Shown here: positions 1 to 64,000 of the stretch, one piece after another
How the letters are laid out: every line of letters starts with the position of its first letter
Position numbering within the stretch: the first letter of the stretch is position 1
Assembly (NCBI RefSeq): GCF_001425385.1
Contig: NZ_LMQO01000001.1
Span: 1,292,501 to 1,356,500, forward strand
Source: Sphingomonas sp. Leaf407
GTDB lineage: Bacteria; Pseudomonadota; Alphaproteobacteria; Sphingomonadales; Sphingomonadaceae
Reading direction: 5' to 3'
Length of the DNA stretch: 64,000 nucleotides
Program-made: the position numbers and the translations under genes
The notes under the pieces: model-generated
The model's input: only the letters and a program-made list of their open reading frames with translations
Databases searched by the model: none
Told to the model about the DNA's origin: nothing

Positions 1-1107
1 GTCGCAGGCATCGTCGCCACGATCCATGAGACGGCGGCGCTTGCGCTCGCCGGACAGGTGAGAATCGCGTTCGATCCGGCGCGCGACCTGATCTTCCATC
101 CGGGGTTCCTGCCCGGGCATCCCAACGCCATGGCGTTCACCGCCGTGCTGGCCGACGGCAGCCGGATCACGCGCCGCTATCACTCGATCGGCGGCGGGGC
201 GATCCGCGCCGAGGGCGAGGCAGCCCCGCGAATCAACCTGACCCTCCCCCATCCCTTCGCGAGCGGTAACGACCTGCTGGCGCTGTGCACCGAGACCCGC
301 CAGTCGATCGCCGAGATCGTCGCCGCCAACGAAGGCGCGTGGCGGCCCGAGGCCGAGACGCACGGCTTTCTCGACGCAGTGCGCGCGGCGATGCTAGCCT
401 CGATCGATCGGGGGTGCGCCGGCAGCGGCGAACTGCCCGGCGGGCTGAAGGTGCAGCGGCGCGCTCGGGCGATCCGCGAGAAGCTGCTCGAACGCGGTCC
501 GCGCAGCGACCCCGGCGTCGTGTTCGAATGGGTCAGCCTGTGGGCGCTGGCGGTGAACGAAGAGAATGCCGCCGGCGGCCGGGTCGTCACCGCGCCGACC
601 AATGGCGCCGCCGGCGTCATCCCGGCGGTGCTGAAATATTACGAGACGTTCGTCCATGGATCGACCCGCGAGGGCAGCCGCGCGCTGTTGATGAGCGCGG
701 CGGCGATCGGCTTTCTTTACAAGCAGAACGCCTCGATCTCGGCCGCCGAGATGGGATGCCAGGGCGAGGTCGGCGTCGCCTGTTCGATGGCGGCGGGCGG
801 CCTTGCCGCCGCGCTCGGCGCGACGCCGGCGCAGGTCGAGAATGCCGCCGAGATCGGCATGGAGCATAACCTCGGCCTCACCTGCGATCCGATCGGCGGG
901 CTGGTGCAGATCCCGTGCATCGAGCGCAACACGATGGGCGCGATCAAGGCGATCAACGCCGCCTATCTGGCGCTGCACGGTGATGGTCGCCACATCGTCA
1001 GTCTCGATCAGGTGATCGAGACCATGCGCCAGACCGGCGAGGACATGAAGAGCCAGTATAAGGAGACCAGCCAGGGTGGCCTGGCGGTCAACGTCGTCGA
1101 ATGTTGA
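1..1107 (+). CDS. sdaA: L-serine ammonia-lyase (L-serine dehydratase), 5' end missing
   Basis: This enzyme deaminates L-serine to pyruvate and ammonia using an oxygen-sensitive [4Fe-4S] cluster. The reading frame is open from base 1, so the gene begins left of the window. About 368 codons are present, against roughly 455 for the single-chain enzyme, so some 90 N-terminal residues are missing. The alpha-domain signature is intact: [18 protein letters not shown], then [28 protein letters not shown] and PCIERN. The cysteines of the last three are the expected cluster ligands. The product ends in a cysteine close to the C-terminus, as the E. coli enzyme does. The stop overlaps the start of the next gene by 7 bases, so the two are probably co-translated. 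Identification is firm; the start cannot be seen. Confidence 0.95.
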
Positions 1108-3134
1108 AGGAAGCCCGTTTGTCCGACCTGCCCGATTTCGCCGTGATCACCCCCGCATCGATCCGTCCGACGCTCGACGCCCTGCTGGCCGAGCGCGATG
1201 CCGCCAGCGTTACCGCGCTGGACGGTCCGCCGACGTTCGCGGCGACTTGGCTGCCGATCGAGCGCGCCGATGTCGCGATCGACAATTTCTGGTCGAGCGT
1301 GTGGCATCTGCATGCGGTGCAGGACAGCCCCGCGATGCGCGCCGCGCATGCGCAGGGGCAGGCGGTGCTGACCGAACGCGGCATCGCCGCGCAACAGGAC
1401 CGGGCGATGTTCGACCGGTTGCGCGCGCTGGCGATCACCCCCGATTTCGCCATGTTGCCCGATGCCGACCGGATCGCGGTCGAACGGTCGATCCGCGACC
1501 GGACGCTGGCGGGCGTCGCGCTGGACGATGCGGCGCGCGATCGGTTCAAGACCGTGGCGACCGAATTGTCGGCATTGCAGACCGAGTTCGCGAGCGCCGT
1601 GCTCGATGCGACCGATGCATGGACGCTGCACCTGACCGACGAGTCGCGACTGGCCGGGCTGGGGCAAGCCGATCGGGCGATGATGGCTGCCGCCGCACAG
1701 GCCCGCGATCTGGAGGGCTGGCTGGTCACGCTGCAACAGCCGAGCGTCGTCGCGGTGCTGACCTTTGCCGAGGACCGCGCGTTGCGCGCCGAGGTCTACC
1801 GCGCCTATGGCACGCGCGCGTCGGATCAGGGGCCGCACGCCGGGCAGTTCGACAATGGCGAGCGGATCCGCCGCATCCTCGCGCTGCGCCACGAGGCCGC
1901 GACGCTGCTGGGGTTCGCCGATCCGGTCGCGCGCTCGCTCAGCACCAAGATGGCCCCCGATGTCGGCGAGGTGCTGGCGTTCCTGCGCGATCTTGCTGCG
2001 CGGGCCAAGCCGCATGCCGAGGCCGAAGTCACCGAATTGCGGGCGTTCGCCGCCGACCATCTGGGGCTCGACGATCTGCAACCATGGGACATCGGCTTCG
2101 TCGGCGACCGGTTGAAGCGCCATGCCCATGCGATCGATCAGGCGGCGATCAAGGCCTATTTCCCGGTCGATCGGGTGCTTGGCGGATGGCAGGCGTTGCT
2201 CGTCCGCCTGTTCGGCGTGACGTTGACCGAGCGGGGCGACGTCGCGACCTATCATCCCGACGTCCGCTATTACGATGTGGCCGATGCGACCGGCGTGTTC
2301 GCCGGACTGTATCTCGACCTGCATGCGCGTGCGGGCAAGAAGGGCGGCGCGTGGATGGCCCCTGCCCGGCCGTTTCTCGACGGTGATTTGCCGAGCCTGC
2401 CGGTCGCCTATCTCGTCTGCAACTTCGCGCCGACCGGAGCGGCCACGCCGCTGCTCAGCCATGACGATGTGACGACGTTGCTCCACGAGACGGGGCATTG
2501 CCTGCATCACCTGTTCACCCGCGTCCCCCGGCCCGACATTTCGGGCACGTCGGGGTTCGAGTGGGACGCGGTCGAGCTGCCCAGCCAGTTGATGGAGGAC
2601 TTCGCGTGGGACGCCGGGGTGCTCGCCGCCATGTCGGGGCATGTCGACACCGGCGAGCCGTTGCCCGACGCGCTGTTCCAGCGGATGCTGGCGGCACGGC
2701 GGTTTCAGTCGGGGATGTTCCTCGTCCGGCAGATCGAGTTCGCGATGTTCGACCTGCTGCTGCACCTGGGCGTCCATGGCGATGATCCGATGGCGGTGAT
2801 CGAATCGGTGCGGGACGAGGTGGCGGTGGTCCGCCCGCCCGAATGGCACCGCTTTCCTCACGCCTTCGCGCATATCTTCGCCGGGGGCTATGCCGCTGGC
2901 TATTATAGCTATTTGTGGGCCGAGCTGCTGGCGGCGGACGGCTTCGCCGCCTTCGCCGAGGCCGGGACCGTCCACCGCGCAACCGGCGACCGGTTGCGGG
3001 CGTGCGTCCTGTCGCAAGGGTCGGTCAGGCCGGCGATCGAGTTGTTCCGGGCGTTCCGGGGGCGCGATCCCGATCCGCAGGCGATGCTGGAGCGGCATGG
3101 ATTGGTCGCACCAGTCGCGCCGGGCGAGGCGTAG
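1101..3134 (+). CDS. prlC: M3 family zinc oligopeptidase, oligopeptidase A-like
   Basis: A cytoplasmic zinc peptidase that would cut short peptides, including cleaved signal peptides, as oligopeptidase A does in E. coli. The 677-residue length matches that enzyme (680). The zinc site is HETGH at residues 462-466, with the third ligand probably Glu492 in the segment [11 protein letters not shown]. The opening residues also follow the OpdA pattern, and no signal peptide is seen. The ATG overlaps the sdaA stop by 7 bases, which suggests translational coupling. Dcp-type dipeptidyl carboxypeptidase is the alternative within family M3; length and N-terminus favour OpdA. Substrate is inferred from the family. 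Confidence 0.87.
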
Positions 3135-3159
3135 CACCAGCTACGCCGAGCCGCCCAAG

Positions 3160-3248
3160 GCGCGACCGGCCGGCGGCGCCCAAAGCGCCGTCCGACGACG
3201 CGGGCTTTGCCCGCGGCGTGCCTCCAAAGTTTACAAAGTTCACACTAA
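3160..3248. repeat. Dispersed intergenic repeat, copy A, with CAAAGTT direct repeat
   Basis: Bases 3160-3218 match a segment of two longer repeats at 33820-34010 and 34084-34274, sharing the cores CCGGCCGGCGGCGC, AAAGCGCCGTCCGACGACG and GGGCTTTGCCCG. Right after it, at 3225-3240, lies CAAAGTT-TA-CAAAGTT. The same motif occurs at 34059-34074, but there it is on the 5' side of its repeat. The unit sits between the convergent M3 peptidase and ada-like genes and contains short dyads. It carries no coding signal. It looks like a REP-type non-coding element. Confidence 0.7.
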
Positions 3249-3309
3249 GCACGCTCTGGAGCGAACGTCGCCGGACTTGATGACGGTGTTGATTGATGGG
3301 GCCGGCGTC

Positions 3310-4137
3310 TCAGCCCGACCGAAGTCCATTCCCCGCATCGGACGTTGTGACGCACGGCGGCGATGTAGGACAGCCCGCCGCCAGCGCCCGCTTCGCCGCC
3401 GCGATCGTCCGGCCGAGATCGGCCAACGCTACGCCGTGCAGCGCGACTCGCACCGATCCGCCGCGTCGCTCGATCAACGTCACCGTCCCCTGATCGAGCG
3501 ATAACGTGCCGGGGACGACCGGCGTCGCGCCGGGCGGCAGGGCGAGCAGGACGGTGATCGGCGCGACCGGATCGGCCGGTGCACCGCCCCGCCGCAGCGC
3601 CGAGGGCGGGCGGTCGAACGCGCTCAGAAATACCTCGTTGAAACGGCGGACGCTGCCGAAGCCGGCGGCGAAGGCGATGTCGGTCAGCGACAACGCTGTG
3701 TCATGGATCAGTTGCTTGGCGAGGTTCAGCCGCCGCGTGGCCTCGATCGCCAGCGGCCCCGCGCCGAGATGGCGCTCGAACAGCCGGCGCAGATGCCGGT
3801 CGGTCATGCCGAGCCGGTCAGCGAGATCGACGACGCTCCCCTCCGCCAGCGCGCCTTCGTCGATCAGCCGCAGCGCGCGGTCGATCGAGGCGCGGGTGCC
3901 GACCCATGCCGGGCTGTCGGGCGCGGTTTCGGGGCGGCAGCGCAGACAGGGGCGGAACCCCGCCGCCTGCGCCGCCGCCGCACCGGGATAGAAGCGGGCA
4001 TGCGAGCGCGCCGGGGTGCGCGCCGGGCAGACCGAGCGACAATAGATGCCGGTGGTCGTGACGCCGACGAAGAAACGGCCGTCCATCGCGGGATCGCGCC
4101 GTTCGAGCGCGGCGTAGCAGCTATCGGGATCGAGCAT
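3310..4137 (-). CDS. Ada-type DNA alkylation sensor: metal-binding domain plus AraC HTH, without methyltransferase domain
   Basis: The N-terminal domain (residues 1-75) carries the Ada zinc site: Cys33, Cys37, Cys64 and Cys67, in the same spacing as Cys38, 42, 69 and 72 of E. coli Ada. In Ada, the first cysteine accepts a methyl group from a DNA phosphotriester and turns the protein into an activator. Residues 80-182 are an AraC-type double helix-turn-helix. The C-terminal methyltransferase domain of Ada is absent; a separate Ogt gene lies divergently at 4252. Residues about 192-255 loosely resemble the N-terminal domain of AlkA glycosylase, and the protein stops soon after, so it may be a truncated Ada-AlkA fusion; that part is inference. 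The start at 4137 was chosen because it aligns with the Ada N-terminus; the frame is open further upstream. Confidence 0.8.
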   Translation of the reverse strand: MLDPDSCYAALERRDPAMDGRFFVGVTTTGIYCRSVCPARTPARSHARFYPGAAAAQAAGFRPCLRCRPETAPDSPAWVGTRASIDRALRLIDEGALAEGSVVDLADRLGMTDRHLRRLFERHLGAGPLAIEATRRLNLAKQLIHDTALSLTDIAFAAGFGSVRRFNEVFLSAFDRPPSALRRGGAPADPVAPITVLLALPPGATPVVPGTLSLDQGTVTLIERRGGSVRVALHGVALADLGRTIAAAKRALAAGCPTSPPCVTTSDAGNGLRSG

Positions 4138-4251
4138 GGGTGCGATCCTGCCGGGTCGGGGGTGGCGCGACCAGCGGGAAACGGACCTGACCGTACTGCC
4201 ATGTCCGGTTTCCGCTGGCACGGTCGCGGCGTGCTCGGCACGGTGCGGGTC

Positions 4252-4785
4252 ATGATCCAGCCCTTGCCCCTGTCCGAACACCGCCTGTCGACTCCGATCG
4301 GCGAGGTCGTCCTGCTGACCGATGCCACCGGAACGCTGCGCGCGCTCGACTTCGCCGATTATGATGCGCGGATGCGGCGGCTGCTCGACCGACATTACGG
4401 GGTGGCGGGCTGGTCGATCGCTCCGGCCGCGGCGACCGGCGCTGCCGTCGATGCGGTGACGGCCTATTTCGCGGGGGATCTGACGGCGATCGATTCGCTG
4501 CCGACCGTGACCGGCGGCACCACGTTCCAGCGCGCGGTATGGGCGGCGTTGCGGCGGGTAACGGCGGGCGACACGGTCAGCTATGGCGACATCGCGGCGA
4601 TGATCGACCGACCGAGTGCGGTGCGCGCGGTGGGCATGGCCAATGGCGCGAACCCGGTCGCGATCGTCGTGCCATGCCACCGGATCATCGGTCGCTCCGG
4701 CGCGCTGACCGGCTATGCCGGCGGCGTCGAGCGCAAGCGGTGGTTGCTGGCGCATGAGCGGCGTGACGGGTTGTTCGGGGGATGA
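4252..4785 (+). CDS. ogt: Methylated-DNA–protein-cysteine methyltransferase
   Basis: A suicide repair protein that moves the methyl group from O6-methylguanine (and O4-methylthymine) to its own cysteine. The active site PCHR is at residues 141-144 with Cys142 as acceptor, followed by GALTGYAGGVERK as in the Ogt/AdaB family. The helix-turn-helix DNA-binding part TVSYGDIAAMI lies at 108-117. The length of 177 residues is typical of stand-alone Ogt. The start at 4252 gives the usual N-terminus; in-frame starts at 4201 (ATG) and 4231 (GTG) cannot be excluded. It is transcribed away from the ada-like gene across a 114-base gap, so the sensor probably controls it. Confidence 0.92.
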   Translation: MIQPLPLSEHRLSTPIGEVVLLTDATGTLRALDFADYDARMRRLLDRHYGVAGWSIAPAAATGAAVDAVTAYFAGDLTAIDSLPTVTGGTTFQRAVWAALRRVTAGDTVSYGDIAAMIDRPSAVRAVGMANGANPVAIVVPCHRIIGRSGALTGYAGGVERKRWLLAHERRDGLFGG

Positions 4786-4799
4786 GTCCTGCCCCGACC

Positions 4800-4826
4800 G
4801 TCACCACGGACTTGTTCCGGGGTGAC
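4800..4826. repeat. Short palindromic repeat, CCGGACTTGTTCCGG family
   Basis: A single imperfect palindrome running from GTCACC to GGTGAC around GGACTTGTTCC. The same family forms the paired inverted repeats at 40051-40173 and 42521-42626. It lies between the convergent ogt and rplQ genes, a few bases outside the rplQ terminator. Confidence 0.7.
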
Positions 4827-4861
4827 GATCGGGATGGCGCGCGGCATCGTCGGATCGACCA

Positions 4862-4900
4862 TAAGAAAAAGGGCGGCCGCACCATCGTGCGACCGCCCTT
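4862..4900 (-). terminator. Rho-independent terminator of the ribosomal superoperon
   Basis: On the minus strand the arms AAGGGCGG and CCGCCCTT, extended inward by GTGCG/CGCAC past one mismatch, form a long GC-rich stem followed by TTTTTCTTAT. It begins 24 bases after the rplQ stop and is the strongest terminator of the ribosomal block. Confidence 0.88.
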
Positions 4901-4924
4901 GTCCGGTTCGATCAGGCTGCCCGA

Positions 4925-5347
4925 TCAGGCGGCTTCGTCGAAATCCTCGTCGTTCAGGACCGGGCCCGAATCCTGACCCTTGGCCGACACGTCACGATCG
5001 ACGAACTCGATGATCGCCATCGGCGAGGCGTCCGACGCGCGGATGCCGGCCTTGATGATGCGGGTGTAGCCGCCGTTGCGGTCGGCATAACGGGTCGCCA
5101 ACACGTCGAACAGCTTCACGAGCTGCGCATCGTCGAGCAGCCGGGCATGCGCCAGACGACGGTTGGACAGGCCACCCTTCTTCGCCAGCGTGATGAGCTT
5201 TTCGACGTAGGGGCGCAGTTCCTTCGCCTTGGCGACGGTGGTGGTGATCTGCTCATGCTTGATGAGCGCGGCCGACATGTTGCGGAACAGCGCAATACGA
5301 TGAGCCGAGGTACGTTGCAGCTTACGGCCGCCGACGCGATGACGCAT
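4925..5347 (-). CDS. rplQ: 50S ribosomal protein L17
   Basis: L17 lies near the exit of the peptide tunnel and is the last gene of the alpha operon. The 140-residue product starts [17 protein letters not shown] and contains [20 protein letters not shown], both family signatures. It ends with an acidic tail (residues about 125-140), somewhat longer than the 127-residue E. coli protein. It follows rpoA after a 230-base gap that holds a strong hairpin, and it precedes the terminator at 4862-4900. Confidence 0.97.
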
Positions 5348-5544
5348 GGGAAAGTCCTTCGTTCGTTAAGGGGCCGTGTCACGGAACCCCAGAGCAGGTG
5401 GCTGTTGGAGGCCGCCACCCGTCGCCTGTCTTCTAGGTGGCGGTTTGGGCCGTCACCGTAGTTCTTCTGCCGGGCGGCCAGCGGCAAAGCCGCTGGCGTC
5501 GGTCGGGTTGGCTGAAAGCCACCCGCCGGCCGGGCTGGTTTTGT

Positions 5545-5572
5545 CTCCGGGGCAAGCTTGCTTGCCCCGGAG
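5545..5572 (-). other. Near-perfect hairpin between rpoA and rplQ
   Basis: CTCCGGGGCAAGC and GCTTGCCCCGGAG are exact complements separated by two bases. The hairpin stands 6 bases after the rpoA stop. No run of T follows on the minus strand, so it looks more like an RNA stability or processing element than a full terminator. Confidence 0.6.
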
Positions 5573-5577
5573 CAAAA

Positions 5578-6642
5578 TCAGCCCATAATCTCCTGTTCGA
5601 GCTTCTTCGCCATTTCCTCGATGTTCTCGGGCGGCCAGCCCGGGATGTCCATGCCGAGGCGCAGACCCATCGAGGAAAGCACTTCCTTGATCTCGTTCAA
5701 GGACTTGCGGCCGAAGTTCGGCGTACGCAGCATCTCGGCCTCGGTCTTCTGAACCAGATCGCCGATGTAGATGATGTTGTCGTTCTTCAGGCAGTTGGCC
5801 GAGCGAACCGACAGTTCGAGCTCGTCGACCTTCTTGAGCAGATAGCGGTTGATCTGGGCGGTGTCGCCCTGACCTTCGCTCTGCGGTGCAGCGACCTGCG
5901 TGCCGGTCGTCGCCGCGCGCGGCAGCGACGAATCGTCGAAGTGGACGAACAGCGCCAACTGATCCTGCAGGATGCGCGCGGCATAGGCGAGCGCGTCCTC
6001 CGGGGTCACGGTGCCGTCGGTTTCAATCGTCAGCGTCAGCTTGTCGTAATCGAGTTCCTGACCGACGCGGGTGTTCTCGACCTTGTAGCTGACCTGACGG
6101 ACCGGCGAATACAGCGCATCGACGGGGATCAGACCGATCGGCGCATCGGCCGGGCGGTTGCCGGCGGCGGGGACATAGCCCTTGCCCACATCCGCGGTCA
6201 GTTCCATGTTCAGCGTCGCGCCATCATCGAGATGGCACAGCACCAGTTCGGGGTTCATCACTTCGATGTCGCCAGTGACGGCGATGTCGCCCGCCTTCAC
6301 TTCGGCCGGGCCGGTGACGGAGAGTTGCAGGCGCTTCGGGCCTTCGCCCTGCATCCTGAGCGCGACCTGCTTCACGTTGAGCACGATGTCGGTCACGTCC
6401 TCGCGGACGCCGGCAAGGCTCGAGAATTCGTGCAGCACATTCTCGATCTTGATCGAGGTGACGGCGGCACCCTGAAGCGACGAGAGCAGCACGCGGCGCA
6501 GCGCGTTGCCGAGCGTCAGGCCGAAACCACGCTCCAGCGGCTCCGCGACGAAAGTCGACCGACGCTTGGGATCGCCACCCGGCTTCTTTTCGAGGCCGCT
6601 GGGCTTCTTGAGTTCCTGCCAGTTCTTAGCGTTGACGGACAC
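5578..6642 (-). CDS. rpoA: DNA-directed RNA polymerase subunit alpha
   Basis: The alpha subunit dimerises through its N-terminal domain to nucleate polymerase assembly; its C-terminal domain binds UP elements and activators. The 354-residue product has the N-terminal domain motif [19 protein letters not shown] near residue 40. The C-terminal domain is near residues 265-330 ([17 protein letters not shown], then [16 protein letters not shown]). It is about 25 residues longer than the E. coli protein, partly through an inserted loop before the C-terminal domain. It sits between rpsK and rplQ, the usual alpha-operon order. Confidence 0.98.
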
Positions 6643-6735
6643 GGGCTTCCCCTAGCTTGGCGGCGCGGAAGGGACGGTTCCGCGCCATGAAAGAACAACC
6701 CCGCCGGACGAACCCGGCGGGGGGGCAGGCACGGA

Positions 6736-7125
6736 TCAGACGCGGCGACGCTTCGACGGGCGCACGCCGTTGTGCGGGATCGAGGTCACGTCGCGAATCG
6801 ACGTGATCTGGAAACCGACGGCCTGCAGCGCGCGGAGCGCCGATTCACGGCCCGAACCCGGACCCTTCACTTCGACCTCGAGGGTGCGCACGCCGTGATC
6901 GGCGGCCTTGCGGCCGGCGTCCTCGGCAGCGACCTGCGCGGCGTACGGGGTCGACTTGCGCGAGCCCTTGAAACCCATCGCACCGGCCGACGACCACGAG
7001 ATCGCATTGCCCTGCGCGTCGGTGATCGTAATCATGGTGTTGTTGAAACTGGCGTTCACATGCGCGACGCCGGCGGTGATGTTCTTGCGCTCGCGACGGC
7101 GAAGGCGCTGCGGTTCACGTGCCAT
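6736..7125 (-). CDS. rpsK: 30S ribosomal protein S11
   Basis: S11 forms part of the platform of the 30S subunit next to the mRNA exit. The 129-residue length is standard. Family signatures include [19 protein letters not shown] near the N-terminus, [18 protein letters not shown] in the middle and [18 protein letters not shown] at the end. It lies 105 bases after rpsM, across a gap holding a terminator-like hairpin, and 93 bases before rpoA. The assignment is unambiguous. Confidence 0.98.
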
Positions 7126-7202
7126 TATTGGAAATCCTGACCTGTATAGCGTGGTACGGAGGCCGGGAGGCTGTCAGCCTCGACCCTGCCTCCGGCGGAG
7201 AA

Positions 7203-7229
7203 GAAGAAAAAACGATCCCCCGGATCGTT
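7203..7229 (-). terminator. Terminator-like hairpin just after rpsM
   Basis: On the minus strand AACGATCC and GGATCGTT form a perfect 8-bp stem with a 3-base loop, followed directly by TTTTTCTTC. It begins 2 bases after the rpsM stop yet lies inside the operon, upstream of rpsK and rpoA. It may cut transcript levels partially rather than end the operon. Confidence 0.65.
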
Positions 7230-7230
7230 C

Positions 7231-7599
7231 TTACTTCTTCTTGCCCGCGATCGGCTTCGCCTTGCCCTTGCGGGTGCGCGCATTGGTGTGCGTGCGCTGG
7301 CCGCGGACCGGCAGGCCCTTGCGGTGACGCAGGCCACGATAGCAGGCGAGATCCATCAGGCGCTTGATGTTCATCGCGGTCTGGCGACGCAGATCGCCTT
7401 CCACGGTGTGCGAGGCGTCGATCGCTTCGCGGATCTGGAGCACTTCCTGGTCCGACAGGTCCTGCACGCGACGCTCGGCGGCGATGCCGAGCTGGTCGGT
7501 CAGTTGCTTGGCCTTGGCCGGGCCGATGCCGTGGATATACTGCAGCGCGATGATGACGCGCTTGTTGGTCGGGATATTAACACCCGCGATACGTGCCAT
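7231..7599 (-). CDS. rpsM: 30S ribosomal protein S13
   Basis: S13 sits in the head of the 30S subunit and makes bridges to the 50S subunit and contacts with P-site tRNA. The 122-residue product starts [19 protein letters not shown] and has the helix-two-turn-helix signature [13 protein letters not shown]. Its basic C-terminus [19 protein letters not shown] is also typical. It follows adk after 282 bases. No rpmJ (L36) gene is present in that gap, though in many bacteria rpmJ precedes rpsM. Confidence 0.98.
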
Positions 7600-7881
7600 G
7601 AATTAGGTTCTCCCAGCTCCACGGGGCACTGCATGGCAGCGGCACCCCATCTCGTAGCGTTGCTTCTTCCGATACGCGCGATGGCAGCGCGCGCAAACAC
7701 GCCGCCGCAAATCATCGGCGTCGGAGTAGAGCGCTACTAGAGAGGGGCCGGGCGTGTGTCAACCGCCGAACGGAACCATTTTCGGGACGAGACGTGGGCG
7801 ATTTGCCACGTGACATCAACCACTTTGCCGCCGGGGCATATCCCCGGGGGTATTCCCTCCCCGATGCGGGGAGGGAAACCG

Positions 7882-8523
7882 TCAATTGTCGAGGATCGTC
7901 GCGATCTGAGCGGTCACGTCGTCCATCGGCGCCATGCCGTCGACCCGCTGGACGAGGCCGCGCGATTCGTAGAGCGGCAGGATCGGCGCGGTCTTGGCGC
8001 GATATTCGACCATGCGGGTACGCACGGTCGCTTCGTTGTCGTCGGGACGGCGCTTGAACTCGGTCGCACCGCACACATCGCACACGCCGTCGACGACGGG
8101 CTGCTTGAACGTGTCGTGATAGCCCGCGCCGCAATTGCCGCAGGTGAAGCGGCCGACGATACGTTCGACCAGCGCATCCTCGTCGACCAGCAGCTCGATG
8201 ACATGGGTCAGCTTGCGACCGCGATGTTCGAGCAGCAGGTCAAGCGCGTCGGCCTGCGCAGCGGTGCGCGGATAGCCGTCGAAGATCGCGCCATCGTCGC
8301 CCAACTGGTCGAGCCGCTCGCCGATCAGTGCCGAGACGATTGCGTCGGACACCAGCTCGCCTGCGTCCATCACCGCCTTGGCCTGCAACCCCACCGGGCT
8401 GCCGGCTTTCACCGCCGCGCGCAGCATGTCGCCGGTCGACAGTTGCACCATGCCACGTGCCTCAAGCCGTGCAGCCTGCGTGCCCTTGCCAGCACCTGGC
8501 GGTCCGAGAAGGATAATATCCAT
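7882..8523 (-). CDS. adk: Adenylate kinase with zinc-type LID domain
   Basis: Catalyses ATP + AMP to 2 ADP and sets the adenylate balance. The P-loop is GPPGAGKGTQ at residues 7-16, followed by the AMP-binding segment LSTGDMLRAA. The LID domain carries two Cys-X2-Cys pairs, in FTCGNCGAGY and GVCDVCGATEF, so it is the zinc-binding type rather than the E. coli type. The product is 213 residues. The start at 8523 places MDIILLGPPG at the N-terminus; an upstream in-frame ATG adds seven non-conserved residues. It follows secY after 28 bases, the classic secY-adk order. Confidence 0.97.
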   Translation of the reverse strand: MDIILLGPPGAGKGTQAARLEARGMVQLSTGDMLRAAVKAGSPVGLQAKAVMDAGELVSDAIVSALIGERLDQLGDDGAIFDGYPRTAAQADALDLLLEHRGRKLTHVIELLVDEDALVERIVGRFTCGNCGAGYHDTFKQPVVDGVCDVCGATEFKRRPDDNEATVRTRMVEYRAKTAPILPLYESRGLVQRVDGMAPMDDVTAQIATILDN

Positions 8524-8551
8524 AGTGTGCCCCCTTGCGCCCATGGACCGG

Positions 8552-9922
8552 TCAACCGCGGACGCGGTTGCCGCCCTTCAGCTTCGCCTTCTTGATGAGA
8601 TCGCCATACTGGTGCGCCAGCAGGTGCGACTGGATCTGCGTGACCGTGTCCATCGTCACGTTGACGACAATGAGCAGGCTGGTGCCGCCGAGATAGAAGG
8701 GAATCGACAGTGCCGACACCAGATATTCGGGCAGCAGGCAGATGATGACCAGATACGCCGCGCCGAGTACGGTGATGCGCGTCAGCACGTAATCGAAGTA
8801 ATTCTCGGTATTCTTGCCCGGGCGGATGCCGGGAATGAAGCCGCCGTAGCGCTTCAGATTGTCCGCCGTCTCTTCGGGATTGAAGACGATGGCGGTGTAG
8901 AAGAACGAGAAGAACACGATGCCGAGGCCGTACAGCGCCATGTAAAGCGGCTGACCATGCGCCAGATACTGGTTGAGCGAGATGATGAAATCGCCCCAGC
9001 GGCTCTCGCCCGCCGTCGCTTGCCCTGCGAACTGGGTGATCGTCACCGGCATCAGCAGCAGCGAGGATGCGAAGATCGGCGGGATGACGCCGGCGGTGTT
9101 GATCTTGAGCGGAAGGTGGCTGCGATCGGCCTGGACCCCGCGCGCGGTCTGGCGCTTGGGATACTGGATCAGGATGCGGCGCTGCGCGCGCTCCATGAAG
9201 CAGATGAACAGGACGAGGCCGGCGACCGCGACGATGATGCCGAGCAGCGTGATCGGGTTCATCGTGCCCGAACGGCTGCCTTCGAACAGTTGCAGCAGCG
9301 TGGTCGGCAGGTGCGCGACGATGCCGGCCATGATGATGAGGCTGATGCCGTTGCCGATGCCGCGGCTGGTGATCTGTTCACCCAGCCACATCAGGAACAT
9401 CGTGCCGCCGATCAGCGAGATGACTGCCGCGACGCGAAAGGCGAGGCCCGGCTCGATCACCGCCGCCACGCCCTGCGACGCGCCGAACGCCTCGAGGCCG
9501 ACCGCGATGGTATAGCCTTGGATCGCGGTCAGCGCGACCGTACCGTAGCGGGTATATTGGTTGAGCTTCTTGCGGCCCGATTCGCCTTCCTTCTTGATGG
9601 CGGCGAGCTGCGGCGAGAGCGACGTCGCGAGTTGCACGACGATCGAGGCGGTGATGTAGGGCATGACGCCCAGCGCCACCACCGACATGCGCGTCAGCGC
9701 GCCGCCCGAAAAGGTATTGAAGAAATCGAGGACGCCGCCCTGCGTCTGGTTGGCCAGCAGGCCGAGCTGCGTCGGGTCGATCCCCGGCAGCGGCACATAG
9801 CTGAGCAGGCGGAAGATAATGAGCGCGCCGAGCGTGAACCACAGGCGCTTCTTGAGTTCGGTCGCCTTGCCGAACTTCGATAGATTGATGTTGGTCGCAA
9901 GACCATCGGCGGCCGATGCCAT
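8552..9922 (-). CDS. secY: Protein translocase subunit SecY
   Basis: SecY is the channel of the SecYEG translocon in the inner membrane. The 456-residue product has the alternating hydrophobic segments expected of ten membrane helices. Recognisable stretches are LKKRLWFTLGALIIFRLLSYVPLPGID near the N-terminus, GIGNGISLIIMAGI in the middle, and RPGKNTENYFDYVLTRITVLGA towards the end. The start at 9922 (MASAADGLATN) was chosen by family alignment; an ATG 39 bases upstream is in frame. It closes the spc part of the operon and precedes adk. Confidence 0.97.
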   Translation of the reverse strand: MASAADGLATNINLSKFGKATELKKRLWFTLGALIIFRLLSYVPLPGIDPTQLGLLANQTQGGVLDFFNTFSGGALTRMSVVALGVMPYITASIVVQLATSLSPQLAAIKKEGESGRKKLNQYTRYGTVALTAIQGYTIAVGLEAFGASQGVAAVIEPGLAFRVAAVISLIGGTMFLMWLGEQITSRGIGNGISLIIMAGIVAHLPTTLLQLFEGSRSGTMNPITLLGIIVAVAGLVLFICFMERAQRRILIQYPKRQTARGVQADRSHLPLKINTAGVIPPIFASSLLLMPVTITQFAGQATAGESRWGDFIISLNQYLAHGQPLYMALYGLGIVFFSFFYTAIVFNPEETADNLKRYGGFIPGIRPGKNTENYFDYVLTRITVLGAAYLVIICLLPEYLVSALSIPFYLGGTSLLIVVNVTMDTVTQIQSHLLAHQYGDLIKKAKLKGGNRVRG

Positions 9923-10000
9923 GGATTTGTCCCGAATGATGCTGGCGGGCCGCAAGCCCACCCCCCGGCGACCATATAGGGGTTGCGACCGGGATGTCTA

Positions 10001-10021
10001 AGGGGTGGTTGCCCACCCCCT
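10001..10021 (-). other. Hairpin between rplO and secY
   Basis: GGGGTGG and CCACCCC pair across a four-base loop within the 167-base gap between rplO and secY. No T-run follows on the minus strand, so termination is not supported. It may be an RNA stability element. Nothing else is seen in the gap. Confidence 0.4.
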
Positions 10022-10089
10022 AGGATACCGCCCGGCCCGGTCGTCGCGCGGCGAACCGTCGCGTTGACCGGGACCGGGCGGGAGCGGGA

Positions 10090-10620
10090 TCAGGCGTGCG
10101 CGGCCTTCTTGGCGGCGAGCGTCTGGCCCTTCTTGGCCTTGGCCTTTTCGGCGGCCGGCACGACGTCGATTACCGATACCGAACCACCGGCCTTCTCGAC
10201 CGCCTCGATCGCCGACTTCGACGCACCGGCAACGGTGAAGCTGAGCTTCACGGTCAGCTCGCCCTTGGCGAGCAGGCGCACGCCGTCCTTGCCGCCACGG
10301 GCAAGGTTGGCGGCCTTGAGCGCCGCATGGTCGAGCGTGGCGCCGGCTTCGATCTTGCCGGCGTCGACCGCCTTCTGGATCGCGCCGAGGTTCACCTCGG
10401 CATAGTCCTTGGCGAAGATGTTGTTGAAGCCGCGCTTCGGGATCCGCATGTGGAGCGGCATCTGGCCGCCCTCGAACCCGGCGATCGAGACGCCTTCACG
10501 GCTCTTCTGGCCCTTCTGGCCGCGACCAGCGGTCTTGCCCTTGCCCGAGCCGATGCCGCGTCCGACGCGCATCTTGCTCTTGCGGGCACCATTGTTGTCG
10601 CGGAGTTCGTTGAGTTTCAT
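10090..10620 (-). CDS. rplO: 50S ribosomal protein L15
   Basis: L15 is a late-assembling 23S rRNA binding protein of the large subunit. The product begins [20 protein letters not shown] and has the glycine-rich RNA-binding stretch [18 protein letters not shown]. At 176 residues it is about 30 longer than the E. coli protein, mainly through a C-terminal tail rich in Ala and Lys. The start at 10620 gives the family N-terminus; an ATG 9 bases upstream is in frame. It lies between rpmD and secY. Confidence 0.97.
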
Positions 10621-10651
10621 GAGTTGCACTCGCTTTCGCTATGTTCGCGCT

Positions 10652-10687
10652 GAAAAAATGAGGAAGGGGGCCGATTAGCCCCCTTCC
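10652..10687 (-). terminator. Terminator-like hairpin between rpmD and rplO
   Basis: On the minus strand GGAAGGGGGC and GCCCCCTTCC form a perfect 10-bp stem with a six-base loop, followed by TCATTTTTTC. By shape this is a full intrinsic terminator, yet rplO, secY, adk and the alpha genes lie downstream on the same strand. Confidence 0.75.
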
Positions 10688-10717
10688 CCGCATTTGTCAC
10701 TGGTGAAGGTAAGAGCC

Positions 10718-10894
10718 TCAGCCCTCGACCGACAGCATGTGTTGCACCTTGCGGATCATTCCGCGCACCTCGGGGGTGTCGGTCAGTTCCACGGTCTTGT
10801 GCATCTTGTTGAGGCCGAGACCGATCAGCGTCGCGCGCTGGTCCTTGGTCCGGCGGATCGGCGACCCGGTCTGGGTGATCTTGACGGTTGCCAT
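10718..10894 (-). CDS. rpmD: 50S ribosomal protein L30
   Basis: A 58-residue protein read on the minus strand, beginning [20 protein letters not shown] and ending with the segment [16 protein letters not shown]. These are the L30 family start and the typical C-terminal strand. The central [17 protein letters not shown] is the family core. The length matches the 59-residue E. coli protein. It starts 6 bases after the rpsE stop and is followed by a terminator-like hairpin. The gene is short, but position and sequence both identify it. Confidence 0.96.
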
Positions 10895-10900
10895 CGCTCG

Positions 10901-11635
10901 TTACTCCACGATCGCCGCGGCATCAGCCTCGGCGGTCTGAGATCCACCGCGACCCAGCAGGTCGGCGATCTTCTTGCCGCGACGCTGTGCCACCGCCTTC
11001 GGCGACGACTGGTCGTTCAGCGCCTCGAAGGTCGCGCGGATCATGTTGTACGGGTTCGACGTGCCCACCGACTTCGTCACGACATCGGCGACGCCGAGCG
11101 ATTCGAAGATGGCGCGCATCGGGCCACCCGCGATGATGCCGGTCCCGGCAGGCGCCGAACGCAGCGTCACGCGACCGGCACCGAAGTGGCCGTTGCCGTC
11201 ATGGTGCAGCGTGCGACCGTCCTTGAGCGGAACGCGGACCATCGCCTTCTTGGCAGCGGCGGTCGCCTTCGAAATGGCTTCGGGCACTTCGCGTGCCTTG
11301 CCATGGCCGAAGCCGACGCGGCCCTTGCCGTCGCCCACGACGACCAGCGCCGCGAAACCGAAGCGCTTGCCGCCCTTCACCGTCTTGGACACGCGGTTGA
11401 TGTGGACGAGCTTTTCGATCAGCTCCTCGCCACCATCATCCTGTCCGCCGCGACGATCGTCACGACGACCGCCACGATTGCCGTCGCGACCACCGCGACC
11501 GCCGCCGCCGCCCGGGCCACCCGGACCGCCACGACCACGGCCACCGCGGGGACCACGGCCCTGCGGCTGCTCGCCACCCGGCGCTGCCGACACGTCGGCG
11601 GCGGGGGTTTCGGCCTGATTGTTTTCGTCAGCCAT
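10901..11635 (-). CDS. rpsE: 30S ribosomal protein S5 with RGG-rich N-terminal extension
   Basis: S5 lies at the decoding centre near the mRNA entry and affects translational accuracy. The core begins near residue 70 ([19 protein letters not shown]) and contains [17 protein letters not shown] and [13 protein letters not shown], as in all S5 proteins. Ahead of it are about 60 extra residues absent from E. coli S5 (167 residues total). The first 20 are acidic, followed by about 45 residues dominated by Gly and Arg with repeated RGG and GRG motifs. The extension is in frame with a good start, and no internal start gives a standard S5 length. It probably binds RNA; the function is unknown. Confidence 0.97.
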
Positions 11636-11638
11636 ATC

Positions 11639-11995
11639 TTAGAACTCCAATCCGGCTTCACGGGCGGCCTCGGCCAGCGCCTTGACGCGACCGTGGAACA
11701 GGAAGCCGCCACGGTCGAACACGACCTGCGTCACGCCGGCGGCCTTCGCCGCTTCCGCAACGCGGGTGCCGACGCCCTTGGCGGCATCGACGTTCGCGCC
11801 CGAAGTGCCACGCACGTCCTTTTCCAGAGTCGACGCCGCAGCAACGGTGCGACCCGCCGCGTCGTCGATGACCTGGGCATAGATGTGCTTGCCCGAACGA
11901 TGGATCGAGAGCCGCGCACGGCCGCCCGAACGCGCCTTCAGCGCAGTGCGATTGCGCCGACGGCGCTTCGCGAAGAGAGAGAGACCCTTGGTCAT
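11639..11995 (-). CDS. rplR: 50S ribosomal protein L18
   Basis: L18 binds 5S rRNA together with L5. The 118-residue product has the family stretches [20 protein letters not shown] near the start, [11 protein letters not shown] in the middle, and [20 protein letters not shown] near the end. Its ATG overlaps the rplF stop by one base (TAATG), and rpsE begins 3 bases after its stop, so the three are tightly coupled. Confidence 0.97.
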
Positions 11996-12528
11996 TACTT
12001 CTTCTTCCCTTCCTTGCGGAAGATGAACTCGCCGTCGTACTTGATGCCCTTGCCCTTGTACGGCTCGGGCTTACGCCAACGACGGATCTCGGCAGCGATC
12101 TGACCGACCTTCTGCTTGTCGATCCCGCTGATTTCGATCGTGGTCTGATCGGGCGTCTTGATCTCGATGCCTTCCGGCACGTCGATGTTGACGTCGTGGC
12201 TGTAGCCGAGCTGCAGCTTCAGGTTACGACCCTGTGCCGCGGCGCGATAGCCGACGCCGGTGATGAGCAGCTTCTTGGTGAAGCCGGTCGTGACACCAGT
12301 GACCAGATTCTGCACGAGCGTGCGCTGCATGCCCCAGAACGCGCGAGCGCGCTTGGTTTCGTTCGCCGGCTGCACCGAAATGGTGTCGCCTTCGACGGCA
12401 TAGGCGATGTCATCGGCCAGCGGCAGCGTGAGCGTGCCCTTGGGACCTTTGACGCTCAGCTCGCGCCCTGCGATGTTGGCAGTGACGCCGGCCGGAACCG
12501 GGACTGCCTTCTTACCGATGCGGCTCAT
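11995..12528 (-). CDS. rplF: 50S ribosomal protein L6
   Basis: L6 lies at the base of the L7/L12 stalk near the factor-binding site. The 177-residue length is standard. Family features are [15 protein letters not shown] at the start, [18 protein letters not shown] in the middle, and the C-terminal signature [16 protein letters not shown]. Its start overlaps the rpsH stop by one base and its stop overlaps the rplR start by one base. Confidence 0.98.
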
Positions 12529-12923
12529 CAGAAGACCTCCGCGAGCACTTCGCCACCGACATTCTGTTCGCGCGCTTCGGCGTCGGACAGAACGCCACGC
12601 GGCGTCGAGACGATGGTGATGCCAAGGCCGTTGCGAACCTTCGGCAGTTCCTGCGAACCCGAATAGACGCGGCGACCCGGCTTCGAGACGCGCGCGACAT
12701 GCTTGATCGCGGGCTGGCCCTCGAAATACTTCAGCTCGATGCGGATGCCGGCCGCGGGGCCCATCTGCTCTTCGCTGTAGCCACGGATATAGCCCTCGCG
12801 CTGAAGCACGTCGAGGACACGGGCACGCAACTTGCTGGCGGGCGTCAGGACGCTGTCCTTGCGCGCGCGCTGGCCGTTGCGGATGCGGGTGAGCATGTCA
12901 CCCAGGGGATCGGTCAATGCCAT
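12528..12923 (-). CDS. rpsH: 30S ribosomal protein S8
   Basis: S8 binds helix 21 of 16S rRNA and in E. coli also represses the spc operon. The 131-residue product starts [18 protein letters not shown] and ends with [20 protein letters not shown] and LAEVF, the family C-terminal signature. It starts 12 bases after rpsN and overlaps the rplF start by one base. Whether it represses this operon cannot be told from the sequence alone. Confidence 0.98.
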
Positions 12924-12935
12924 GCTGTATGTTCC

Positions 12936-13241
12936 TTACCAGCTCGACTTCGTGACGCCGGGGATCAGGCCCTTGTTGGCCAGTTCCCGCAGCATGACGC
13001 GGGCGAGACGGAACTTGCGATAATAGCCGCGGGGACGACCCGTCAGCTCGCAACGGTTGCGGATGCGGGTCGGATTCCCGTTGCGGGGAATCTCGGCCAT
13101 CTTCAGCCGCGCGATCAGACGCTCGGTTTCGTCGAGCGACTGGTCGGCTGCGATCGCCTTCAGCTTCGCATATTTGGGCGCGAATTTCTTGACGAGCGCG
13201 CGCCGACGCTCGTTCTTGTTCACGGAACTCAGTTTCGCCAT
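12936..13241 (-). CDS. rpsN: 30S ribosomal protein S14, long zinc-free type
   Basis: S14 is a head protein of the small subunit. The 101-residue length and the sequence [17 protein letters not shown] identify the long form, which lacks the two Cys-X2-Cys pairs of the short zinc form. The last residues [10 protein letters not shown] are the usual ending. It follows rplE after 60 bases that hold a strong hairpin (13272-13295). Confidence 0.98.
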
Positions 13242-13271
13242 GGACTTAAGCTCTCTCTAGTAAAGCATAGG

Positions 13272-13295
13272 CCGCTCCCCGGCGAAGGGGAGCGG
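13272..13295 (-). other. Hairpin between rplE and rpsN
   Basis: CCGCTCCCC and GGGGAGCGG form a perfect 9-bp stem around a six-base loop, which reads TTCGCC on the minus strand. A T-run follows only on the plus strand, where no gene needs it. In the direction of transcription it is probably an RNA structure within the operon. Confidence 0.5.
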
Positions 13296-13301
13296 TTTTG
13301 G

Positions 13302-13886
13302 TTATGCCGCCTTCTTTTCCTCGGCGTCCGCTTCCTGAGGGAAGGGGAAACCGAAGAGACGCAGAAGCTCGCGAGCCTCGTCGTCGGTCTTGGCGGAGGT
13401 GGTCACGATCACATCCATGCCGCGCACCTTGTCGATGCGGTCATAGTTGATTTCGGGGAACACGATCTGTTCCTTGATGCCGCAGGCATAGTTGCCGCGG
13501 CCGTCGAACGATTTGGGGCTCAGGCCACGGAAATCGCGGACGCGGGGCAGCGCGATCGTCAGGAAGCGGTCGAGAAACTCGTACATCCGCTCGCGACGCA
13601 GCGTCACCTTGCAACCGATCGCCATGCCTTCGCGCAGCTTGAACTGCGCGATCGACTTCTTGGCTTTCGTCACAACAGGCTTCTGGCCGGCGATCAGCTC
13701 CATTTCGGAAGCGGCCTGCTCGACCTTCTTCTTGTCCTGCGTCGCTTCGCCCACGCCCATGTTCAGGACGATCTTTTCGATCCGGGGCACTTCGAGCGCG
13801 TTCTTGTAACCGAACTTCTCGGTCATCGCCTTGATGATGCGATCGTTATAGATCGACTTCATGCGTGGCGTATACGTATCAGCCAT
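13302..13886 (-). CDS. rplE: 50S ribosomal protein L5
   Basis: L5 binds 5S rRNA and contacts P-site tRNA. The product of 194 residues has [20 protein letters not shown] near the start and [19 protein letters not shown] in the second half, both family signatures. It carries a C-terminal extension of about 12 acidic and basic residues over the 179-residue E. coli protein. Its start overlaps the rplX stop by 8 bases, which implies coupled translation. Confidence 0.98.
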
Positions 13887-14193
13887 TGATGACCTCCCCG
13901 CCCTTTACGGCGACCCGGACCTTCTTGCCGTCACGGATTTCAAAGCGAACGCGGGTCGGCTTGCCGTCGACGACGTGCGCGACCTTGCTGACGTGCAGCG
14001 GCGCTTCCGAGCGGACGAGACCGCCCTGCGGCTCCGCCTGCGTCGGCTTCTTGTGACGGACGGCGATGTTGACGCCCGACACGACGACCTTGTCGTCCTT
14101 GGGCATCGACAGCACGACCTGACCGGTCTTGCCCTTGTCCTTGCCCGACAGGACGATCACGGTGTCGCCCTTCTTGATCTTTGCGGAAGCCAT
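13879..14193 (-). CDS. rplX: 50S ribosomal protein L24
   Basis: L24 starts large-subunit assembly by binding the 5' part of 23S rRNA. The product has 104 residues and the KOW motif region [20 protein letters not shown] at its N-terminus, as in E. coli L24 (104 residues). It overlaps rplN by one base and rplE by eight, so these three genes are probably translated in series. Confidence 0.97.
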
Positions 14194-14561
14194 TACAGCA
14201 CCTCAGGGGCGAGCGAGATGATCTTCATGAAGCCCTTCGAGCGCAGCTCGCGAACCACCGGGCCAAAGATACGGGTGCCGATCGGCTCCTCGTTCTTGTT
14301 GACCAGCACCGCGGCGTTGCCGTCGAAACGGATCACCGAACCGTCGGCGCGACGGATGTCCTTGGCGGTCCGAACGATGACGGCACGATGCACGTCACCC
14401 TTCTTCACGCGGCCGCGCGGAGCGGCTTCCTTGATGCTGACGACGATAACGTCGCCAACGCCTGCCGTGCGGCGCTTCGAGCCGCCCAGCACCTTGATGC
14501 ACTGCACCCGCTTGGCGCCGCTGTTGTCAGCGACGTCAAGGTTGGATTGCATCTGGATCAT
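14193..14561 (-). CDS. rplN: 50S ribosomal protein L14
   Basis: L14 forms part of intersubunit bridge B8. The 122-residue product begins [20 protein letters not shown] and has [20 protein letters not shown] and [11 protein letters not shown], all highly conserved. It starts 220 bases after rpsQ; that gap is GC-rich and contains no gene or clear terminator. Its stop overlaps the rplX start by one base. Confidence 0.98.
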
Positions 14562-14781
14562 CGATGCGATTCCTTGTCCATGGGGCCGATTCCGACCGGT
14601 CCCCGCCTGCTAAAAATGAACCCCGGCAGCGGACTGTTCAAGTCCACGCCGGGGGAGCGGCCCAATAACCGCCCCGTGACGAAAAGGCAAGGCCCGTCCG
14701 TCGGCGTTCCTGCGATCCGGGTCTGACCCCGGAATTGCGTGGGGGGCGGAGACCCGAAGGCCCCCACCCGCCTGCGAAGGC

Positions 14782-15054
14782 TTACGCCTCGGCCGCGACT
14801 TCCGAAGGGGTCGCGTGGGTGTTCACCCGCTCGATCACCTTCCAGGTCTTCAGCTTCGAGATCGGCGCGGTCTCTTCGATGCGCACGGTCTCGCCTTCGC
14901 GATACTCGTTGCCCTCGTCATGGGCATGGTACTTCTTCGAACGGCGGATGATCTTGCCGTAGAGCGGGTGCTTCACCTTCCGCTCTACCTTGACCACCAC
15001 CGTCTTGTCGGTCTTGTCCGAGACGATCATCCCGGTCAGCACGCGCTTCGGCAT
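14782..15054 (-). CDS. rpsQ: 30S ribosomal protein S17
   Basis: S17 is a primary 16S rRNA binding protein needed early in 30S assembly. The 90-residue product contains [20 protein letters not shown] and [18 protein letters not shown], matching the OB-fold family pattern. It is a few residues longer at the C-terminus than E. coli S17 (84). It follows rpmC after 11 bases. Confidence 0.97.
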
Positions 15055-15065
15055 GTCTCTCGTCC

Positions 15066-15269
15066 TTACTTGTCGGACGAGCGCGAACGCTCGCCCTGCA
15101 GCGTCTTGATCCGCGCGATGTCGCGACGGACTTCCTTCACGCGGGTCGGCTTTTCCAGTTGGCTGGTTGCCGCCTGGAAGCGGAGGTTGAATGCCTCACG
15201 CTTCAGGCTCGACAGTTCCTCGACCAACTGGTCGTCGCTCTTCGTGCGAAGATCGGTTGCCTTCGTCAT
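15066..15269 (-). CDS. rpmC: 50S ribosomal protein L29
   Basis: L29 is a small helical protein beside the tunnel exit, where it forms part of the docking site for trigger factor and SRP. The 67-residue product has the two-helix pattern [20 protein letters not shown] and [13 protein letters not shown]. The start at 15269 (MTKATDLR) was preferred to the ATG two codons upstream. It begins 2 bases after the rplP stop. Confidence 0.96.
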
Positions 15270-15271
15270 TC

Positions 15272-15703
15272 TCAACCCTCCAGGTGCGAGGTGTCGCCCA
15301 GACGGGCGACGACCTTGACCGCGATCGGCAGCTTCATCGCGGCGCGTTCGAACGCCTCCGCGGCGAGCGGGCCGGGCACGCCGTCCAGTTCGAACAGGAT
15401 GCGACCCGGCTTGACGCGGGCGACCCAGAATTCGGGCGAACCCTTGCCCGAGCCCATGCGGACTTCGGCAGGCTTCGACGACACCGGCAGATCCGGGAAG
15501 ATCCGGATCCAGAGGCGACCCTGGCGCTTGATGTGACGAGTGATCGCGCGGCGAGCCGCTTCGATCTGACGGGCGGTGATCCGCTCGGGCTCCATCGCCT
15601 TCAGGCCATACGACCCGAAGTTCAGCGACGTACCGCCCTTGGCATCGCCATGGATGCGGCCCTTGAAGGCCTTGCGGAACTTGGTGCGCTTTGGTTGCAG
15701 CAT
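15272..15703 (-). CDS. rplP: 50S ribosomal protein L16
   Basis: L16 helps shape the A-site tRNA pocket of the large subunit. The 143-residue product starts [16 protein letters not shown] and contains [20 protein letters not shown] and the C-terminal half signature [18 protein letters not shown]. It lies 12 bases after rpsC and 2 bases before rpmC, the standard order. Confidence 0.98.
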
Positions 15704-15715
15704 CTCACATCATCC

Positions 15716-16425
<710 letters not shown>

Positions 16426-16426
<1 letters not shown>

Positions 16427-16803
16427 TACGCTTCCTCCACCTCGGACACGACGATGCGCACGCGGCTGAACGGCTTCAGGATACGCGTCGACTTGCCGCG
16501 ACCACGGGTCGCGAAACGCTTCATCGTGATCGACTTGCCGACCGAGGCTTCCTTGACGACGAGTGCGTCGACGTCGAGGTTGTGGTTGTTTTCCGCATTC
16601 GCGATCGCCGAAGCGAGGCACTTGCGGACATCGACCGCCATCGCCTTCTTCGAGAACGCCAGGATGTTCATCGCATCGCCGACGTTCTTGTTGCGGATCA
16701 GCGCGGCGACGAGGTTCAGCTTCTGCGCCGAACCGCGAACCTGCGTCGCGACGGCCAGTGCTTCCTTGTCACCGACGCGGCGCGGTGCTGCCTGCTTGCT
16801 CAT
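16426..16803 (-). CDS. rplV: 50S ribosomal protein L22
   Basis: L22 lines the nascent-peptide tunnel; its beta-hairpin is a site of macrolide resistance changes. The 125-residue product has [20 protein letters not shown] and [20 protein letters not shown], both conserved, and ends in [12 protein letters not shown]. One-base overlaps join it to rpsS before and rpsC after. Confidence 0.97.
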
Positions 16804-17081
16804 CAGCGCTTGCCCTTCTTGTCGGCGGCATGGCCGGGAAAGAAGCGGGTCGGCGCAAATTCGCCGAGCTTCATGCCCACCATGTCCTCGTTGACCGAAA
16901 CCGGCACGAACTTGCGGCCATTATAGACGCTGAACGTCAGTCCGACGAACTGCGGCAGGATGGTCGAGCGACGCGACCACGTCTTGATCGGACCGGCGCG
17001 GGTGCCGGCGTCCTGCGCGGCTTCCGCCTTCTTCAGCAGGTTGAGGTCCACGAACGGACCCTTCCATACGGAACGAGCCAT
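16803..17081 (-). CDS. rpsS: 30S ribosomal protein S19
   Basis: S19 forms a pair with S13 in the head of the small subunit. The 92-residue length is exact for the family. The sequence has [20 protein letters not shown] at the start and [20 protein letters not shown] and [13 protein letters not shown] later, all signatures. It lies 4 bases after rplB. Confidence 0.98.
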
Positions 17082-17085
17082 TCGT

Positions 17086-17934
17086 TTAGCCCTTCTTCTT
17101 CGCGTGACGGCTACGGATAATCATCTTGTCCGTCGCCTTGTTATGCCGCGTGCGCGCGCCCTTGGTCGGCTTGCCCCACGGCGTGACCGGATGACGGCCG
17201 CCCGAGGTCCGGCCTTCACCACCGCCGTGCGGATGGTCGACCGGGTTCTTGGCGACGCCGCGCGTCAGCGGGCGGATGCCCTTCCAGCGATTACGGCCGG
17301 CCTTGCCCAGATTCTGGTTCTGGTTGTCGGGGTTCGACACCGCGCCGATCGTTGCCATGCAGGTGGCGTGGATGTAGCGCTGCTCGCCCGAGTTCAGGCG
17401 GACGATGACCATGCCCTTGTCACGACCGACGACCTGCACATAGGTGCCGGCCGAACGGGAAATCTGGCCACCCTTGCCCGGCTTCATCTCGACGTTGTGG
17501 ACGATCGTGCCGACCGGCACCTGGCCCAGTTCCATCGCGTTGCCCGGCTTCACGTCGGTCTTCTTGCCGGCGATCACCTTGTCGCCGACGTTCAGACGCT
17601 GCGGCGCGAGGATGTAGGCGACGTTGGCCTTGCCCTCGATCTCGCCATAGTTGACGAGCGCGATGAACGCGGTGCGGTTGGGATCATATTCGATCCGCTC
17701 CACGGTGCCTTCGACGTCCCACAGGCGACGCTTGAAGTCGATGATGCGATAGCGCTGCTTGTGACCGCCCGCGATCCCGCGCGAGGTCACATGGCCCTTG
17801 TTGTTGCGGCCGCCCGACTTGGTCTTGCCCTCGGTCAGCGCCTTGACCGGACGACCCTTGTACAGGGCCGAACGGTCGATCAGGACCAGGCCACGCTGCG
17901 ACGGCGTGGTCGGATTATATTGCTTGAGTGCCAT
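17086..17934 (-). CDS. rplB: 50S ribosomal protein L2
   Basis: L2 is needed for subunit association and peptidyl transferase activity. The product of 282 residues has [20 protein letters not shown] near the start and the near-invariant [18 protein letters not shown] in the C-terminal third. That segment includes the histidine long linked to peptidyl transfer. One base separates it from the rplW stop. Length and sequence are normal. Confidence 0.98.
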
Positions 17935-17935
17935 G

Positions 17936-18250
17936 TTACTTGGCCCCCTCGGTAATGTCGATCGACTGGCCGTCGGCCAGCGTCACGATCGCCTTCTTGA
18001 AGTCCGAGCGAGTGTAGGGCGCGCCCTTCCACTTCTTGGTCTTGCCCTTGGTCACGATCGTGTTGACGCCGGTGACGGTGACGTTGAACAGCGCTTCGAC
18101 CGCTGCCTTGATCTCCGGCTTCGACGCCTTGGTCGCGACCTTGAAGACGACGGCGTTATGCTCGGAGAGCATCGTCGACTTTTCGGTGATGTGCGGCGCG
18201 AGGACCACGTCGTAATGACGGATGTCGATCGCCTGCTGCTGCTTAGCCAT
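17936..18250 (-). CDS. rplW: 50S ribosomal protein L23
   Basis: L23 is the main docking site for trigger factor and SRP at the tunnel exit. The 104-residue product has [20 protein letters not shown] near the start and [20 protein letters not shown] in the middle, as in the family. Its start overlaps the rplD stop by eight bases, so translation is probably coupled. Confidence 0.97.
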
Positions 18251-18869
18251 TGAAACGGGCCTCCAGCTTTTCGATCGCGGCGCGGGTGAGCACCAGCGTG
18301 TCGTGCTTCAGGATGTCATAGACGTTGGCGCCACCGGCGGGCAGGACATTGACCTGCTGCAGGTTGCGGGCGGCCAGCGCGAAGCTGTTCTCGACCGCGT
18401 CACCATCGATGACGAGCGACTTCTTGCCGAAGCCGAGCTTGGCGAGATTGCCGAGCAGGACCTGCGTCTTGCCGTTCTCGACGGTCAGGCCGTCGAGGAT
18501 GACCAGCGAACCCGCCTTGGCATGGCTCGACAGCGCCATCTTGAGGCCCAGTGCGCGGATCTTCTTGTTCAGGCCGGGATTGAAGTCACGGACGCGGGCG
18601 CCGTGTGCCTTACCACCACCGATGAACACCGGAGCGCGACGATCGCCGTGACGGGCGACACCGCCGCCCTTCTGGCGACCCAGCTTCTTGCCCGAACGCG
18701 CAACGTCGGCGCGCTCGCGGGTGCCGCGGGCGGTGCCGCGACGCTTCTCGAGCTGCCACGTCACGACCCGGTGCAGGATGTCCGCACGCGGATCGAGGCC
18801 GAACACCTCGTCGTTGAGCTCGATGTCACCGCTTTCGACGGCGTCGAGGGTCTGTACCTTGACCTTCAT
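18243..18869 (-). CDS. rplD: 50S ribosomal protein L4
   Basis: L4 lines the peptide tunnel and, in E. coli, represses the S10 operon. The 208-residue product has [20 protein letters not shown] (the tunnel loop region) and [15 protein letters not shown], both conserved. In this window a long S10-operon leader is not evident upstream of rpsJ, so L4-mediated attenuation of the E. coli kind is not supported here. It lies 3 bases after rplC. Confidence 0.97.
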
Positions 18870-18872
18870 GGA

Positions 18873-19595
18873 TCAGCCCTCCTGGCCGTCGGCGGCCGCT
18901 GCCGGCGCCTCGTTGCTGTTCGCGGTCTTGAGCCCGGCGGGGTACGGCGCATCGGCATGGCGCGCGACCTTCACCGCGTCCTTGACCGTCAGCCAGGTGC
19001 CCTTATGGCCCGGAACCGAACCCTTGATGAAGATCAGACCACGCTCGGCGTCGGTCGACACGACTTCAAGATTCTGCTGCGTGCGGTTGCGATCGCCCAT
19101 GTGGCCGGCCATCTTCTTGTTCTTGAAGACCTTGCCCGGATCCTGACGCTGACCGGTCGAACCGTGCGAACGGTGCGACACCGACACGCCGTGCGTCGCG
19201 CGCAGACCGCCGAAGTTCCACCGCTTCATCGCGCCCGCAAAGCCCTTGCCCTGCGTACGGCCCGATACGTCGACGAGCTGACCCGCGACATAGTGATCGG
19301 CACCGATGGTGGCACCGACGTCGAGCAGCGCGTCTTCCGCCACGCGGAATTCAACCACGCGCGCCTTCGGGGTCACTTCGGCCTTGCCGAAATGGCCACG
19401 CTGCGGCTTGGCGACATTCTTTGCCTTGGCGACGCCGGCGCCGAGCTGCACCGCAACGTAGCCGTCCCGATCCAGTTCACGACGGGCGACGACCTGCACG
19501 TCTTCCAGTTGCAGCACGGTGACGGGCACGTGGCGCCCATCATCCTTGAACAACCGGGTCATACCCATTTTCTTCGCGATCACACCAGTACGCAT
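18873..19595 (-). CDS. rplC: 50S ribosomal protein L3
   Basis: L3 is a primary binder of the 3' end of 23S rRNA near the peptidyl transferase centre. The 240-residue product begins [20 protein letters not shown] and has the family segment [15 protein letters not shown] and [18 protein letters not shown]. The C-terminus carries about 20 extra Ala-rich residues. The start at 19595 has a good ribosome-binding site (GGAGGA 8 bases upstream); an ATG 15 bases further up would lie within that site. Confidence 0.97.
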
Positions 19596-19918
19596 GACCA
19601 TCTCCTCCAACAGAGGCTCGTCTTGACGACGAGCTTGCCTAACGAAAAAGGCTCCGGTGCGCGGTCGCCCGCCTCCGAAGCCCCAGCCCCTGCGAAAACC
19701 ATGCCCCCGCCAGGGCCAGACATCGCGGATCGTTCCCGGGGGAATATCACGCGCGATAGCGGGGACTCGGTCAACGGCTTTTGTCCTTGCGGACGACCTG
19801 CCGTTCGGTATCCCGTTGGTGCTTTCCCTGCCTCGACCGCAGCGGGTTCTGACGCGAACCGGCGGGAAGCGAAAGCGCGACGCAGGGCGGAATCACCCTA
19901 CGTCGCGGAAAGCCGGCA
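19596..19918. other. 323-base gap between rpsJ and rplC with a hairpin at 19877-19906
   Basis: The gap contains no credible gene. On the minus strand, 12 bases after the rpsJ stop, the arms GCGACGTAGGGTG and CGCCCTGCGTCGC form a stem with only wobble-type mismatches, followed by TTTCGCTT. This could partially terminate the tuf-rpsJ transcript. The rest may hold a promoter for the rplC group, but no convincing -35/-10 pair was found. Confidence 0.45.
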
Positions 19919-20227
19919 TTACGCCAGCTTGATCTCTACGTCCACCCCTGCCGCGAGGTCGAGCTTCATCAGCGCGTCGACGGTCTGCGGGGTCGGCTGC
20001 ACGATGTCGAGCAGGCGCTTGTAGGTGCGGGTCTCGAACTGCTCGCGCGACTTCTTGTCGATGTGCGGGCCGCGGTTGACCGTGAACTTGTCGATGTGCG
20101 TGGGCAGCGGAATGGGTCCACGGATCAGGGCGCCGGTGCGACGCGCGGTATCGGCAATATCGCCGGCCGCCTGGTCGAGCACGCGATGGTCGAACGCCTT
20201 AAGGCGAATACGGATATTGTTGTCCAT
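19919..20227 (-). CDS. rpsJ: 30S ribosomal protein S10
   Basis: S10 is a head protein of the small subunit and, with NusB, part of transcription antitermination complexes. The 102-residue product starts [19 protein letters not shown] and includes [20 protein letters not shown], the family signature. The start at 20227 gives the standard length; the frame is open upstream, but the extra residues are not conserved. It follows tuf after 152 bases, an arrangement common in Alphaproteobacteria. Confidence 0.98.
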
Positions 20228-20333
20228 GGTCCTACCGATGCGAAAGAGCGGGCCGTTGGGACGGCTCTTGATTAACAACGAATGGTTAGTTGGATGACCC
20301 AGCTCGAAGCGAGTCGCCCTCATTAAATAGCAA

Positions 20334-20363
20334 ACGGCCGCCCCCGTCGCCGGGAGCGGCCGT
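20334..20363 (-). terminator. Terminator-like hairpin after tuf
   Basis: ACGGCCGC and GCGGCCGT form a perfect 8-bp stem with a GC-rich internal extension, followed on the minus strand by TTGCTATTTAA. It begins 16 bases after the tuf stop and precedes rpsJ, so readthrough would be needed if no promoter exists in between. Confidence 0.55.
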
Positions 20364-20379
20364 CAGTAGAGTCGCTATA

Positions 20380-21573
<1,194 letters not shown>

Positions 21574-21675
21574 TTTCCTACCTTCTGATTCGATTTCGGT
21601 GCCGCATCAGGGCAACGCGAAGGCGCGCCTTTAGCGGTTGTTTGGGGGGATTGCCAGCCCCTCGTGGGAGGGGGG

Positions 21676-21769
21676 CGACCGGGGAGTAAATCCCCGGTCG
21701 TCGGTCGAAGCGGCAAGCCGCTCCGCCGGCCGGCCTTCAGCGTCTCGGGGCTAAGTCACCTTAGCCCCG
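21676..21769 (-). terminator. Two perfect 10-bp hairpins between fusA and tuf
   Basis: At 21746-21769 CGGGGCTAAG and CTTAGCCCCG pair across TCAC, 6 bases after the fusA stop. At 21676-21700 CGACCGGGGA and TCCCCGGTCG pair across GTAAA. Neither is followed by a long T-run on the minus strand. They may act as attenuators or stabilise the 3' end of the fusA message, allowing tuf to be expressed separately. Confidence 0.5.
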
Positions 21770-21775
21770 TGCGCT

Positions 21776-23869
21776 TCAGGCCATCTTCGCCTTCACCTCA
21801 TCAGCAACATTCTGCGGCACTTCGTCATAGTGCGAGAACTGCATCGAGTATTGCGCGCGACCCTGCGTGAACGAGCGGAGCTGGTTCACATAGCCGAACA
21901 TGTTCGCCAGCGGGACCATCGCCTCGACCGTCTGCGCGTTGCCGCGGCTGTCGGTGCCCTGGATCTGGCCACGACGGCTGTTCATGTCGCCGATGACGTC
22001 GCCGAGATAATCCTCGGGGGTGACGACCTCGACCTTCATGATCGGCTCGAGCAGCTTGATGCCAGCGCGCTGCGCCGCTTCGCGCATCGCGCCACGCGCG
22101 CAGATTTCGAAGGCCAGCGCCGACGAGTCGACGTCGTGGTACTTGCCGTCGATCAGGTGAACTTCGAAGTCGATGATCGGGAAGCCGATCAGCGAACCGG
22201 TCAGTGCCGTCTCGCGCATGCCCTTTTCCACCGACGGGATGTACTCGCGCGGAATGTTACCGCCCTTGATCTCGTCGAAGAACTGGTAGCCGGTGCCGCG
22301 CTCGCCCGGAATCACCTTCACCTTCACTTCGCCGAACTGGCCCGAACCACCCGACTGCTTCTTGTGGGTGTAGGTCAGCTCGACCGGCTTGGCGAGATAT
22401 TCGCGATACGCCACCTGCGGCGCACCGACGTTCGCCTCGACCTTGAACTCGCGCTTCATGCGATCGACGAGGATTTCGAGGTGAAGCTCACCCATGCCCT
22501 TGATGATCGTCTGGCCCGATTCATGGTCGGTCGACACGCGGAACGAGGGATCCTCGGCGGCGAGGCGATTGAGCGCGATGCCCATCTTTTCCTGGTCGGC
22601 CTTGGTCTTGGGCTCCACCGACAGCTCGATGACGGGTTCGGGGAACTCCATCCGCTCGAGGATGATCGGGTTCGACTGATCGCACAGCGTGTCGCCGGTC
22701 GTCGTTTCCTTCAGACCCGCGATGGCGACGATGTCACCGGCGCGCGCCTCGTCGATGTCCTCACGCGAGTTCGCGTGCATGAGGAGCATACGGCCGATCT
22801 TTTCCTTCTTGTCCTTCACCGAGTTCAGATACCCGCCCTTGGTGAGGGTGCCCGAATAGATGCGGGCGAAGGTGAGCGTGCCCACGAACGGATCGTTCAT
22901 GATCTTGAACGCCAGCAGCGACATCGGCGCATCGTCCGTGGCCGGACGCGAGTCCGGGGTCTCGCCGTCGAGCTTCACGCCCTGCACGTCCGGGATGTCC
23001 AGCGGCGACGGCAGATAGTCGACCACGGCGTCGAGCAGCGGCTGCACGCCCTTGTTCTTGAACGCCGAACCGCACACGATCGGCACGAAGTTCATCGCCA
23101 GCGTGCCCTTGCGGATCAGCGCCTTGAGGTCGGCGACCGACGGCTCGTTGCCTTCGAGATAGGCTTCCATCAGGTCGTCGTCCTGCTCGACGGCCATCTC
23201 GATCAGCTCGCTGCGATACTTCGCGGCCTTCTCGGCCATGTCGTCCGGAATGTCCTGATATTCGAACTTGGCGCCCAGCGACTCTTCGAGCCAGATGATC
23301 GCGCGGTTCTCTACCAAGTCGACCAGACCCTTGAAGCCACCCTCGATACCGATCGGGAGATACAGGACCGCCGGACGCGCGCCGAGGCGTTCGATGATCG
23401 AGTCGACGCAGAAGTAGAAGTTGGCACCGGTGCGGTCGAGCTTGTTGACGAAGCACATGCGCGGCACGCCGTACTTGTCGGCCTGACGCCACACGGTTTC
23501 CGACTGCGGCTCCACGCCGGCAACGCCGTCGAAACAGGCGACCGCACCGTCGAGCACGCGCAGCGAACGCTCGACTTCGATCGTGAAGTCGACGTGGCCC
23601 GGCGTATCGATGATGTTGATGAGGTGCTCTTCACCCTTGCCCTCTTCCGCGCGCCACTTGCAGGTGGTCGCCGCCGAGGTGATGGTGATGCCGCGTTCCT
23701 GCTCCTGCTCCATCCAGTCCATGGTCGCGGTGCCTTCATGCACTTCGCCGATCTTGTAGGACTTGCCGGTGTAATAGAGAATGCGCTCGGTCGTGGTCGT
23801 CTTGCCGGCGTCGATGTGCGCCATGATGCCGATGTTACGATACCGTTCGAGCGGATGGCTGCGGGCCAT
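21776..23869 (-). CDS. fusA: Elongation factor G
   Basis: EF-G drives translocation and, with RRF, ribosome recycling. The 697-residue product has G1 [15 protein letters not shown] near residue 17, [21 protein letters not shown] near 90 and NKLDR near 144. Switch and domain IV segments such as GMGELHLEI and the C-terminal [20 protein letters not shown] are intact. Its place between rpsG and tuf is the classic str operon order. Confidence 0.98.
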
Positions 23870-23964
23870 GGTCGTGCTTCCTTAGCAATGTGGGGAGCGA
23901 GGCATGACGCCCGCTCCCCACGATATAGGCGGTTAGATCAGCGGTGAAAAGCCACCGCCGAAGC

Positions 23965-24435
23965 TTACCAGCGGTAGTGCGAGAAAGCGCGGTTCGCTTC
24001 CGCCATGCGGTGCGTGTCTTCGCGCTTCTTGACCGCGTTGCCGCGGTTGTTGGCAGCATCCATCAACTCGCCCGACAGGCGCGCCGACATGGTGTTCTCG
24101 CTGCGGTTGCGCGCCGACGAGATCAGCCAGCGAATCGCCAGCGCCTGGGCGCGTTCGAAACGGACTTCGACCGGCACCTGATAGGTCGCACCGCCGACGC
24201 GGCGCGAACGCACTTCGATGTTCGGCTTCACGTTGTTCAGCGCATCGTGGAACACGCCCAGCGGATCCCGCTTGGCGCGCGATTCGACGGTTTCGAACGC
24301 CGAATAGACGATGCCCTCGGCGACGGACTTCTTGCCGTCCAGCATGACCGAGTTCATGAACTTCGACAGAACCTCATCCCCGTATACGGGATCAGGCAGG
24401 ATTTCCCGCTTTTCGGGACGACGACGACGAGCCAT
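23965..24435 (-). CDS. rpsG: 30S ribosomal protein S7
   Basis: S7 nucleates assembly of the 30S head and contacts E-site mRNA; in E. coli it also represses the str operon. The 156-residue product starts [20 protein letters not shown] and has the segments [19 protein letters not shown] and [15 protein letters not shown]. The length is standard. It lies about 90 bases after rpsL and 95 before fusA. Confidence 0.98.
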
Positions 24436-24497
24436 CAGATATTCCTTTAATCTTCAGCCGGTTCCCGAACCTGTCGGGGGCTTACTGGGGTAGGTGG

Positions 24498-24525
24498 ATT
24501 TCACGCCGCCGATGCGGCGCGAAAT
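24498..24525 (-). other. Hairpin between rpsL and rpsG
   Basis: ATTTC...CGCCGC and GCGGCG...GAAAT pair around CGAT with one mismatch. The hairpin touches the rpsL stop codon. A T-run does not follow on the minus strand, so it is listed as an RNA structure of unknown role. Confidence 0.45.
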
Positions 24526-24896
24526 CACTTCGGACGCTTGGCGCCGTACTTCGAACGCGACTGGCGGCGATCCTTGACGCCCTGCGTGTCGAGCACGCCG
24601 CGCAGGACGTGGTAGCGCACGCCGGGAAGATCGCGCACACGACCGCCGCGGATGAGCACGACCGAGTGCTCCTGCAGGTTGTGGCCTTCACCCGGAATGT
24701 AGCTGATGACTTCGCGCTGGTTAGTCAGGCGAACCTTGGCCACCTTGCGCAGCGCCGAGTTCGGCTTCTTCGGGGTCGTCGTGTAGACGCGAGTGCAGAC
24801 ACCGCGCTTCTGCGGGTTCTGGTCCATCGCAGGGACCTTCGACTTGGCCTTCTGCGGTTCGCGGCCCTTGCGGACCAACTGGTTGATCGTCGGCAT
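24525..24896 (-). CDS. rpsL: 30S ribosomal protein S12
   Basis: S12 lies at the decoding site; changes in it confer streptomycin resistance. The 123-residue product begins [20 protein letters not shown] and has the [18 protein letters not shown] and [13 protein letters not shown] segments in their usual form. Lysines at the two classic resistance sites (in TTPKKPNS and after GRVRDLPG-type context) appear unaltered. The start at 24896 gives the family N-terminus. It is the first gene of the ribosomal superoperon, behind a good promoter. Confidence 0.98.
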
Positions 24897-25067
24897 GAAG
24901 CCCTTCACCTTATCTTGCGGTTACTTTGCCGGAGCCCTTCTTCATCAGAAATGCGCAAAGGCCGCGCGGGATTCTCCACGAGGCCGATGTCTCCAGCAAT
25001 GTTCAGCTCTTGCCCACATGCAGGCTGGCGGCGCGGATACGAAGCCGACCCAGCGGGACAGGGCGGG

Positions 25068-25096
25068 CCTATATCGCGGACACCCGCCAGCGTCAA
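25068..25096 (-). promoter_or_regulatory. Sigma-70-type promoter for the rpsL superoperon
   Basis: On the minus strand TTGACG (25091-25096) and TATAGG (25068-25073) are separated by exactly 17 bases. Transcription would begin near 25060, leaving a leader of about 165 bases before the rpsL ATG at 24896. It lies in the gap between rpsL and the divergent membrane-protein gene. Confidence 0.65.
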
Positions 25097-25148
25097 TGAC
25101 GCCGCGCCCACAAGGAATTGGCAAGGGTTGCCGCGCTAGGGATCGACG

Positions 25149-25628
25149 ATGCGCCCCGCCCCGCCCCTTTCCGCCGCCGCCACATGCAGTCTGGCACTGT
25201 GGCAGGCGACGCAGGCGAGCGGATTCGCGGCGGCGCCCGCGCCGGGACTGTGGTGGCTGCTCGATCGATTCGGGATGGTGGCGCCGTTCGTTCATCTGCT
25301 GCCGGTGCTGGCCGCCGGATCGGTCGCGATCACGCTGGCCCAACCGCTGGCGCATGTCCGGCATGCGCGGCCATGGGCGGAGGCGGCGGCGCTGGCGATG
25401 CTGGCGATGGTTCTGCTGCTGCCGGTGCCGATCGCGCTGCTGGTCGCCGTCGTGCCGTTCGCACTATATGCGCGATCCGGGGCGACGGTCATCGCCTGCC
25501 TGACGGCGGCGATCGCGGTTCCCGTCCTTGGCCCGGCGGCGATCGGTATGGCGATGTGGCGATTGGCGACCGTGCTGCGCCTGCCGGCCTGTGCGAACGA
25601 CAACTTTCGGATCGGCGCCGGCGCGTAG
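25149..25628 (+). CDS. Hypothetical small membrane protein
   Basis: A 159-residue product that I do not recognise. It contains three or four hydrophobic stretches (about residues 38-60, 78-102, 100-120 and 118-140), so it is probably an inner-membrane protein. A Trp-rich segment GLWWLLDRFGMVAPFVHLLP lies before the first clear helix. It starts divergently from the rpsL operon and ends 15 bases before the convergent hydrolase gene. No catalytic motif is visible. Codon use fits the neighbouring genes, and the opposite strand offers no better gene. Confidence 0.6.
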   Translation: MRPAPPLSAAATCSLALWQATQASGFAAAPAPGLWWLLDRFGMVAPFVHLLPVLAAGSVAITLAQPLAHVRHARPWAEAAALAMLAMVLLLPVPIALLVAVVPFALYARSGATVIACLTAAIAVPVLGPAAIGMAMWRLATVLRLPACANDNFRIGAGA

Positions 25629-25643
25629 TCCGGCAGCGACCGC

Positions 25644-26672
25644 CTAGCGGACGTCGGTTCCCATCGCGCCCAGCAACGCGCGTTCGAACCGTTCGGGCAC
25701 TTCGATCTGGGGGACATGGCCGACCCCTGCCAGCCGCACCAGCGTCGCGGTGGGCAACTGCGTCGTCAGCCGTGCCGCCTGCTGCGGCGCGGTTTCGAGA
25801 TATTGCGCCAGCGTCGGCGACGCCTGTTCGCGACCGAAGGCGGTGCGGTCTAGCGTGCCGACGATCAGCGTCATCGGCAGCTTGATCCGGCCCAGTTCAT
25901 AGGCGACCGGCTGGGTATAGATCATCTCGCTGGTCTTGGCCTGTGCCATCGCCACCGTATCGCGCCCCTGCCCGACATACATCCCCGCCTGCATCCGCGC
26001 CCAGCGTTCATACGCCGGGGTCCAGGTGCCGTGATAATAGGTGTCGCGCTGATAGGCGCGGATGCTGGCCAGCGTCGTCGCGCGCTGATCCTGCAACAAC
26101 CGGTCGATCGGGGTATAGGGAATGCCGTCGTCGGCGCGGTTCTTCAGCCCGATCGGGTTGACCAGCACCAGCCGTTCGACCCGGTCGGGATGGGCGAGCG
26201 CGAGGCGCAACGCCAGCATGCCGCCCATCGAATGGCCGACGATCACCGCCTTGGCGATGCCGCGCTCGGTCATCAGCCGGGTGGTGAGGCGCGCCATCTG
26301 GTGCAGGCTGTATTGCGCGGTGCGCGGCTTCGACGATTTGCAGAAGCCGATCTGGTCGGGCACCAGCACCCGCCAGCCGGCGGCGGCAAGCGTCCGGGCG
26401 GTGCGTTCCCAGCTATTGCCGCAGAAATTCTTGCCGTGGAGCAGTACGGCGGTGCGGCCGTTGGCGGCGGCGGTCGGGCGGATGTCCATATAGGCCATGC
26501 CCGCCGGCACACCGCCGACGCTGGTTTCCATTCGCATCAGCGGAAAGGGATAGGGAACGGTTTCGAGATCGGCACCGGTGTCGGCGACCGGCGGATCAGC
26601 CGGGACCGGCGCCGCCGTTACCGGTGCGCTCGCCAGTGCCGCCGTCAGGATGATCGCGCTCAGCATGTCCAT
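25644..26672 (-). CDS. Secreted alpha/beta-fold hydrolase
   Basis: An alpha/beta hydrolase of about 342 residues with a signal peptide (MDMLSAIILTAALASAPVTA). The fold is marked by LLHGKNFCGNSWERTARTLA (oxyanion loop region) and the nucleophile elbow GHSMGG (Ser near 148). The acid is probably in GTLDRTAFG and the catalytic His in GVGHVPQIE. The closest characterised relatives are esterases and epoxide or haloalkane hydrolase-like proteins; the substrate cannot be deduced. Starts at 26681, 26672 and 26666 are all in frame. 26672 was chosen because GGGGG lies about 10 bases upstream. Confidence 0.82.
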   Translation of the reverse strand: MDMLSAIILTAALASAPVTAAPVPADPPVADTGADLETVPYPFPLMRMETSVGGVPAGMAYMDIRPTAAANGRTAVLLHGKNFCGNSWERTARTLAAAGWRVLVPDQIGFCKSSKPRTAQYSLHQMARLTTRLMTERGIAKAVIVGHSMGGMLALRLALAHPDRVERLVLVNPIGLKNRADDGIPYTPIDRLLQDQRATTLASIRAYQRDTYYHGTWTPAYERWARMQAGMYVGQGRDTVAMAQAKTSEMIYTQPVAYELGRIKLPMTLIVGTLDRTAFGREQASPTLAQYLETAPQQAARLTTQLPTATLVRLAGVGHVPQIEVPERFERALLGAMGTDVR

Positions 26673-26765
26673 CAACCCCATTCCCCCGCGCGCGTCGTCG
26701 CGCAGCAGGGGCATGGAGGTCAATCGATTTTCGTTGCGCGGCCGAACCGGCGCGTCAGGCCGTGG

Positions 26766-27044
26766 TCAGTTGGCCGTGTTGCCCATCTGCGCGTTCACCG
26801 CGTCGGGCGTGTTGCCCATCATCGCGTCGCCAGCAGCCGTCACCGAATTTTCGCCGGTATCCATCGGATTGATCGCGATCATCTCGTTGCCGACCTCGCC
26901 ATCGTTGCGGAAGGCGGCGTTGGCATAGGTATCGTTCAACACGACGTTGCTGTCGTTGGTTACGGTAATCTCCTGCCCACCACAGGCGGCGAGCAGCGCG
27001 AAGGCCGGAAGGGCGGCGGCGGCGAGGATACGGGTCATGGGCAT
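26766..27044 (-). CDS. Small hypothetical lipoprotein
   Basis: A 92-residue product with a lipoprotein signal: ILAAAALPAFALLAAC, where LAAC is the lipobox and Cys21 would be lipidated. The mature part is rich in Asn, Asp, Met and Gly, with no aromatic core, and is probably unstructured. The family is unknown to me. AGGAG lies 5 bases ahead of the chosen ATG; another in-frame ATG is two codons later. It stands alone between the hydrolase gene (same strand) and the divergent cyclophilin gene. Confidence 0.7.
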   Translation of the reverse strand: MPMTRILAAAALPAFALLAACGGQEITVTNDSNVVLNDTYANAAFRNDGEVGNEMIAINPMDTGENSVTAAGDAMMGNTPDAVNAQMGNTAN

Positions 27045-27151
27045 GGCTCTCCTGAAAGTCGGGGTTCAGAACGTCGCGTCCCGCGCCGTCGTTCCCCGTA
27101 CGGCGACCGGCGATCCTTTCCCCTGCGGGCGGCAGGCGTTAGAGAGCGCCG

Positions 27152-27805
27152 ATGCGTATCCTGTTCGCCGCCCTGTCGCTGGCCCTGCTGGCACCTGCCC
27201 CCGCCGCCGCCCAGTCCGCCACCCGGGCGACGCCGGGCTATATCCGTGTCCGGTTCGACACCTCGGCCGGGCCGATCATCGTGGCGCTCGATGCGAAGCG
27301 GACGCCAGCGACGACGAAGAACTTCCTCGCCTATGTCGACGACGGGCGGTTCGACGATACGGTGTTCTACCGCTCGGCCCGACGCAAGAGCGACCCGAAG
27401 CTGGGCTTCGTCCAGGGCGGCATCCGCACCGATGCGCGGCGCATCCTGCCGCCCTTCCCCCACGAACGCACCGACCGGACCGGAGTGCGTCATGTCGATG
27501 GCGCGATCTCGATGGCAAGGCGGCCCGAAGCGAATTCGGCGGGGGGCAATTTCGTGCTGCTGGTCGGCGCGATGACGAGCATGGACGCCAAGGGTGATTT
27601 CGACGGCTATGCCGCGTTCGGGCGGGTGGTCGGCGGCATGGCAACGGTCAAGAAAATCCTCGCGGTGCCGACCGGCGGCGGCCTCGACGCGATGAAGGGG
27701 CAGATGATCCTCGATCCCGTCCGCATCCTGCGCGCCCGGCGGCTGGACGGCACCCCGCGCCCGACCGGACTTCCCAAGGTCTGGCTCATCAACATCAAGC
27801 GGTGA
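27152..27805 (+). CDS. Periplasmic cyclophilin-type peptidyl-prolyl cis-trans isomerase
   Basis: A protein-folding helper that isomerises X-Pro bonds. A signal peptide occupies residues 1-20 (MRILFAALSLALLAPAPAAA), so it acts in the periplasm. The cyclophilin fold follows: FDTSAGPIIVALDAKRTPAT, NFLAYVDDGRFDDTVFYRS, FVQGGI, then ISMARRPEANSAGGNFVLLV. The usual FFI/GQNFF-type active-site phenylalanines are partly replaced, as in other short bacterial cyclophilins. At 217 residues it is of normal size. It converges on the GST gene, with a GC-rich hairpin at 27810-27829 between. Confidence 0.88.
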   Translation: MRILFAALSLALLAPAPAAAQSATRATPGYIRVRFDTSAGPIIVALDAKRTPATTKNFLAYVDDGRFDDTVFYRSARRKSDPKLGFVQGGIRTDARRILPPFPHERTDRTGVRHVDGAISMARRPEANSAGGNFVLLVGAMTSMDAKGDFDGYAAFGRVVGGMATVKKILAVPTGGGLDAMKGQMILDPVRILRARRLDGTPRPTGLPKVWLINIKR

Positions 27806-27842
27806 GGCAGGCGCGGCACCGGCCGCGCCCGCCATTCCCCTG

Positions 27843-28466
27843 TTACGCCGCCTGCATTTCGGCCATCGCCGCATCGTCCAGCGCGCTCGCGCGGACATGC
27901 GCCGGCCGGTCGACCAGCCGGCCGAGATAGGCCATGAACGCATCGAGCTTCGGCAGCGAGCCGAACTGCGTTCCCCACATCACATGCGAGCCGACATAGA
28001 CATCGGCGGCGGTGAAGCGGTCGCCGGCGATATAGGGATGCGCGGATACCGCCGCCTCGAGCACCGCGACGACCCGGTCGTATTCGCCATAACCGACCAT
28101 GCGCTGCTGGTCGCTCGTCGGGACCACCCCCAGCGACCGGTTGGTGATCGCCGCCTCGACCGGGCCGGCGGCGAAGAACATCCAGCGGTAATAGTCGGCA
28201 CGCTCTTCAGCGCGCGGGGCGAGGCCCGCCTGTGGAAAGGCATCGGCGAGATAGGCGCAGATCGCGGCGCATTCGGTGACGACCCGTCCGTCGTGAACGA
28301 TCGCCGGCACCTTGCCCATCGGATTGACCGCCAGAAAGGCGTCGTCCTTCATCGTGCCGCCATAGCCGAGCATTTCGACCCCGTAGTCGGCGCCGACTTC
28401 CTCCAGCATCCAGCGCGCGATCCGTCCGCGCGACATCGGGTTGGTGTATAGCGTCAGTCCGGTCAT
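27843..28466 (-). CDS. Glutathione S-transferase family protein
   Basis: A soluble 207-residue enzyme that would conjugate glutathione to electrophiles. The thioredoxin-like N-terminal domain is LTLYTNPMSRGRIARWMLEE, with NPMGKVPAIVHDGRVVTECA supplying the cis-Pro and the glutathione gamma-Glu binding residues (VVTE). The C-terminal helical domain has FTAADVYVGSHVMWG. The start at 28466 removes six residues before MTGLTLY. It is unrelated in detail to the second GST at 33106. Substrate unknown. Confidence 0.87.
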   Translation of the reverse strand: MTGLTLYTNPMSRGRIARWMLEEVGADYGVEMLGYGGTMKDDAFLAVNPMGKVPAIVHDGRVVTECAAICAYLADAFPQAGLAPRAEERADYYRWMFFAAGPVEAAITNRSLGVVPTSDQQRMVGYGEYDRVVAVLEAAVSAHPYIAGDRFTAADVYVGSHVMWGTQFGSLPKLDAFMAYLGRLVDRPAHVRASALDDAAMAEMQAA

Positions 28467-28517
28467 GGTCGGCTCCCTTCTCAAACAATTCGGCCGGAAC
28501 GGAAGTGGAACATAATG

Positions 28518-29393
28518 CTATCGCGCGTCAAGTTCGTGACGCAGGAAGGCAATGGTCCGCTCCCATGCCAGCGTCGCGGCCGCGGCATCGTAGCGCGCGG
28601 CCGACGTATCGTTGTTGAAGGCATGGTCGACACCGGGATAGACATGGGTCGTCGCCCGCTTGGCCGCCGCGCGCAGGGCGTCGCCCCATGGGATGGCCGT
28701 CGTATTGACCCGCGTGTCCTTGCCCGCCAGTTGCAGCAGCAGCGCGGCGCGGACCTTGCCCGCTTCGGCCGGATCGGGCGCGGGGCCATAATAGGAAACA
28801 CCGGCGGTCAGCGCCGGATCGGCGACCGCCAACCGGTTGACGAACGCCCCGCCCCAGCAGAAGCCGACCGCGCCGGTCCGGCCGTTGCCGCTTGCCTGTT
28901 TCCGCGCCTTCGCCAGAAACGCTTTGGCCTGTGCCAGCGCCAGATCATAGTCGATGCTGCCGATCAGCGTGCGGGCGCGATCCTCGTCAGCGGGCGTTCC
29001 GCCTTGGGGGGCGAGGAAATCGGGCGCGATCACGCGGAAGCCGGCGAGTGCGAGGCGGCGGGCGACGTCCTCGATATGGGCGTTCAGCCCGCGATTTTCG
29101 TGGATTACCAGAACCGTCGGCCGCTGCCTACCCGATGCTTTGGGCGCAGCGAAATAGGCGGTGGCCGGGGCGCCGGCCTCGGTGCCGCTGCGCCGCGCCG
29201 CCTCGATCCGGGGGTCGTCGGCCTTCACCTGCTGCGCCGCCGCCGGGGACGCGGCGATGCTGGCGACCAGCGCCTCGGCCGCCGCGACCGATCCGGCCAG
29301 CACGACCATCTCCTTCATGAACGCGCGGCGATCACGGTGATCGTGGGTAAAGGCATCGTAGAGTGCGATGGCACGGTCGCGCAGGTCGGTCAT
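28518..29393 (-). CDS. Tat-exported dienelactone hydrolase family protein
   Basis: A 291-residue alpha/beta hydrolase with the dienelactone hydrolase signature GFCWGG, whose Cys179 is the nucleophile; VLVIHENRGLNAHIEDVARR near residue 95 and YPGVDHAFNND (catalytic His) near 253 agree. The N-terminus carries a twin-arginine signal, DRRAFMK at residues 21-27, followed by a hydrophobic stretch ending in SPAAAQ. It is therefore probably exported folded to the periplasm. Classic dienelactone hydrolases are cytoplasmic enzymes of chlorocatechol breakdown. This exported form is common among sphingomonads, and its substrate is not known. The start at 29393 drops five residues. Confidence 0.87.
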   Translation of the reverse strand: MTDLRDRAIALYDAFTHDHRDRRAFMKEMVVLAGSVAAAEALVASIAASPAAAQQVKADDPRIEAARRSGTEAGAPATAYFAAPKASGRQRPTVLVIHENRGLNAHIEDVARRLALAGFRVIAPDFLAPQGGTPADEDRARTLIGSIDYDLALAQAKAFLAKARKQASGNGRTGAVGFCWGGAFVNRLAVADPALTAGVSYYGPAPDPAEAGKVRAALLLQLAGKDTRVNTTAIPWGDALRAAAKRATTHVYPGVDHAFNNDTSAARYDAAAATLAWERTIAFLRHELDAR

Positions 29394-29459
29394 GGCCGTC
29401 TCTCCCAAGGGGTTGGCGGGAGGCTGGCACAGACCGGGCGATCGGGAAAGCGGCGATGG

Positions 29460-29726
29460 CTATCGCTTGCGCGTGACCATCGGGTCGGGCTTCGGCGGCG
29501 GTTTCCAGCCGGCGGGCGGCTCGACCCGCTGGCGGCTGGTGCCAAGCCCCATCGCGCCCGGCTGCTGGCGGGTCAGCCCGGCGGTGTCGGCAGCACGCGC
29601 GGCATCGGCCTCCGCACCGCCGCGCAGCAGCGCGATCCGGTCGCGCAACTGCCGCGCCCGCTCGAAATCGAGCGCGGCGGCGGCGGCTTCCATCTCGGCG
29701 CGCAGGGATTCGATCGTCTCGGTCAT
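29460..29726 (-). CDS. Small UVR-motif protein
   Basis: An 88-residue protein whose first 35 residues are a UVR motif: IESLRAEMEAAAAALDFERA followed by RQLRDRIALL. The motif is a helical hairpin that lets UvrB and UvrC bind each other and also occurs in Clp adaptors such as McsA. The rest is Pro- and Arg-rich and probably disordered. No other domain is present. It lies between the dienelactone hydrolase and DUF2218 genes on the same strand. The start at 29726 (MTETIESL) was preferred because upstream codons overlap the DUF2218 gene. Confidence 0.75.
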   Translation of the reverse strand: MTETIESLRAEMEAAAAALDFERARQLRDRIALLRGGAEADAARAADTAGLTRQQPGAMGLGTSRQRVEPPAGWKPPPKPDPMVTRKR

Positions 29727-29757
29727 GCGGGGCAAACGCACGACCGGGACGAACGGA

Positions 29758-30075
29758 TCAGCGCCAGTCGAAGGCGAGCGCGCCTTCACGAAAGGCGAAT
29801 CGGTCGAGGTGGCGAGCGACGGCCCCCTTCAGCCCGTCGAGCTGTTCGGCGGAGGTCGCATCGATACGGACGGTCAGCGCGTCGGTGCCGGCGTCGAACG
29901 TCACCAGCGCGTCGCCCGGATGGTCGGCACCACGCGCGTCCTTGGGAAACACGACGGTGCCATGGTCAGGGGTGAACTCGACGGTCAGGTTGTGCTGCCA
30001 GTGCTTGCAGAGCTGCTGGAGATAGCGGCTGGCATGCGGGGTCGGGACGGTCGCGGTGCTGGTGTGGGTGCTCAT
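29758..30075 (-). CDS. DUF2218 family protein
   Basis: A 105-residue protein matching the DUF2218 pattern: PTPHASRYLQQLCKHWQHNL at the start and VARHLDRFAFREGALAFDWR at the end. The biochemical role is unknown. As I remember, DUF2218 genes often stand near iron-siderophore interacting proteins or PadR-type regulators. Here its start overlaps the stop of the PadR-type regulator gene by four bases (ATGA), so the two form a translationally coupled pair. No signal peptide is present, so it should be cytoplasmic. Confidence 0.85.
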   Translation of the reverse strand: MSTHTSTATVPTPHASRYLQQLCKHWQHNLTVEFTPDHGTVVFPKDARGADHPGDALVTFDAGTDALTVRIDATSAEQLDGLKGAVARHLDRFAFREGALAFDWR

Positions 30076-30650
30076 AGCCGTTCGACCTTCTGTGCTGCGT
30101 CGTCGAGAATCGCGGCGACCGCATGGAGCGTATCGGCATCGATCTCGCTGCCGCTCAGCCGGTGGTGGATCGCGGCGCGAAGATTGGCCTTGGCGCGGTG
30201 GATCGGGCCACCGTCGGTGCGGGCGTGGCGTTCGCCCAGCGCCTGCAACCGGGCGAACAGCTCGGCGACCTGCGCGGAAGATTCGGCGAGATGCATGTGC
30301 CCGGCTTCGGTCGCGGCGAAGCGCTTGCGCGTGCCCTCGGCGGCCTGTTCCTCGGTCAGTCCCATGTCGGTCAGCAGCGTGAGCGTGGGATAGACGACGC
30401 CGGGACTCGGCGCATAGGCCCCGCCGCTCAACGCCTCGACCGCCTTGATGAGTTCATAGCCATGGCGGGGTTCGTCGGCGACGAGGCGCAGCAGGAGCAG
30501 CCGCAGTTCGCTCCCGTCGAAGATGCGCCGCCCGCCGCCGCCGCCGCCGCCGGGACGACCGCCCCGGCCCATCGGCCAGTCGCGACCGAACGGGCCGCCG
30601 CGTGAAGGATCGCCGCGGCCGGCGGCGTGATGGTGATGATGTGAAAACAT
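30072..30650 (-). CDS. PadR-family regulator with His-rich N-terminus, NfeR (YqjI)-like
   Basis: A 192-residue winged-helix repressor. The core SELRLLLLRLVADEPRHGYE, ELIKAVEALSGGAYAPSPGV and VYPTLTLLTDMG closely follow E. coli YqjI/NfeR, a nickel-binding PadR-type regulator of the ferric reductase gene nfeF. Like YqjI, it opens with a histidine run (MFSHHHHHAAGRGD) and a Gly/Arg-rich linker, which suggests metal sensing. The start at 30650 has AGGAA 5 bases upstream; an ATG at 30671 lacks a binding site. Two palindromic sites lie just upstream (30677-30726), consistent with autoregulation. The metal and target genes are inferred. Confidence 0.85.
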   Translation of the reverse strand: MFSHHHHHAAGRGDPSRGGPFGRDWPMGRGGRPGGGGGGGRRIFDGSELRLLLLRLVADEPRHGYELIKAVEALSGGAYAPSPGVVYPTLTLLTDMGLTEEQAAEGTRKRFAATEAGHMHLAESSAQVAELFARLQALGERHARTDGGPIHRAKANLRAAIHHRLSGSEIDADTLHAVAAILDDAAQKVERL

Positions 30651-30676
30651 CGGGTTCCTGTCGATTGCCATATCGC

Positions 30677-30726
30677 CAAGATATATCTTGATCGCTTCGC
30701 TGCAAGTAGGCTCAAGATATATTTTC
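30677..30726. promoter_or_regulatory. Candidate operators of the PadR-type regulator
   Basis: CAAGATATATCTTG at 30677-30690 is a perfect 14-base palindrome. A second copy matching 12 of 14 bases lies at 30713-30726. Both are AT-rich islands in GC-rich DNA. They stand between the regulator start (30650) and the divergent rarA start (30794), so they could control the regulator/DUF2218 pair and possibly rarA. Confidence 0.65.
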
Positions 30727-30793
30727 GCTGCATCGTTCGTCCGGTGTACCGCATCTGCTTGGCCGCCGGACGCGCCGCGCCTACATGTCGGGC

Positions 30794-32104
30794 ATGGCCG
30801 ACCTTTTCGCCGACTTCACGCCCCCCGCCCCCGAACCGGTCGCCGATGGGCCGCTGGCCGACCGTTTGCGGCCTGCCTCGCTCGGCGAGGTGGTGGGGCA
30901 GACGCATCTGACCGGTCCCGATGGCGCGATCGGGCGGATGGTCGCGGCGGGGCGGCTGTCGTCGATGGTGTTGTGGGGGCCGCCCGGCACCGGCAAGACC
31001 ACGATCGCGCGGCTGCTCGCGGCGGCGGTGGGGCTGCGCTATGCTCAAATATCGGCAGTATTTTCGGGTGTCGCCGATCTCAAGAAGGTCTTTGCCGAGG
31101 CACGTGACCACGGCCGGTTGGGCAAGCGGACGTTGCTGTTCGTCGACGAGATCCACCGCTTCAATCGCGCGCAGCAGGACGGGTTCCTGCCCTATGTCGA
31201 GGATGGCACCGTCACGTTGGTCGGGGCGACGACCGAGAATCCGTCGTTCGAGCTGAACGCCGCGCTGCTCAGCCGGGCGCAGGTGCTGATCCTCCACCGG
31301 CTGGACGCGGGCGCGCTCGCCGAGTTGCTGGCGCGGGCGGAAGGTGTCGAGGGACGCCCCCTGCCGCTCGACGAAGCGGCGCGCGCCGCGCTGATCGCCA
31401 GTGCCGATGGCGACGGGCGGTTCCTGCTCAATCAGGCCGAGACGCTGTTCGCGATTGCGCTGGACGCACCGCTCGATCCGGCGGGGCTGTCGGCGCTGCT
31501 CCAGCGGCGGGTGGCGGTGTACGACAAGGACCGCGAGGGGCATTACAACCTCATCTCCGCGCTCCACAAATCGCTGCGCGGATCGGACCCGCAGACGGCG
31601 CTCTATTATATGGCGCGGATGCTGAGCGCCGGCGAGGAACCGCTCTACGTGCTGCGGCGGCTGACGCGGTTCGCGTCGGAGGACATCGGCCTCGCCGACC
31701 CGCAGGCGCTGGTGCAGTGTCTTGCCGCCAAGGACGCCTATGATTTTCTCGGCAGTCCCGAGGGCGAACTGGCGATCGTGCAGGCGTGCCTCTACTGCGC
31801 GACCGCGCCCAAATCGAACGCGGCGTACACGGCGCAAAAGGCGGCGTGGAAATCGGCGCGCGAGACGGGATCGCTGATGCCGCCGCCATCGATCCTCAAC
31901 GCGCCGACCCGGCTGATGAAGGACATCGGCTATGGCAAGGGCTATGCCTATGACCATGACCATGCGGACGGGTTTTCCGGCGCGGATTACTGGCCCGAGG
32001 CAATGGCGGCGCAGCGCTTCTACGAGCCCAGCGGACGCGGGTTCGAGCAGCGGATCGCCGAGCGGATGACATGGTGGGACGAGCGCCGCCGGACCGGGGA
32101 GTGA
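30794..32104 (+). CDS. rarA: Replication-associated recombination protein A (AAA+ ATPase)
   Basis: RarA/MgsA is a clamp-loader-like ATPase that acts at stalled forks with SSB. The 436-residue product has Walker A WGPPGTGKTT at 61-70, Walker B LFVDEIHRFNRAQQD, the sensor region GATTENPSFELNAALLSR and the C-terminal tetramerisation part LISALHKSLRGSDPQTALYY. These are the family hallmarks. An ATG at 30785 is also in frame; 30794 (MADLFAD) matches homologues better. Its stop overlaps the GTG of the next gene by four bases. Confidence 0.95.
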   Translation: MADLFADFTPPAPEPVADGPLADRLRPASLGEVVGQTHLTGPDGAIGRMVAAGRLSSMVLWGPPGTGKTTIARLLAAAVGLRYAQISAVFSGVADLKKVFAEARDHGRLGKRTLLFVDEIHRFNRAQQDGFLPYVEDGTVTLVGATTENPSFELNAALLSRAQVLILHRLDAGALAELLARAEGVEGRPLPLDEAARAALIASADGDGRFLLNQAETLFAIALDAPLDPAGLSALLQRRVAVYDKDREGHYNLISALHKSLRGSDPQTALYYMARMLSAGEEPLYVLRRLTRFASEDIGLADPQALVQCLAAKDAYDFLGSPEGELAIVQACLYCATAPKSNAAYTAQKAAWKSARETGSLMPPPSILNAPTRLMKDIGYGKGYAYDHDHADGFSGADYWPEAMAAQRFYEPSGRGFEQRIAERMTWWDERRRTGE

Positions 32105-32970
32105 GGTCACGCTTCACCCGCTTCGCCGGGATCGACTGGTCGGGACAGGCGGTGGCGCGGCCCAAGGGGCTGGCGGTGGCGGTGGCGGTGGCCGGGCCGG
32201 GAGACGATGCCCCGGTGCTGGTCGAGCGGCCGGGCGGGTGGTCGCGGGATGACGTGTGCGAGTGGCTGCTGGCGACACGCGACGATGTGTTGATCGGGCT
32301 CGACCTGTCGCCCGCGCTGCCGTTCTGCGATCATGGCGCCTATTTCCCGGGATGGGATGCCTCGCCGGCCTACGCCAAGGCGCTGTGGGCGATGGTCGAG
32401 GCGCTGGCGGGCGACGATCCGCATCTGGGAGTATCGTCGGTGGTGGCGCATGGCGAGATCGCCCGGCATTTCCGCCAACGCTTCGCGTGTGGCGATCGAT
32501 TCGAGGCGGGACGCGGGCGGTTGCGGGTGTGCGAGGTGGCGCAGCGCGCGGCGGGGCTGTCGCCGACCAGTTGCTTCAACCTGATCGGCGCGGCGCAGGT
32601 CGGCAAGTCGAGCCTGACCGGCATGCGCGTGCTGCACCGGCTGGGTGGCCAAGTACCGGTGTGGCCGTTCGATCCGGTGCCTGAGCGGGGGCCGGTGATC
32701 GTCGAAATCTATACCACCATCGCCGCGCGGGCGGCAGGAGTGCGGCCCGGGCGGAGCAAGCTGCGCGATGGGCCGGCGCTCGACGCCGCGCTGGCGGTGC
32801 TGGGCAGCGCGGGGCATGCGCCGCTCAGGCGGTATGACGATCATGCGACCGATGCCGTACTGAGCGCGGCATGGTTGCGGCGGGTGGCTGATGCCCCGGC
32901 GTTGTGGGCGCCGGCGGGGATGACGCCGGCGGTCGCGCGGACCGAGGGATGGACGTTCGGCGTCGGCTGA
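32101..32970 (+). CDS. RNase H-fold-like hypothetical protein coupled to rarA
   Basis: I do not recognise the exact family; the 289-residue product has a spacing of acidic residues that resembles RNase H/RuvC-type or DUF429-type proteins. These are GIDWSG near residue 10, LIGLDLSPALP near 65, PVIVEIYTTIAARA near 200 and DDHATDAVLSAAWLRR near 245. A Gly/Lys segment GAAQVGKSS resembles a P-loop but lacks the full pattern. The GTG start at 32101 lies inside the rarA stop (GTGA), so translation is coupled. Upstream in-frame codons fall inside rarA. A nuclease role at stalled forks is a guess from fold and neighbour. Confidence 0.7.
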   Translation: MRSRFTRFAGIDWSGQAVARPKGLAVAVAVAGPGDDAPVLVERPGGWSRDDVCEWLLATRDDVLIGLDLSPALPFCDHGAYFPGWDASPAYAKALWAMVEALAGDDPHLGVSSVVAHGEIARHFRQRFACGDRFEAGRGRLRVCEVAQRAAGLSPTSCFNLIGAAQVGKSSLTGMRVLHRLGGQVPVWPFDPVPERGPVIVEIYTTIAARAAGVRPGRSKLRDGPALDAALAVLGSAGHAPLRRYDDHATDAVLSAAWLRRVADAPALWAPAGMTPAVARTEGWTFGVG

Positions 32971-32985
32971 CCTTCCGGTTCGGGA

Positions 32986-33014
32986 TTGACCACGGCGCGC
33001 GGCAAATCTAACGC
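32986..33014 (+). promoter_or_regulatory. Candidate promoter for tRNA-Thr
   Basis: TTGACC (32986-32991) and TAACGC (33009-33014) are 17 bases apart, and transcription would start near 33021, a few bases ahead of the mature tRNA. The -10 match is weak. Confidence 0.4.
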
Positions 33015-33027
33015 AAGGGTCCGGTCG

Positions 33028-33100
33028 GCCGGTTTAGCTCAGATGGTAGAGCAGCGGTTTTGTAAACCGAAGGTCGCGGGTTCGATTCCTGCAACCGGCA
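33028..33100 (+). tRNA. tRNA-Thr (anticodon UGU)
   Basis: A 73-base cloverleaf: acceptor arms GCCGGTT and AACCGGC with discriminator A, D-arm GCTCAGATGGTAGAGC, anticodon arm CGGTT-TTGTAAA-ACCG with anticodon TGT, and T-arm GCGGGTTCGATTCCTGC. The 3' CCA is not encoded (CCG follows). It reads ACA codons and probably other Thr codons by wobble. It lies between the RNase H-fold-like gene and a convergent GST gene, with no integrase or duplicated 3' end beside it. Confidence 0.95.
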
Positions 33101-33105
33101 CCGGA

Positions 33106-33756
33106 TCAGGCATAGGCATAGGCATAGGGCCCGCCCTTCGCGAGCGCCGCCTGATAGGCCGGGCGGGCGTGGATGCGCTCCAGCCACGCGATGGTGCGCG
33201 GGCGGGTGGCGTCGAGGCCGGCACGGCTGCGCGCGGCTTCGAGCGGAAAGCTCATCATGATGTCGGCGGCGGTCATCGCGTCGCCGGCGAACCAGTCGTT
33301 CGCCGCCAGATGCGCCTCGACATAGTCGAGGTGGACGTCGATCATCGGCTGCACCTTCTTCTGCGCCGCCTTGCCGAGCAGGGGCACGCGGCCTAGCACC
33401 AGCTTGACCAGCAGCGGCGGCATCAGCGATCCTTCGGCATAGTGGAGGAAGTGGCGATAATGCAGCGCCGCGCGGCGATGGCGCGGCGTGCCGAGCCGGC
33501 CGTCGGCCTTCTCGACCAGATATTCGACGATCGCCCCCGTTTCCGCCACGACCAGCGGGTCGCCGGGGACGCCGGCGTCGCCGTCCTCGATCACCGGCGA
33601 CTTGCCGAGCGGATGGATGCGACGCAGTTCGGGCGGGGCGAGCATCGTCGTCTTGTTCCGCTGATAGTGGCGTACGGTATAGGGCATGGCCAGTTCCTCG
33701 AGCAGCCAGAGCACGCGCTGCGAGCGGGAGTTTTCGAGGTGGTGGACGGTTATCAT
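33106..33756 (-). CDS. Glutathione S-transferase
   Basis: A 216-residue GST with an N-terminal domain ITVHHLENSRSQRVLWLLEE and the glutathione-binding stretch HPLGKSPVIEDG followed by VVAETGAIVEYLVE. The C-terminal helical domain has WFAGDAMTAADIMMSFPLEA with the conserved N-capping residues. It resembles bacterial enzymes close to yeast GTT1/GTT2. The start at 33756 has GGGAGG seven bases upstream. It ends six bases from the convergent tRNA gene. Substrate unknown. Confidence 0.9.
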   Translation of the reverse strand: MITVHHLENSRSQRVLWLLEELAMPYTVRHYQRNKTTMLAPPELRRIHPLGKSPVIEDGDAGVPGDPLVVAETGAIVEYLVEKADGRLGTPRHRRAALHYRHFLHYAEGSLMPPLLVKLVLGRVPLLGKAAQKKVQPMIDVHLDYVEAHLAANDWFAGDAMTAADIMMSFPLEAARSRAGLDATRPRTIAWLERIHARPAYQAALAKGGPYAYAYA

Positions 33757-33819
33757 CGGTGGGCCTCCCCGGGGCGTAAGGTCTGGTAGAGCAATGCGGG
33801 AGGGGGGAGAGAGTTGCAC

Positions 33820-34010
33820 GGCGCGCCGGGCGACGCGCAGCGAAGCAGCGCCGCGCCGTACGAGGCGCGCCCGGCCGGCGGCGCTGGCAGCGCCGTCCGA
33901 CGACACGGGCTTTGCCCGTGGCGGGTGTTGGCTGCGGGTGGAACTGCTGTCCGCCGAGGGACGCAGCGTCGGCGTGTATAGATTCCGGCCTTCGCCGGAA
34001 TGACGATGGG
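33820..34010. repeat. 191-base dispersed repeat, copy B
   Basis: Together with copy C this fills the 729-base gap 33757-34485, which has no credible gene. It starts GGCGCGCCGGGCGACGCGC and ends with the palindrome ATTCCGGCCTTCGCCGGAAT. Copies B and C are collinear over 191 bases and differ at only about a dozen and a half positions. The 5' half matches copy A at 3160. Confidence 0.85.
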
Positions 34011-34058
34011 GTTAGTCGGGGCGGTTCGCGTCGACGACGCTCGACGTCCAATTCCCCC

Positions 34059-34274
34059 CAAAGTTTACAAAGTTAACACTAACGGCGCGCCGGGCGAGGC
34101 GCAGCGAAGCAGCGCCGCGCCGCCTGAGGCGCGCCCGGCCGGCGGCGCGAAAAGCGCCGTCCGACGACGCGGGCTTTGCCCGTGGCGGGTGTTGGCGGCG
34201 GGTGGAACTGCTGTCCGCCGAGGGCCGCAGCGTCGGCGTGTATGGATTCCGGCCTTCGCCGGAATGACGAGGGG
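34059..34274. repeat. 191-base dispersed repeat, copy C, preceded by CAAAGTT direct repeat
   Basis: CAAAGTT-TA-CAAAGTT at 34059-34074 stands just ahead of the repeat proper (34084-34274), whose start-to-start distance from copy B is 264 bases. It contains the same internal dyads and ends with the same ATTCCGG/CCGGAAT palindrome. Beyond it, 34383-34410 holds a single CCCCTCCCTTCGAGGGAGGG palindrome. Nothing in the gap looks coding. Confidence 0.85.
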
Positions 34275-34415
34275 ATGGTTTGCGGTCGCGACGCTTGGCA
34301 TCGTGCGGGCATGGCTTGAAATGCGGTATGTAGGACAGGGCGTTCGCTTCCCAAGCGGCCGCGCTTGCGGGACCCTGCCCACCCCCGGCCCCTCCCTTCG
34401 AGGGAGGGGATGCCT

Positions 34416-34457
34416 GAAACGGAACCGCCGCCGTATCCGGTCGGGATACGGCGGCGG
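34416..34457 (-). terminator. Terminator of recA
   Basis: On the minus strand CCGCCGCCGTATCC and GGATACGGCGGCGG form a perfect 14-bp stem with a five-base loop, followed by TTCCGTTTC. It begins 29 bases after the recA stop. Confidence 0.72.
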
Positions 34458-34485
34458 TGGCGATCAATAACGATCGACGCGATCC

Positions 34486-35571
34486 TTACAGATCGTCCTC
34501 GGCATCGGGGCCGGCCATCATTTCCTCGGCGACCTTTTCGGTGCGCTGACGGATCGAGGCTTCGAGCTTGTCGCGCAGTTCGGGGTGTTCGTTCAGGAAG
34601 GTCTTGGCGTTCTCACGCCCCTGCCCGATGCGCACGCTGTCGTAGCTGAACCACGCGCCCGACTTCTCGACGAGGCCCGCCTTGACACCCAAGTCGAGGA
34701 TTTCGCCGATCTTCGAGATGCCCTGCCCGTACATGATGTCGAATTCGACCTGCTTGAACGGCGGGGCGACCTTGTTCTTGACCACCTTTACGCGGGTTGC
34801 GTTGCCGATGATCTCGTCGCGGTCCTTGATCTGGCCGGTGCGACGGATGTCGAGACGGACCGAGGCGTAGAATTTGAGCGCGTTGCCGCCGGTCGTCGTC
34901 TCCGGGTTGCCGTACATCACGCCGATCTTCATGCGGAGCTGGTTGATGAAGATCACCATGCAGCGCGAACGGCTGATCGAACCGGTCAGCTTGCGCAGGG
35001 ATTGCGACATGAGCCGCGCCTGAAGGCCGACGTGGCTGTCGCCCATCTCGCCCTCGATCTCGGCGCGGGGAACGAGTGCTGCGACCGAATCGACCACCAG
35101 CACGTCGATCGCGTTCGAGCGGACCAGCGTGTCGACGATTTCGAGCGCCTGTTCGCCGGTGTCGGGCTGCGACACGATGAGCTCGTCGATGTTGACGCCG
35201 AGCTTCTTGGCATAGACCGGGTCGAGCGCGTGTTCGGCGTCGACGAAGGCGACGGTGCCGCCGCCCTTCTGCGCTTCGGCCAGCACGTGCAGCGACAAGG
35301 TGGTCTTGCCCGACGATTCGGGGCCGTAGATCTCGATCACGCGGCCGCGCGGCAGGCCACCGACGCCGAGTGCGATGTCGAGGCCGAGCGACCCGGTCGA
35401 GATCACCTCGACCTGCATCGTCTCCTTCTGGCCCAGCTTCATCGCCGACCCCTTGCCGAAGGCACGGTCGATCTGTGCCAGCGCGGCGTCGAGCGCCTTC
35501 TGCCGCTCGCTTGCCGCCTTGTCGTTTGCTGCCGCCATCTTGCTATCGACCGCCTTAAGATTTGCCGCCAT
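34486..35571 (-). CDS. recA: Recombinase A
   Basis: RecA forms filaments on single-stranded DNA, drives strand exchange and triggers LexA cleavage. The 361-residue product has Walker [10 protein letters not shown], the segment [14 protein letters not shown] and the L2 loop region [20 protein letters not shown] in canonical form. The acidic C-terminus ends DAEDDL. About 20 residues precede the usual N-terminus ([18 protein letters not shown]), as in other alphaproteobacteria. It has its own promoter with a possible SOS box and its own terminator, so it is a single-gene unit. Confidence 0.98.
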
Positions 35572-35628
35572 GTCCAGCCTTTCGCGTAGAGCAACCGCGT
35601 CGAGGGTTCAACGCAATCCGTTGACACT

Positions 35629-35657
35629 CATGTATTCGTTTTGTTCCCGTTCCGCAA
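35629..35657 (-). promoter_or_regulatory. Candidate recA promoter with SOS (LexA) box
   Basis: On the minus strand TTGCGG (35652-35657) and TACATG (35629-35634) are 17 bases apart. Within the spacer, read on the plus strand, GTTT-N7-GTTC at 35638-35652 matches seven of eight bases of the alphaproteobacterial LexA box GTTC-N7-GTTC. The overlap of operator and promoter spacer is what repression would need. Confidence 0.5.
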
Positions 35658-35723
35658 GTCCGGTGGAACGGCGTTCCATCCGGCTTGCGCGTGGTTCCAG
35701 AGTCTTATTCATGTGGATAGGAA

Positions 35724-35806
35724 CGTCGCCCCAGCGAAGGCTGGGGCCTCAGGCGGCATTTGTCGCGCATCAGCCCCGGGAGATCCCAGCCTTCGCTGGG
35801 ATGACG
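35724..35806. repeat. Paired palindromic repeat, CCAGCGAAGGCTGG family
   Basis: Two arms of about 23 bases, CGTCGCCCCAGCGAAGGC... and its near reverse complement ...GCCTTCGCTGGGATGACG, stand 37 bases apart between recA and the TPR-like gene. Each arm is itself a palindrome. A single arm of the family recurs at 53071-53093. Confidence 0.8.
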
Positions 35807-35833
35807 CTTGTTTCGGGATGGGCGAATCAACCT

Positions 35834-36997
35834 TTAGCTACCCTGCCGGCTGCGAACCTCGGCCATCTGGCGCTTGGCCGCCGCGCTCATCGCCTCGGTT
35901 TCGGTCAGGTCGACGATGTGGACGGTCAACTGTCCAACCCGCTGCCGGATGCGGGTGCCGGTCGCGATGCCGATTGTGCCACGTATGGTGAAGCGGTCGA
36001 TGCGGTAGGTGCCGGGGCTGCCCGCCGGGACGTCGAGCGGAACGTAGCGCCGGTCGGCGACCTGATCGAGAATCACCTGTCGCCATTGGCCGAGACCTGA
36101 GGTTTGCAGCACCTCTGCATCGGCGGTCCGGCCATCGGGGCGGACCCAATAGCCCACATCGGCGAAGCGGATGCGCGAGTCGTTCCAGCCGCCGATGGGG
36201 AAGGACAGGTCGGTAAATTGCGCCGGATCGATATTCTCGATCGGACGCGAGAACAGCAGCCTGGGCTGCGCGTCGGCCGACTGGCGCAGACGCGCCGCCA
36301 GCGCGTCTACCGCGCCCTTGTCGCCCTTGCGGATGGCGATGCGCGCGCGCAGGATGTCGCGCAGTTCGACGATGGTGCGGTCGCCGGGGCCGGCAAGGGT
36401 CACGGCCTGCGTGGCGAAGCGTTCGGCGCGGTCATATTGTTCGCGCAGCATCGCCAGCCATGCGCGACGGAACGCGGCACCGGCGGCGATATTGGCGTGC
36501 CCCGCCTCGATCGCGTGGCGTTGCGCCGTGCCGTACATCTCGTCGGCCGTCGCGGTCTGGCCCATTCCGAGGATATTGTCGGCGAAGCTCAGTTCCTCGG
36601 TCAGCGTCGCGGGATTGCCCTCGCCGACATGTTCGCGCAGCACCAGCACGTTGTTGCGCGCCGACGTGCGCCACAGGTCCGCATCGCCTTCATGTTCGGC
36701 GACGGTCGCGAGCGTCGCGTACAGGCTGGACACCGGCCCCGGGAGTTGCGCGGCATGATCGCGGTTGCGACGGATCGATGCCTGCAGGGTGCGGCGGGCA
36801 TCGACGTAGCGGCCGCCGGTGAATTGTTCGACCGATGCCTGGAGCGAGGCCTCGACGTCCTCCGCCGGCGGACAGGCGCGGGCGAGGCAATCGGCCAGCG
36901 CCTGTTCGGCGCGTTGGCCGACGACGATGATGTCCGCCGGCTGGGCGGGTTGCGGGGTAGCGGCCTGGGCCAGCAGGAGCAGCGCGGAGACGATCAT
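35834..36997 (-). CDS. Secreted TPR-like protein with TonB-like C-terminus
   Basis: A 387-residue protein not recognised by name. It starts with a signal-like segment MIVSALLLLAQAATPQ, then a stretch DIIVVGQR that is common just after signal peptides of TonB-dependent receptors in sphingomonads. Residues about 60-270 are alternating Ala-rich helices with TPR-like spacing. The C-terminal part VGYWVRPDGRTADAEVLQTS recalls the TonB C-terminal (energy transducer) fold. It is probably periplasmic. The start at 36997 was chosen over an upstream in-frame ATG because it exposes the signal segment. Confidence 0.65.
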   Translation of the reverse strand: MIVSALLLLAQAATPQPAQPADIIVVGQRAEQALADCLARACPPAEDVEASLQASVEQFTGGRYVDARRTLQASIRRNRDHAAQLPGPVSSLYATLATVAEHEGDADLWRTSARNNVLVLREHVGEGNPATLTEELSFADNILGMGQTATADEMYGTAQRHAIEAGHANIAAGAAFRRAWLAMLREQYDRAERFATQAVTLAGPGDRTIVELRDILRARIAIRKGDKGAVDALAARLRQSADAQPRLLFSRPIENIDPAQFTDLSFPIGGWNDSRIRFADVGYWVRPDGRTADAEVLQTSGLGQWRQVILDQVADRRYVPLDVPAGSPGTYRIDRFTIRGTIGIATGTRIRQRVGQLTVHIVDLTETEAMSAAAKRQMAEVRSRQGS

Positions 36998-37128
36998 ATA
37001 CGGATGGTCATCCGCTCCCCATGCGCTGTCAAGCATGAGAACGTTCCCGAATATGGCGCTATTTCAAAACACTTGCCTATGCGTTCCGGGGTGCCGGCCT
37101 GCTCGTCTGCGAACTTCCCGCCGAGCCC

Positions 37129-37482
37129 TCAGCCCAGTTCGTTCAGCGCCTGTTCGATGCCGTCCATCGTGAACGGCTTGGACAGGACCGGGCGGTCGCG
37201 GTGCGCCGGTTCGATCGTGTCGCCCGAGCCGCCGGTGGCGAGGACGAAGGGGATGCCGGCCGCCGCCAGCCGGTCGGCGATCGGCCAGCTCTTCTCACCT
37301 GCGCGCAGGTTCACGTCGAGGATGGCAGCATCGATGCCCCCCGCATCGATCGCGGCGAGCGCGGTGGCCACGGTGTCGGCGGTGCCGGCGACCGACTTGC
37401 CGAGGATGTCGAGAAAATCCTCCAGCATCATCGCGATGAGAGGTTCGTCTTCGACGACAAGGATACGCACTGGCGAGGTCAT
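37129..37482 (-). CDS. Single-domain response regulator
   Basis: A 117-residue CheY-like receiver without an output domain. It has the acidic pocket VVEDEP (residues 9-14), the phospho-acceptor in AAILDVNLRAG, the conserved Thr/Ser region LATGGSGD and the switch lysine in VLSKPFTMD. It begins 51 bases downstream of the cckA stop on the same strand, so the two are probably co-transcribed. It may act as a shuttle or phosphate sink, but the partner kinase is not proven. The ending GIEQALNELG is complete. Confidence 0.9.
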   Translation of the reverse strand: MTSPVRILVVEDEPLIAMMLEDFLDILGKSVAGTADTVATALAAIDAGGIDAAILDVNLRAGEKSWPIADRLAAAGIPFVLATGGSGDTIEPAHRDRPVLSKPFTMDGIEQALNELG

Positions 37483-37533
37483 AACGCGCGGTCCTTAGCG
37501 GTCAAAGCGCGAACGCCGCAACTCAATTCGCGG

Positions 37534-39924
37534 TTAACCCGGCGGCTTGGCCAGCGCATCGCGCGCCGCCATGGCAAGTTGCTGCACCGAAAAGGGTTTC
37601 GGCAGGAACGAAACTTGATCCAGATCAATCGAGCGGCGCAACTGTTCTTCGGCATAGCCCGACATGAACAGGATCGGCAGCGTCGGATATGCCTTGCGTA
37701 CGTGGCGGACCATCGTCGGTCCGTCCATCGTCGGCATGACGACATCGGAGATCAGCAGGTCGATGTGCGGCCGGTCGGCGAGCAGTTCCAGCGCGGCCTC
37801 GCCATGCTCGGCGGTCATCACGGTATAGCCCTGTCGCGTCAGCGCGCGTTCGGCGATGGCGCGCACCATGTCCTCGTCCTCGACCAGCAGGATCGTGCCC
37901 GATCCCCATGCCGGCGCGCCCTCCGCCTCGCGCCGGACCGGGCGGGTCGACTGGCGCGGAGGTTCGGCGGCGTGGACCGGCAGGTGGATGGTAAAGGTCG
38001 ATCCCTTGGCCGGCCGCGATTCGGCGAAGATGTAGCCGCCCGACTGTTTGATGATGCCATAGACGGTCGAGAGGCCAAGCCCGGTGCCCTTGCCCACTTC
38101 CTTGGTCGTGAAGAACGGCTCGAAAATCTTGGGCAGGATGTCGGGCGGGATGCCGGTGCCGGTGTCCGACACGGTGAGCGTCACGTAATCGCCGACCGGC
38201 AGCACGTCGTCGTCCATCGCGCGGACCTGTTGCGCGCTGGTCGACAGCGTCTCGATGGTCAGCGTACCGCCGTTGCCGCCACGCGCGAGCATCGCGTCGC
38301 GGGCATTGACCGCGAGGTTGACGACGACCTGCTCCAACTGCCCCGGATCGGCGCGGACCGACCCGAGGCCACGGCCGTGGTTGACGACCAGTTGCACCGT
38401 TTCGCCGAGCAGGCGCTTGAGCAGGTTCGACACTTCGGAGATGACGTCGGGCAGTTGCAGGACCTGCGGGCGCAACGTCTGCTGGCGCGAGAAGGCGAGG
38501 AGCTGGCGCGTCAGGCTGGCGGCGCGGTTGGAGTTGGCGCGGATCTGCTGGATGTCGTCGTAATCGCTGTCGCCGGGCGAATGGCGCATCAGCATGAGGT
38601 CGCAGTGGCCGATGATCGCGGTGAGGATGTTGTTGAAGTCGTGCGCGACGCCGCCGGCTAGTTGCCCGACCGCCTGCATCTTGGTCGCCTGCGCCACCTG
38701 ACGCTTCAATTTGCCCTCCTCGCCGGTATCGCGCAGCGAGACGACGACCGCCGCCTCGCCCAGCCCGCGCGCGCCGGCGATCGACAGCGCGATCGGCTCG
38801 TCGGGGCGATCGGTCAGGCGGACGGCCATGTCGGCGCTGTGCTGCGCACCGCCGGCGAAGCGGCGGACGGCATCGGCCAGCGCCGCCTTGTCCTCGCGCA
38901 CCACCAGATCGCCCGGATAGAGCGGCGGGGCGACGGGATTGACTCCGGTCGCGCGGACGAAGGCGTCGTTCATGTGCAGAAAGCGCCCGTCGCGATCGAC
39001 CAGCGCCATGCCGACCGGCAGCAGCGAGACGAGCGCGCGCACTTGCCCCGCCGCCCCCGGCGTGGCGATGGGGAGCAGGCCGGCGGGGGCCTCCTCCTCG
39101 TCGAGCAGGGCGACCAGCATCGGACCGCCGCTTTCCTCGGCCAGCGGGACCTGGAGGATGCGCAGCGGGTCGCCGCCCAGCCCCTCGCGCTCGAAGCGGA
39201 CGCGACCGCGCGTGTCGGTGACGAGGAAGCGGGCGAAGTCGCGGCCGTCGATCAAGGTCGCATCCTCCTGCCCCATCGCGCGTGCCTGAAACACGCGGTT
39301 GGCGCTGCGGATGCGGCCGTCGGGGCTGAGCAGCGCGACCATGATCCCGGCCGATCCCAGCCGCTCGCCGATCTCGCCCGACAGGATCATGCCGATGCCG
39401 GCGGCCTCGGCGATCGCCTGTCCGCCCTCGAACCGCCAGACGAGCATCGTGTCGCCGGCACGGGTGAGCGTCGCCATCAGCGGGGCCTCGCCCTGCCGGA
39501 GCGTCACCTGCGCATGGCCGTCGCGCCATGCCGCGCGGGCGGCGCCGGCAAGCAACGTGGCGTCGCCGCCCTCACCCACCACGCCCGGCGGGGTGGGATA
39601 GCCGTCGAACAGCGCGGCATAGCGATCATTGGCGCACATCAGCCGCCCGGCGCGGTCGGTGACGGCGGTGGCGTGGGGCGAGACGGCGGCGAGCGCCTGC
39701 GCCACCGACCAGTCGATGCGCGGTTCGTCGGGCTGCGCGACCCCACGCATCCGGGTCCAGCCGAACAGCGCGCCGGCCAGCACCAGCGCAGTGGCAAGAA
39801 AGCCGCCGGCGATGGTCGAATCGCCGAGCAGCCACAGGATCACCGCCGCCGCCGCGATACCGCTGGCCACCGCGATGGCGATCGGCACCAGTGGCGAGGG
39901 AGAGCGGGGGGAAAGCGACACCAT
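37534..39924 (-). CDS. cckA: CckA-type hybrid sensor histidine kinase
   Basis: CckA starts the CckA-ChpT-CtrA phosphorelay that controls cell cycle, motility and envelope genes in Alphaproteobacteria. The 796-residue product has two membrane helices (about 9-35 and 36-59) and PAS-like regions (about 75-400). The HisKA domain has phospho-accepting His428 in [14 protein letters not shown]. The HATPase domain follows with [20 protein letters not shown] and [12 protein letters not shown]. The receiver (about 676-790) has Asp727 in [11 protein letters not shown] and Lys776 in FLPKPF. The start at 39924 excludes 25 residues that run through a repeat region. Confidence 0.93.
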
Positions 39925-40050
39925 GACAGGCTGTTGCGGCGCTTGGGCGATGGCGTCAAGCGGGGTGGTCGGGGTCGGCGCGAATCGTCGTGGACCCATG
40001 GTGGTGGAGGGTGGAGCGGCCGGTCGTGCAGGGCGGAATCAATCGCCCTG

Positions 40051-40173
40051 TCCACACCGTCACCCCGGACTTGTTCCGAGGTCCACGACGCGGCGATCGG
40101 TGCGATTGGAGGTTCGATCGGCAGCTTTTGCGGTAGGGTGGACCCCGGGACGAGTCCGGGGTGACGGTGTGGA
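40051..40173. repeat. Paired palindromic repeat, CCGGACTTGTTCCGG family
   Basis: Arms of 36 bases at 40051-40086 and 40138-40173 are near-exact reverse complements (TCCACACCGTCACCCCGG... and ...CCGGGGTGACGGTGTGGA), 51 bases apart. Each arm is itself palindromic around the GGACTTGTTCC core. The gap 39925-40325 between cckA and the M13 peptidase gene holds this element and the next, and no gene. Confidence 0.85.
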
Positions 40174-40187
40174 TTGGTCCGGTGTTC

Positions 40188-40282
40188 GTCATTCACGCGC
40201 AGGCGGGAATCCATAGGCGCTGACCAACATGCTGGAGCCGGAACGGTAGCGTGTATGGATTCCCGCCTCCGCGGGAATGACG
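40188..40282. repeat. Paired palindromic repeat, GGCGGGAATCC family
   Basis: Arms of 29 bases at 40188-40216 and 40254-40282, read CGTCATTC...GGCGGGAATCCATA and the reverse complement with two mismatches, are separated by 37 bases. The second arm contains the hairpin TTCCCGCCTCCGCGGGAA. It lies directly beside the preceding element of a different family. Confidence 0.85.
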
Positions 40283-40325
40283 GTTGGGGGGGCAGGAGCG
40301 GAGCGCGCTCTCCCGCCCCCTGCCC

Positions 40326-42407
40326 TTACCAGATGCGGACGCGCTGTTCGGGGGTCAGGAACAGCTTGTCGGTCGCGCCGGGCTTGTAGCCGGCGTACCA
40401 CGGGTCGAGGTTGCGGACGACCCATGCGCGCTGTTCGGACGGGCTGTGCGGATCGGTCAGCAGCCGCTGGCGCAAATTCGCCTCGCGGTAGCTGCGCCGC
40501 CAGACCTGCGCCCAGCCGAGGTAGAAGCGCTGTTCGGGGGTATAGCCCTCGATCGCCGGCCGGGTGCCCGGATAGGCGTGGGTATAGGCGTCCCACGCCA
40601 CCGTCAGCCCGGCGAGATCGGCGATGTTTTCGCCCAGCGTCAGTTCGCCCTTCACCTTCATGCCGGGCAGCGGTTCATAGGCGTCGTACTGCCGGACCAG
40701 CGCGGCGGTGCGTTCGTCGAAGCGCTTCACGTCCTCGGCGGTCCACCAGTCGGTGAGGCTGCCGTTGACGTCGTACTTGCGGCCCTGATCGTCGAAATGG
40801 TGGCTGATCTCGTGACCGATCACTGCGCCGATCGCGCCGTAATTGACCGCCGGATCGGCCGCCGGATCGAAGAACGGCGGCTGGAGGATCGCGGCGGGGA
40901 ACACGATCTCGTTCATCACCGGGTTCGCATAGGCGTTCACGGTCATGGGGGTCATGAACCATTCCCACTTCTGGATCGGCTTGCCCAGATGCTGCACGTT
41001 ATAGCGCTGCTGCCACTGGTTCGCGCGCAGCATGTTGCCGAACGCATCGCCCGGCGTGATCGTCAGGTCGCTCATGTCGCGCCAGCGGTCGGGATAGCCG
41101 ATCTTGGGGGTGAAGGCGGCGAGCTTCGCCCGTGCCTTCGCCTTGGTTTCGGGGGCCATCCAGTCGAGCTGGTCGATGCGCCGGCCCATCGCCGCCGTGA
41201 CGTTGCGGACCAGTTCGTCGGCCGCCGCCTTGGTCGCAGGCGGGAAATATTGCGCGACATAGGCCTTGCTGACATCGTCGGCGACCGCGTCCGAGGTGAA
41301 GTCGACCGCGCGCTTCCAGCGTTCCTCCTGCTGCGGCGTGCCCGACAGGACGGTGCCGAAGAAGGCGAAATTCTCGGCATCGAAGCTGCGCGGCAGGACG
41401 CTCGAGAAACCGTCGAGCGAGCGCAGCAGCAACTGGTCCTTGAGCACCGCCAGCGGGGCCGCGCCGATCACCTTGGCCATGCCGGTGAAGGCGCTTGGCT
41501 GCGCGACGATCACGCTCTGGGTATCGGCACCGAGGCCCCGGAAATAGGTCGCGAAGTCGAAGCCCGGCGCGCGACGCGACAAGTCGGCGACGGTCATCTT
41601 GTTATAGGTCTTGTTCGCGTCGCGGCTTTCGATCCGCGTCCAGTGCGCCTGCGCGAACTGCGTCTCCAGCGCCACGACCGCCTTGGCCCGCGCCGCCGCG
41701 TTCGGCTCGCCGGCCAGCGTCAGCATCTTGGCCAGATGCTGCTCATAGGCGGCGCGGGTCTGCGCCAGCTTGGCGTCGGTCGAGAGATAATAGTCGCGGT
41801 CGGGCAGGCCGAGGCCCGCCTGCCCCGCCGACAGCGCATAGACGTCGGGCTGCTTGTCGTCGGGGCCGACATAGGCACCGAACGGCGCGCCGACGCCCGC
41901 CTGCGCCGCCTTCGCAACCAGCGCGGCATAGCCGGCCTTCGACGTGAGGCCCTTGATCTCGGTCAGCCACGGCTGGATGGGGCCCAAGCCCTTCGCCTCG
42001 ATCGCGCTCTGGTCGAGGAAGGTCGCGTAGGCGGTGCCGATCTTCGAATTGGGATCGCCCTTCGCCGCGTCGAGCAACTGGCGGGTGCGCGTCTTGGACA
42101 GGTCGTCCAGCGCGGTGAACATGCCGTAGTTCGACTTGTCGGCGGGGATCGGGGTGATCTTTTCCCAGGTGCCGTTGGCGTATTTGTAGAAATTGTCGCC
42201 GGGCTTGACCGCGGTATCCATGCCGGCAGTGTCGAAGCCGAAGCTGCCGATCTCGGGCTTGGCTGCCGGGGCGGGCGGCGGGGTTGCCGCCGCCTGGGTC
42301 GCGGCGTCGAGATTGGCATCGGCGCCGCCGACATTGGCACGCTGGGTCGCACAGGCCGACAGCGCGGACGCCGCGAGCAGGGTGGTCAGGACGAAACTAC
42401 GCCGCAT
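40326..42407 (-). CDS. M13 family zinc metallopeptidase (neprilysin/PepO-like) lipoprotein
   Basis: A 693-residue peptidase, probably anchored in the envelope by a lipid: the signal segment LLAASALSAC has a lipobox with Cys19. The zinc site is HEISH at 532-536 with Glu593 in GENIADLAG as third ligand and Asp597 beside it. NAYANPVMNEIVFPAAILQP is the substrate-binding segment typical of family M13. Peptides of up to about 40 residues are the usual substrates of the family. The whole family length is present. It has a repeat element on each side. Confidence 0.92.
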   Translation of the reverse strand: MRRSFVLTTLLAASALSACATQRANVGGADANLDAATQAAATPPPAPAAKPEIGSFGFDTAGMDTAVKPGDNFYKYANGTWEKITPIPADKSNYGMFTALDDLSKTRTRQLLDAAKGDPNSKIGTAYATFLDQSAIEAKGLGPIQPWLTEIKGLTSKAGYAALVAKAAQAGVGAPFGAYVGPDDKQPDVYALSAGQAGLGLPDRDYYLSTDAKLAQTRAAYEQHLAKMLTLAGEPNAAARAKAVVALETQFAQAHWTRIESRDANKTYNKMTVADLSRRAPGFDFATYFRGLGADTQSVIVAQPSAFTGMAKVIGAAPLAVLKDQLLLRSLDGFSSVLPRSFDAENFAFFGTVLSGTPQQEERWKRAVDFTSDAVADDVSKAYVAQYFPPATKAAADELVRNVTAAMGRRIDQLDWMAPETKAKARAKLAAFTPKIGYPDRWRDMSDLTITPGDAFGNMLRANQWQQRYNVQHLGKPIQKWEWFMTPMTVNAYANPVMNEIVFPAAILQPPFFDPAADPAVNYGAIGAVIGHEISHHFDDQGRKYDVNGSLTDWWTAEDVKRFDERTAALVRQYDAYEPLPGMKVKGELTLGENIADLAGLTVAWDAYTHAYPGTRPAIEGYTPEQRFYLGWAQVWRRSYREANLRQRLLTDPHSPSEQRAWVVRNLDPWYAGYKPGATDKLFLTPEQRVRIW

Positions 42408-42520
42408 GGGAAATGCCTTTTCGTATCAGGTGATACGGCGATGCTGCACCCGGGGCATATCGATCGTCAATATGATTGGCGTGGATTCGGGTTGGGTTGG
42501 CCAACATTCTCGCTCGTAAC

Positions 42521-42626
42521 GTCACCCCGGACTTGTTCCGGGGTCCACCAAGCCGCACACGCTGCCGCCAGCGCCTTGAGCACATTGATCGCCGCACCGT
42601 GGACCCCGGAACAAGTCCGGGGTGAC
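42521..42626. repeat. Paired palindromic repeat with exact 28-base arms
   Basis: The 28-base arm at 42521-42548 (GTCACCCCGGACTTGTTCCG...) is the exact reverse complement of 42599-42626, with a 50-base spacer. It lies in the 268-base gap between the M13 peptidase start and the greB stop and belongs to the same family as 40051-40173. Confidence 0.9.
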
Positions 42627-42675
42627 AATAGGGGGAGTAGCTCGCCTGACCGCGAACGGACGATCCGCCGTCCGC

Positions 42676-43158
42676 TCACGGATAGGCGATCGCCATCACC
42701 TCATATTCCTTGACCCCGCCGGGCAGTTGCACCGTGCGCACGTCGCCCACCGCGCTGCCGCGCAGTGCGCGCGCCATCGGCGAGTTCCAGCCGATCCGGC
42801 CCGCCCCCGCATCGGTTTCATCGTCGCCAACGAGGATCAGCGTGCGGTGGCGGTCGTCCTCGTCGGCGATGGTGACGGTCGCGCCGAACCATGCGCGGGT
42901 CCGGTCGGCCTGCTGGCCGGGATCGACCACCCGCGCCGCCTTCATCCGCTTGGCAAGGAAGCCCAGCCGCCGGTCGATCTCGCGCAGGCGCTTGCGGCCA
43001 TAGATATAGTCACCGTTTTCCGAGCGGTCGCCGTTGCCCGCCGCCCACGCGATGACGTCGAGCAGCTTGGGCCGTTCGTCACCCAGCAACTGGTCATATT
43101 CGGCCTTGAGCACGCCATAGCCGGCGGGCGTGATGTAGTTCGGACGCGGCTCGCTCAT
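42676..43158 (-). CDS. greB: Transcription elongation factor GreB
   Basis: Gre factors enter the secondary channel of RNA polymerase and stimulate cleavage of backtracked RNA. The 160-residue product has the N-terminal coiled coil with NGDRSENGDYIYGRKRLREI, whose acidic tip residues (D-x-x-E) coordinate the catalytic Mg. The C-terminal FKBP-like domain ends LPGGVKEYEVMAIAYP. YIYGRKRLREIDRR distinguishes GreB from GreA. Its start overlaps the stop of the transglycosylase gene by four bases (ATGA). Confidence 0.92.
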   Translation of the reverse strand: MSEPRPNYITPAGYGVLKAEYDQLLGDERPKLLDVIAWAAGNGDRSENGDYIYGRKRLREIDRRLGFLAKRMKAARVVDPGQQADRTRAWFGATVTIADEDDRHRTLILVGDDETDAGAGRIGWNSPMARALRGSAVGDVRTVQLPGGVKEYEVMAIAYP

Positions 43159-45212
43159 CCCGGCCGGTTCTTGCCGAGATACCAGCTAAGGTTGTTCGGC
43201 CCGCGCGAGCGCGCCTTGTCGGCATGGATCAGGTCATAGACGACCGCATTCTCCAGCACCCGCTGCACATAGCCGCGCGTTTCGGAGAGCGGGATCTTCT
43301 CGATCCATTCGATCATGTCGACGCCGGGGGTGCGCGGATCGCCGTTGGCGCGGATGAACTTGTTCACATTGCCCGGCCCGGCATTATAGGCGGCGATCGC
43401 CAGCGGATAGCTGCCGCCGTAATAGTCGAGCATCCGCTGGATGTAGCTCGACCCCAGCGCCATGTTGTAGCCGGGATCGTTCAGCGACGACGGATTGTAC
43501 GACAGGCCGAGCTTGCCCGCCGTCTCGCGCGCGGTGCCCGGCATCAACTGCATCAGCCCGCGCGCGCCGGCGCGGCTGACGGCGGTGCGGTCGAACTGGC
43601 TTTCCTGCCGCGCGATGGCGTGGATCAGCGTGAACTGGCCCGATTGCGACCCCGGCACCGCGACCGAGGGATAGCCCGCCAGCGTATAGTCGCTGTGCCC
43701 GTTCAGCAGCGCGCTGCGCCCGACCATGACGCCGAGGTCGGGCCGCTCGATCGCGCGCGACAGCTCGACCGCCAGTGCATGGTCGGTATCGCTCCTCGCA
43801 TCCTCGGCGATCTTACGGACGAACAAGGTCTGGTCGGCATATTGGCCGGTGCGCCCGAGATAGCGGACCGCGCGGGCGACCTCGCCGTTCATGTAGGCGG
43901 TGCGCAGCGCAGGCGGCACCATCGCCGGACTGGCGGTGGCGGACGGCGCGCGCAGCGGGCGGCCGATCCGCTCGCTCGCCAACTGGCCGTAGAACAGGTC
44001 GGACAGGTCGGCGGCCTGCGCATACCAGCGGTCGGCGGTGGCGCGGTCGCCCGCGCGCTCGGCGGCGCGGCCCGCCCAGTAATAGCCCTTGGTACGCACG
44101 GTCGGAGTGCGCGACCCGCTGGCATAGCGAGCGAACATGCCCGCCGCGTCGCCCGGCCGGTTCAGATTCTGGAACGCGACCGTGCCCGCCAGCCATGCGA
44201 GGCTGGTATAGTCGTCACGCTCGCCATAGGATTCATCGGCGATGACCGTGCCCGCCGGAAAGGCGTCGTCGATCTGGGACGCGATCTGATAGGCGACGCC
44301 ATATTGTCCGTCGGCCTGCGCGGCGCGGGCGTTGGTCAGCAGCACCTCCAGCCATTTCTCGGCATCGCCGGGGCTGCGCGACAGGCGGCGCGGCTGGGCG
44401 AGGTACGCGCGGGCGGCGGGCGACTGGCCGGTGGCGCGCAGCCACATCGCCCGGTCGGCGACATAGCCCGGATCGGCACGATCGACGCCGCCCTGCTCGC
44501 CGCGCACCGTGGCATCGGCCCCGCCGCCCTTGAACGCCAGGCGGGCATCGAAGGTCGGGCGCATCGCCGCCGAGACGAAGCCGATCTGGCGCTGCGCGCT
44601 GCTGGTCGCGCCCTGCCACAACAGCCGGTCCATCCGCGCGTCGTGATCGGCCGGGGTCAGCGCGGCGGCGAAGCGGGCGAACAGCGCCGTCTCGTCGGCG
44701 GTGCGCAGGCTCCCCCTGCGCCATGCCGCGCGGGCCGCCTCGTTCGCCTCGGTCATCCGGCCGGTCGCGGCAAGTGCCTCGGCGCGACGGAGCTGCCCGG
44801 CGGCGGTGAGCGGGGGATAGCGATCGAAGAAGCGCAGCACGGTCGCCGGATCCTGCGCGCCGTTGGCCAGCACCGTCTCCGCCGCCGCGCGGCGGCTGGT
44901 CTCGCCGGGGAAGCCGGGGTGGGCCAGCAGGAACCGCGCATAGTCGGCGAAGGGGTAATTGTCCGACTGCTGCAACCGCTTCCAGTCGGCCAGCACCGGC
45001 TGGACCGGGTCATAGGGCACCGGCGCGCTCTGCACGGCCGGGGCCGGGACCGACGGGACATAGCCCGCCGGCAGCGGCTGGCGCGTGACCGTAGCGGGCA
45101 CGGGGGCGGATTGCGGGAAGGGCGTCTGCAACACCCCGGTGGCCACGGCGGCGCTCGCGACGCCGGCGAGCAGGAACGCGCTCTTGAACACGGTGGTCAG
45201 CATACTGGACAT
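43155..45212 (-). CDS. slt: Soluble lytic murein transglycosylase
   Basis: An exported enzyme of about 685 residues that cleaves peptidoglycan with formation of 1,6-anhydro-muropeptides. After a signal-like N-terminus (FKSAFLLAGVASAAVATGV) comes a long alpha-helical superhelix (about 60-500). The catalytic SLT domain is at about 515-650: the acid is the Glu of AIARQESQFDRTAVS, followed by GARGLMQLMPGTA, NMALGSSYIQ and AYNAGPGNV. The start at 45212 leaves 70 bases to the divergent dapA. GreB overlaps its end, so the two form an operon. Confidence 0.92.
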   Translation of the reverse strand: MSSMLTTVFKSAFLLAGVASAAVATGVLQTPFPQSAPVPATVTRQPLPAGYVPSVPAPAVQSAPVPYDPVQPVLADWKRLQQSDNYPFADYARFLLAHPGFPGETSRRAAAETVLANGAQDPATVLRFFDRYPPLTAAGQLRRAEALAATGRMTEANEAARAAWRRGSLRTADETALFARFAAALTPADHDARMDRLLWQGATSSAQRQIGFVSAAMRPTFDARLAFKGGGADATVRGEQGGVDRADPGYVADRAMWLRATGQSPAARAYLAQPRRLSRSPGDAEKWLEVLLTNARAAQADGQYGVAYQIASQIDDAFPAGTVIADESYGERDDYTSLAWLAGTVAFQNLNRPGDAAGMFARYASGSRTPTVRTKGYYWAGRAAERAGDRATADRWYAQAADLSDLFYGQLASERIGRPLRAPSATASPAMVPPALRTAYMNGEVARAVRYLGRTGQYADQTLFVRKIAEDARSDTDHALAVELSRAIERPDLGVMVGRSALLNGHSDYTLAGYPSVAVPGSQSGQFTLIHAIARQESQFDRTAVSRAGARGLMQLMPGTARETAGKLGLSYNPSSLNDPGYNMALGSSYIQRMLDYYGGSYPLAIAAYNAGPGNVNKFIRANGDPRTPGVDMIEWIEKIPLSETRGYVQRVLENAVVYDLIHADKARSRGPNNLSWYLGKNRPG

Positions 45213-45282
45213 GATATGGAAGCCCGCCCTATCTGTCGCCACCTTTTCGGCCCAATTTCCTTTCGACGGAGCGATTATCCCC

Positions 45283-46167
45283 ATGTTTTCCGGTTCGATC
45301 CCGGCGCTCGTCACGCCGTTCGCCAACGGCCGATTCGACGAAGCCTCGTTCCGCGCGCTCGTCGACTGGCAGATCGAGAGCGGATCGTCGGCGCTGGTGC
45401 CCTGCGGCACCACCGGCGAGGCGGCGACGATGACCATCGAGGAACACGATCATGTCGTGCGGGTCTGCGTCGATCAGGCCGGCGGGCGCGTGCCGGTGAT
45501 CGCGGGCTGCGGGTCGAACGACACCGCCGTCGCACTGCATCACATCCATGCGGCCAAGGCGGCGGGCGCCGCCGCCGCGCTGCTGGTCCCGCCCTATTAC
45601 AATCGTCCGAACCAGGAAGGCGTGTTCCGCCATTTCGAGGTGCTGGCATCGCGCGGCGGCCTGCCGATCATGCTCTACAACGTGCCGGGACGCACCGTCA
45701 CCGACATCGCGGTCGAAACGGTTGAACGGATCGTCAAGGCGTTCCCCGACACGGTCGTCGGCATCAAGGATGCCACGGGCCAGATGGCGCGCGTCGCCGA
45801 ACACCGCGCGCGCTGCGGGCCGGGTTTCGTGCAATTGTCGGGCAACGACGACATGACGCTGGCCTTCATGGCGATGGGCGGCGGCGGCGCGATTTCGGTC
45901 ACGGCCAATGTCGCGCCGGCGATGTGCGCCGAGTTTCAGGACGCCTGCCTTGCCGGGGACTATGCCCGCGCGCTGACGATCCAGGACCGACTGTATCCGC
46001 TGCATTCGGCGCTGTTCAGCGATGCGTCGCCCGGACCCGTCAAATATGCGCTCGGGCGCGTCCGGCCCGGTTTCCCGACCGATCTGCGCCTGCCGATGAC
46101 CCCGCCGTCGGCGGCGTCGTGCAAGGCGGTCGACGCGGCGCTCGCACATGCGGGACTGATCGGCTAA
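45283..46167 (+). CDS. dapA: 4-Hydroxy-tetrahydrodipicolinate synthase
   Basis: The first committed step of lysine and diaminopimelate synthesis, condensing pyruvate with aspartate semialdehyde. The 294-residue product has the family features GSIPALVTPFANG, GTTGEAATMTIEEH, the Tyr segment IMLYNVPGRT, and the Schiff-base lysine in VGIKDATG. The start at 45283 gives the usual N-terminus MFSGSIPALV. It follows the divergent slt and precedes the hybrid kinase by 12 bases, where most alphaproteobacteria would have smpB next. Confidence 0.97.
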   Translation: MFSGSIPALVTPFANGRFDEASFRALVDWQIESGSSALVPCGTTGEAATMTIEEHDHVVRVCVDQAGGRVPVIAGCGSNDTAVALHHIHAAKAAGAAAALLVPPYYNRPNQEGVFRHFEVLASRGGLPIMLYNVPGRTVTDIAVETVERIVKAFPDTVVGIKDATGQMARVAEHRARCGPGFVQLSGNDDMTLAFMAMGGGGAISVTANVAPAMCAEFQDACLAGDYARALTIQDRLYPLHSALFSDASPGPVKYALGRVRPGFPTDLRLPMTPPSAASCKAVDAALAHAGLIG

Positions 46168-46179
46168 CAAGCAGACCGT

Positions 46180-48792
46180 ATGCCAAACGGACCGTTTTCG
46201 ATCCAGACGCTGACCGGGCGTGAACTTGCCGCGCGTGACTGGTCCGCGACACCGATGGGGCCGATCGAGGACTGGCCGGTATCGCTGCGCGCGCTGCTGG
46301 CGATGATGTTGTCGTGCCCCACGCCGATGTTCCTCGCGTGGGGGCCGGACCTGCGCTGCTTCTACAACGACGCCTATCGCCCGCTGCTCGGCCACCGCGT
46401 CGGCATGGCGCTGGGCGAGCGGTTCGACGTGGTGTGGGCGACCATCTGGGACGAATTGCTGCCGCTGGTCGAGCGGACGATGGCGGGCGGTCATGTCGCC
46501 GCGACCGACATGCAGCTCGACCTGCAACGCACCGGCGAGAGCGAGGAAAGCTGGTGGAGTTTCACCTACTCGCCCGCCTTCGACGATCACGGCCAAGTCG
46601 CCGGATTGCTGTGCATCACCGGCGAGACGACCGGGCGGGTGATGGCCGAGCGCGAGCGCGCCGCCGCCGACGAACGGCTGCAACAGGCATTGTCCGCCGG
46701 GCGCAACATCGGCGCATGGGACTGGGACGTGCAGAACGACGTGGTGCGCGCCGATTCGCGCTTCGCGCTGCTCTATGGCGTCGATCCCAGGCAAGCGGAG
46801 CAGGGCGCGTCGATCGACCGGTTCTTCGACGGCGTCCACCCCGACGATCTCCAGGCGGCGCAGCGCGCGATCGCCGCCGCGATGGACCCGGACGGCGACG
46901 GAACGTTCCTTGCCGAATATCGCCTGCTGGGGGCCGACGGCCACAGCCGCTGGGTATCGGCGCAGGGGCGCTGCGTGTTCGACGATGCCGGCCGCCCGGT
47001 CCGCTTCCCCGGCGTCAGCTACGACATCGACGATCGCAAGCGCGCCGAGCTGGCGGCGCTAGCCGCCAAGGCCGAACGCGATTTCGTCCTGTCGCTGTCC
47101 GCGCGCCAGCGGTCCGCGACCGATCCGGCGGCGATCATGCGCTTCACCGCGCAGGCGCTGGGGGAGCGGCTGGGCATCAACCGCGCCGGCTTCGCGCGGA
47201 TCATCGGCCACCGCGTCCGCTATGGCGCGGGCTGGAACGACGGCGCGCTGCCGCCGCTCGTCGGCGATCATTCGCTCGACCGGTTCGGCGCGGTCGGCAC
47301 CGCGCTGCTGCGCAGCGGCCAGCCGATCGTGTCGGACGACTTCACCACCGATCCGGCGTTCGATCCGGCGGTCGCCGCGACCTATTCGGCGCGGTCGGGC
47401 ATCGTGATCCCACTGCGCCACGACGGGCGGGTCGAAGCGATGCTGATCCTGAACCACGCGACCCCGCGCCGCTGGACGGCGGGCGAAGTGGCACTGGCGA
47501 CCGAGATCGCCGAGATCGGCTGGATCGCGGTCCAGCGCGCCGACGCGCTGCGCCAGTTGGAGGCCAAGGTCGGGCGGCAGGACGCGCAGCTCGAACGGGT
47601 GGCGACCGAATTGCACGATGCCGCGTCCGCACGCGCCGCCGCCGAGACGCAGGTGCGCCAGTTGCAGAAGATGGAGGCGGTCGGCCAGTTGACCGGCGGC
47701 ATCGCGCACGACTTCAACAACATGCTGGCGATCGTCATCGGCAGCCTCGACATGATCGACCGCCGGCTGGCGCAGGGCCGGATCGACGTGACCCGCTATG
47801 TCGAGGCGGCGCGCGAGGGGGCCGACCGGGCGGCGGCGCTGACGCAGCGGCTGCTCGCCTTTTCGCGCCAGTCGCCGCTGTCGCCCGAACCGGTCGAGGG
47901 CAACCGGCTGATCGCCGACCTGACCGACCTGCTCGCCCGGACGCTGGGCGAGCGGATCGCGGTGGAGACGGTGCTGGGCGCCGGGCTGTGGCGTGCCGAA
48001 GCCGACCGGGGCCAGCTCGAAAACGCCATCGTGAACCTTGCGGTCAACGCGCGCGATGCGATGGAGGACGGCGGCAAGCTGACCATCGAGACCGCCAACG
48101 CCCATGTCGGCGACGATTACGCACGCGAGGCGGAGATGGCGGCGGGGCAATATGTCCTGATCGCGGTCAGCGATACCGGCAGCGGCATGGCCCCCGACGT
48201 GCTGGCCAAGGCGTTCGACCCGTTCTTTACCACCAAGCCGGTCGGGCGCGGAACGGGCCTCGGCTTAAGCCAGGTGTTCGGCTTCGTCCGCCAGTCGCGC
48301 GGCCATGTCCGCCTGTATTCCGAGCCGGGCGTCGGCACCACCGTGCGCCTCTATCTGCCGCGTTTCTATGGCGAGGCACCGACGCCGGGGCCGCGCACCA
48401 CCCTGCCCGACGTGCGCGGCGGCGCGCCGAGCGAAGTGGTGCTGGTGGTCGAGGACGAGGCGCGCGTGCGCGCCTTCTCGGTCGAGGTGCTGCGCGATCT
48501 GGGCTACCGCGTGGTGCAGGCGGCGAGTGGCCCCGAGGCGCTGGCGCTGATCGAGGGTGGGCAGCCGGTGTCGCTGCTGTTCACCGATGTCGTGATGCCG
48601 GGGATGACCGGGCGCGAACTCGCCGACCGCGCGGGCGCGCTGCGGCCGGGGCTGCGGGTGCTCTACACCACCGGCTATACCCGCAACGCGGTGGTGCATA
48701 ACGGCGTGCTCGATCCGGGTACGCGGCTGCTGTCCAAGCCGTTCGGGGTCGACGAACTGGCGAGAAAGGTGCGGGAGGCGTTGGACGGGTAG
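46180..48792 (+). CDS. Soluble PAS-PAS-GAF hybrid histidine kinase with receiver
   Basis: An 870-residue sensor kinase without membrane helices. Residues about 25-150 form a PAS-like domain (PTPMFLAWGPDLRCFYNDAY), 165-290 a PAS/PAC domain (WDWDVQNDVVRADSRFALLY), 300-455 a GAF-like domain. A short coiled coil (455-500) precedes HisKA with His510 in GGIAHDFNNMLAIV. The HATPase has DTGSGMAPDV and GTGLGLSQVFGF. The receiver has Asp803 in FTDVVMPGMTG and the lysine in LLSKPF. The signal and partner are unknown; no conserved blue-light FMN cysteine motif (NCRFLQ) is seen in either PAS. It sits between dapA and smpB, 12 bases after dapA. Confidence 0.92.
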   Translation: MPNGPFSIQTLTGRELAARDWSATPMGPIEDWPVSLRALLAMMLSCPTPMFLAWGPDLRCFYNDAYRPLLGHRVGMALGERFDVVWATIWDELLPLVERTMAGGHVAATDMQLDLQRTGESEESWWSFTYSPAFDDHGQVAGLLCITGETTGRVMAERERAAADERLQQALSAGRNIGAWDWDVQNDVVRADSRFALLYGVDPRQAEQGASIDRFFDGVHPDDLQAAQRAIAAAMDPDGDGTFLAEYRLLGADGHSRWVSAQGRCVFDDAGRPVRFPGVSYDIDDRKRAELAALAAKAERDFVLSLSARQRSATDPAAIMRFTAQALGERLGINRAGFARIIGHRVRYGAGWNDGALPPLVGDHSLDRFGAVGTALLRSGQPIVSDDFTTDPAFDPAVAATYSARSGIVIPLRHDGRVEAMLILNHATPRRWTAGEVALATEIAEIGWIAVQRADALRQLEAKVGRQDAQLERVATELHDAASARAAAETQVRQLQKMEAVGQLTGGIAHDFNNMLAIVIGSLDMIDRRLAQGRIDVTRYVEAAREGADRAAALTQRLLAFSRQSPLSPEPVEGNRLIADLTDLLARTLGERIAVETVLGAGLWRAEADRGQLENAIVNLAVNARDAMEDGGKLTIETANAHVGDDYAREAEMAAGQYVLIAVSDTGSGMAPDVLAKAFDPFFTTKPVGRGTGLGLSQVFGFVRQSRGHVRLYSEPGVGTTVRLYLPRFYGEAPTPGPRTTLPDVRGGAPSEVVLVVEDEARVRAFSVEVLRDLGYRVVQAASGPEALALIEGGQPVSLLFTDVVMPGMTGRELADRAGALRPGLRVLYTTGYTRNAVVHNGVLDPGTRLLSKPFGVDELARKVREALDG

Positions 48793-48797
48793 ATTAC

Positions 48798-48905
48798 CTC
48801 CCCTCCCTGACAAGGGAGGGGCCGGGGGTGGGTTGGTTCGTGGCGGACGCTGGCGTTCCCTCGCAGGCCGACCCACCCCCAACCCCTCCCTTCCAGGGAG
48901 GGGAG
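48798..48905. repeat. Paired palindromic repeat, CTCCCCTCCCTG family
   Basis: The arms 48798-48833 and 48871-48905 are near reverse complements (CTCCCCTCCCTG... and ...CAGGGAGGGGAG, with GGGGGTGGGT/ACCCACCCCC on the inner side). Each arm is itself a hairpin. The element lies between the kinase stop and smpB. A single arm recurs at 53164-53189, and a variant near 34383. Confidence 0.85.
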
Positions 48906-48966
48906 TCGGATGCGGCATGACGATCGACCGCTTCCCCTATGCCCCCCGACCCCCTATGTCCCGCGC

Positions 48967-49449
48967 ATGAGCCGTCCGCGTCCCCAGTTGTTCGACAAGA
49001 AGAAGATCGTCGCCGAAAACCGCCGTGCGCGCTTCGATTACGAGATCGACACCGTGTATGAGGCCGGCATCGCGCTGACCGGAACCGAGGTGAAGTCGCT
49101 GCGCTTCGGCGAGGGATCGATCATGGAAAGCTATGCCGACGTCCGCGAGGGGCAGGTGTGGCTCATCAATTCCAACGTGCCCGAATTCAGCCACGGCAAC
49201 CGGTTCAATCATGAACCGCGCCGCCCGCGCAAGCTGCTGCTCCACGAGCGCGAGATCAACAAGATGCACGGCGCGGTCGCGCGCGACGGCATGACGCTGA
49301 TCGCGCTGTCGGTGTATTTCAATTCCAAGGGCCGGGCGAAGGTCGAACTGGCGCTGGCCAAGGGGCGCAAGACCCACGACAAGCGCGAGCACATCAAGGA
49401 GCGCGAGTGGAAGCGCGAAGCGGGAAGGTTGCTGCGCGACCGTGGCTGA
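48967..49449 (+). CDS. smpB: SsrA-binding protein SmpB
   Basis: SmpB binds tmRNA and brings it to stalled ribosomes for trans-translation. The 160-residue product has [40 protein letters not shown] and the C-terminal tail [20 protein letters not shown], which occupies the empty mRNA channel. The start at 48967 ([13 protein letters not shown]) fits the family; an in-frame ATG upstream adds a poorly conserved stretch. The next gene's GTG overlaps its end by eight bases. No tmRNA gene is seen in the window. Confidence 0.97.
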
Positions 49450-49996
49450 CAAGACGATGGGGGTCCGCGCGCTGCGCTGGATCCGCGAAAACCTGCCGAC
49501 GCGCGAATCGATGGAGGCCAACCGCTTCCTGCGCCCGGTCGCGCATCGTGTCCTTGCCCCCGAATTGTGGCGTTTCACCCGCCGGTCGGTGCCGCGCGGT
49601 GTGGCGCTGGGCATGTTCACCGGCATCCTGATTCCGCTGGGGCAGATACCGGCATCGGCGGTGCTGGCGCTGCCGCTTCGCGCCAATGTGCCGGCGGCGG
49701 CGCTGACGACGTTCTTCACCAATCCGATCACCACCCCGCTGCTGTTCATCCTGTACTACAAGGTCGGGGCGTGGCTGCTGCACCTCGACCGGGCGGTGCC
49801 GGGCCAGCCGATCGGCGATGCGGTGGCGGCCCCGCCGGGCTGGCTCGACTGGCTGATCGCGGAAGTGGGTCCGGCCACCGCGCTCGGCATGGTGGTGTGT
49901 TCGGTGATCGGCGCGGTGCTGGGCTATGCCATTGCCGCACTGGGCTGGCGGTGGTGGATCGCCGCCAAGTGGAAGCGGCGGCACCAGCAGGAATAG
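49442..49996 (+). CDS. DUF2062 family membrane protein
   Basis: A 184-residue inner-membrane protein with the DUF2062 signature: [20 protein letters not shown], then [20 protein letters not shown] and [12 protein letters not shown]. Two or three membrane helices are visible (about 55-75, 85-115 and 143-168). The biochemical role of the family is unknown. It starts with GTG inside the smpB reading frame, an eight-base overlap, so it is translated with smpB. A basic C-terminal tail (WKRRHQQE) would face the cytoplasm. Confidence 0.85.
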
Positions 49997-50063
49997 CCGG
50001 TCCGGCGAAACCCGGTCGCGTCCTGACAGTTCGTTCCGTACATATTCCTAAAACGGAGCGCCG

Positions 50064-51722
50064 ATGCCGCATTACACGCCCCTGATCGGTACTATCGTCC
50101 TCGCCCTGGTCGTCGCGTTCTTCATGGGGGCGCTGGCGCATCGGCTGCGGGTGTCGCCGATCGCGGGCTATCTGATGGCCGGGGTGCTGATCGGGCCGTT
50201 CACGCCCGGAGTGGTCGCCGATTCGGGGATCGCCACCGAACTGGCCGAGATCGGCGTCATCCTGCTGATGTTCGGCGTCGGGCTCCACTTCAGCCTGAAG
50301 GACCTGATGTCGGTGTGGCGGATCGCGGTGCCCGGCGCGATCGTGCAGATCGCCGCCGCGACGCTGATGGGGCTGGGCCTTGCGACATGGCTCGGCTGGC
50401 CGCTGGTCGCGGGCCTCTGCTTCGGCCTCGCGCTGTCGGTGGCGAGTACCGTGGTGTTGCTGCGCGCGCTGGAGGGGCGCTCGCTGGTCCAGACCGAGCG
50501 GGGGCGGATCGCGGTCGGCTGGCTGATCGTCGAGGATCTGGCGATGGTCGTGGCGCTCGTGCTGCTGCCGGTCGTCGCCGCCGCGCTCGACCCCGACAAG
50601 GCGGTGGCGATGCCGGCGATCCTGTGGTCGATCGCGACGACATTGGTGAAGGTCGGCGGGTTCGTCGCGCTGATGCTGATCGTCGGGCGGCGGGCGATCC
50701 CATGGGCGTTGCACTGGGTCGTGCATACCGGGTCGCGCGAGCTGTTCCGCCTCGCCGTGCTGGCCATTGCGCTGGGCGTCGCGTTCGGATCGGCGCTGGC
50801 GTTCGATGTGTCGTTTGCGCTGGGCGCCTTCTTCGCCGGGATGATCCTTGGCGAAACCGAACTCAGCCGCCGCGCGGCGCAGGAAACGCTGCCGTTGCGC
50901 GATGCGTTCGCGGTGCTGTTCTTCGTGTCGGTCGGCATGCTCGCCGACCCCAAGGTGCTGATCGAACAGCCGTTGCCGCTGCTCGCCACGGTCGGCATCA
51001 TCGTGATCGGCAAGTCGGCGGCGGCATGGGTGATCGTCCGCGCATTCGGCCATCCGAATCGCACCGCCGCGACGGTCGCCGCCAGCCTTGCGCAGATCGG
51101 CGAATTCTCGTTCATCCTCGCCGGGCTGGGCACCAAGCTCGGCATCCTGCCGGCAGAGGCGCGCGACCTGATATTGGGCGGGGCGATCCTGTCGATCCTG
51201 GTCAATCCGGTGCTGTTCGCGATGGTCGCCGGACGCGGCACCGCGCCGCAGGACCCCAGCCGACAGGAAACCGAACGCGAGGAAGCGCGCGAGGAAGCGC
51301 GCGAGGACCATGTCGTCGTCATCGGTGCCGGCCGGGTCGGGCGGATCATCGCCAAGGGATGCCGTGACGCCGGCCGCGCCTTCGTGATCGTCGAGGACCA
51401 GCGCGATACCGCGCACACGGCGGCAAGCGAGGGGTGGAGCGTGGTCGTCGGCAATGCACTCGACGACCGGGTGCTGCGCGACGCAGGGGTGCCGCGCGCC
51501 ACCAAGCTGCTGATCGCGATCCCCGGCGGGTTCGAGGCCGGGGCGATCGCCGCGCGGGCACGGGCGCTGAACCCCGATCTCTATGTCCTGTCGCGCGCGC
51601 ATTCGGTGGACGAGGTCGCCTATCTCAAGCGCCACGGCGTCGACGAGGTCGTGCTGGGCGAGGAGGAGTTGGCGCGCACGATGCTGCGCCGGGCGGGCGA
51701 GCAGCGGGCGGCAACGGGATGA
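50064..51722 (+). CDS. ybaL: CPA2 cation/proton antiporter with TrkA-N domain, YbaL-like
   Basis: An inner-membrane antiporter of 552 residues that follows E. coli YbaL (558) closely from the first residues (PHYTPLIGTIVLALVVAFFM, LIGPFTPGVVADSGI) to the last (EVVLGEEELARTMLRRAGEQ). The membrane part (1-390) has about 12 helices, with LPLRDAFAVLFFVSVGML and ASLAQIGEFSFILAGLG in the transport core. The C-terminal TrkA-N/RCK domain (about 410-530) begins VVVIGAGRVGRIIAKGC, an NAD-binding GxGxxG pattern. It probably exchanges K+ or Na+ for H+; glutathione gating as in KefB/C is not evident. It stands 67 bases after the DUF2062 gene. Confidence 0.92.
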   Translation: MPHYTPLIGTIVLALVVAFFMGALAHRLRVSPIAGYLMAGVLIGPFTPGVVADSGIATELAEIGVILLMFGVGLHFSLKDLMSVWRIAVPGAIVQIAAATLMGLGLATWLGWPLVAGLCFGLALSVASTVVLLRALEGRSLVQTERGRIAVGWLIVEDLAMVVALVLLPVVAAALDPDKAVAMPAILWSIATTLVKVGGFVALMLIVGRRAIPWALHWVVHTGSRELFRLAVLAIALGVAFGSALAFDVSFALGAFFAGMILGETELSRRAAQETLPLRDAFAVLFFVSVGMLADPKVLIEQPLPLLATVGIIVIGKSAAAWVIVRAFGHPNRTAATVAASLAQIGEFSFILAGLGTKLGILPAEARDLILGGAILSILVNPVLFAMVAGRGTAPQDPSRQETEREEAREEAREDHVVVIGAGRVGRIIAKGCRDAGRAFVIVEDQRDTAHTAASEGWSVVVGNALDDRVLRDAGVPRATKLLIAIPGGFEAGAIAARARALNPDLYVLSRAHSVDEVAYLKRHGVDEVVLGEEELARTMLRRAGEQRAATG

Positions 51723-51784
51723 CCCGACACCCGGTTGCCCCACGGTTCGCGCCGACGTAGCATCGCACGATCGAAGCAACGGGG

Positions 51785-52228
51785 GTGGATTCGGTGGCGA
51801 TATTCTGGTCGATCGTGCGGATGATGCTGGCGCTGATCGCGATGACGGTGGCGAGTGGCGCGGAGGCGGGCGATGCCGTCCACGTACCGATCGCGATCCG
51901 GCTCTATGAAGGCGACCGGCTGATCGCGACACCGATCGTCTATACCCCCTACGGCCAGGCAACGACGATCCGGCTCGACCGGCCCGGCGGCTATGCCATC
52001 AGCGTCCGGCCGGAGCGCGCCACCATCGCCGGCAAGCCGGCGGCACAGGTCGCGGTCGAGGTAGCGCGGCAACAGGCGGGACGCTGGACGACGGTCAGCC
52101 GGCCGGTGCTACTGGTCGGGTGCGGCGGCGACGCCGCGATGGCGATCGACCGTCCCGGCGGCACGGCGGTACGGATCGAACTGGCCATCGATCCGGCGGC
52201 GATCGACCCGTCCTGCGCGAAACGCTGA
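51785..52228 (+). CDS. Hypothetical secreted protein
   Basis: Up to 147 residues, not recognised. It has a signal-like segment MMLALIAMTVASGAEA, followed by short beta-rich stretches such as VPIAIRLYEGDRLIATPIVY and GGYAISVRPERA, and two cysteines near the C-terminus (VGCGGD, PSCAKR) that could form a disulfide. The frame opens with GTG at 51785; ATGs at 51821 and 51824 give a cleaner signal peptide and may be the true start. It follows the ybaL-like gene on the same strand, and its codon use agrees with the genome. Confidence 0.6.
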   Translation: MDSVAIFWSIVRMMLALIAMTVASGAEAGDAVHVPIAIRLYEGDRLIATPIVYTPYGQATTIRLDRPGGYAISVRPERATIAGKPAAQVAVEVARQQAGRWTTVSRPVLLVGCGGDAAMAIDRPGGTAVRIELAIDPAAIDPSCAKR

Positions 52229-52273
52229 CGGTTTCGGTCGCGCCGCCGCCGTCCATGCGGTAGGCCGGGCGTC

Positions 52274-53050
52274 ATGGTCCAGCTTCCCCACCCCACCGGC
52301 AACGTCGCGTTGCTGATCGATGCCGACAATGCCGGCGCCGCCTATCTCGATTCGGTGCTGACGGTGCTGGCCGAATTCGGCACGGTCAACGTTCGGCGCG
52401 CCTATGGCAACTGGCAGAAACCGGGCCTCAAAAGCTGGGAAAAGCTGTTGATGCGCCACGGGATCGAACCGTTCCAGCAGTTCGACATCACCAAGGGCAA
52501 GAACGCCACCGACATGCGCATGACCATCGACGCGATGGACCTGCTGTTGCGCGGGCGGATCACCGGTTTCGGCATCATGTCGTCGGACAGCGATTTCATG
52601 CCGCTGGCGCAGCGTATCCGCCAGGAAGGCGTGCCGGTGTACGGCTTCGGCACCGAACGCACGCCGCAGGGGTTCCGCGAGAGCTGCACCCGCTTCATCG
52701 ACGTCGCGTCGCTGGATGTCGAGGATGTCGCCAACATGCCGCTGCCCCCCGCGATCGGCGGCGTCGGCGCGACCGCCGCGACCCCGGCGGCCAAGCCCAC
52801 CCCCGCCCCGGCGCGCACCAGCCAGAAGGTCGACGTCGCCTTCGTCAAATTGCTGTCGGATGCCTATGATGCGTCGAAGATCGACAAGCGCGGTTTCGCC
52901 AGCCTGTCCGAAGTCGGCCAGCGCGCCGCCAACCGGTCGAGCTTCGACACGCGCAACTATGGGTTCAAGCGATTGTCCGACCTGATCGAAAAGGTCCGCG
53001 AGTTCGAGGTCGAACGGCGCGACACCGGGATCTTCGTCAAGCGGGTGTGA
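52274..53050 (+). CDS. NYN-domain protein with C-terminal OST-HTH/LOTUS domain
   Basis: A 258-residue protein with a PIN-like NYN nuclease domain (residues 1-150). The acidic residues are in LLIDADNAGAAY, then KGKNATDMRMTIDAMDLL and FGIMSSDSDFMPLAQRIRQE, the pattern of the NYN/LabA-like family thought to cut or bind RNA. After a Pro/Ala linker (155-180), residues 183-258 form an OST-HTH/LOTUS winged helix (VKLLSDAYDASKIDKRGFAS...FEVERRDTGIFVKRV). The family is found in many bacteria, and its role in RNA metabolism is inferred. It is not obviously co-transcribed with its neighbours. Confidence 0.87.
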   Translation: MVQLPHPTGNVALLIDADNAGAAYLDSVLTVLAEFGTVNVRRAYGNWQKPGLKSWEKLLMRHGIEPFQQFDITKGKNATDMRMTIDAMDLLLRGRITGFGIMSSDSDFMPLAQRIRQEGVPVYGFGTERTPQGFRESCTRFIDVASLDVEDVANMPLPPAIGGVGATAATPAAKPTPAPARTSQKVDVAFVKLLSDAYDASKIDKRGFASLSEVGQRAANRSSFDTRNYGFKRLSDLIEKVREFEVERRDTGIFVKRV

Positions 53051-53070
53051 GTGTGGGGATTTGCAGCGGA

Positions 53071-53093
53071 CGTCGCCCCAGCGAAGGCTGGGG
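53071..53093. repeat. Single palindromic repeat arm, CCAGCGAAGGCTGG family
   Basis: CGTCGCCCCAGCGAAGGC plus GGGG repeats the left arm of the element at 35724-35746. No partner arm is seen nearby. Confidence 0.75.
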
Positions 53094-53163
53094 CGGTTGG
53101 GCGGCACCGACCATACCCTGCCGACAGGATCGATCGGCGGTCATAAGACGGCCGTTCGTGGAC

Positions 53164-53189
53164 ACCTCCCCTCCCTGACAAGGGAGGGG
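53164..53189. repeat. Single palindromic repeat arm, CTCCCCTCCCTG family
   Basis: The 26-base palindrome CTCCCCTCCCTGACAAGG... repeats the left arm at 48798. Together with the arm at 53071 it fills the gap between the convergent NYN gene and the small winged-helix-like gene. Confidence 0.75.
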
Positions 53190-53243
53190 AGCAGGTTGGA
53201 AAGGCATTTTCCCGGATGTCGAACCGGCCCGGACTGGACCGAA

Positions 53244-53629
53244 TCAAACACCCGCCCCCTGCCAGTAGCTGAAGGCCGCCTGCTGGTGCCTGCGGACGTA
53301 GGCGGCAGCTTTTGGGCCGGTCCATGCGTCGGCATAGCCCGCCGGGGTCGCGGTATCGATCCACCAGCCCTGCCCCGGCAGCCCATCCGACTGGCGCACG
53401 ACGAGGACGGCGAGGCCCGGTTCCCCCATCCCGGCGCCGGCGGCATCGATCGCGTCGAGCGTGCGGCACAGCGCGCGCATCTTCGGCCGGGTGAAGCCAT
53501 GGCCGAGCGCCAGCAGCAGCCCGGAATAGGTCAGCGCCTGCCCCTCGCGCGCGGCGTCGATCAACAGCGCGCGGACCCGCGCGACGTCGGCGATCGCCCC
53601 CGGACCGCCATGGTCCGGGGGCGTCGGCA

Positions 53630-53630
<1 letters not shown>
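53244..53630 (-). CDS. Small winged-helix-like hypothetical protein coupled to ettA
   Basis: A 128-residue protein, not firmly recognised. The N-terminal 60 residues (VRALLIDAAREGQALTYSGL, then LALGHGFTRPKMRALCRTLD) look like a small winged helix. They are followed by LAVLVVRQSDGLPGQGWW, a stretch that resembles a segment accompanying some HNH or restriction-type nucleases (VVNKETGLPG...). No nuclease active site is present. Its ATG overlaps the ettA stop by one base (TGATG), so it is probably translated together with ettA. The function is unknown. Confidence 0.65.
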
Positions 53631-55309
<1,679 letters not shown>

Positions 55310-55487
55310 TGCCGAAGGCTCCGTTTCATATTGTCGGGGATGGTCAGACGTGTTGTTCCGCGATGTAGCGTCGGGGCGATGGGTTGGCAACGCGGGCGAC
55401 GGCACGCTTGCGTGCCCGCGCACACGCGCCTTGCATCGCTGTCGAACGTATGGAACGCAGGCGAACCGAGTTCCACGGGGGATTTCC

Positions 55488-56855
55488 ATGCGCCGTCTGC
55501 TTCTTGCCGCCCTGTTCCTGCCCTTGCCGGCACTGGCCCAGCCGACCACCGCGCAGGTCGCGGCCCTGCGCGATGCGGCGCTTGGCGATACGCTGGCGTG
55601 GGACATCACCGAAGGGCTGACGACCGAGATCGGCCCGCGTCTCGCCGGCACCCCCGACGAGGCACGCGCCCGCGTCTGGGCGGTGGCGCGGTTGAAGGCG
55701 CTGGGGTTCAGCAATGTCCGGATCGAACCGTTCCCGATGGCGGTGTGGGTGCGCGGCGAGGAGAAGGCGGCGATCCTAGCCCCCTTCCCGCAGCCGCTGG
55801 CGATCACCGCGCTCGGCAATTCGGGATCAACCGGTAACGACGGGCTGATCGGGGAGGTGGTGTTCTTCCCGACGCTCGACGATCTGAAGGCCGCGCCCGA
55901 CGGGAGTCTCAAGGGCAGGATCGCGTTCGTCAGCCATGCGATGGCGGCGACGCAGGACGGATCGGCGTACGGCCCCGCCGGACAGGTGCGCCGCGCCGGC
56001 CCGGCGATCGCGGCGCAGAAGGGCGCGGCGGCAATCGTCATCCGCTCGATCGGGACCGACCGGCACCGGGTGCCGCATACCGGCAGCACCGTCTTTCCGG
56101 CGGGAACGACAGCGATTCCGGCGGGCGCGCTGTCGGTGCCCGATGCCGAACAGCTCGAACGGGTCCTGAAGCGCGGCCAGCCGGTGCGGCTGAAACTGCT
56201 GCTGACCCCGCGCCAGACCGGCACGCGCGAATCGGGCAACGTCATCGCCGAGGTGCCGGGCAGCGATCCCTCCGCCGGCATCGTGCTGATCGGCGGGCAT
56301 CTCGATAGTTGGGATCTGGGCACCGGCGCGATCGACGACGCGGCGGGGCTTGGCATCACCACGGCGGCGGCCAAGCGGATCATGGCGGCGGGGCAGCCGC
56401 GCCGCACGATCCGTCTGGTCTGGTTCGGCGCGGAGGAAGTGGGCGGCGTCGGCGGGCGCGCCTATGCCGAGGCGCACAAGGGCGACATCCATGCCACCGC
56501 GTCGGAAAGCGACTTCGGCGCCGACCGGGTGTGGCAGTTCGACGTCGGCCTGCCGGCGGAAGCGGCGGCGGTGGGCGACCGACTCGCCACCGCACTCGCC
56601 CCACTGGGTATCACGCGCGGCAACAAGTTCGCGGGCGACGGCACCGATATTGGTCCGACGCTGGCACTGGACGTCGCGGGGGTCGATCTGTCCCAATCGG
56701 GCCTGCGCTATTTCGATCTACATCACACCGCCGACGACACGCTCGACAAGATCGACCCCGCGCAACTCCAGCAGAACGTAGCGGCATGGACCGCGATGCT
56801 GGCGGTCGTCGCCCATGCGCCCGAACCGATCGGGCGGGTCGTCCGGCCACGCTGA
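55488..56855 (+). CDS. Secreted M28 family zinc aminopeptidase
   Basis: A 455-residue exopeptidase with a signal peptide (MRRLLLAALFLPLPALAQP). A protease-associated-like insert (about 120-215) precedes the M28 core. The two-zinc site is built from GGHLDSWDLGTGAIDDAAG (His and bridging Asp), WFGAEEVGG (the catalytic Glu and a ligand), Asp in SESDFGADR and the final His in YFDLHHTADDT. It resembles bacterial peptidases related to glutamate carboxypeptidase and aminopeptidase Y. The start at 55488 is the first that exposes the signal peptide. It starts divergently from ettA. Confidence 0.9.
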   Translation: MRRLLLAALFLPLPALAQPTTAQVAALRDAALGDTLAWDITEGLTTEIGPRLAGTPDEARARVWAVARLKALGFSNVRIEPFPMAVWVRGEEKAAILAPFPQPLAITALGNSGSTGNDGLIGEVVFFPTLDDLKAAPDGSLKGRIAFVSHAMAATQDGSAYGPAGQVRRAGPAIAAQKGAAAIVIRSIGTDRHRVPHTGSTVFPAGTTAIPAGALSVPDAEQLERVLKRGQPVRLKLLLTPRQTGTRESGNVIAEVPGSDPSAGIVLIGGHLDSWDLGTGAIDDAAGLGITTAAAKRIMAAGQPRRTIRLVWFGAEEVGGVGGRAYAEAHKGDIHATASESDFGADRVWQFDVGLPAEAAAVGDRLATALAPLGITRGNKFAGDGTDIGPTLALDVAGVDLSQSGLRYFDLHHTADDTLDKIDPAQLQQNVAAWTAMLAVVAHAPEPIGRVVRPR

Positions 56856-57026
56856 AACGCGGCGACTTGTGTCCGAACTGTTGCCGAACCGGTCCTCCAT
56901 TGGTCGCAAAGCCGCATTGCTGCCACAATTGGAGATTGACGGCGGCGCAGCATACGTTATTGCGGCTGGTGTCGCGGCGGCGGTTTCGCCGGACCAACGC
57001 GAAGTCAATTTTCGGGAGCCACCCAC

Positions 57027-57272
57027 ATGAAGAAGATCCTCCTCGTCGCCGCTGCTGCCGGCCTCCTCTCGGTCGCCGCTTGCAAGAACACCCCGGCCGA
57101 CAACGCCGCGGATGCCGCTTCGGACAACCTGGAAATGATGGCCGACAACCTCGAAGCACAGGCTGAGAACACCTCGAACGAGGCCGTTGCGGCCGACCTG
57201 ATGAACGCTTCGGAGAACGCCGAAGACGCTTCGGACGCGATCGAGAACACCGCCGAGCTGAACGGCATGTAA
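57027..57272 (+). CDS. Small acidic lipoprotein
   Basis: An 81-residue product with the lipoprotein signal MKKILLVAAAAGLLSVAAC; the mature protein starts at Cys19. The rest is Ala-, Asp-, Glu- and Asn-rich with few hydrophobic residues (DNLEMMADNLEAQAENTSNE) and is predicted to be helical or disordered. The family is unknown to me. It has its own strong terminator and a 170-base upstream gap, and codon use shows a preference for AAC/GAC. It is probably a single-gene unit of fairly high expression. Confidence 0.8.
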   Translation: MKKILLVAAAAGLLSVAACKNTPADNAADAASDNLEMMADNLEAQAENTSNEAVAADLMNASENAEDASDAIENTAELNGM

Positions 57273-57277
57273 TCCCC

Positions 57278-57353
57278 TTTCCGGCCGGGTTCGCCCGGCC
57301 GGAAACCGGATGCGAAAAAAGGGGCACCCCGGCGACGGGATGCCCCTTTTTTT
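57278..57353. terminator. Two intrinsic terminators, the second bidirectional
   Basis: TTTCCGGCCGGG and CCCGGCCGGAAA pair around a TTCG loop (57278-57305), five bases after the lipoprotein stop. A second stem, AAAAAAGGGGCA with TGCCCCTTTTTT (57315-57353), has A- and T-runs at both ends, so it serves the plus-strand lipoprotein gene and the minus-strand small gene downstream of the adhesin alike. Confidence 0.85.
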
Positions 57354-57405
57354 GGCTGGCTGATGGCTTCGCAAGTGCGAAGTCAGCCGTGACCGGATGG
57401 CGCGA

Positions 57406-57648
57406 TCATGGCACGATTGGGGCGTCGACCTGCGTCGTGCCGCTGCCATGATCGAACGCATCGTCGCCTTGTTCCATCGCCACCCGGTGTGCCGCCGCCA
57501 GCCGGCGGTGGGCATCGCGGGCAGCACCCGATTGCGCTTCGCGGGCCAGTGCCTGTTCCTGCACGAACCGGCGGGTGTGATAGGCGCGGGCCTCGTCGTC
57601 CTCCGTCGGCCGGTCGGTCGGCCGCCACCAGTTGCGCAACCCCCACAT
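57406..57648 (-). CDS. Small hypothetical protein downstream of the adhesin
   Basis: An 80-residue product, starting MWGLRNWWRPTDRPTEDDEA and continuing as a charged helix (RRFVQEQALAREAQSGAARD) with a tail of low complexity. It has a good ribosome-binding site (GGAGAAG) and lies 55 bases after the adhesin stop, on the same strand, so it may be co-transcribed with it. It has no signal peptide or recognisable motif. The frame could be longer upstream, but those codons lie in the adhesin. It could still be a spurious frame. Confidence 0.5.
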   Translation of the reverse strand: MWGLRNWWRPTDRPTEDDEARAYHTRRFVQEQALAREAQSGAARDAHRRLAAAHRVAMEQGDDAFDHGSGTTQVDAPIVP

Positions 57649-57703
57649 CGCATCTTCTCCCGTGCGAATGGCCGGGGCGTCGTTGCACCCCGGCCACGAG
57701 GTT

Positions 57704-60700
57704 TCAGAACTGGAAGCCAACACCGGCATTCGCCCCGGCATAGCCCCGGCTGTCATAGGTGCCGCCGACCTTCACGACCGCCCGCCCGTCGTTAAAGACA
57801 CGCGACGCTCCGAAGGCGATCGCCGACTGTCCGCGATAGGTGCCGCCGCCGACCGCGACCATCGTCGCACCCGGCTCCATCGCCTGCGGCAGCGCCGCCA
57901 CCGCCATCGCCGCCGACGATCCCGCGCTCATGTCGCGGCGGATCGTGCCGAGGTCGAAGCCGACGTCGGTCAGCCGGGCATCGATGTAGCTGGTCGCCTG
58001 CGACAACGTGTCGCGCATCCCCGACTGGAGCTGCCCCAGATTGACCGCGTCGGTCGCCGCCGTGCCCGCCGCGACGTTGCGCAGAGCGACGGGCGTGTTG
58101 CCGTTACCGAGGCTGACGTTGCCGCTCGGATCATATTGCACCGAGTTGCTGCCGAGCGCGAGCGCCGCCTGTGCCGTTTGGTTGGTGGCATAAAGCTGCG
58201 ACCCGTTGACCGCCTGGGTCGAGGTGGCCGACACCGTGCCGGCCGCGACATTGGCGAGCGTGACCGGCGCCGCCGCATTGCCCCCGGCGAGCGTCACCTG
58301 ATTGGTGCGTTGCCCGGCGGCGTTGCGATCATATTGCAGGCTGTTCGACGATTGCTGGGCGACGGCGAACAACTGCCCGCCATTGACCGCGTCGGTCGAT
58401 CCGGCGGCGACGGTGCCGCTGGCGACATTATGCAGCCCGACCGGGGCGGCGGTGTTGGCGCCGACCAATGTCACGTCGTTGGTGCGCGTGCCGCCGTTGG
58501 GCGTCGTCGGGCTGCCGGGGTTGCTGTACTGGATCGCCGCCACCGTGCTGCCGGTGATCGTGTTCTGGATCGTGGTGATCGCCGAGGTGTTGGACGCGAC
58601 CTGGGCATTGGTCGTCGCCAATTGTCCGCCGTTAACCGCATCGGTCGATCCGGCGACCAGCGCGCCGTCGCGCACGTTGCGCAGGCCCACCGGACCGCCG
58701 CTGGCGCCGACCAGCGTCGTATCGTCGGTCGGGGTGCCGCCGTTGGGCGTGGTGGGCGTGGCGGCATCGGCATATTTGATCGGGGAATTGCCGACCTGCG
58801 TCTGGAGGTTGGTGATCGCGGTGCTGTTCGCATCGACCCGCGTCGTCAGGTTGGTGACGGCGGTGCCGGTGCCCGCGATATTGCTTTGCAGATTGGTGAT
58901 CGCGGTGGTGTTGTTCGCGATCTGCGTAGTGTTGTTCGTGACGCGGGTGTCGAGGTTGGCGACATTGCCCTCGACCGTGGTCAGCCGCCCTTCGGTGCCG
59001 GTCACACGGGTGTCGAGCGCGGCCACCGCCTGGTTGGTGGTGTTGAGCTGATCGCCGTTGACCGCATCGGTCGACCCGGCTCCCACGGTGCCGCCGCGAA
59101 CGTTGTGGAGCGCCACCGCGCCGCCGCTCGCGCCGACCAGCGTCAGTTCGTCGGTCACGGTGCCGCCGTTCGGCGTCGTCGGCGCCGCGGCGGTCGAATA
59201 GCGCACCGGCCCCGCCGATCCGCTGCCGATCTGGGCGATCAGCGCGGTATTGGCCGCCACCTGCGTATTGGTGGCGAAGAGCTGCGCCCCGTTCACTGCT
59301 TCGGTCGAGGTGGCGGAGAGCGCCCCCGCCGCGACATTGCCCAGCACCGTGCCGTTCGCGCCGCCAAAGGTCAGCCGGTCGCGCGCGACATTGTCGTATT
59401 GCGCGGCGCTGGCGCTCAGCGCGGCAAGGCCGGCGGTGTTGGCGAGGACGCGCGTATCGAGCCCGCCGATCGAGGTCAGCGCGCCGTCGAGCCGCTGGTT
59501 GGTGGCATAGAGTTGCGACCCGTTGACCGCCTCGGTCGAGGTGGCGCTGAGCGCACCCGTGCCGACATTGCCGATCGTCACCACCTGACCGGGCGTCGTG
59601 CCGACCAGCGTGACCCCGCCGGTGCGATTGCCCGCCGCATCGACGTCGTAGCGCACGGCGTTGGCGACCCCGCCTTGCAGCGAAGCGATCTGCTGGGTGT
59701 TGGTCGTCACGCGGGTGTCGAGGCCGGCGACCTGCGTGTTGGTCGCGAAGAGCTGCGCGCCGTTGACCGCCTCGGTCGAGGTGGCGGTGAGCGCTCCGGC
59801 GCCGACGTTGGCCAGGGTCACGGTCGCGCCGGGGGTGGTGCCGATGAAGGTCACGCCGCCGGTCCGGGCACCACTGGCGTCGGTGTCGTAGCGCACCGCA
59901 TTGACCGCCCCGCCCTGAAGCGCCGCAATATCCTGCGTATTGGTCGTGACGCGGGTGTCGAGGCCGGCGATGGCGGTGGTATTGCCGACGATGGCGGTGG
60001 TGTTGCCGACGATGGCGGTGGTGTTGTCGGTCACGCGGGTGTCGAGGCCGCCGATCGCGGTGGTGTTGGTCGTCACCCGCGTGTCAAGTGCGCCGATCCC
60101 GGCGGTGTTCGTCGCGACCTGCGTATTGGTTGCGAACAGTTGCGATCCGTTGACCGCATCGGTCGAGGTTGCGCTCAACGCACCCGCACCGACGTTGCCG
60201 AGCGTCACCGTCGCGCCGGGGGTGGTGCCGACCAACGTCACGCCGCCGGTGCGAACGCCCGCCGCATCGGTGTCATAGCGCACCGCATTGGCGACACCGC
60301 CCTGAAGTGCGGTAATATCCTGCGTATTGGTCGTGACGCGGGTGTCGAGGCCGCCGATGGCCGTGGTGTTGGTCGTCACCCGCGTGTCGAGTGCGCCGAT
60401 CCCGGCGGTGTTGGTCGCGACCTGCGTATTGGTCGCGAACAGTTGCGATCCGTTGACCGCCTCGGTCGAGGTTGCGCTCAACGCGCCCGCACCGACGTTG
60501 CCGAGCGTCACCGTCGCGCCGGGGGTGGTGCCGACCAGCGTCACCCCGCCGGTCCGGGCACCAGCCGCATCGGTATCGTAGCGTACGGAGTTGGCAACGC
60601 CGCCTTGAAGCGTGACAATATCCTGCGTGTTGGTCGTGACGCGGGTGTCTAGTCCGGCAATGGCGGTCGTGTTGCCGGTCGTCCGGGTATCGAGCCCGCC

Positions 60701-62005
60701 GATCGCGGTCGTGTTGTCGGTCACGCGGGTGTCGATGCCGCCGATCGCGGTGGTGTTGGTCGTGACGCGCGTATCGAGCGCGCCGATCCCGGCGGTGTTC
60801 GTTGCGACCTGCGTGCTGGTCGCGAACAGTTGCGATCCGTTGACCGCCTCGGTCGAGGTCTCGTTCAAGGCGGCCGGCGCGACGTTGCCGAGCGTCACGG
60901 TGGCGCCCGGCGTCACCCCGGCAAGCGTCACGCCGCCGGTCCGCACCCCGGCGGCATCGGTGTCGTAGCGGACCGCATTGGCGCTCTGCCCCTGCAACAC
61001 CGTGACATCGCCCTGCACGGTCGTGATCGCGCCGGTGTTGGCGGCGACCTGCGTATTGGTGGCGAACAGTTGCGATCCGTTGACCGCTTCGGTCGAGGTC
61101 GCGGTCACGGCACCCGCGCCGACATTGCCGAGCACGGTCCCCGCCGCCCCGGCCAGCGTCGCGCGGGCGCGGGTCGCGTCGTCGTAGCGCAGCGCGACCG
61201 CCGAAAGCGCGTCGACCTGCCCCGCGACGCCCGCGACCTGCCCGACCGTCGCGGCATCGGTCGCGGCCGATCCGGCGGCGACGTTGGTGATCTGACGCAG
61301 GCCACCGGCGGCACCGACCGAGACTTCGCCGGCCGAGGTCTGCGTGCCGGCGAGGCCAACCGCGGTGTAGCCGCCGAGCGCCCCGCGCGTGGCGAGCGAT
61401 CCGGCGCCGAGCGCCACGCTGTTGGCGGCGGTGACTTGCGCATTGGTGCCAAAGGCGATGCTGCCGGTCGCGCCGGCTTCGGCACGGGCGTTGTTGCCAA
61501 AGGCGATGGCGTTGATGTCGGAGGCGAACGAGGCGACACCCTCCGCGCCCAGCCCGCTGATGCGATTGCCGCCGATCGAGATGCCGGCCGGCGTGTCGAG
61601 GCTGATCGAATCGGTCGTGAGCTGGCACTGGTCGGTCGGGCCGACGACGTTGCCGCCGGTATCGAGCACCTGCAGCGTGATCGGCTGGCCCGACGCGGCC
61701 TGATTGAGCAACCCGGTGACATTGGTGTTGAGCGGCGGCAGCGGCAGCAGGGCGCTGAGCAGCGGGATGCCGAGGATGCTGTTGACCCGTCCTTCCAGCG
61801 GACCGGTGATGCCGGTGACGACCGGCGAGAGAATATCGGTGACGACCGAACGCGGGAGCTGGACGCCGCTGCACGCGCTGACGACGCGGTTCTGGGCGGC
61901 GGCCTGACTGGCGATACCGGTGCCGATCAGCATCGTGGTTCCCATCAACGTGCGCAGGAACAGGCGCGAGACGGCGGGACGGGTTGGGGCAATGGCCGGG
62001 TGCAT
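57704..62005 (-). CDS. Trimeric autotransporter adhesin (YadA-like)
   Basis: A 1433-residue surface protein of the type V-c secretion family. A signal peptide is at about 1-38 (ending IASQAAAQ). A head segment with YadA-head repeats follows (IAFGNNARAEAGATGSIAFG near 170). The stalk has repeated neck motifs: eleven AVNG-type necks such as STEAVNGSQLFATN, plus one variant (DAVNLGQLQ), alternate with LDTRVTTNTTAI coiled-coil segments. The C-terminal anchor (about 1345-1433) has ATMVAVGGGTYRGQSAIAFG and ends in a Phe (GVGFQF), as an outer-membrane barrel should. The ribosome-binding site AGGAGG lies four bases upstream. It is probably needed for attachment. Confidence 0.93.
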   Translation of the reverse strand: MHPAIAPTRPAVSRLFLRTLMGTTMLIGTGIASQAAAQNRVVSACSGVQLPRSVVTDILSPVVTGITGPLEGRVNSILGIPLLSALLPLPPLNTNVTGLLNQAASGQPITLQVLDTGGNVVGPTDQCQLTTDSISLDTPAGISIGGNRISGLGAEGVASFASDINAIAFGNNARAEAGATGSIAFGTNAQVTAANSVALGAGSLATRGALGGYTAVGLAGTQTSAGEVSVGAAGGLRQITNVAAGSAATDAATVGQVAGVAGQVDALSAVALRYDDATRARATLAGAAGTVLGNVGAGAVTATSTEAVNGSQLFATNTQVAANTGAITTVQGDVTVLQGQSANAVRYDTDAAGVRTGGVTLAGVTPGATVTLGNVAPAALNETSTEAVNGSQLFATSTQVATNTAGIGALDTRVTTNTTAIGGIDTRVTDNTTAIGGLDTRTTGNTTAIAGLDTRVTTNTQDIVTLQGGVANSVRYDTDAAGARTGGVTLVGTTPGATVTLGNVGAGALSATSTEAVNGSQLFATNTQVATNTAGIGALDTRVTTNTTAIGGLDTRVTTNTQDITALQGGVANAVRYDTDAAGVRTGGVTLVGTTPGATVTLGNVGAGALSATSTDAVNGSQLFATNTQVATNTAGIGALDTRVTTNTTAIGGLDTRVTDNTTAIVGNTTAIVGNTTAIAGLDTRVTTNTQDIAALQGGAVNAVRYDTDASGARTGGVTFIGTTPGATVTLANVGAGALTATSTEAVNGAQLFATNTQVAGLDTRVTTNTQQIASLQGGVANAVRYDVDAAGNRTGGVTLVGTTPGQVVTIGNVGTGALSATSTEAVNGSQLYATNQRLDGALTSIGGLDTRVLANTAGLAALSASAAQYDNVARDRLTFGGANGTVLGNVAAGALSATSTEAVNGAQLFATNTQVAANTALIAQIGSGSAGPVRYSTAAAPTTPNGGTVTDELTLVGASGGAVALHNVRGGTVGAGSTDAVNGDQLNTTNQAVAALDTRVTGTEGRLTTVEGNVANLDTRVTNNTTQIANNTTAITNLQSNIAGTGTAVTNLTTRVDANSTAITNLQTQVGNSPIKYADAATPTTPNGGTPTDDTTLVGASGGPVGLRNVRDGALVAGSTDAVNGGQLATTNAQVASNTSAITTIQNTITGSTVAAIQYSNPGSPTTPNGGTRTNDVTLVGANTAAPVGLHNVASGTVAAGSTDAVNGGQLFAVAQQSSNSLQYDRNAAGQRTNQVTLAGGNAAAPVTLANVAAGTVSATSTQAVNGSQLYATNQTAQAALALGSNSVQYDPSGNVSLGNGNTPVALRNVAAGTAATDAVNLGQLQSGMRDTLSQATSYIDARLTDVGFDLGTIRRDMSAGSSAAMAVAALPQAMEPGATMVAVGGGTYRGQSAIAFGASRVFNDGRAVVKVGGTYDSRGYAGANAGVGFQF
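60061..60930 (-). repeat. Near-identical tandem DNA repeats within the adhesin gene
   Basis: Units of 303 bases (101 codons) at 60061-60363 and 60364 onwards are almost identical, and a third partial unit follows at about 60745-60930. Each encodes one neck motif plus the LDTRVTTNT stalk segment. Such repeats can expand or contract by recombination. Confidence 0.8.
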
Positions 62006-62361
62006 ACATCCTCCTGTGTGCCGAGATTTCTATCTCGTCGGACGGATGCTGCTCCCCGGTTGGCGAACGTTCGCTTTTCAGAAAAAATACGCGAATTTCG
62101 GTATTTACGCGAGGGGCTTGCCCTGCACGGGAACTTTGGAGACCGGATTAATCGCCGGCCGTTCAGCCGCTTTGCGAAAATTCGGGGTAAATCGCTCAGG
62201 ACGGTCCGGTGACGGACAAAGCGGGAACCGGTTCGCGCAAGACATTGATCGCTGGGCGAATATCGCCGCTATCGCTCCCTTTCCCTTCCGATACGGACCA
62301 ATCGTTATCGATCCGTATCGATCCCGAGCGCACGGCAATCCTGCTATTGCGAAGCTTTCGC
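62006..62361. promoter_or_regulatory. Shared upstream region of the adhesin and the siderophore receptor, with three dyads
   Basis: This 356-base divergent gap holds no gene. GCGAACGTTCGC at 62064-62075 is a perfect palindrome. AAATAC and GTATTT flank a ten-base centre at 62086-62107, an AT-rich dyad. TGCGAA-N3-TTCGCA at 62348-62362 lies at the receptor start and resembles the core of alphaproteobacterial Fur/Mur-type boxes. Protein binding is inferred from symmetry alone. Confidence 0.5.
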
Positions 62362-64000
62362 ATGTCCGCTAGGCGGCAGCGCTCGGGGGATTTGAACTTG
62401 GTGTACGATATTCCTTTGCAGCAGTTGCTCGCGCTGGCGCTGACGGCGGTGGCGACACCCGGCCATGCCGGACCGGTCGACCTGCCCGATGCGCAGCGCG
62501 ACATCGTCGTCACCGGCCGCGCCTCCCCCGCCCCGGCGGCGGCGGACGATCGCTACCAGCCGGTGCCCGATGCCTCGACGTTGCGCTCGGCCGCCTCGCC
62601 GCTCGCCGTGCCGCAGGCGGTCATTATCGTTCCCGCGCAGGTGATCGTCGACCAGCGCCCACGCTTCCTCGACGACGTGCTCGCCAACGTCAGCGGCATC
62701 ACCCAGGGCAACACGTTGGCGGCGACGCAGGATACGGTGTTCAAGCGCGGGTTCGGGGCGAATCGCGACGGATCGGTGATGCACAACGGCATGCCGGTGG
62801 TGCAGGGCCGCGCGTTCAACGCCGCGACGCAGAGCGTGGAGGTGCTCAAAGGCCCCGCCTCGCTGCTCTATGGCATCATGGACCCCGGCGGGGTCATCAA
62901 CCTCGTCAGCCGCAAGCCGCTGCTCGACGCGCAGGGCAGCGTCGCGCTGACCGGGTCGGCCCATGCCGCCGGGCGCGTCGGGCTGGAGGCGATGGGCGAC
63001 GTGACGGGGCGGATCGCCGGCAATCTTGCCGGACGGCTGGTGCTCGACCATCAGGAAGAGGATTACTGGCGCAATTTCGGCGAGCGGCGCGACACGCTGA
63101 TCGCGCCGTCGCTCGGCTGGTATGGCGGGGCCACGCAGGCGATCCTGTGGGTCGAGCTGCGGACATTCGACACGCCGTTCGATCGCGGCACCTCGCTCAA
63201 TCCGGTGACGCTGACCCCGCTGGCGGTGCCCCGGCGGCGACGGCTGGACGAACCGAACAACCGGATGACCGGCGACAGCCAGTTGGTGCAGCTTGCGGTC
63301 GACCATCGGCTGGGCGGCGGGTGGAGCGCGCATCTCGCGACCAGCTTCAACAGCGAGCGCTATGACGCCGGGCAGCTCCGCGTCACCGGGGTCAATCCCG
63401 CGCGCGGCACGCTGACGCGCAGCAACGACGCGACGATCGGTTCGGTCAGCACCGACGCCTATGCGCAAGCCTATGTCGACGGCGGCTTCACCGCGCTGGG
63501 CGTCGAACACAAGATCCTGATCGGCGCGGAGGGCGAATATCGCCGCTATTATCGCCGCGACCTGATCCGCCAGGCGGTGCGCGGCGGCGCGTTCAGCTAT
63601 CTGAACCCGGTGTATGGCCGCGAGCCGTTTCCGTCGACCGTGTCGGCCAGCGACAGCGACCAGACCGATACGCTCTACAATTATTCGTTGTTCGCGCAGG
63701 ATTCGGTGACGATCGGCGACCTGATCGTCATCGCCGGCGGGCGGTTGCTGGGGTATGACCAGCGCGCCGGGCGCGGGCGGCCGTTCACCGCCAATACCGA
63801 CCTGTCGGGATGGGACGTGGTGCCGCAGGCCGGGCTGGTATGGCGCGCGACGCCGGTGTTCTCGCTCTATGCCGGCTATACCCGCTCGGTCCGCCCGACC
63901 TCGACCATCGCGCCGCTGGCCGGGGGCACGACGATCACCGCCGCCTTCGCCCCCGAACGCGGCCGTTCGCTGGAGGCGGGCGCGAAGCTCGACCTGCCCG
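62362..64000 (+). CDS. TonB-dependent siderophore receptor, 3' end beyond the window
   Basis: An outer-membrane receptor that would import ferric siderophores with TonB energy. The frame is open to the right edge, giving 546 codons of an expected 700 or so. The plug domain has QRDIVVTGR (TonB-box region), VPQAVIIVPAQVIVDQRPRF, LANVSGITQGN, and VEVLKGPASLLYGIMDPGGV, followed by INLVSRKP. The barrel strands follow. The ATG at 62362 supplies arginines before the hydrophobic signal segment LLALALTAVATPGHA; a GTG at 62401 with GGGGGA upstream is an alternative. The substrate is not known. Confidence 0.9.
   Translation, partial: MSARRQRSGDLNLVYDIPLQQLLALALTAVATPGHAGPVDLPDAQRDIVVTGRASPAPAAADDRYQPVPDASTLRSAASPLAVPQAVIIVPAQVIVDQRPRFLDDVLANVSGITQGNTLAATQDTVFKRGFGANRDGSVMHNGMPVVQGRAFNAATQSVEVLKGPASLLYGIMDPGGVINLVSRKPLLDAQGSVALTGSAHAAGRVGLEAMGDVTGRIAGNLAGRLVLDHQEEDYWRNFGERRDTLIAPSLGWYGGATQAILWVELRTFDTPFDRGTSLNPVTLTPLAVPRRRRLDEPNNRMTGDSQLVQLAVDHRLGGGWSAHLATSFNSERYDAGQLRVTGVNPARGTLTRSNDATIGSVSTDAYAQAYVDGGFTALGVEHKILIGAEGEYRRYYRRDLIRQAVRGGAFSYLNPVYGREPFPSTVSASDSDQTDTLYNYSLFAQDSVTIGDLIVIAGGRLLGYDQRAGRGRPFTANTDLSGWDVVPQAGLVWRATPVFSLYAGYTRSVRPTSTIAPLAGGTTITAAFAPERGRSLEAGAKLDLP

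Follow-up and report, generated by a model that had tools for sequence, protein, structure and literature searches.

What does an NfeR-type repressor control where no ferric-chelate reductase gene stands beside it, and what might the protein encoded in that place do? The question arises from the window, a 64,000-nucleotide stretch of the Sphingomonas sp. Leaf407 genome (contig NZ_LMQO01000001.1, positions 1,292,501 to 1,356,500), in which a regulator gene overlaps a gene for a DUF2218 protein. According to excerpts of the published account, E. coli nfeF is repressed by NfeR and nickel relieves the repression; deletion of nfeR in K. pneumoniae raises nfeF 85-fold, with sensitivity to nickel, dipyridyl, and peroxide all unchanged in those excerpts (PMC7981267). 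The adjacent SIP-type ferric-chelate reductase of this two-gene system is lacking in the window. NfeR and DUF2218 are joined in no title or abstract among the literature matches listed, with most subscription papers outside the coverage, and NfeR is unnamed in the excerpts examined from papers that mention DUF2218.

Results

Gene organization of the locus

The regulator gene lies on the minus strand, where its longest open reading frame spans 30072-30671, and the DUF2218 gene, encoding 105 aa, follows on the same strand at 29758-30075. The stop of the first and the start of the second share the four bases 30072-30075, exactly the overlap claimed in the original prediction, and its reading of the locus as a compact operon is supported. 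We compared the locus with the best 80 of 530 regulator relatives, a set drawn from Sphingomonadales, Caulobacter, Burkholderiales, and others that is biased to close kin; among the 35 of these in which the regulator is paired with DUF2218, 24 have ATGA or GTGA at the regulator stop.

The probable start codon of the regulator is ATG 30650, not ATG 30671, as an AGGA precedes the former at 30656-30659 and its ATGTT start is aligned in 12 loci. A start at ATG 30671 would leave only 5 bases to the operator described below. The most likely extent of the regulator is thus 30072-30650, which would yield a protein of 192 aa beginning MFSHHHHH.

Two further genes frame the pair. A gene for a UvrB/UvrC-motif protein (29460-29789, minus strand; PF02151, 5.7e-10; alternative ATG at 29726) occupies the same place in the window and in L003 and L004, the relatives nearest to it, and in this lineage is probably the operon's third gene. 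On the other side, a RarA/MgsA-type AAA+ ATPase gene (30785-32104, plus strand; PF12002, 4.6e-60) is a divergent syntenic neighbour, and a strict test, prone to undercounting, scores that orientation in 49 of the 80 best relatives.

Identity of the regulator

Alignment identifies the regulator as an NfeR-type PadR protein, as originally predicted. It matches the PadR profile PF03551 (E 1.4e-15) and shares 37% identity over 145 aa with E. coli NfeR (E 2e-30 in a two-sequence comparison). The assignment draws also on the operators, since in the E. coli genome sites with the same GATATATC core occur just before nfeR (TTAGATATATCTAA) and before nfeF (CAGATATATCTAA), and on residues that are invariant in both halves of the domain across 82 aligned core domains, comprising the 80 best relatives, the window, and E. 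coli itself. Among the residues invariant in all 82 are R115, N119, and D146 of the C-terminal half (aligned-segment numbering). In a sample of 119 genomes of the family, Leaf407 included, NfeR is present in 60 at E 1e-15.

The regulator N-terminus in one record titled Arthrobacter sp. TPD3018 (L010) is that of Sphingomonas aquatilis (L011), so the Arthrobacter label is probably wrong.

The five consecutive histidine codons that had been called at the regulator N-terminus are real (30627-30641, minus strand). The window extension holds these 5 His and no Cys in 47 residues, whereas E. coli NfeR carries a long stretch rich in both His and Cys. Across 78 proteins with a placeable start the extension is Gly-rich, with a median His content of about 5.5% against 2.1% in the core. 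Counts before the domain range from 0 to 15 His, with none in 3 of the 78 proteins and at least two Cys in one. His is likewise absent before the domain in 4 of 38 further loci (L217, L220, L222, and L223, the first of them paired with DUF2218; the 38 are what remained of 41 after three failed the pattern used). In the closest relatives, L003 and L004, no five-His run was found and each has one His before the domain; the starts of these two and of L021 were unplaceable by script and were read by eye. By these counts the extension is typical in style, yet residues in it that might bind metal are not conserved. Metal sensing by this regulator would consequently rest on kinship with NfeR, and nickel as its signal, with the histidine run as the sensor, gains no support from conservation.

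Predicted operators and promoter

Two predicted operators lie upstream of the regulator, in agreement with the tandem palindromes originally described: a proximal perfect palindrome, CAAGATATATCTTG (30677-30690, 14/14), whose GATATATC core is kept in relatives, and a distal copy (30713-30726, 12/14), 36 bases from the first. Allowing up to 3 mismatches, the window contains 2 matches where 0.28 would be expected; a count of 2 is also reached in 3 of 100 shuffles, so the pair by itself is modest evidence. The stronger proof is conservation. The GATATATC core recurs upstream of the orthologues in all 80 of the best relatives, which rules out a chance palindrome, and GATATATC is present in all 30 NfeR loci examined in the family sample (the best 30 of 60, the window among them). 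In 78 of the 80 relatives GATATATC precedes the regulator at no more than 450 bases from the domain; in the other two (L058 and L069) it lies further up, before long N-termini, and these are the sole copies elsewhere in 601,407 bases.

Judged by exact cores, tandem sites are not general: 14 of the 80 best relatives carry at least two, and a single one is the usual number. Where sites are in tandem their spacing is 36-37 in 12 aligned loci, 19 in L003 and L004, and 17 to 36 in others. The 12 loci were chosen for their tandem sites, with L003-L005 and L009 left out, and in them ATATATC, which falls in the distal operator, then CTTG, and then GATATATCTTG are invariant. We assign a putative -35 element, TTGCAG (30700-30705, minus strand), to the interval between the operators, where CTTG is invariant, and a putative -10 element, TATCTT (30678-30683, minus strand), to conserved columns within the proximal operator, with a 16-base spacer. 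A consensus promoter scan listed neither element, giving instead another site inside the gene. The two operators flank the invariant CTTG, the arrangement that autorepression would need, and the layout suggests a repressed promoter.

Within the 3.78 Mb Leaf407 genome the 12-base core AAGATATATCTT occurs in a single place. Exact GATATATC occurs in eight, and only the window copy both has AAGATATATCTT and clearly precedes a gene start. The other seven have different flanks, and a wide regulon is not seen in this exact-core scan. One of them (L089) is also a perfect 14-base palindrome, yet it lies within a 731-aa open reading frame; another (L088) is a 12-base palindrome within a 407-aa frame, two (L085 and L091) lie across or just past the starts of frames, and L084 and L090 fall within frames.

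The gene downstream of the regulator

DUF2218 follows the regulator in 35 of the 80 best relatives, standing without a small membrane protein in 25 and together with one in 10. A small membrane protein without DUF2218 takes the place in 25 more, a SIP-type, NfeF-like reductase in 8 (two confirmed by Pfam), and other genes in 12. The automatic gene calls behind these counts are rough, with a few rows (L041, L064) on the wrong strand over the regulator, and one relative (L082) was scored as a pair although its DUF2218 match is split over two frames. In the family sample, DUF2218 occurs in 51 of the 119 genomes at 54 places, of which 31 immediately follow NfeR in the same orientation and 23 are not beside it. 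Pairing thus extends to 31 of the 60 NfeR-bearing genomes, Leaf407 included; the remaining 29 NfeR genes lack a DUF2218 neighbour, and on these tallies the pairing is not universal. With the core conserved upstream of orthologues and the pairing present in relatives, the original prediction nevertheless withstands both of the checks that it proposed against itself.

Reductase genes are distributed differently. SIP domains occur in 13 of the 119 family genomes, among them 6 of the 29 with unpaired NfeR but just one of the 31 with a pair (G404), the other 30 lacking them. The original prediction had remarked that no nfeF-like gene is adjacent, and this can now be widened, as the whole Leaf407 genome has no match to SIP (PF04954) or FAD_binding_9 (PF08021) at E 0.001.

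Several neighbouring arrangements deserve separate mention. Thirty-five of the 80 best relatives have the small membrane protein, of about 150 aa (for example L018:4496-4957), after an NfeR-type regulator, and it is a second candidate target of NfeR; three members have three to four hydrophobic stretches each, and that of L018 is without a Pfam match. At another locus (L061:4450-5030) tandem DUF2218 genes follow the regulator, and the sequence of the first one is divergent. At a third (L169), an NfeR-DUF2218 pair has ferric-siderophore-type ABC transport genes just downstream on the opposite strand.

The DUF2218 protein and its neighbourhoods

The 105-aa protein matches the DUF2218 profile PF09981 over its full length (109.6 bits against a curated cut-off of 29.1, E 1e-31). 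This is its sole Pfam match, and the FAD- and NAD(P)H-binding domains of SIP reductases are absent. Its AlphaFold2 model (pLDDT 93.8) is closest among solved structures to 2jpi, PA4090 of P. aeruginosa (VIA-align Z 13.1, rmsd 1.9, 92 residues), which was deposited as a hypothetical protein. The fold was also considered as a clue to function; it further resembles the phosphomannomutase C-terminal domain (Z up to 11.0), the Roco COR domain (10.9), and TBP-like folds (about 8), and names no activity.

Of 398 genomes sampled across the phylum, 68 have DUF2218 above the curated cut-off. This sample gave 90 places, 79 of them above the cut-off, and 75 were examined, leaving out the window, three weak ones, and the 11 below the cut-off. 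All 11 places with NfeR beside them carry GATATATC in their 5.4-kb stretch, against one (L192) of the 64 without NfeR. In 12 of the 75 places DUF2218, FAD_binding_9, and SIP are fused in one protein, and 10 of these 12 lie beside ferric-siderophore-type transport genes. The fusions therefore point to the handling of iron chelates. Their reductase portion belongs to the family that is under NfeR control elsewhere, but here in one polypeptide with DUF2218; NfeR is in none of the 12 stretches, and GATATATC in one, that of L192.

The remaining 52 places hold stand-alone DUF2218 genes without NfeR. Ferric-siderophore-type transport genes lie beside 12, and the other 40 show no iron-transport gene within about 2.5 kb in a comparison with 17 E. 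coli iron proteins, which would miss other iron genes; these 40 counsel caution on a role in iron. Four of them had other neighbours: a gene of the glyoxalase family, an M29 peptidase, a nitroreductase, and a LysR regulator. In one alphaproteobacterial genus (L161-L168), the block around DUF2218 is conserved and includes a gene that in L161 is of the glyoxalase family, and the same comparison with 17 E. coli iron proteins found no iron-transport gene in these stretches.

Of the part in iron or nickel balance originally suggested for DUF2218, iron has indirect support, from the fusions (12/75) and the transport genes (12/52); nickel as the signal gains none from conservation. With the place that DUF2218 shares with NfeF under NfeR, the fusions make iron-chelate handling the best inference for its role. 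Excerpts of one paper describe a DUF2218 gene, mllG, within the methylolanthanin (lanthanide-metallophore) cluster of M. extorquens AM1, whose authors proposed a role in regulation or transport; they also note that VCA0233 of Vibrio cholerae adjoins an iron-uptake regulator (PMC11317620). Instead of NfeR, the regulators named there for the methylolanthanin cluster are a sigma factor and an anti-sigma factor.

Discussion

We propose that this locus is a self-regulating operon in which an NfeR/YqjI-type repressor controls itself and DUF2218 until a ligand binds, with DUF2218 handling chelated iron, and we regard this account as reasonably likely. The PadR repressor would bind at both GATATATC-type palindromes, which flank its promoter and overlap it, shutting down its own gene and the overlapping DUF2218 gene. 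Binding of a ligand would release the regulator from the DNA and allow DUF2218 to be made; the likeliest ligand is a divalent metal, for instance Ni or Fe, or one of its chelates. DUF2218 would fill the slot occupied by the ferric-chelate reductase NfeF in the NfeR systems of E. coli and of some beta- and alphaproteobacteria, and would most likely serve the same business as NfeF, the release or handling of chelated iron.

Much of this is shared with the E. coli NfeR (YqjI)/nfeF (yqjH) system, including the PadR repressor kinship, a variable N-terminal extension, operators with a GATATATC core, and a target beside the regulator. The two differ in the target itself, which in E. coli is a divergent SIP-type reductase gene and in the window is predicted to be a DUF2218 gene in the same direction that overlaps the regulator, and in the operators, which in E. 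coli stand before nfeR and nfeF whereas both window sites precede one gene. As read from sequence, then, repressor type and DNA code are those of the known NfeR system and the predicted target is another.

An alternative, which we consider unlikely, is that this is an ordinary NfeR with a nickel signal as in E. coli and that DUF2218 is a protein of nickel tolerance, not of iron. Relief of E. coli NfeR by nickel, as given in the excerpts cited above (PMC7981267), and the five histidines at the regulator N-terminus both agree with it, but the variable histidine content of the extension and the fusion of DUF2218 to ferric-chelate reductase domains argue against it. Improbable, in our estimation, is that DUF2218 is a passenger, the regulator being purely autoregulatory or directed at a distant target and its neighbour incidental. 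The gene downstream does vary by lineage, from DUF2218 to the membrane protein, the reductase, and others; against this, paired genes joined by short or overlapping junctions are found repeatedly, in Sphingomonadales, Caulobacter, and Acidocella loci, the operator accompanies every NfeR-linked DUF2218 gene of the phylum sample, and the Leaf407 genome offers no second AAGATATATCTT. It is very improbable that the regulator also controls the divergent rarA and ties the locus to DNA repair: the distal operator does end 59 bases before the rarA frame, rarA is divergent in many relatives, and the UVR-motif gene downstream would agree with such a tie, but the operator is kept without divergent rarA in Caulobacter, Burkholderiales, and E. 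coli loci, the UVR gene is seen at this place in the nearest relatives only, and the proximal operator lies at the regulator's start.

Returning to the self-regulating operon with DUF2218 as its target, we suggest tentatively a wider history, in which the NfeR regulon was rewired in many Sphingomonadales and Caulobacter and a stand-alone DUF2218 replaced NfeF. The protein would then be a factor for binding or releasing ferric chelates, working with an unlinked reductase or with none, and equivalent to the chelate-handling half of the DUF2218-SIP fusions.

DUF2218 is widespread and its structure has been solved, with no function found. The NfeR switch offers a route to learning when cells make it, and the SIP fusions indicate a reaction for which it can be tested. 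For the NfeR family, the locus suggests that one repressor-operator pair may keep its DNA code while the target gene is exchanged.
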